This document shows, piece by piece, positions 1 through 14,715 of a DNA stretch of 14,715 nt; within the stretch, counting starts at the first letter, position 1; every line of letters starts with the position of its first letter. The translations under genes and the position numbers were made by a program. The notes beneath the pieces were generated by a model. The model saw only the letters and a program-made list of their open reading frames with translations, was not told the origin of the DNA and did no database searches. Origin of the DNA: Candidatus Omnitrophota bacterium (GTDB lineage Bacteria; Omnitrophota; Koll11; Zapsychrales; Fredricksoniimonadaceae); contig JAHFGF010000019.1 of NCBI GenBank assembly GCA_023247595.1, positions 1 to 14,715 on the forward strand. The letters are read 5' to 3'.

Positions 1-2
1 TC

Positions 3-22
3 GGCAGACAGGGCAGACAGGG
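3..22. repeat. Short 9-bp tandem repeat
   Basis: The unit GGCAGACAG occurs twice back to back, followed by GG of a third copy. It lies at the very edge of the window. Whether it belongs to a gene end or to intergenic DNA cannot be told from here. Confidence 0.5.
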
Positions 23-77
23 ATACTGACTACCACTTTGTTCCATTACTTTTACAGAAGTCAGTAGAATCAAAAGT

Positions 78-110
78 AAAAAGGCCAGGCAAATTACGCC
101 TGGCCTTTTT
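78..110 (-). terminator. Bidirectional intrinsic terminator
   Basis: A perfect GC-rich 8-bp stem (GGCCAGGC at 83-90 with GCCTGGCC at 98-105) has a 7-nt loop. It is flanked by five A on one side and five T on the other, so the stem extends to 13 bp and a U-tract follows in either direction. It sits 23 bases past the stop codon of the small secreted-protein gene and would end that transcript. Its symmetry would also stop a plus-strand transcript entering from the left. Confidence 0.9.
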
Positions 111-132
111 ATAACTCATTTACAATTACGAA

Positions 133-381
133 TTACTGAGTAACACCAGCTGCAGCGCCACCCATATTTTCAGCAGCATTGTCAACTTCGTTCATAGTTT
201 CATTCATCGTTTCATTCATAGTTTCATTGACCATGTTTAACTCATTGGCAGCTTCATTGATAACAGCTTCAACAGCTGAATTAGTTTCTTCGCCAGCCAT
301 TTCTTCAGCCTGCACGGTCATGTACTTAGTTGCGAGGGTTAAAGCTAGAACAGCGGTTAACGTGAATAATACTTTTTTCAT
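133..381 (-). CDS. Small secreted acidic protein with MNET repeats
   Basis: I do not recognise a family for this 82-residue protein. The N-terminus is a clear Sec signal peptide: two Lys at 2-3, a hydrophobic run at about 4-18, and a likely cleavage after Ala25 (VQA/EE), leaving about 57 residues. The mature part is acidic, lacks Cys and is rich in Ala, Asn, Glu and Met. Residues 50-66 form a four-residue repeat (MVNET, MNET, MNET, MNEV) that should be helical, and the tail is Gly/Ala-rich. The start is supported by a strong AAGGAGA ribosome-binding site at 388-394. The gene stands alone between a candidate promoter and a strong terminator, so it is probably a single-gene transcript. It may be a periplasmic helical peptide or a small surface protein; function unknown. 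Confidence 0.75.
   Translation of the reverse strand: MKKVLFTLTAVLALTLATKYMTVQAEEMAGEETNSAVEAVINEAANELNMVNETMNETMNETMNEVDNAAENMGGAAAGVTQ
191..226. repeat. 12-bp tandem repeat inside small secreted-protein gene
   Basis: Three consecutive 12-bp units (TTCATAGTTTCA, TTCATCGTTTCA, TTCATAGTTTCA on the plus strand) differ at one base. Each encodes four residues, so copy-number change would keep the reading frame. A degenerate fourth unit follows at 227-238. Confidence 0.8.
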
Positions 382-425
382 TACATTTCTCCTTTTTTGT
401 TTTATAAGTGATTTTTATACCTTGT

Positions 426-454
426 TTTCTATTTGATGTACTTTTATTAGTCAA
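426..454 (-). promoter_or_regulatory. Candidate sigma-70 promoter of small secreted-protein gene
   Basis: On the minus strand, TTGACT (449-454) and TAGAAA (426-431) are separated by exactly 17 bp, about 45 bases upstream of the start codon. The -35 matches consensus at five of six bases and the -10 at four. The surrounding DNA is AT-rich, so chance matches are possible. Confidence 0.4.
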
Positions 455-555
455 ATACTGGTGGATTTCGGCCCCCCTTCCAAGGTGACAAACTTGAAAA
501 TATTATCATTATTTTAAAGAAATTCAATCAAAATTAATTTATAAATCCTTGCCGG

Positions 556-1887
556 CTAAATGGGGAATTTGGCGGGATCGTCATAGATAAAAACTCTTTT
601 TTGTTCGTCAAAATCAGCAATTTTAGGAAGAATCAAATCGCGCTCATCGCGCTGTTTGGAATCGATGTGCTGTTTAAATTCCTTCATAAAGGTTTTGATA
701 ATACTGGGTATTAAAATAGACTCCTGGGTTGGCAGAAAACAGCGGGTCTGACTCGTACAGCGTCCAGAAATTTCAAAAATCGCCTCAAGATCATCCTGAG
801 TGCCATCGCCTTCTTCAATCCTTTTTAAACGCTCCGTAATCTGCGCTGTCCCTCGATTGCAAGGGACACATTGTCCGCAAGAACTTTTGGCCAGGAAATT
901 AGAGAATTTTAAGGCCGCCTGGACCATACAGGCGCTTTCATCATAGACAATGAACCCCGCCGAACCCAGCCCACCCCCGATTTTCCGCATGGAACCAAAA
1001 TCCAGCGGCGTATCAAATCGTTCCGGCGTTACAACACCGCTGGCCACACCCGAAAAAACCGCCTTAAAAGGATGATTTCCAACCGGTCCGCCGCAGACTT
1101 CGTATAAAAGGGTCTTTAAAGATAAACCCGCAGGGATTTCATAAATCCCCTGATTTTTAACGTCACCGGATACTGTAAAAATAACCGTCCCAGGAGTGTC
1201 TTCAGAACCAACCTGCTTAAACCATTCCGGGCCGTTGGCCATAATATGCGTAACCTGGCAGAAACTTTCCACATTATTGACCGATGTCGGATTAGGCGAC
1301 CCTGGTGAAAAATTGATCCCCTGAATATACGGCGGAATATTTCTGGGCATGGGATACCGTCCGTCAATGGACTCAATCAAGCCTTTTTCTTCCCCAAAAA
1401 GATATTCATCCGGCCCTTGGTGAATTTTAATCAATCCTTTAGGAATTAACCCGGCCTCTTCCATTTCCTTACGCGCCCCAAAAAGCCTTTTGACTTGAGG
1501 TTTGTATTTGTGTTTAATCCCGATATAGGCCTCTTTGGCGCCAATGGCATAACACGCAATGGCAATACCTTCAAAGAGCTGGTAGGGATTTTTCAGGATG
1601 AAATAACGATCTTTATACGTGCCTGGCTCGCCTTCCGAAAAATTACAAGCCACATATTTGACCGGACAAGGTTCATTGCGGATACTGCCCCACTTGACCG
1701 CTGTTGGAAAGCCAGCGCCGCCTCGGCCTCTTAAATTGGCTTTTTTTAAGGTCGCGATGACATCTTCCGGAGACATGGCCTTTGCATTCGACAGCCCTTT
1801 ACCGCCTCCCTGAGACAAGTAACCCTGCAAACTTGTGATGGGTTGAAGATCTTGAGGAATGATGCGCCGAACTTCGTAGGAAGTCAT
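556..1887 (-). CDS. NuoF-like NADH-binding flavo-iron-sulfur protein
   Basis: This 443-residue protein has the architecture of complex I 51-kDa subunits (NuoF/HoxF family), which pass electrons from NADH through FMN to a [4Fe-4S] cluster. Visible motifs are the glycine-rich FMN/NADH loop GRGGAGFP (54-61), SEGEPGTYKDR (84-94), GEEKGLIES (165-173), an SLBB-like region (about 235-330), and cluster ligands C337, C340 and C343 in SCGQCVPC plus a distal Cys, probably C383 in RCFLP. Two spots differ from standard NuoF. The usual CGEET(A/S)L loop reads FGEEKGL, and the distal ICALG-type motif reads RCFLP with an extra C376. No NuoE or NuoG partner, hydrogenase or formate dehydrogenase gene is adjacent. 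It lies 31 bp (31 non-coding bases) after the receiver gene, so is probably cotranscribed with it. Its electron acceptor is unknown. Family assignment is firm; complex I membership is not supported. Confidence 0.88.
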   Translation of the reverse strand: MTSYEVRRIIPQDLQPITSLQGYLSQGGGKGLSNAKAMSPEDVIATLKKANLRGRGGAGFPTAVKWGSIRNEPCPVKYVACNFSEGEPGTYKDRYFILKNPYQLFEGIAIACYAIGAKEAYIGIKHKYKPQVKRLFGARKEMEEAGLIPKGLIKIHQGPDEYLFGEEKGLIESIDGRYPMPRNIPPYIQGINFSPGSPNPTSVNNVESFCQVTHIMANGPEWFKQVGSEDTPGTVIFTVSGDVKNQGIYEIPAGLSLKTLLYEVCGGPVGNHPFKAVFSGVASGVVTPERFDTPLDFGSMRKIGGGLGSAGFIVYDESACMVQAALKFSNFLAKSSCGQCVPCNRGTAQITERLKRIEEGDGTQDDLEAIFEISGRCTSQTRCFLPTQESILIPSIIKTFMKEFKQHIDSKQRDERDLILPKIADFDEQKRVFIYDDPAKFPI

Positions 1888-1918
1888 GATTAAGAACTCT
1901 AAAAATTGATTATTTTAA

Positions 1919-2278
1919 TTAACCGATCAATGACCGGACTTTATCCAATAAAAGATTTGTTTGAAGAGGTTTAATCAAACAGTAATTGACACCTTCACTT
2001 AAAAATAAAGCTTCCATATCTGATTTAGCGGTAATAACGATTACTGGTATTTTTTTGAGCGCCTCATTCCTTTTTAATTCCTGAACAAATGTGTAACCGT
2101 CCATGGACGGCATGACCACATCAAGAACAATCAGATCAGGAACTTGTTCCAGCGCCAAATTAAAACCCGCCGCTCCATCCGTCGCTGTCAAAACCGAATA
2201 TTGATGAGCCTCAAGCCGCTTGCGGACAAGCTCAACGATTTCAAGATCGTCATCAACCACCAAAATTTTTTTAGACAT
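1919..2278 (-). CDS. Stand-alone CheY-like receiver-domain response regulator
   Basis: This is a single REC domain of 119 residues with no output domain. Numbering from the chosen ATG, the acidic pair is D9/D10, the phospho-acceptor is D53 (in LDVVMP), the switch Thr is T83 and the conserved Lys is K103 (KP). All phosphorylation residues are present. I chose the ATG at 2278 because GGAAAG sits about 7 nt upstream and the domain begins right after it; an in-frame GTG at 2302 would add eight residues. With no DNA-binding domain it must act by protein contact or as a phosphorelay intermediate. It lies 107 bases downstream of phoU and immediately before the NuoF-like gene. No histidine kinase is in the window, so its partner is unknown; a link to phosphate signalling is inferred from position only. 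Confidence 0.9.
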   Translation of the reverse strand: MSKKILVVDDDLEIVELVRKRLEAHQYSVLTATDGAAGFNLALEQVPDLIVLDVVMPSMDGYTFVQELKRNEALKKIPVIVITAKSDMEALFLSEGVNYCLIKPLQTNLLLDKVRSLIG

Positions 2279-2385
2279 GCGGATACTTTCCGTAACATTC
2301 ACGATAATATCGAAAGTTGCACCAAGTATAACACGCCTCCTGTTTGGGAAAAACAGGAAAATGTTATTTTCTAAACCGTAAATAT

Positions 2386-3063
2386 TTATGGGAGCTGTAG
2401 TTTTTCGGGATGGTGTTTGACGACGATGGCCTGTTCCAGATAAATAACACTTTCCGCGATGTTGGTCGCCTGATCACAAATCCGCTCGAGATGCCGGGCG
2501 ATTAACAACAACGGGATTGCTCTGGGAGCTGTTTTTCCGTCGACCATAATAAATTCATGCGTCAGCTCTTCTTGAATCCGGTTGCGCAGCTGGTCGGCTT
2601 CAGATTCCATATGAATGATGTCACGGGCCAGATTCTGGTCGTGATTGACAAAAGCATCCATGGACTGACGCACCATGATTCTTGCCAATTCCGATAATCG
2701 GGGAATATCAATTAATGGCTTAAGAAGCGGTTTAACAGAAGCCAATTCCAAAACCCGCTGTGAAATATTGACGGCTAAATCAGCGATGCGTTCGAGATTG
2801 GCATTAATCTGAAGAGCCGTCGTCACAAACCGCAAATCGCGGGCCAGCGGCTGATGCAAAGCGATGATATCGATGACCTTCTCTTCCACTTCAATTTCCA
2901 TTTCATCGATTTGACTGTCTTTACTAATCACATCCTGGGCCATGTTCGTGTTAAGTTCTTTGAGAGCGAGGATGGACATATCGATAGCGACTTCCGTCAG
3001 ACTCGACATCTTCAATAACATCGCGTTGAGTTCATTTAAATCGTCTGTGAAATGCCGTTCCAT
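2386..3063 (-). CDS. phoU: PhoU, phosphate signalling regulator
   Basis: This is a 225-residue all-helical protein, the normal length for PhoU. Two tandem PhoU domains are visible, each carrying the ExxxDxxxN metal-binding signature: E91-D95-N99 (ERIADLAVN) and E193-D197-N201 (ERICDQATN). In known systems PhoU links the PstSCAB transporter to the PhoR kinase, keeps the Pho regulon off when phosphate is plentiful and restrains uptake. It is cytoplasmic and membrane-associated through its partners. It follows pstB by 95 bases, the standard order. The ATG has a good GAGGATAGGA-type ribosome-binding site. The 95-base gap contains two TTTGACT copies, so an extra internal promoter is possible but weakly supported. 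No PhoR/PhoB pair is in the window. Confidence 0.95.
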   Translation of the reverse strand: MERHFTDDLNELNAMLLKMSSLTEVAIDMSILALKELNTNMAQDVISKDSQIDEMEIEVEEKVIDIIALHQPLARDLRFVTTALQINANLERIADLAVNISQRVLELASVKPLLKPLIDIPRLSELARIMVRQSMDAFVNHDQNLARDIIHMESEADQLRNRIQEELTHEFIMVDGKTAPRAIPLLLIARHLERICDQATNIAESVIYLEQAIVVKHHPEKLQLP

Positions 3064-3102
3064 GATTCCTATCCTCGTCTAAGTGTAACCAGATTCTCGG
3101 AA

Positions 3103-3121
3103 AGTCAAAATATCAGTCAAA
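3103..3121 (-). repeat. Direct repeat TTTGACT x2 upstream of phoU
   Basis: TTTGACT occurs twice on the minus strand (3115-3121 and 3103-3109) with a 12-bp period, in the gap between pstB and phoU. Each copy resembles a -35 box but no convincing -10 box follows at 16-18 bp. It could be a regulator site or chance in AT-rich DNA. Confidence 0.25.
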
Positions 3122-3158
3122 TTTCTGAAATGTTTGAACTAAGACAATGGTATTGTCT

Positions 3159-3992
3159 CTAACCAAATCGTCCGGTTATATATTCTTCGGTAATTTTCTT
3201 GGTAGGTTTAGTGAAGATATCGCTGGTTTTTCCATACTCAATCAATTCACCCTGCATCAAAAAAGCGGTCATGTCGGAAACCCGCGCAGCCTGCTGCATG
3301 TTGTGGGTGACAATGACGATGGTATATTTATTTTTTAATTTAAAAATCAATTCTTCAATCTTGGCCGTGGCAATGGGATCCAAGGCGGAAGCCGGTTCAT
3401 CCATAAGAATGATATCGGGTTCGATAGCCAGCGTCCGCGCGACGCATAATCTCTGCTGCTGACCGCCGGAGAGGCGCAAGGCGCTGTCTTTGAGACGGTC
3501 TTTAACCTCATCCCATAAAGCGGCATCCCGCAAACTTTCTTCGACCCGCTGGGCAATCAAATTCTTATCGCGCATGCCGTTAATTTTTAAACCATAGGCC
3601 ACGTTCTCAAAAATTGTTTTCGGAAACGGATTCGGCTTTTGAAAAACCATCCCTACTTTTTTTCGCAGTTCAACCACATCAATGGATTTGTCATAGATAT
3701 CCTGCTGGTCAATCAGGATCGTCCCTTCCGGCCTTGAATTCAACACAAGATCATTCATGCGGTTCATGCACCGCAAAAGCGTTGACTTACCGCAACCCGA
3801 CGGGCCGATAATGCTCGTGACATATTTTGGATTGATATTAAACGAAACACTTTTGAGAACCTTATGGGCCGCGTAATAAAAATTAAAATCAATGACTTTA
3901 ATTTTCGGTTCCATTCCGGGTTCGTTTGAAAGCTGTTGATTGATCATATTTTCTATCTGTGAACTAACAGGTTTTTCTTGGGCGGTTGGCAT
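3159..3992 (-). CDS. pstB: PstB, phosphate ABC transporter ATPase
   Basis: This 277-residue ABC ATPase powers phosphate import through PstCA at the inner membrane. Motifs in order: Walker [10 protein letters not shown] (63-71), Q-loop with the PstB-typical FQKPNPFP (117-124), signature LSGGQ (174-178), Walker B IILMDE (194-199) and the switch His H230. The N-terminus carries roughly 27 extra polar residues before the first beta strand, a little more than in typical PstB of about 250-260 residues. An internal Met at residue 16 or 27 could be an alternative start. The ATG at 3992 has an AAGG ribosome-binding site about 8 nt upstream, favouring the long form. It lies 42 bases downstream of pstA in the same operon. 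Confidence 0.96.
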
Positions 3993-4034
3993 AGTTTAAA
4001 CCTTGATTATTATAATGATATTAAGAAATTCTAA

Positions 4035-4955
4035 TTATCTTTTATATTGATTTTTCTGACGCAAATAAATCGCCACGCCATTCATGCACAATGTAATAAT
4101 CAACAGCACAATAATCCCGGCGGCAGCGCATTCCAAAAACGCTTTCTGCGGCCGTGAAACCCAATTAAATATCTGAATAGGCAAAACAGTAAACGGATCC
4201 ATCAAACCTTTAAGAGTTAAATTTAGGTACGGTGCCTGGCTCGAGACGGAAACAGGCTGTTGCGGCAAAAATGGGATGTAAGTCAAAGCTCCGAGAGTCA
4301 CCAAAGGAGCTGTTTCACCAATGGCTCTGGACATGGCCAAAATAATTCCGGTCAAGATATTGCCAAAAGCAACAGGCAAAACCTGATGACGGATGGTCTG
4401 CCACCGAGTTGCCCCCAACGCCAAGGCAGCCTCTCGGATGGATTGAGGCACTGTTCTTAACGCCTCTCTGGTCGACAAAATGACAATGGGTAAAATCAAA
4501 AGTGCCAACGTACAACCGCCGGCCAAAACACTGCGGTCCATATGCAATGTTCTAACAAATAATCCTAGTCCAAGAATCCCATAAATAACCGAAGGTACAC
4601 CGGCTAAATTTGCGATATTAATTTCAATAAAATCAGTAAACTTGTTTTTCCTGGCATATTCTTCCAGGTAAATGCCGGAACCGATCCCAATGGGAATCGC
4701 AATGGCTGCGGTTGTGAACATGATCCACAGCGTTCCCACCCAAGCCGAAAGAATGCCGGCATTAGCGGCTTTACGCGAAGGAAAACTGGTTAAAAACTGC
4801 CAGCTCAATCTTCCCCACCCGTCGTGAATAACATCCGCGACCAAAATAAAAAGAATAATAAGCCCAAAAAAAGTAGCACCTATGCCAACAATGGAAAATA
4901 AACTGTCCATCATTTTGACTCTTTGCTTTTTTGCCTCTGTCATGGTGCTAATCAT
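4035..4955 (-). CDS. pstA: PstA, phosphate ABC transporter permease
   Basis: This 306-residue inner-membrane permease has six predicted membrane helices, starting with a long one at about 20-42. The cytoplasmic coupling (EAA) loop is visible at EAALALGATRWQTI (175-188), followed by the SRAIGETAP signature (209-217) shared by PstA and PstC. It pairs with PstC to form the phosphate channel and docks PstB. The ATG at 4955 overlaps the pstC stop by eight bases and has an AAGGAAG ribosome-binding site inside the end of pstC, so translation is likely coupled. An in-frame Met at residue 5 is a less likely start. Length and motifs are ordinary for the family. Confidence 0.95.
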   Translation of the reverse strand: MISTMTEAKKQRVKMMDSLFSIVGIGATFFGLIILFILVADVIHDGWGRLSWQFLTSFPSRKAANAGILSAWVGTLWIMFTTAAIAIPIGIGSGIYLEEYARKNKFTDFIEINIANLAGVPSVIYGILGLGLFVRTLHMDRSVLAGGCTLALLILPIVILSTREALRTVPQSIREAALALGATRWQTIRHQVLPVAFGNILTGIILAMSRAIGETAPLVTLGALTYIPFLPQQPVSVSSQAPYLNLTLKGLMDPFTVLPIQIFNWVSRPQKAFLECAAAGIIVLLIITLCMNGVAIYLRQKNQYKR

Positions 4956-5847
4956 AGACTTCCTTGAACCGTTCTTTAAATTTGAAACTCATAATATTCA
5001 AAAAAAACGTCAGGGTAAACAGCGCCATGCCGCAGGCAAAAATGGTCCGATACTCAATGGTTCCATGGGGCGTATCGCCCAAACTTACCTGCACAATATA
5101 AGCCGTAATTGTTTCAACAGGAATCAGAGGATTAAACGTCAAATGCGGCTGTTGGCCAGCCGCGATGGCAACAATCATTGTTTCTCCGATGGCCCTTGAA
5201 ACAGCGAGGATAATCGAGGCAATAACGCCGGAAAGCGCGGCCGGAAGAACAATAAAAAACGCGACCTGAAGTTTATTAGAACCCAACGCATAGGCCCCTT
5301 CTTTCAGGCGCATCGGCACGGCATGCATGGCATCTTCACTTAATGACGAGACTAAAGGAATAATCATAATTCCCATGACCAATCCCGCCGACAGTGAATT
5401 AAAACCTGAAATGCCTGGAAATATTTTTCTCAAAATCGGAGTGACAAATAATAAAGCAAAATAACCATAAACAACGGTGGGCACTGCCGCGAGAATCTCC
5501 ATGAGCGGCTTAATCACATTGCGCATTTTAGAATGGGAATATTCACTTAAATAAACAGCACTAATAAGACCAACCGGCACCGCCACGGCAACCGCGATGG
5601 CCGTCGTTAAAATAGTGCCGGATAATAAAGGAAGAATTCCAAAGTGCTTGTTGGTAAATAACGGCGTCCATTGCGTGTCGGTTAGAAACTGCACAATCGG
5701 AACCGCTTTAAAAAACTGGATCGTTTCAGACAGCAGGATATAAATAATCGCACCGGTCGTAAAAACGGACAAGAGGCTGCATGAAAATAGCAGCCCCTCG
5801 ATCACCGTTTCTTTAAATTTCCGGATAGATTTCTTTTTATCCAGCAT
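4948..5847 (-). CDS. pstC: PstC, phosphate ABC transporter permease
   Basis: This 299-residue inner-membrane permease has about six membrane helices. The first is at about 19-40, followed by the large periplasmic loop (about 41-70) typical of PstC. The coupling loop reads EGAYALGSNKLQV (183-195) and the SRAIGETM signature is at 217-224. It forms the phosphate translocation pore with PstA. Its ATG shares one base with the pstS stop (TAATG junction) and overlaps pstA by eight bases at the other end, so pstS, pstC and pstA are tightly coupled. Nothing is truncated. Confidence 0.95.
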   Translation of the reverse strand: MLDKKKSIRKFKETVIEGLLFSCSLLSVFTTGAIIYILLSETIQFFKAVPIVQFLTDTQWTPLFTNKHFGILPLLSGTILTTAIAVAVAVPVGLISAVYLSEYSHSKMRNVIKPLMEILAAVPTVVYGYFALLFVTPILRKIFPGISGFNSLSAGLVMGIMIIPLVSSLSEDAMHAVPMRLKEGAYALGSNKLQVAFFIVLPAALSGVIASIILAVSRAIGETMIVAIAAGQQPHLTFNPLIPVETITAYIVQVSLGDTPHGTIEYRTIFACGMALFTLTFFLNIMSFKFKERFKEVYD

Positions 5848-6833
5848 TATTTTTCCATTTTAAGCAAGTCTGTCATATTGACGCCAATTTTGGCTCCGCT
5901 GAAAACAGAACCTTTGACGCGCTTGGCAAAACGTTCTTTGACAATGGCGTAAGCTTCCTCTTGAAGCGGGATGTAACCGACTTCTTCGACCAATTCTGGA
6001 GCGTTTTCCAAATAAAATTCCACGAATTTTTTGATATTTTCTTTTTCCGCGGAAGCCACATTGACGTAGATAAAAATAGGACGGGCTAACGGCTGATATG
6101 TTCCATCCATAACCGTTGAAGCTGACGGCACAATCGGACCGTCGCCATTATCACTTTTCTCATCGTCAATAGGAATGACTTTTAAGCGGTCTTTATTTTG
6201 CTCATAATAAGCAATACCAAAATATCCCAGCGCGCCTTTTTCAGTCGCAATGCCTTCAACCAGCACGTTATCATCTTCACTGGCTGTATAATCACCGCGG
6301 CTTGAACCCGCCTTGCCGTTAATGGCTTCGGTAAAATAATCAAAAGTTCCGGAATCTGTACCAGGGCCAAACAAAGCAATGGGTTCATCCGGAAAACCAT
6401 CACGGACCTGACTCCACTTAGTAATTACGCCTTGCGCTTCAGGAGCCCAAATTTTTTTAAGTTCTGCGACGGTCAAACGATCAACCCAAGTATTTTTGGG
6501 GTTGACCATGACAGCCAAACCGTCATAGGCAACCGGAAGTTCAACAAAGTCGACAGAACTTTCCTTGCATGAAACCTTTTCTTTATCTTTGATTGGACGG
6601 GACGCGTCGGAAATATCGGTTTCCGCGCGGCAAAAACGTTTAAAACCTCCGCCTGTTCCGGAAATCCCGACCATAACTTTGCCGCCGCCTGTTTTTCCAA
6701 ATTCTTCAGAAACAGCCTCGGTAATAGGGAAAACCGTGCTGGAACCATCCACCTTAATAATGTCAGCCGCTATGGCAGGAATGGCAACTCCCGCCGCCAA
6801 CAGCATCCCCACAATTAAACTTTGCTTATTCAT
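5847..6833 (-). CDS. pstS: PstS, periplasmic phosphate-binding protein
   Basis: This 328-residue protein captures phosphate in the periplasm and hands it to PstCAB. A Sec signal peptide spans residues 1-23 with likely cleavage after AIAA (before Asp24). There is no lipobox Cys, so it should be soluble. The mature protein opens with the phosphate-binding segment DGSSTVFP (29-36). The other ligand loops are visible at [12 protein letters not shown] (56-67), SDASRP (75-80) and [12 protein letters not shown] (156-167). C68 and C89 could form a disulfide. The start is backed by a strong AAGGAGAT ribosome-binding site. It follows the porin by 61 bases with no terminator or Pho box between them, so both are probably read from the porin promoter. 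Confidence 0.95.
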
Positions 6834-6894
6834 TTTGATATCTCCTTAATAGGTTTGATAGTACATCATTTACAGAAAAATTAAAACTCAAAAT

Positions 6895-8145
6895 TTAAAA
6901 CTTCAGATTCAAATCAGCCTGGATTAATTTCTGGCGATTCTTTGTGCCTGTGATGCGGTCATCCTGATAATAATCCAATCCCAAAACCACGTTCTTGCTT
7001 AAACCGTATTCAAGGATCCACTCATGGCCTTTGGTATCCGTGACACCTCCCAAACGGTCGGAATCAGGAAACGCGTCAATAAAGGCATCCATCCCTAAAT
7101 AGGAATATTGATATTTAACCTGCCATTGATTTTTTCCGACAACTTTGGCATCACCAAATTTAACTCCGCTGGCCCAGCCAATTTTATTATCATTGGGATC
7201 AACGTTTTGAATATAATCACCAAAAAAGGCCAAACGTTCGATGGATTCCAGTCCTAATGGATTTTTGATACCGATTTCCGCGGAAGCTCCGAGGGAATCA
7301 TAATCATACTGTAAAACTCCACCCGTCAGAGTATTAGTAGAAGATGTTCCATCAACTGTTGTCCCTTTAACTCCGGCAAAACCATAGTAAATACCGGCCA
7401 CATGTGCATCAACAGCTCCCATTTGAGTTTTAACTCCAGCCTGAACATATCCCATAAATGGATCGGTCCGGTCTGTTTTTCCGTTTTCATCAATAACCCA
7501 CAGACCATCGTTTAAATAGACATTCAAATTGTCTGAAAATTTATGTTCCAAATGCAAACCAGCGCCGGCAGGATTAATATCCGAATCCCAAATTAGATCT
7601 GTTGGAACCCAGAGATAATCGGTTTTAACAAATTTTCCAGCAATAGCTTTGGCCCAAGGAGCGGCCTGAAATTCCGCGAAGGCATAATCCAAACGGATAT
7701 CACCTCTGCGAAAACCATCCGTAAAAGTCATATTAGTTGACCTGGCATCATCGGATGTTGTAGCAACTTCCGCTGTGGCCAAACCAGCGCCGATTTTCCA
7801 TTGATCATTGACTTGATTTTCAAGCCCTAATCGAAAACGAACACGGCCGCGTGTTCTGGATTCCGTATCGTTCTTCTTTTTTTCATATTGATACCGAACA
7901 CGGGCATCGCCTTTAAGCTTTGTTTTTTGAACCCATTCAGGAATGCTCGTTTTCATGGCATCTTCACGCAACACCTTTTCATCGCTGACTATTTCCTGCT
8001 TGATTTCACGCGCCTCCGATTTCGTCAAGATTCCTTTATCGATTAATTTTTCAATCAAGGAATCCACTTGCGTTGTAGCCGCGTAACCCAACCCTGTTGT
8101 CAAAGTAAACATCACGGTTGTCATAACAAATATCCATTTCCTCAT
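6895..8145 (-). CDS. Outer-membrane porin of the phosphate operon (Porin_5-like)
   Basis: This 416-residue outer-membrane beta-barrel has a signal peptide at 1-23 (cleavage near GYAA/TT). It is followed by a short helical segment, VDSLIEKLIDKGILTKSEA (27-45), of the kind that precedes the barrel in OprO/OprP- and Porin_5-like proteins, then a charged linker. From about residue 75 the sequence shows alternating beta strands with aromatic girdle residues and ends in Phe, the usual signal for barrel assembly. Position as first gene of a pst operon behind a Pho-type promoter suggests phosphate or anion uptake, like OprP of Pseudomonas; I infer this from context, not from recognised ligand residues. 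The ATG has an AAAGGAAAG ribosome-binding site. No truncation is apparent. Confidence 0.88.
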   Translation of the reverse strand: MRKWIFVMTTVMFTLTTGLGYAATTQVDSLIEKLIDKGILTKSEAREIKQEIVSDEKVLREDAMKTSIPEWVQKTKLKGDARVRYQYEKKKNDTESRTRGRVRFRLGLENQVNDQWKIGAGLATAEVATTSDDARSTNMTFTDGFRRGDIRLDYAFAEFQAAPWAKAIAGKFVKTDYLWVPTDLIWDSDINPAGAGLHLEHKFSDNLNVYLNDGLWVIDENGKTDRTDPFMGYVQAGVKTQMGAVDAHVAGIYYGFAGVKGTTVDGTSSTNTLTGGVLQYDYDSLGASAEIGIKNPLGLESIERLAFFGDYIQNVDPNDNKIGWASGVKFGDAKVVGKNQWQVKYQYSYLGMDAFIDAFPDSDRLGGVTDTKGHEWILEYGLSKNVVLGLDYYQDDRITGTKNRQKLIQADLNLKF

Positions 8146-8165
8146 AACACTTTCCTTTCTTTCAT

Positions 8166-8192
8166 CGTTTAAATTTAATGCAATTTTAAACG
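8166..8192. repeat. Inverted repeat overlapping porin -10 region
   Basis: CGTTTAAA (8166-8173) and TTTAAACG (8185-8192) form a perfect 8-bp dyad with an 11-bp spacer. The two arms are 19 bp apart centre to centre, about two helical turns. One arm overlaps the proposed -10 box of the porin promoter and the other lies near the expected transcript start. The layout suits a dimeric repressor operator, but AT-rich composition makes chance possible. Confidence 0.4.
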
Positions 8193-8225
8193 GCTCACAT
8201 TAAGATTGTGTTAAGGGCATGTTAA
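8183..8225 (-). promoter_or_regulatory. Pho-box promoter: three 11-bp-spaced TTAACA half-sites plus -10
   Basis: Reading the minus strand, three 7-bp half-sites TTAACAT (8219-8225), TTAACAC (8208-8214) and TTAATGT (8197-8203) are separated by 4-bp spacers, an exact 11-bp period. Eight bases later comes TAAAAT (8183-8188), a five-of-six match to a -10 box. At the -35 position there is only ACACAA, so the promoter should depend on an activator. PhoB sites in Proteobacteria are 7+4 bp direct repeats, and Bacillus PhoP sites use TTAACA-like half-sites; this element has that spacing and a TTAACA core. It lies 38-80 bases before the porin start and probably drives the porin-pstSCAB-phoU block. Confidence 0.8.
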
Positions 8226-8348
8226 TCTTTGATTTTCTTTAGATAAAACTTTCCATCGCGCTTAATATCAAACGTTTATAACAACTTAATAAAAAATTTA
8301 CGATTTCCCGATAGTATATTTTTTAGCTTTTTCTTAGGCCTGAATGGG

Positions 8349-8368
8349 CGAATATTTACGAATATTTA
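8349..8368. repeat. 10-bp tandem repeat upstream of ZIP promoter
   Basis: CGAATATTTA occurs twice head to tail. It ends 11 bases before the proposed -35 box of the ZIP transporter gene. A helical-turn period and this position would fit an activator or repressor site. The core AATATT is itself a palindrome. No matching copy was noticed elsewhere in the window. Confidence 0.45.
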
Positions 8369-8379
8369 AATAAAATCTA

Positions 8380-8408
8380 TTTAACCCCTAAAACCACCGT
8401 GTTAATAT
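8380..8408 (+). promoter_or_regulatory. Candidate promoter of ZIP transporter gene
   Basis: TTTAAC (8380-8385) and TAATAT (8403-8408) are 17 bp apart. A TG dinucleotide one base before the -10 box gives an extended -10 (TGTTAATAT). The expected start point is about 20 bases before the ATG. The -35 match is weak. Confidence 0.45.
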
Positions 8409-8435
8409 GGCCACACATTACAAAAGGAATTTTTT

Positions 8436-9218
8436 ATGGAACACTCCAACATAGTCTTATGGTCGTTATGGACTGGCATTATTAGCGCGCTCGCAACTGG
8501 TTTGGGCGCCATTCCGGTTCACTTCGTTAAGAATAACTCCAAAATTTTGCGGGCCTTTTCCTGTTCCTTCGCGGGAGGCATGATGATATCGGCCTCTGTT
8601 TTTTCCCTGGCCCAAGAAGGCATTTCCCTAAAAAATAAAATTCCCGGCGCTCCTTATATGGTGATCCTGGGATTATTGCTGGGTTCTCTATTTTTTTGGT
8701 TCACGGAAAAAATCATCCGCACTCATGACACAAAATCCATTGAAGCCTCTCAAGGATTTTCCAAGCGAAGTCTTTTGATTTTTATTGTGATGTTTCTGCA
8801 TTCCATTCCGGAAGGAATCGCGATCGGAGTCGGTTTCGCGACGGGTAATCTGGAATTCGGACTGGTCATGGCCATTGCCATTTCGGTGCATAACATTCCC
8901 GAAGGCATTGCCATCTCTCTACCGCTCAAAGCGGAAAATGTTTCAACCGCGCGATGCGCTTGGGCCTCGATTCTCTCCAGCATCCCGCAGCCCATTATGG
9001 CGGTCCCTTCCGCTATTATCGCCTGGATGTTTGAACCGCTTCTTCCCATCGGCCTTGGTTTTGCCGGCGGTGCCATGATCCATATGACTGTTTCTGAACT
9101 TTTGCCCGAAGCCATTGAAGAAGGCGGCCACAGTTTGGCCGCGTGGGGCGTCATGCTGGGATTATGCACCATGCTTTTGATAACCAATCTATTGAGCCTC
9201 CTGCCGATTCCGCATTAA
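8436..9218 (+). CDS. ZIP-family divalent metal transporter (ZupT-like)
   Basis: This 260-residue inner-membrane protein of the ZIP family is likely to import zinc or other divalent metals such as iron or manganese. About eight membrane helices are visible. The two diagnostic metal-binding helices carry HSIPEGIAIGVGF (122-134) and HNIPEGIAISLPL (152-164), with H122, E126, H152, N153 and E156 as the binuclear-site ligands, and E221 follows in SELLPEA. The loop between helices 3 and 4 (about 95-112) is short and not His-rich. The ATG has an AAGGA ribosome-binding site 7 bases upstream. It is transcribed away from the phosphate operon. The same window carries an ABC metal importer, so the cell has two routes for divalent metals. 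Exact substrate cannot be read from the sequence. Confidence 0.92.
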   Translation: MEHSNIVLWSLWTGIISALATGLGAIPVHFVKNNSKILRAFSCSFAGGMMISASVFSLAQEGISLKNKIPGAPYMVILGLLLGSLFFWFTEKIIRTHDTKSIEASQGFSKRSLLIFIVMFLHSIPEGIAIGVGFATGNLEFGLVMAIAISVHNIPEGIAISLPLKAENVSTARCAWASILSSIPQPIMAVPSAIIAWMFEPLLPIGLGFAGGAMIHMTVSELLPEAIEEGGHSLAAWGVMLGLCTMLLITNLLSLLPIPH

Positions 9219-9296
9219 ATTTTCAAATATCTTTAAGAATCAAACTGCAAATTATTAAAAAATCCGTCGATACTATCATACCAGTAACCAAACCGC

Positions 9297-9325
9297 TTGA
9301 CTTTTTCGCAAACCGTATGTAACTT
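9297..9325 (+). promoter_or_regulatory. Possible promoter of antiporter gene
   Basis: TTGACT (9297-9302) and TAACTT (9320-9325) are separated by 17 bp, about 45 bases before the antiporter ATG. The -35 box is good and the -10 box poor (three of six). No terminator separates the ZIP gene from this point, so readthrough is also possible. Confidence 0.3.
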
Positions 9326-9369
9326 AAACCAGAATCAATTCCACACTTAATCATTAATTTGGATACGTC

Positions 9370-11529
9370 ATGACAAATATGTTAACACCCTCCCATCATG
9401 ATGTTCTTATCCTGACTGCACAAATCGCGATAATTCTTTTTACAGCGCGGACCTTGGGAGAAATTGCCCAGCGTTTTGGCCAACCTTCGGTCGTGGGCGA
9501 ATTACTGGCAGGCATCATCCTTGGCCCGTCATTATTAGGGAAACACATCCCTATCCTCAATCACATCTTTGCCATCAAAGAACCCGCGCAGGGTTATCTG
9601 CTCGAGGGATTAAGTTTGCTAGGTGTGATGCTGTTGCTGCTTTTGACCGGATATGAAACCGACCTCAAACTCATTTCCCGAAAAGCCAAATCCGTTATGG
9701 GAACCGCTCTTGGTGGACTGGTTATTCCCCTTCTGTGCGGTTTTTTGATCGCGCAGGTCATACCGGATAAACTTCTTGTTGATCCAAACAAACGCCTGGT
9801 CTTTGCTCTGTTCCTCGCGACCGCTATGTCGATCTCAGCTATTCCAGTTATCGCTAAAATTCTTATCGATATGAAACTTATGCGCCGGGATATCGGCCAA
9901 AGCATTATCGCAGCAGGAATGATTGATGATACCGTCGGATGGACGCTTTTGTCGATTGTCACCACACTGGCCAGCGGAGCCGCACTTACGGCGGGAAACA
10001 TCCTGCATTCCGCAGGATCGGTTGCCTTATTTATTCTGTTAAGCATTACGGTTGCCCGCTGGGTGGTGAAATGGATGCTGGATTTTGTGCAAGATGAAAT
10101 TGTCAGCTCTCAACGGTATATCTCACTGGCGATTATTACCACGTTCGGATGGGGCGCCATAGGCCATCTGCTGGGATTAGAACCCATGTTCGGCGCTTTT
10201 ATGATCGGCATCATCCTGGGACAAATGCCGAGGCTTCCTCAATATGTTCATGAACGCATTGAATCAATCACTATGGGTGTCTTTGCTCCCATTTTTTTTG
10301 CGATCGCTGGTTTAAAAGTAAATATTGTCAACCTCCTTCAACCGGAACTGATCAATGCCACCTTTCTCGTCCTAAGTGTCGCTATTTTCAGCAAAGTTTT
10401 TGGGTCTTATGTCGGGGCAAGAATTATCGGCCGGCTTGACCACTGGACATCCTTAAGCTTTGGCGCCGCATTAAATGCCCGCGGCGCCATGGGCATTATT
10501 ATTGCGTCCATTGGGTTATCGTTGGGAATCATTACGGAAGATTTCTTTTCCATCATCGTCATTATGGCGATTTTGACTTCTCTGCTCGCGCCGCTGGCGC
10601 TGCGCTTCACCTTAAGGCATGTCAAAATCAGCGACGAAGAACAGAAACGTCTCAACGAAGAAGAAGTCACCAAATCAAGTCCCATCGCCAGAATCCATCG
10701 CATCCTGGTACCGGTGCGCAACCGGGATGAAAACGACCGGTCGCAATTTATGATTTCCATCAAATCTCTGATCATGAAAGAAATTGATAAAAAGAACGGA
10801 TGCTCCGTAACTCTAATGAGCGTTGTCCCGCCGAATTCTAGCATTAAGCATACGGGCACCATCATTCCATCCAAATATCTCTTTCCTCAAAAGGAAGTTC
10901 TGCCTAAGCTGGTTGCACATAATAGTCCAGTCAACGCTATACTCGATGAATGCCAGAAAGATTATGACTTGCTTTTATTGGGCGCCTCGGAACAAACCCT
11001 CGACTCAGAGGCCTTGTTTTCTTCCATGATCGATTCTTTAATCCGCATGGCTCCCTGTTCCACCGCCATCATTCATGCCAAAGACGTTTCAAAACCATGG
11101 ATCCCCAGAAGAATCCTTGTTCCGACAAGCGGATCGCTCGCTTCTAAATATGCCGTCGAGTTTTCGTTTCTTTTGTCATCCATAGAAACAGAAACGGTAA
11201 CCATTATGAATGTCGTAGTCAAAGACGCGCAAGATTGGCATTCGGTTATGCGTGATGAAATATTTGAACGTCAGTTAAAAAATTCCATCCGTATATTGGA
11301 GGAAATGCGCAAGGCAGGTCAGGCCAAAGGAATCCCGACAAAAGTGGAAGTGAAAGTGGGACCTGAACCGGAGCAGGTGATTTTGGAAATCGCGCAAAAA
11401 GAAAATTATGATTTGATTATTTTAGGAACCGATGTCCATCCGTTTTCCGACCGGCTTTTTCTTGGGCCCAGGGTCGAAAGAATCCTTCGCAACGCCCACT
11501 GCCCGGTGCTCGTTTTAAACACCATCTGA
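9370..11529 (+). CDS. CPA2-family cation/proton antiporter with two USP domains
   Basis: This 719-residue protein fuses a Na+/H+-exchanger-type membrane domain (about 12-415) to two cytoplasmic universal-stress-protein domains (about 443-570 and 580-718). The membrane part shows GQPSVVGELLAGIILGP (37-53) and the transport-site Asp pair D186-D187 in GMIDDTVGW, marking an electrogenic CPA2-type exchanger of the KefB/GerN/NapA kind. The USP domains keep their alpha/beta cores (LLLLGAS at 534-540, LIILGTD at 682-688). The ATP-loop pattern Gx2Gx9G(S/T) is degenerate in both: the second ends in G699-P700 and the first in S-S, so nucleotide binding is doubtful. The ATG at 9370 has a GGAT site 8 nt upstream; an in-frame Met at residue 4 is an alternative. 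Ion specificity is unknown. The last 15 bases overlap the photolyase gene on the other strand. Confidence 0.92.
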   Translation: MTNMLTPSHHDVLILTAQIAIILFTARTLGEIAQRFGQPSVVGELLAGIILGPSLLGKHIPILNHIFAIKEPAQGYLLEGLSLLGVMLLLLLTGYETDLKLISRKAKSVMGTALGGLVIPLLCGFLIAQVIPDKLLVDPNKRLVFALFLATAMSISAIPVIAKILIDMKLMRRDIGQSIIAAGMIDDTVGWTLLSIVTTLASGAALTAGNILHSAGSVALFILLSITVARWVVKWMLDFVQDEIVSSQRYISLAIITTFGWGAIGHLLGLEPMFGAFMIGIILGQMPRLPQYVHERIESITMGVFAPIFFAIAGLKVNIVNLLQPELINATFLVLSVAIFSKVFGSYVGARIIGRLDHWTSLSFGAALNARGAMGIIIASIGLSLGIITEDFFSIIVIMAILTSLLAPLALRFTLRHVKISDEEQKRLNEEEVTKSSPIARIHRILVPVRNRDENDRSQFMISIKSLIMKEIDKKNGCSVTLMSVVPPNSSIKHTGTIIPSKYLFPQKEVLPKLVAHNSPVNAILDECQKDYDLLLLGASEQTLDSEALFSSMIDSLIRMAPCSTAIIHAKDVSKPWIPRRILVPTSGSLASKYAVEFSFLLSSIETETVTIMNVVVKDAQDWHSVMRDEIFERQLKNSIRILEEMRKAGQAKGIPTKVEVKVGPEPEQVILEIAQKENYDLIILGTDVHPFSDRLFLGPRVERILRNAHCPVLVLNTI

Positions 11530-12918
11530 TTGTTCCCCGTTTCGTTTGATTGCCCGAAACATTTCTTTCGCTTTGATGCTTTGAGCACTATGATCCACGA
11601 TTGGAGCAGGATACTGCGTCAAGAGACTGCCTGGTTGTTCATGCCAGTGATGGATGGTTTGAGGGTCAAGATTTTTTAATTCCGGAATCCATTGTTTAAC
11701 GTATCGGCAATCCGGATCAAATTTCTTCTGCTGGAGCCAAGGATTAAAAATCCGGAAATACGGCTGATGATCGCATCCGGTGGAAGCCGCCCACTGCCAA
11801 TTTCCGTTATTGACGCAGGGATCATAATCAACCAGTCGGCAGGCGAAATACCGCTCTCCCCAACGCCAGTCGATATGCAAATCCTTGACGAGAAACGAAG
11901 CCGTAATCATCCGCGCGCGGTTATGCATAAAACCCGTTTCATTGAGTTCCCTCATGCCGGCGTCAACAATAGGAAAACCGGTCTGGCCGTCACACCACCT
12001 TTGAAACGCCTTCGCATCATTCACCCAGGCCAGGGCATTGTACTCTTCATAAAAACATTCTCCGAAAACATGGGGAAAATGGTAAGCAATATGCGAAAAA
12101 AAATCCCGCCAATAAAGTTCATCGATTAAGGTGTGCCCTCGGCCTAAACTTTCAGCAACCGCATGAAAAGTTTCCCGGATAGAACATGTCCCGAATTTAT
12201 GATGCGCGGAAAGCCCCGTGGTAGCTCCCTTGGCCGGAATATTTCGATGCGCATCATAATCTTTAAACTTCTTTAAATTCTTTAAAATACTCAGCGCCTC
12301 CTGCCGGCCGCCTTTCATACGGCTTTTACCCGACGGCTGACGCGAAGGCTTTGAATAACTCGTTGTATGTACTGTTCCGCTAAATACATTCGTCTGCTTT
12401 TGAGCCACAGGTTTTTTAATATCCAGCTGCTGGGCCTTTCTAAAAAAAGGAGTAAAAACCGTATAGACTCCCCCCGCATCTTTGGTGACCGCTTTTGGTT
12501 CATTTAATAAAGCATCCGCATAAGTGCGAAAATCAATGTGCCGGCGCTCACACACTTTTTTAATCGACAAATCGCGGGTCACGCTAAACGGAGTATAATC
12601 CTCATTGACAAAAACCGCCTGGATCCCGTCCTTAACAATCAGTTCTTCGACAATCTCATCCGGCTTCCCTTCAAAATAATACAAGGTTCCCTCTCGCTGT
12701 TTTAATTGTTCTTTTAAATCTTCAAAGGATTCCAGCATAAAGTTAAAGGCGGGTTCGCTTTTATAAGGATGATTTTTCACTTGGCGGGGATCGAAAATAA
12801 AACACGCGACAACCGAATCAGATTCATTTAACGCGTGAATCAATGCCGTATTGTCGTCACATCGCAAATCACGGCGGAAAATGAAAAGTGATTTTTTGTA
12901 CCGCTTGGCGGGATTCAT
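11515..12918 (-). CDS. phrB: DNA photolyase (CPD photolyase/cryptochrome family)
   Basis: This 467-residue flavoprotein repairs UV-induced cyclobutane pyrimidine dimers using light. The N-terminal antenna-binding alpha/beta domain starts at FIFRRDLR (12-19). The helical FAD domain occupies about 210-450. By alignment from memory with E. coli PhrB, the lesion-contact residues E267 and W270 (ELYW) are present, as are all three tryptophans of the electron-transfer chain (W298, W351, W374) and the flavin-proximal Asn370 (VNNGNW). MHNRARMITASFLVKDL (331-347) is near-identical to the E. coli segment. This points to an active class I-type enzyme rather than a signalling cryptochrome. The second chromophore is not determinable. 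Its ATG shares one base with the stop of the upstream isomerase gene, so the two are coupled. Its 3' end overlaps the antiporter gene tail-to-tail. Confidence 0.94.
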   Translation of the reverse strand: MNPAKRYKKSLFIFRRDLRCDDNTALIHALNESDSVVACFIFDPRQVKNHPYKSEPAFNFMLESFEDLKEQLKQREGTLYYFEGKPDEIVEELIVKDGIQAVFVNEDYTPFSVTRDLSIKKVCERRHIDFRTYADALLNEPKAVTKDAGGVYTVFTPFFRKAQQLDIKKPVAQKQTNVFSGTVHTTSYSKPSRQPSGKSRMKGGRQEALSILKNLKKFKDYDAHRNIPAKGATTGLSAHHKFGTCSIRETFHAVAESLGRGHTLIDELYWRDFFSHIAYHFPHVFGECFYEEYNALAWVNDAKAFQRWCDGQTGFPIVDAGMRELNETGFMHNRARMITASFLVKDLHIDWRWGERYFACRLVDYDPCVNNGNWQWAASTGCDHQPYFRIFNPWLQQKKFDPDCRYVKQWIPELKNLDPQTIHHWHEQPGSLLTQYPAPIVDHSAQSIKAKEMFRAIKRNGEQSDGV

Positions 12919-13454
12919 TATTGGATATCGAGGACTTTTACGTCAAATTCTAATGTTTGGCCGGCTAAGGGATGATTAAAATTCAGGACAACCGAATCCG
13001 CCTTGACTTCCCAAATCACACCGGGGAATGAACCGCCCTGCGGATCATCAACCTCAACCACAAGACCAGGTTTCAATTCCGTCGCTGGCGGCATAGAGGA
13101 CTTTGGCACTTCTTTAAAGGCGCTGGGATCAACCGGCCCGTACGCATCTTTGGCATCAACGATGATCTTTTTTTCCTGACCAACCATCATTCCTAAAAGC
13201 TGGTTTTCCAAACCGGGGATCACATTCTTACTCCCGACCAAAAATGTCAAAGGTTCTTTACCGACGGTTGATTCCACCTGATCGCTGTTGATAAGAAGAA
13301 CATAATCTATCGTCACCCGTTTGCCGTTTTCTATAATCAAGTCAGCAAACGCGGACTTTCCCGTTAACAAAAGAAAGACTGCCAGAAAAAAACAAAGGCG
13401 ATGAGACAGATATTTAAATCGAGACATTACATTTGATTTCATGGTCACTATCAT
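12918..13454 (-). CDS. Secreted SlyD-like FKBP-type peptidyl-prolyl isomerase
   Basis: This 178-residue protein has a signal peptide with a hydrophobic run at about 19-31 and a likely cleavage after SAFA (Ala37), followed by a SlyD-type FKBP fold. Visible landmarks are VIPGLENQLLGMMVGQ (78-93), DAYGP (103-107), an inserted chaperone-like flap (about 107-152) and the closing NHPLAGQTLEFDV (160-172), which closely matches the end of E. coli SlyD. Unlike cytosolic SlyD there is no His/Cys-rich metal-binding tail, and the protein is exported, so a periplasmic folding role is likely. The start is uncertain: ATGs occur at 13454, 13442 and 13427, none with a strong ribosome-binding site, and all keep the signal peptide. 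It is 52 bases downstream of the ribbon-helix-helix gene and joined to the photolyase by a TAATG junction. Confidence 0.9.
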   Translation of the reverse strand: MIVTMKSNVMSRFKYLSHRLCFFLAVFLLLTGKSAFADLIIENGKRVTIDYVLLINSDQVESTVGKEPLTFLVGSKNVIPGLENQLLGMMVGQEKKIIVDAKDAYGPVDPSAFKEVPKSSMPPATELKPGLVVEVDDPQGGSFPGVIWEVKADSVVLNFNHPLAGQTLEFDVKVLDIQ

Positions 13455-13506
13455 ACACTCGTAAAAATATTATTTCAAACTTTAGCGTCATTGTTTTTAA
13501 AAAATT

Positions 13507-13770
13507 TCACGGCTGACAAATAAAAACATGCTCGTGGCATTCACCGCATTCTTTCATTTTGTGATGCGTTACCAAATCATTCCAATGCTTCTTGCGGTGC
13601 GGCGTCAAAACGCCTGTGCCCTGGCAAAACGGGCAGACATTATCAAGGGCAGCCAAAATGGCTGAACGGATAAATTCCGACCGATTTTTAATCCCGCGCA
13701 TCGCTGACTTAAGCGAACGATCCATCTTAAACGTGATAACCTCAGCGCTTTTATTTTTGACTTTCGGCAC
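13507..13770 (-). CDS. Ribbon-helix-helix protein with Cys/His zinc-ribbon-like tail, candidate metal-sensing regulator
   Basis: This 87-residue protein starts at GTG. The N-terminal half looks like a CopG/Arc ribbon-helix-helix DNA-binding domain: basic start, beta strand VITFKMD (11-17), helix, then NRSEFIRSAILAAL (29-42). The C-terminal half is rich in metal ligands: CPFCQGTG (C46, C49, a DnaJ-like CxxCxGxG), H58, H62, H69, H70, CGEC (C75, C78), H79, H81 and C85. The GTG is supported by an excellent GGAGGTGA ribosome-binding site that includes the stop codon of the metal permease three bases upstream, so the two are co-translated. Such a protein encoded with a metal importer is most simply its metal-responsive repressor; this is inference. 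A non-regulatory metal-binding role is the alternative. It resembles NikR only in the RHH half. Confidence 0.75.
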   Translation of the reverse strand: MPKVKNKSAEVITFKMDRSLKSAMRGIKNRSEFIRSAILAALDNVCPFCQGTGVLTPHRKKHWNDLVTHHKMKECGECHEHVFICQP

Positions 13771-13773
13771 AAC

Positions 13774-13781
13774 TCACCTCC
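13774..13781 (-). promoter_or_regulatory. Ribosome-binding site embedded in permease stop codon
   Basis: Minus-strand GGAGGTGA complements the 16S anti-Shine-Dalgarno sequence well. Its last three bases are the TGA stop of the permease gene, and GTG starts three bases later. It decides the GTG start of the ribbon-helix-helix gene and implies translational coupling. Confidence 0.85.
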
Positions 13782-14583
13782 GTAATAATTGACCGGCCCA
13801 ACACAACGAAAAAATCACAGCGCAGACAAAAACAATCGCCGCACCGGATGACAACCCGAAATAATAGGATAAATAAATGCCGGCTAAACCGGAAAAGACA
13901 GAAATTCCGACGGAAATCAAAAGCATATGTTTCAAACGGTTTGTCAGCATTCTAGCGCTTGCGGCCGGGGCCACTAATAAAGCGGTGGTGAGAATTGTAC
14001 CAACTGCCTGGATACCGGCAACAACGGTCAAGGCCAATAGAATCATGAGCGCGTAACGGATCGTTGCCAATGGAATGCCAATCGTCTTGGCATAGTTGGG
14101 ATCCACAGAAAAAAGTTCAAATTCCTTATAAAAAAGAACCACCACACCCAACACAATGATGGCAATGACCGCAATTAAAATCAAATCTTCTGTTGTGACC
14201 CCGAGGATATTACCGAAAAGCATGGACGATAAATCACGGAACGATTTTGTTTTACTCATCAAAAGAATACCGAAAGCAAACATCGCCGTCGGAAAAATAC
14301 CAATCGCGGTGTCTTCATACACATCTTCATTTTTGGAAATTAAACCAATTCCCAAGGCGGTAAGAATGGTCGCGGCCGCGGCCCCGATAAAAAGATGAAT
14401 CCCTGTCAGGTAAGCGACAACCAATCCGGGCAACGCGCTGTGCGACAAGGCGTGGCCGACATTTGACATCCTCCTTAAAACCACGAAAACTCCAAGGACT
14501 GCGCAAGTCACTCCAATGACAACAGCCGCCAGCATGGCTGAACAGATAAATTGATATTCAAGCGGTTCAGTTAACCAACGCAT
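13774..14583 (-). CDS. Zinc/manganese-type ABC transporter permease (ZnuB/TroC-like)
   Basis: This 269-residue inner-membrane permease of the ABC-3 family (ZnuB, TroC/D, MntB) imports zinc, manganese or iron with a periplasmic binding protein. About eight membrane helices are visible. Family landmarks are GVFVVLRRMSNVGHALSHS (31-49), FRDLSSMLFGNILG (115-128, cytoplasmic coupling region) and AGIQAVGTILTTALLVAPAA (189-208). The ATG overlaps the stop of the ATPase gene by one base and has an AGGAAAG ribosome-binding site. The ribbon-helix-helix gene follows after three bases. The binding-protein gene is not in the window and may lie beyond the right edge. Metal specificity is not readable from the permease; the Cys/His-rich neighbour leans slightly to zinc. 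Confidence 0.92.
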   Translation of the reverse strand: MRWLTEPLEYQFICSAMLAAVVIGVTCAVLGVFVVLRRMSNVGHALSHSALPGLVVAYLTGIHLFIGAAAATILTALGIGLISKNEDVYEDTAIGIFPTAMFAFGILLMSKTKSFRDLSSMLFGNILGVTTEDLILIAVIAIIVLGVVVLFYKEFELFSVDPNYAKTIGIPLATIRYALMILLALTVVAGIQAVGTILTTALLVAPAASARMLTNRLKHMLLISVGISVFSGLAGIYLSYYFGLSSGAAIVFVCAVIFSLCWAGQLLRR

Positions 14584-14715
14584 TATTTCTTTCCTATCTT
14601 CATGCCGATAAAACTTCCTTCGGCAGGAATGATTTGCCGGCCTTCGCTCAGATAGACGGCCCCGTCGTATTCGGCTGCCAACTTGTCGATAAAATGCGTG
14701 GCAACCAAAACTGTT
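14583..14715 (-). CDS. Metal ABC transporter ATPase, C-terminal fragment (window edge)
   Basis: This partial gene runs off the right edge; only the last 43 codons and stop are present. Translating the minus strand gives TVLVATHF near the start, with the His of the ABC switch (H) loop, then an acidic/aromatic strand pair (YDGAVYLSEGRQI) typical of the end of an ABC ATPase, finishing in a basic GKK tail. The stop TAA overlaps the permease ATG by one base (TAATG). By position it is the ZnuC/TroB-like ATPase that drives the adjacent permease. It is too short to judge Walker motifs, which lie outside the window. Confidence 0.85.
   Translation of the reverse strand, partial: TVLVATHFIDKLAAEYDGAVYLSEGRQIIPAEGSFIGMKIGKK

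What the first reader, a model, noticed from the sequence alone, without database searches (positions are those of the whole stretch)
13507..13781. Ribbon-helix-helix protein with a Cys/His cluster, translationally welded to a metal importer: candidate metalloregulator
The protein pairs a CopG-like DNA-binding half with a compact tail holding C46, C49, C75, C78, C85 and six His, unlike Fur/Zur, MntR, ArsR or NikR architecture. Its ribosome-binding site includes the stop codon of the ABC metal permease, so it is made in step with the transporter. Together this suggests an autoregulatory metal sensor of a little-described kind. The motifs and junction are seen directly; the regulatory role is inferred.
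Basis: partly seen in the sequence, partly recalled or inferred. Interest (0 to 1): 0.7.

Follow-up and report, generated by a model that had tools for sequence, protein, structure and literature searches.

The report
Ribbon-helix-helix repressor of zinc import
This small protein belongs to a large, apparently undescribed family that very probably switches off zinc import by binding a short paired DNA word in front of zinc-uptake genes in many little-studied bacterial phyla, a job elsewhere done by unrelated proteins such as Zur.

Summary
Window 13770-13507 (-) encodes an 87-residue protein with a ribbon-helix-helix (RHH) N-terminus and a Cys/His tail. Its Shine-Dalgarno abuts the stop codon of an ABC-3 metal permease. 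In 73 of 80 loci the gene lies beside znuA/znuC/znuB-type genes on the same strand. New evidence is an operator, two palindromic heptamers GTAWTAC-N3-GTAWTAC, present with at most 2 mismatches upstream of 72 of 79 family genes against 0.18 in shuffles. It follows zinc genes, not only the regulator: it lies before znuA in the window's sister clade, where the regulator is last in the operon, and before a distant znuA in 7 of 8 genomes that could be judged. Six carriers without a detected Fur-family gene all have it. Best reading: a Zn-responsive RHH repressor, a functional Zur analogue, one dimer per heptamer. Operator and regulon are comparative evidence; DNA binding, zinc binding and the sign of the response are inferred. 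A 2019 review calls NikR the sole metal-regulated RHH protein.

The parts
13507..13770 (-). Gene of the RHH + Cys/His protein (87 aa, GTG start), candidate zinc-uptake repressor
13642..13743 (-). RHH DNA-binding half (residues 10-43): strand with near-invariant T13 F14 K15, helices 18-23 and 30-43, invariant N29 R30 S31, I34 R35
   Evidence: conservation; model; tandem relative; RHH_1 in 21 of 33 relatives
13516..13635 (-). Metal module (residues 46-85): C46-P-x-C49-x-G-x-G, H62-W63, H70, C75-x-x-C78, C85
   Evidence: conservation
13777..13781 (-). Shine-Dalgarno GGAGG, 6 nt before the GTG start, abutting the permease stop TGA (13776-13774)
   Evidence: sequence
13774..14583 (-). znuB-type ABC-3 metal permease, 74% identical to the permease of sister locus L002
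14583..14714 (-). C-terminal end of the znuC-type ATPase (cut by the window edge); its stop overlaps the permease ATG

Best explanation
The protein is a one-component metalloregulator that represses high-affinity zinc import. It acts as an RHH dimer. Each dimer reads one 7-bp palindrome GTAWTAC with its two-stranded ribbon (T13-F14-K15). Two dimers sit 10 bp (one helical turn) apart on GTAWTAC-N3-GTAWTAC, placed just after the -35 hexamer, so that RNA polymerase is shut out. The Cys/His tail binds Zn(II). With zinc plentiful the protein binds and shuts off its own operon and, in trans, detached znuA genes and probably a small exported His/Cys protein, once with a TonB receptor; with zinc scarce it lets go. 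Shown by comparison: family, neighbours, operator, position at promoters, presence at unlinked znuA. Inferred: that this protein is what binds the operator, that zinc is the ligand, and that the zinc-bound form is the binding form. In the window's own clade the operator should lie before znuA, beyond the right edge.
For: Linkage: 73 of 80 loci from many phyla, 71 with znu-type genes downstream and 2 upstream, same strand. Operator: 72 of 79 upstream regions at <=2 mismatches versus 0.18 in order-1 shuffles; 64 of 79 at <=1 mismatch with spacer 3 versus 0-2 at each other spacer 0-15; central bases AA 20, TA 19, AT 15, TT 15 (CT 2, AG 1), so each heptamer is its own two-fold unit. A TTGACA-like hexamer lies within 40 bp 5' of the site in 49 of 64, against 9.0 in shuffles. 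It follows the promoter: in L001 and L002, where the regulator is last, the site is before znuA. It occurs in trans: of 12 genomes searched for ZnuA, 8 have a distant znuA that could be judged and 7 of these have the site before it (G016, G021, G029, G041, G242, G269, G276); two more (G217, G249) were met through the site itself, which proved to precede a PF01297 gene. Co-occurrence in 199 Planctomycetota genomes: site in 5 of 7 with a strong family hit and 6 of 192 others, among them 0 of 6 with a weak RHH hit (Fisher 3.7e-6); without the two genomes already used to find the motif, 4 of 5. Site present in all six carrier genomes (of 44) without a detected Fur-family gene. Zinc type: the third substrate-binding-protein ligand is His in 70 of 71, as in E. 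coli ZnuA His207 (PMC1867320) and unlike Glu205 of PsaA (PMC3207923; aligned).
Against: No binding data. The motif was found on largely the same upstream regions in which it was then counted; the Planctomycetota and distant-znuA tests are only partly independent. Of 18 exact sites away from the regulator gene only 2 precede znuA and 4 the His/Cys protein; 11 are unexplained or inside ORFs and one precedes a protein without a Pfam match that looks like an outer-membrane protein. At one mismatch the background is high: 70 sites against 42 for the reversed pattern in 36 genomes, 18 against 12 in 8 genomes. G277 has the site at the regulator but not at its distant znuA; G016 and G242 each have a second ZnuA-type gene without the site. 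L060 has linked znu genes but no site; L050 has only a 3-mismatch one. Fur-family genes occur in 38 of 44 carriers. His at the third ligand is also reported for TroA, proposed to carry both zinc and manganese (PMC1867320), so it does not prove zinc.
Confidence: 0.82

Rival explanations
1. A Fur-family protein (a true Zur) binds the GTAWTAC pairs, and the RHH protein is an accessory or a regulator of something else.
For: Fur-family genes in 38 of 44 carrier genomes; in two Eisenbacteria genomes (G013, G015) a Fur-family gene ends about 0.2 kb from the operator, on the other strand from the regulator.
Against: All six carriers without a detected Fur-family gene have the site (draft genomes, so absence is not certain). 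The site tracks the RHH gene in Planctomycetota (5 of 7 versus 6 of 192); Fur genes were not counted in that set. It stands before the RHH gene in G025, which has neither a detected ZnuA nor Fur. Direct and inverted arrangements are about equally common, which fits two separate two-fold units better than one Fur-type palindrome.
Confidence: 0.07
2. The RHH protein binds the operator, but the bound metal is only structural; the protein is an autorepressor or answers another cue.
For: The four CxxC cysteines could make one structural zinc site, and an RHH protein with a zinc ribbon not described as a zinc sensor exists (CdrL, PMC7439475, passages read). Cys could also sense redox state.
Against: Seven near-invariant potential ligands (C46, C49, H62, H70, C75, C78, C85) are more than one four-ligand site needs, and the best-supported targets are zinc-import genes.
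Confidence: 0.09
3. The regulated metal is manganese or iron rather than zinc.
For: NCBIfam scores of the transporter parts are close for zinc and manganese models and none passes its cut-off.
Against: Third ligand His in 70 of 71 binding proteins; five near-invariant Cys in the sensor, soft ligands that suit Zn(II) better than Mn(II) (general knowledge).
Confidence: 0.06

Closest known systems
NikR (nickel-responsive RHH repressor)
   Same: RHH N-terminus plus C-terminal metal domain; governs a metal ABC importer; operator half GTATGA resembles GTATTA (PMC7055735, passages read).
   Different: NikR is a tetramer with a central metal-binding domain and operator GTATGA-N16-TCATAC. Here there is a 40-residue Cys/His module, 7-bp palindromes 10 bp apart, and zinc rather than nickel genes.
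Zur (Fur family)
   Same: Same presumed job: control of znuABC and extra znuA; TonB receptors are Zur targets in Caulobacter (PMC4176598, passages read).
   Different: Fur fold and a different operator (recalled); the window protein matches no Fur model in Pfam or NCBIfam.
AdcR/ZitR (MarR family)
   Same: Zinc sensor that controls zinc import (PMC6103462, passages read; PMC6372160, abstract in listing).
   Different: MarR fold; no sequence match.
Omega/ParB of pSM19035 (RHH)
   Same: One RHH dimer per 7-bp site; different orientations of the sites work alike (PMC9499535, passages read).
   Different: Contiguous non-palindromic WATCACW repeats; a partition protein; no metal domain (recalled).
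CdrL of haloarchaea
   Same: RHH plus C-terminal zinc ribbon (PMC7439475, passages read).
   Different: Double zinc ribbon, cell-division locus; no link to zinc import in the passages seen.
aCcr1 family (NF053762)
   Same: Only NCBIfam match, over the RHH strand and helices (E 8.9e-5).
   Different: 22.3 bits against a cut-off of 60; matches residues 11-40 only.

Membership tests
RHH (MetJ/Arc/CopG) superfamily | strand-helix-helix fold that dimerises through the strand | tested here: met
RHH superfamily | DNA sites made of short repeated units | tested here: met
   GTAWTAC pairs at 10-bp pitch, orientation-free; binding itself not tested
NikR | C-terminal NikR metal-binding domain | tested here: not met
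   no such match in Pfam or NCBIfam
NikR | operator GTATGA-N16-TCATAC | tested here: not met
   operator is GTAWTAC-N3-GTAWTAC
Zur/Fur | Fur-family domain PF01475 | tested here: not met
   no match at E<=1
Zur-like function | regulates zinc-uptake genes at several promoters | tested here: met
   operator at znu operons and before 7 of 8 distant znuA that could be judged; by sequence only
Zur-like function | zinc-dependent DNA binding | not testable with these tools
   needs protein
AdcR/MarR | MarR winged helix | tested here: not met
   no match at E<=1
DUF2946 (the small His/Cys target protein) | Pfam PF11162 above cut-off | tested here: not met
   E 0.013 and 6.6e-4 for two of six scanned, both below cut-off; a seventh has no match at E<=0.001

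The most novel reading that the evidence does not exclude
A third structural class of zinc-uptake repressor, besides Fur-type Zur and MarR-type AdcR, and the second metal-regulated RHH family after NikR. It is spread over Omnitrophota, Planctomycetota, Lentisphaerota, Zixibacteria, Deltaproteobacteria-type lineages, Spirochaetes, Eisenbacteria and others, uses one operator throughout, and senses zinc with a compact Cys5-His2 module, perhaps one structural CxxC/CxxC site and one sensory H62/H70/C85 site.
Probability: 0.75. Interest if true: 0.85.

Novelty: new variant of a known kind. Interest (0 to 1): 0.78.

Why it matters
Zinc-uptake control in bacteria is mostly read through Zur. This family gives a named protein, a predicted operator and a regulon that can be tested with one purified protein and one DNA duplex. 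It would break the statement that NikR is the only metal-regulated RHH protein (PMC7055735), lets anyone look for zinc-starvation genes in these genomes by scanning for GTAWTAC-N3-GTAWTAC near starts, and assigns a likely function to a family of up to thousands of proteins for which the sources seen here give only generic names.

Tried and rejected
A sequence search of solved structures found no relative (best E 0.88). The AlphaFold2 monomer of the window protein is modest (pLDDT 75, pTM 0.40) and Foldseek finds nothing significant (best E 6.6). No known fold was identified for the metal module, and it was not folded alone. Ligand geometry was not measured, because no model coordinates lie in the Python box. 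NCBIfam could not separate zinc from manganese transporters. PHROGs gave only weak CopG-type matches. DUF2946 as a regulon marker was dropped as a firm claim: matches are below cut-off, and in Caulobacter the DUF2946 gene is listed as down, not up, in the zur mutant (PMC4176598). One-mismatch genome hits as regulon members were rejected in general: background is high and many lie inside long ORFs. The promoter of the window's own operon could not be seen; no whole genome is held. The best 17-mers in the window (130 and 698, two mismatches) are taken as chance. My first scan for the SBP ligand used too strict a pattern and left 66 of 72 undecided; it was redone on an alignment of 71. My first motif count lost 8 of 80 loci to a strict protein pattern and 2 to short upstream DNA; one search replaced it.

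Literature searches for an RHH or CopG zinc-uptake repressor or this operator listed none; the library is open-access PMC only, and only listings and the passages named here were seen. A CopG-family gene changes mildly (0.54-fold) in zinc-depleted Paracoccus (PMC5387054); its relation to this family was not tested.

Full report
OBSERVATION. On the minus strand of the window, 13770-13507 is an 87-codon ORF with a GTG start. GGAGG at 13781-13777 is followed at once by the TGA stop of the upstream permease and, after GTT, by the GTG start. The permease (13774-14583) is an ABC-3 protein (PF00950, E 1.4e-76), 74% identical to the permease of the Omnitrophota locus L002. The piece of ORF before it is the C-terminus of a ZnuC-type ATPase. 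In an alignment of the window protein with 162 of the 165 relatives retrieved (those of 75-130 aa), C46, C49, C75 and C78 are in all 163 sequences, H62 in 162, H70 in 161, C85 in 160; H79 in 141, H69 in 93, H58 in 84, and H81 is not conserved. These are the best-listed hits, so conservation is probably overstated for the whole family.

NEIGHBOURS. Sixty-four of 80 loci hold an ABC-3 permease match, all 64 on the strand of the regulator. With znuA, znuC and znuB profiles built here, 73 of 80 have a znu-type gene on the same strand within about 3 kb: 71 downstream, 2 upstream. The two upstream cases, L001 and L002, are the window's sister clade, with order znuA-znuC-znuB-RHH. Of the seven unlinked loci, L007 and L076 lie near the ends of the DNA held and L009, L020, L038, L071 and L080 are truly unlinked. 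Pfam confirms ZnuA (PF01297) and ABC ATPases at sample loci. In 70 of 71 substrate-binding proteins the third metal ligand is His (the exception is one ORF of L051), as in E. coli ZnuA (PMC1867320, passages read). PsaA, a manganese protein, has Glu there (PMC3207923, passages read; aligned). This points to zinc without proving it; the first ligand position is His in only 46 of 71 on this automatic alignment.

OPERATOR. Upstream regions were screened for over-represented words. GTAATAC (either strand) is in 61 of 70 regions against 1.1 in shuffles, and pairs of it recur at a 10-bp pitch. A stricter count on 79 loci with at least 100 bp upstream used the best 17-mer against GTAWTAC-N3-GTAWTAC: 15 exact, 49 with one mismatch, 8 with two, hence 72 of 79; 50 rounds of order-1 shuffling give a mean of 0.18 of 79. 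Spacer 3 gives 64 loci at <=1 mismatch; each other spacer from 0 to 15 gives 0 to 2. The middle base of each heptamer is A or T almost independently (AA 20, TA 19, AT 15, TT 15, CT 2, AG 1), so each heptamer is its own palindrome GTA-W-TAC. A TTGACA-like hexamer (<=1 mismatch) lies within 40 bp 5' of the site in 49 of 64, against 9.0 in shuffles of the same stretches, and 3-6 bp away in 32 of the 49: a repressor's place. The seven misses are L001, L002, L009, L038, L050 (three mismatches), L060 and L071.

THE MISSES ARE INFORMATIVE. In L001 and L002, where the regulator is last, the site stands before znuA: GTAATACTTTTTAATAC and GTAATATTTTGTATTAC. L009, L038 and L071 have no znu genes beside the regulator, and in their genomes (G016, G041, G269) the site stands before a distant znuA (G016, where it lies about 30 bp before the ATG). 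One search covered 12 genomes for ZnuA: in two (G002, G247) znuA lies beside the regulator, G025 has none, G023 is broken at the contig end, and of the remaining eight, seven have the site before a distant znuA (G016, G021, G029, G041, G242, G269, G276) and G277 does not. G016 and G242 also have a second ZnuA-type gene without a site. Two further genomes were met through the site itself, which proved to precede a PF01297 gene: G217 and G249, the last of the exact extra sites to be opened.

SPECIFICITY. In 199 Planctomycetota genomes a strong family hit (E<=1e-30) occurs in 7 and a weak RHH hit in 6. The near-exact site GTAWTACNNNGTAWTAM occurs in 5 of the 7 and in 6 of the other 192, including 0 of the 6 weak ones (Fisher 3.7e-6). 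Two of the 7 (G002, G025) were among the genomes used to find the motif; without them it is 4 of 5. In G025, G075, G137 and G203 the site is 42-53 bp from the family match; in G217 it directly precedes a ZnuA ORF. Of the six sites without the family, four lie inside long ORFs and two between ORFs. In the 80 carrier genomes, 18 exact sites lie away from the regulator gene (sorted by coordinates) and all 18 were opened. Two precede znuA (G269, G249). Four precede a 118-129 aa exported-looking His/Cys protein (L126, L127, L130, L189). One precedes a protein without a Pfam match that looks like an outer-membrane protein (L183). Eleven are unexplained or inside ORFs. The His/Cys protein also follows one-mismatch sites in L137 (the window's sister genome), L139 and L140. 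The seven share one His, one Cys and R-x-P-P, and two resemble DUF2946 below cut-off. In L126 it is followed by a TonB receptor (PF00593, E 4.6e-57). TonB receptors are Zur targets in Caulobacter, though its DUF2946 gene is listed as down in the zur mutant (PMC4176598, passages read).

WHO BINDS THE SITE. Fur-family genes are found in 38 of 44 carriers examined (36 of the 80 carriers were not examined), so a Zur could coexist. But the six carriers without one (G009, G011, G012, G025, G028, G043; draft genomes) all have the site, and G025 has regulator and site with neither ZnuA nor Fur detected. The arrangement, 7-bp units usable in either orientation, is how the RHH protein Omega uses its heptads (PMC9499535, passages read). 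The near-invariant T-F-K strand fits an operator that hardly changes across phyla. I put the RHH protein as binder at about 0.9.

MECHANISM. The most likely scheme is Zn-bound tail, dimer-dimer binding on two heptamers, and occlusion of the promoter, released on zinc shortage. That zinc is the ligand follows from the targets and from seven near-invariant Cys/His. That the zinc form represses follows from the logic of known uptake repressors such as Zur. Neither is shown. A split into a structural CxxC/CxxC site and a sensory H62/H70/C85 site is a guess.

NOVELTY. A 2019 review calls NikR the sole metal-regulated member of the RHH family (PMC7055735, passages read). A 2018 review of zinc regulators lists Fur, MarR, MerR and ArsR types, and the words ribbon and CopG do not occur in its main text (PMC6103462, passages read). 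Searches of the held open-access library listed no RHH zinc-uptake repressor or this operator. It works like Zur and is built like a small NikR, but is a member of neither.

Noticed in passing
L001:1250-2005, L002:4402-5160, L003:7124-7831: The ZnuC-type ATPases of this Omnitrophota group begin with a Cys/His motif (YCGHKHAHP, YCRHTHTHP and similar), perhaps a cytosolic metal-binding leader.
   Followed up: no
L129:1396, L131:3060, L188:2603: An exact operator about 180-200 bp before a GPP34-type gene (PF05719 in the one scanned, L131; the other two near-identical by eye) in three Lentisphaeria genomes; link to zinc unknown.
   Followed up: partly
L126, L127, L130, L137, L139, L140, L189: A small exported-looking protein with a conserved His, a conserved Cys and C-terminal R-x-P-P follows the operator in seven genomes; once with a TonB receptor behind it.
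   Followed up: partly
L165:2168-2614 (-): A weaker-matching Planctomycetota RHH protein with CPLCxGSG but a different tail and no near-exact operator in its genome (G205): a separate subfamily.
   Followed up: partly
P0121, P0122: Natural tandem (single-chain) versions of the regulator, 173-174 aa.
   Followed up: yes
G013:C205:6354-6692 and G015:C56:17196-17534: A Fur-family gene ends about 0.2 kb from the RHH operator, on the other strand from the regulator, in two Eisenbacteria genomes.
   Followed up: no
window 8436-9218 (+): A ZIP-family metal transporter (PF02535) in the same window; no 17-mer within two mismatches of the operator lies near it.
   Followed up: partly
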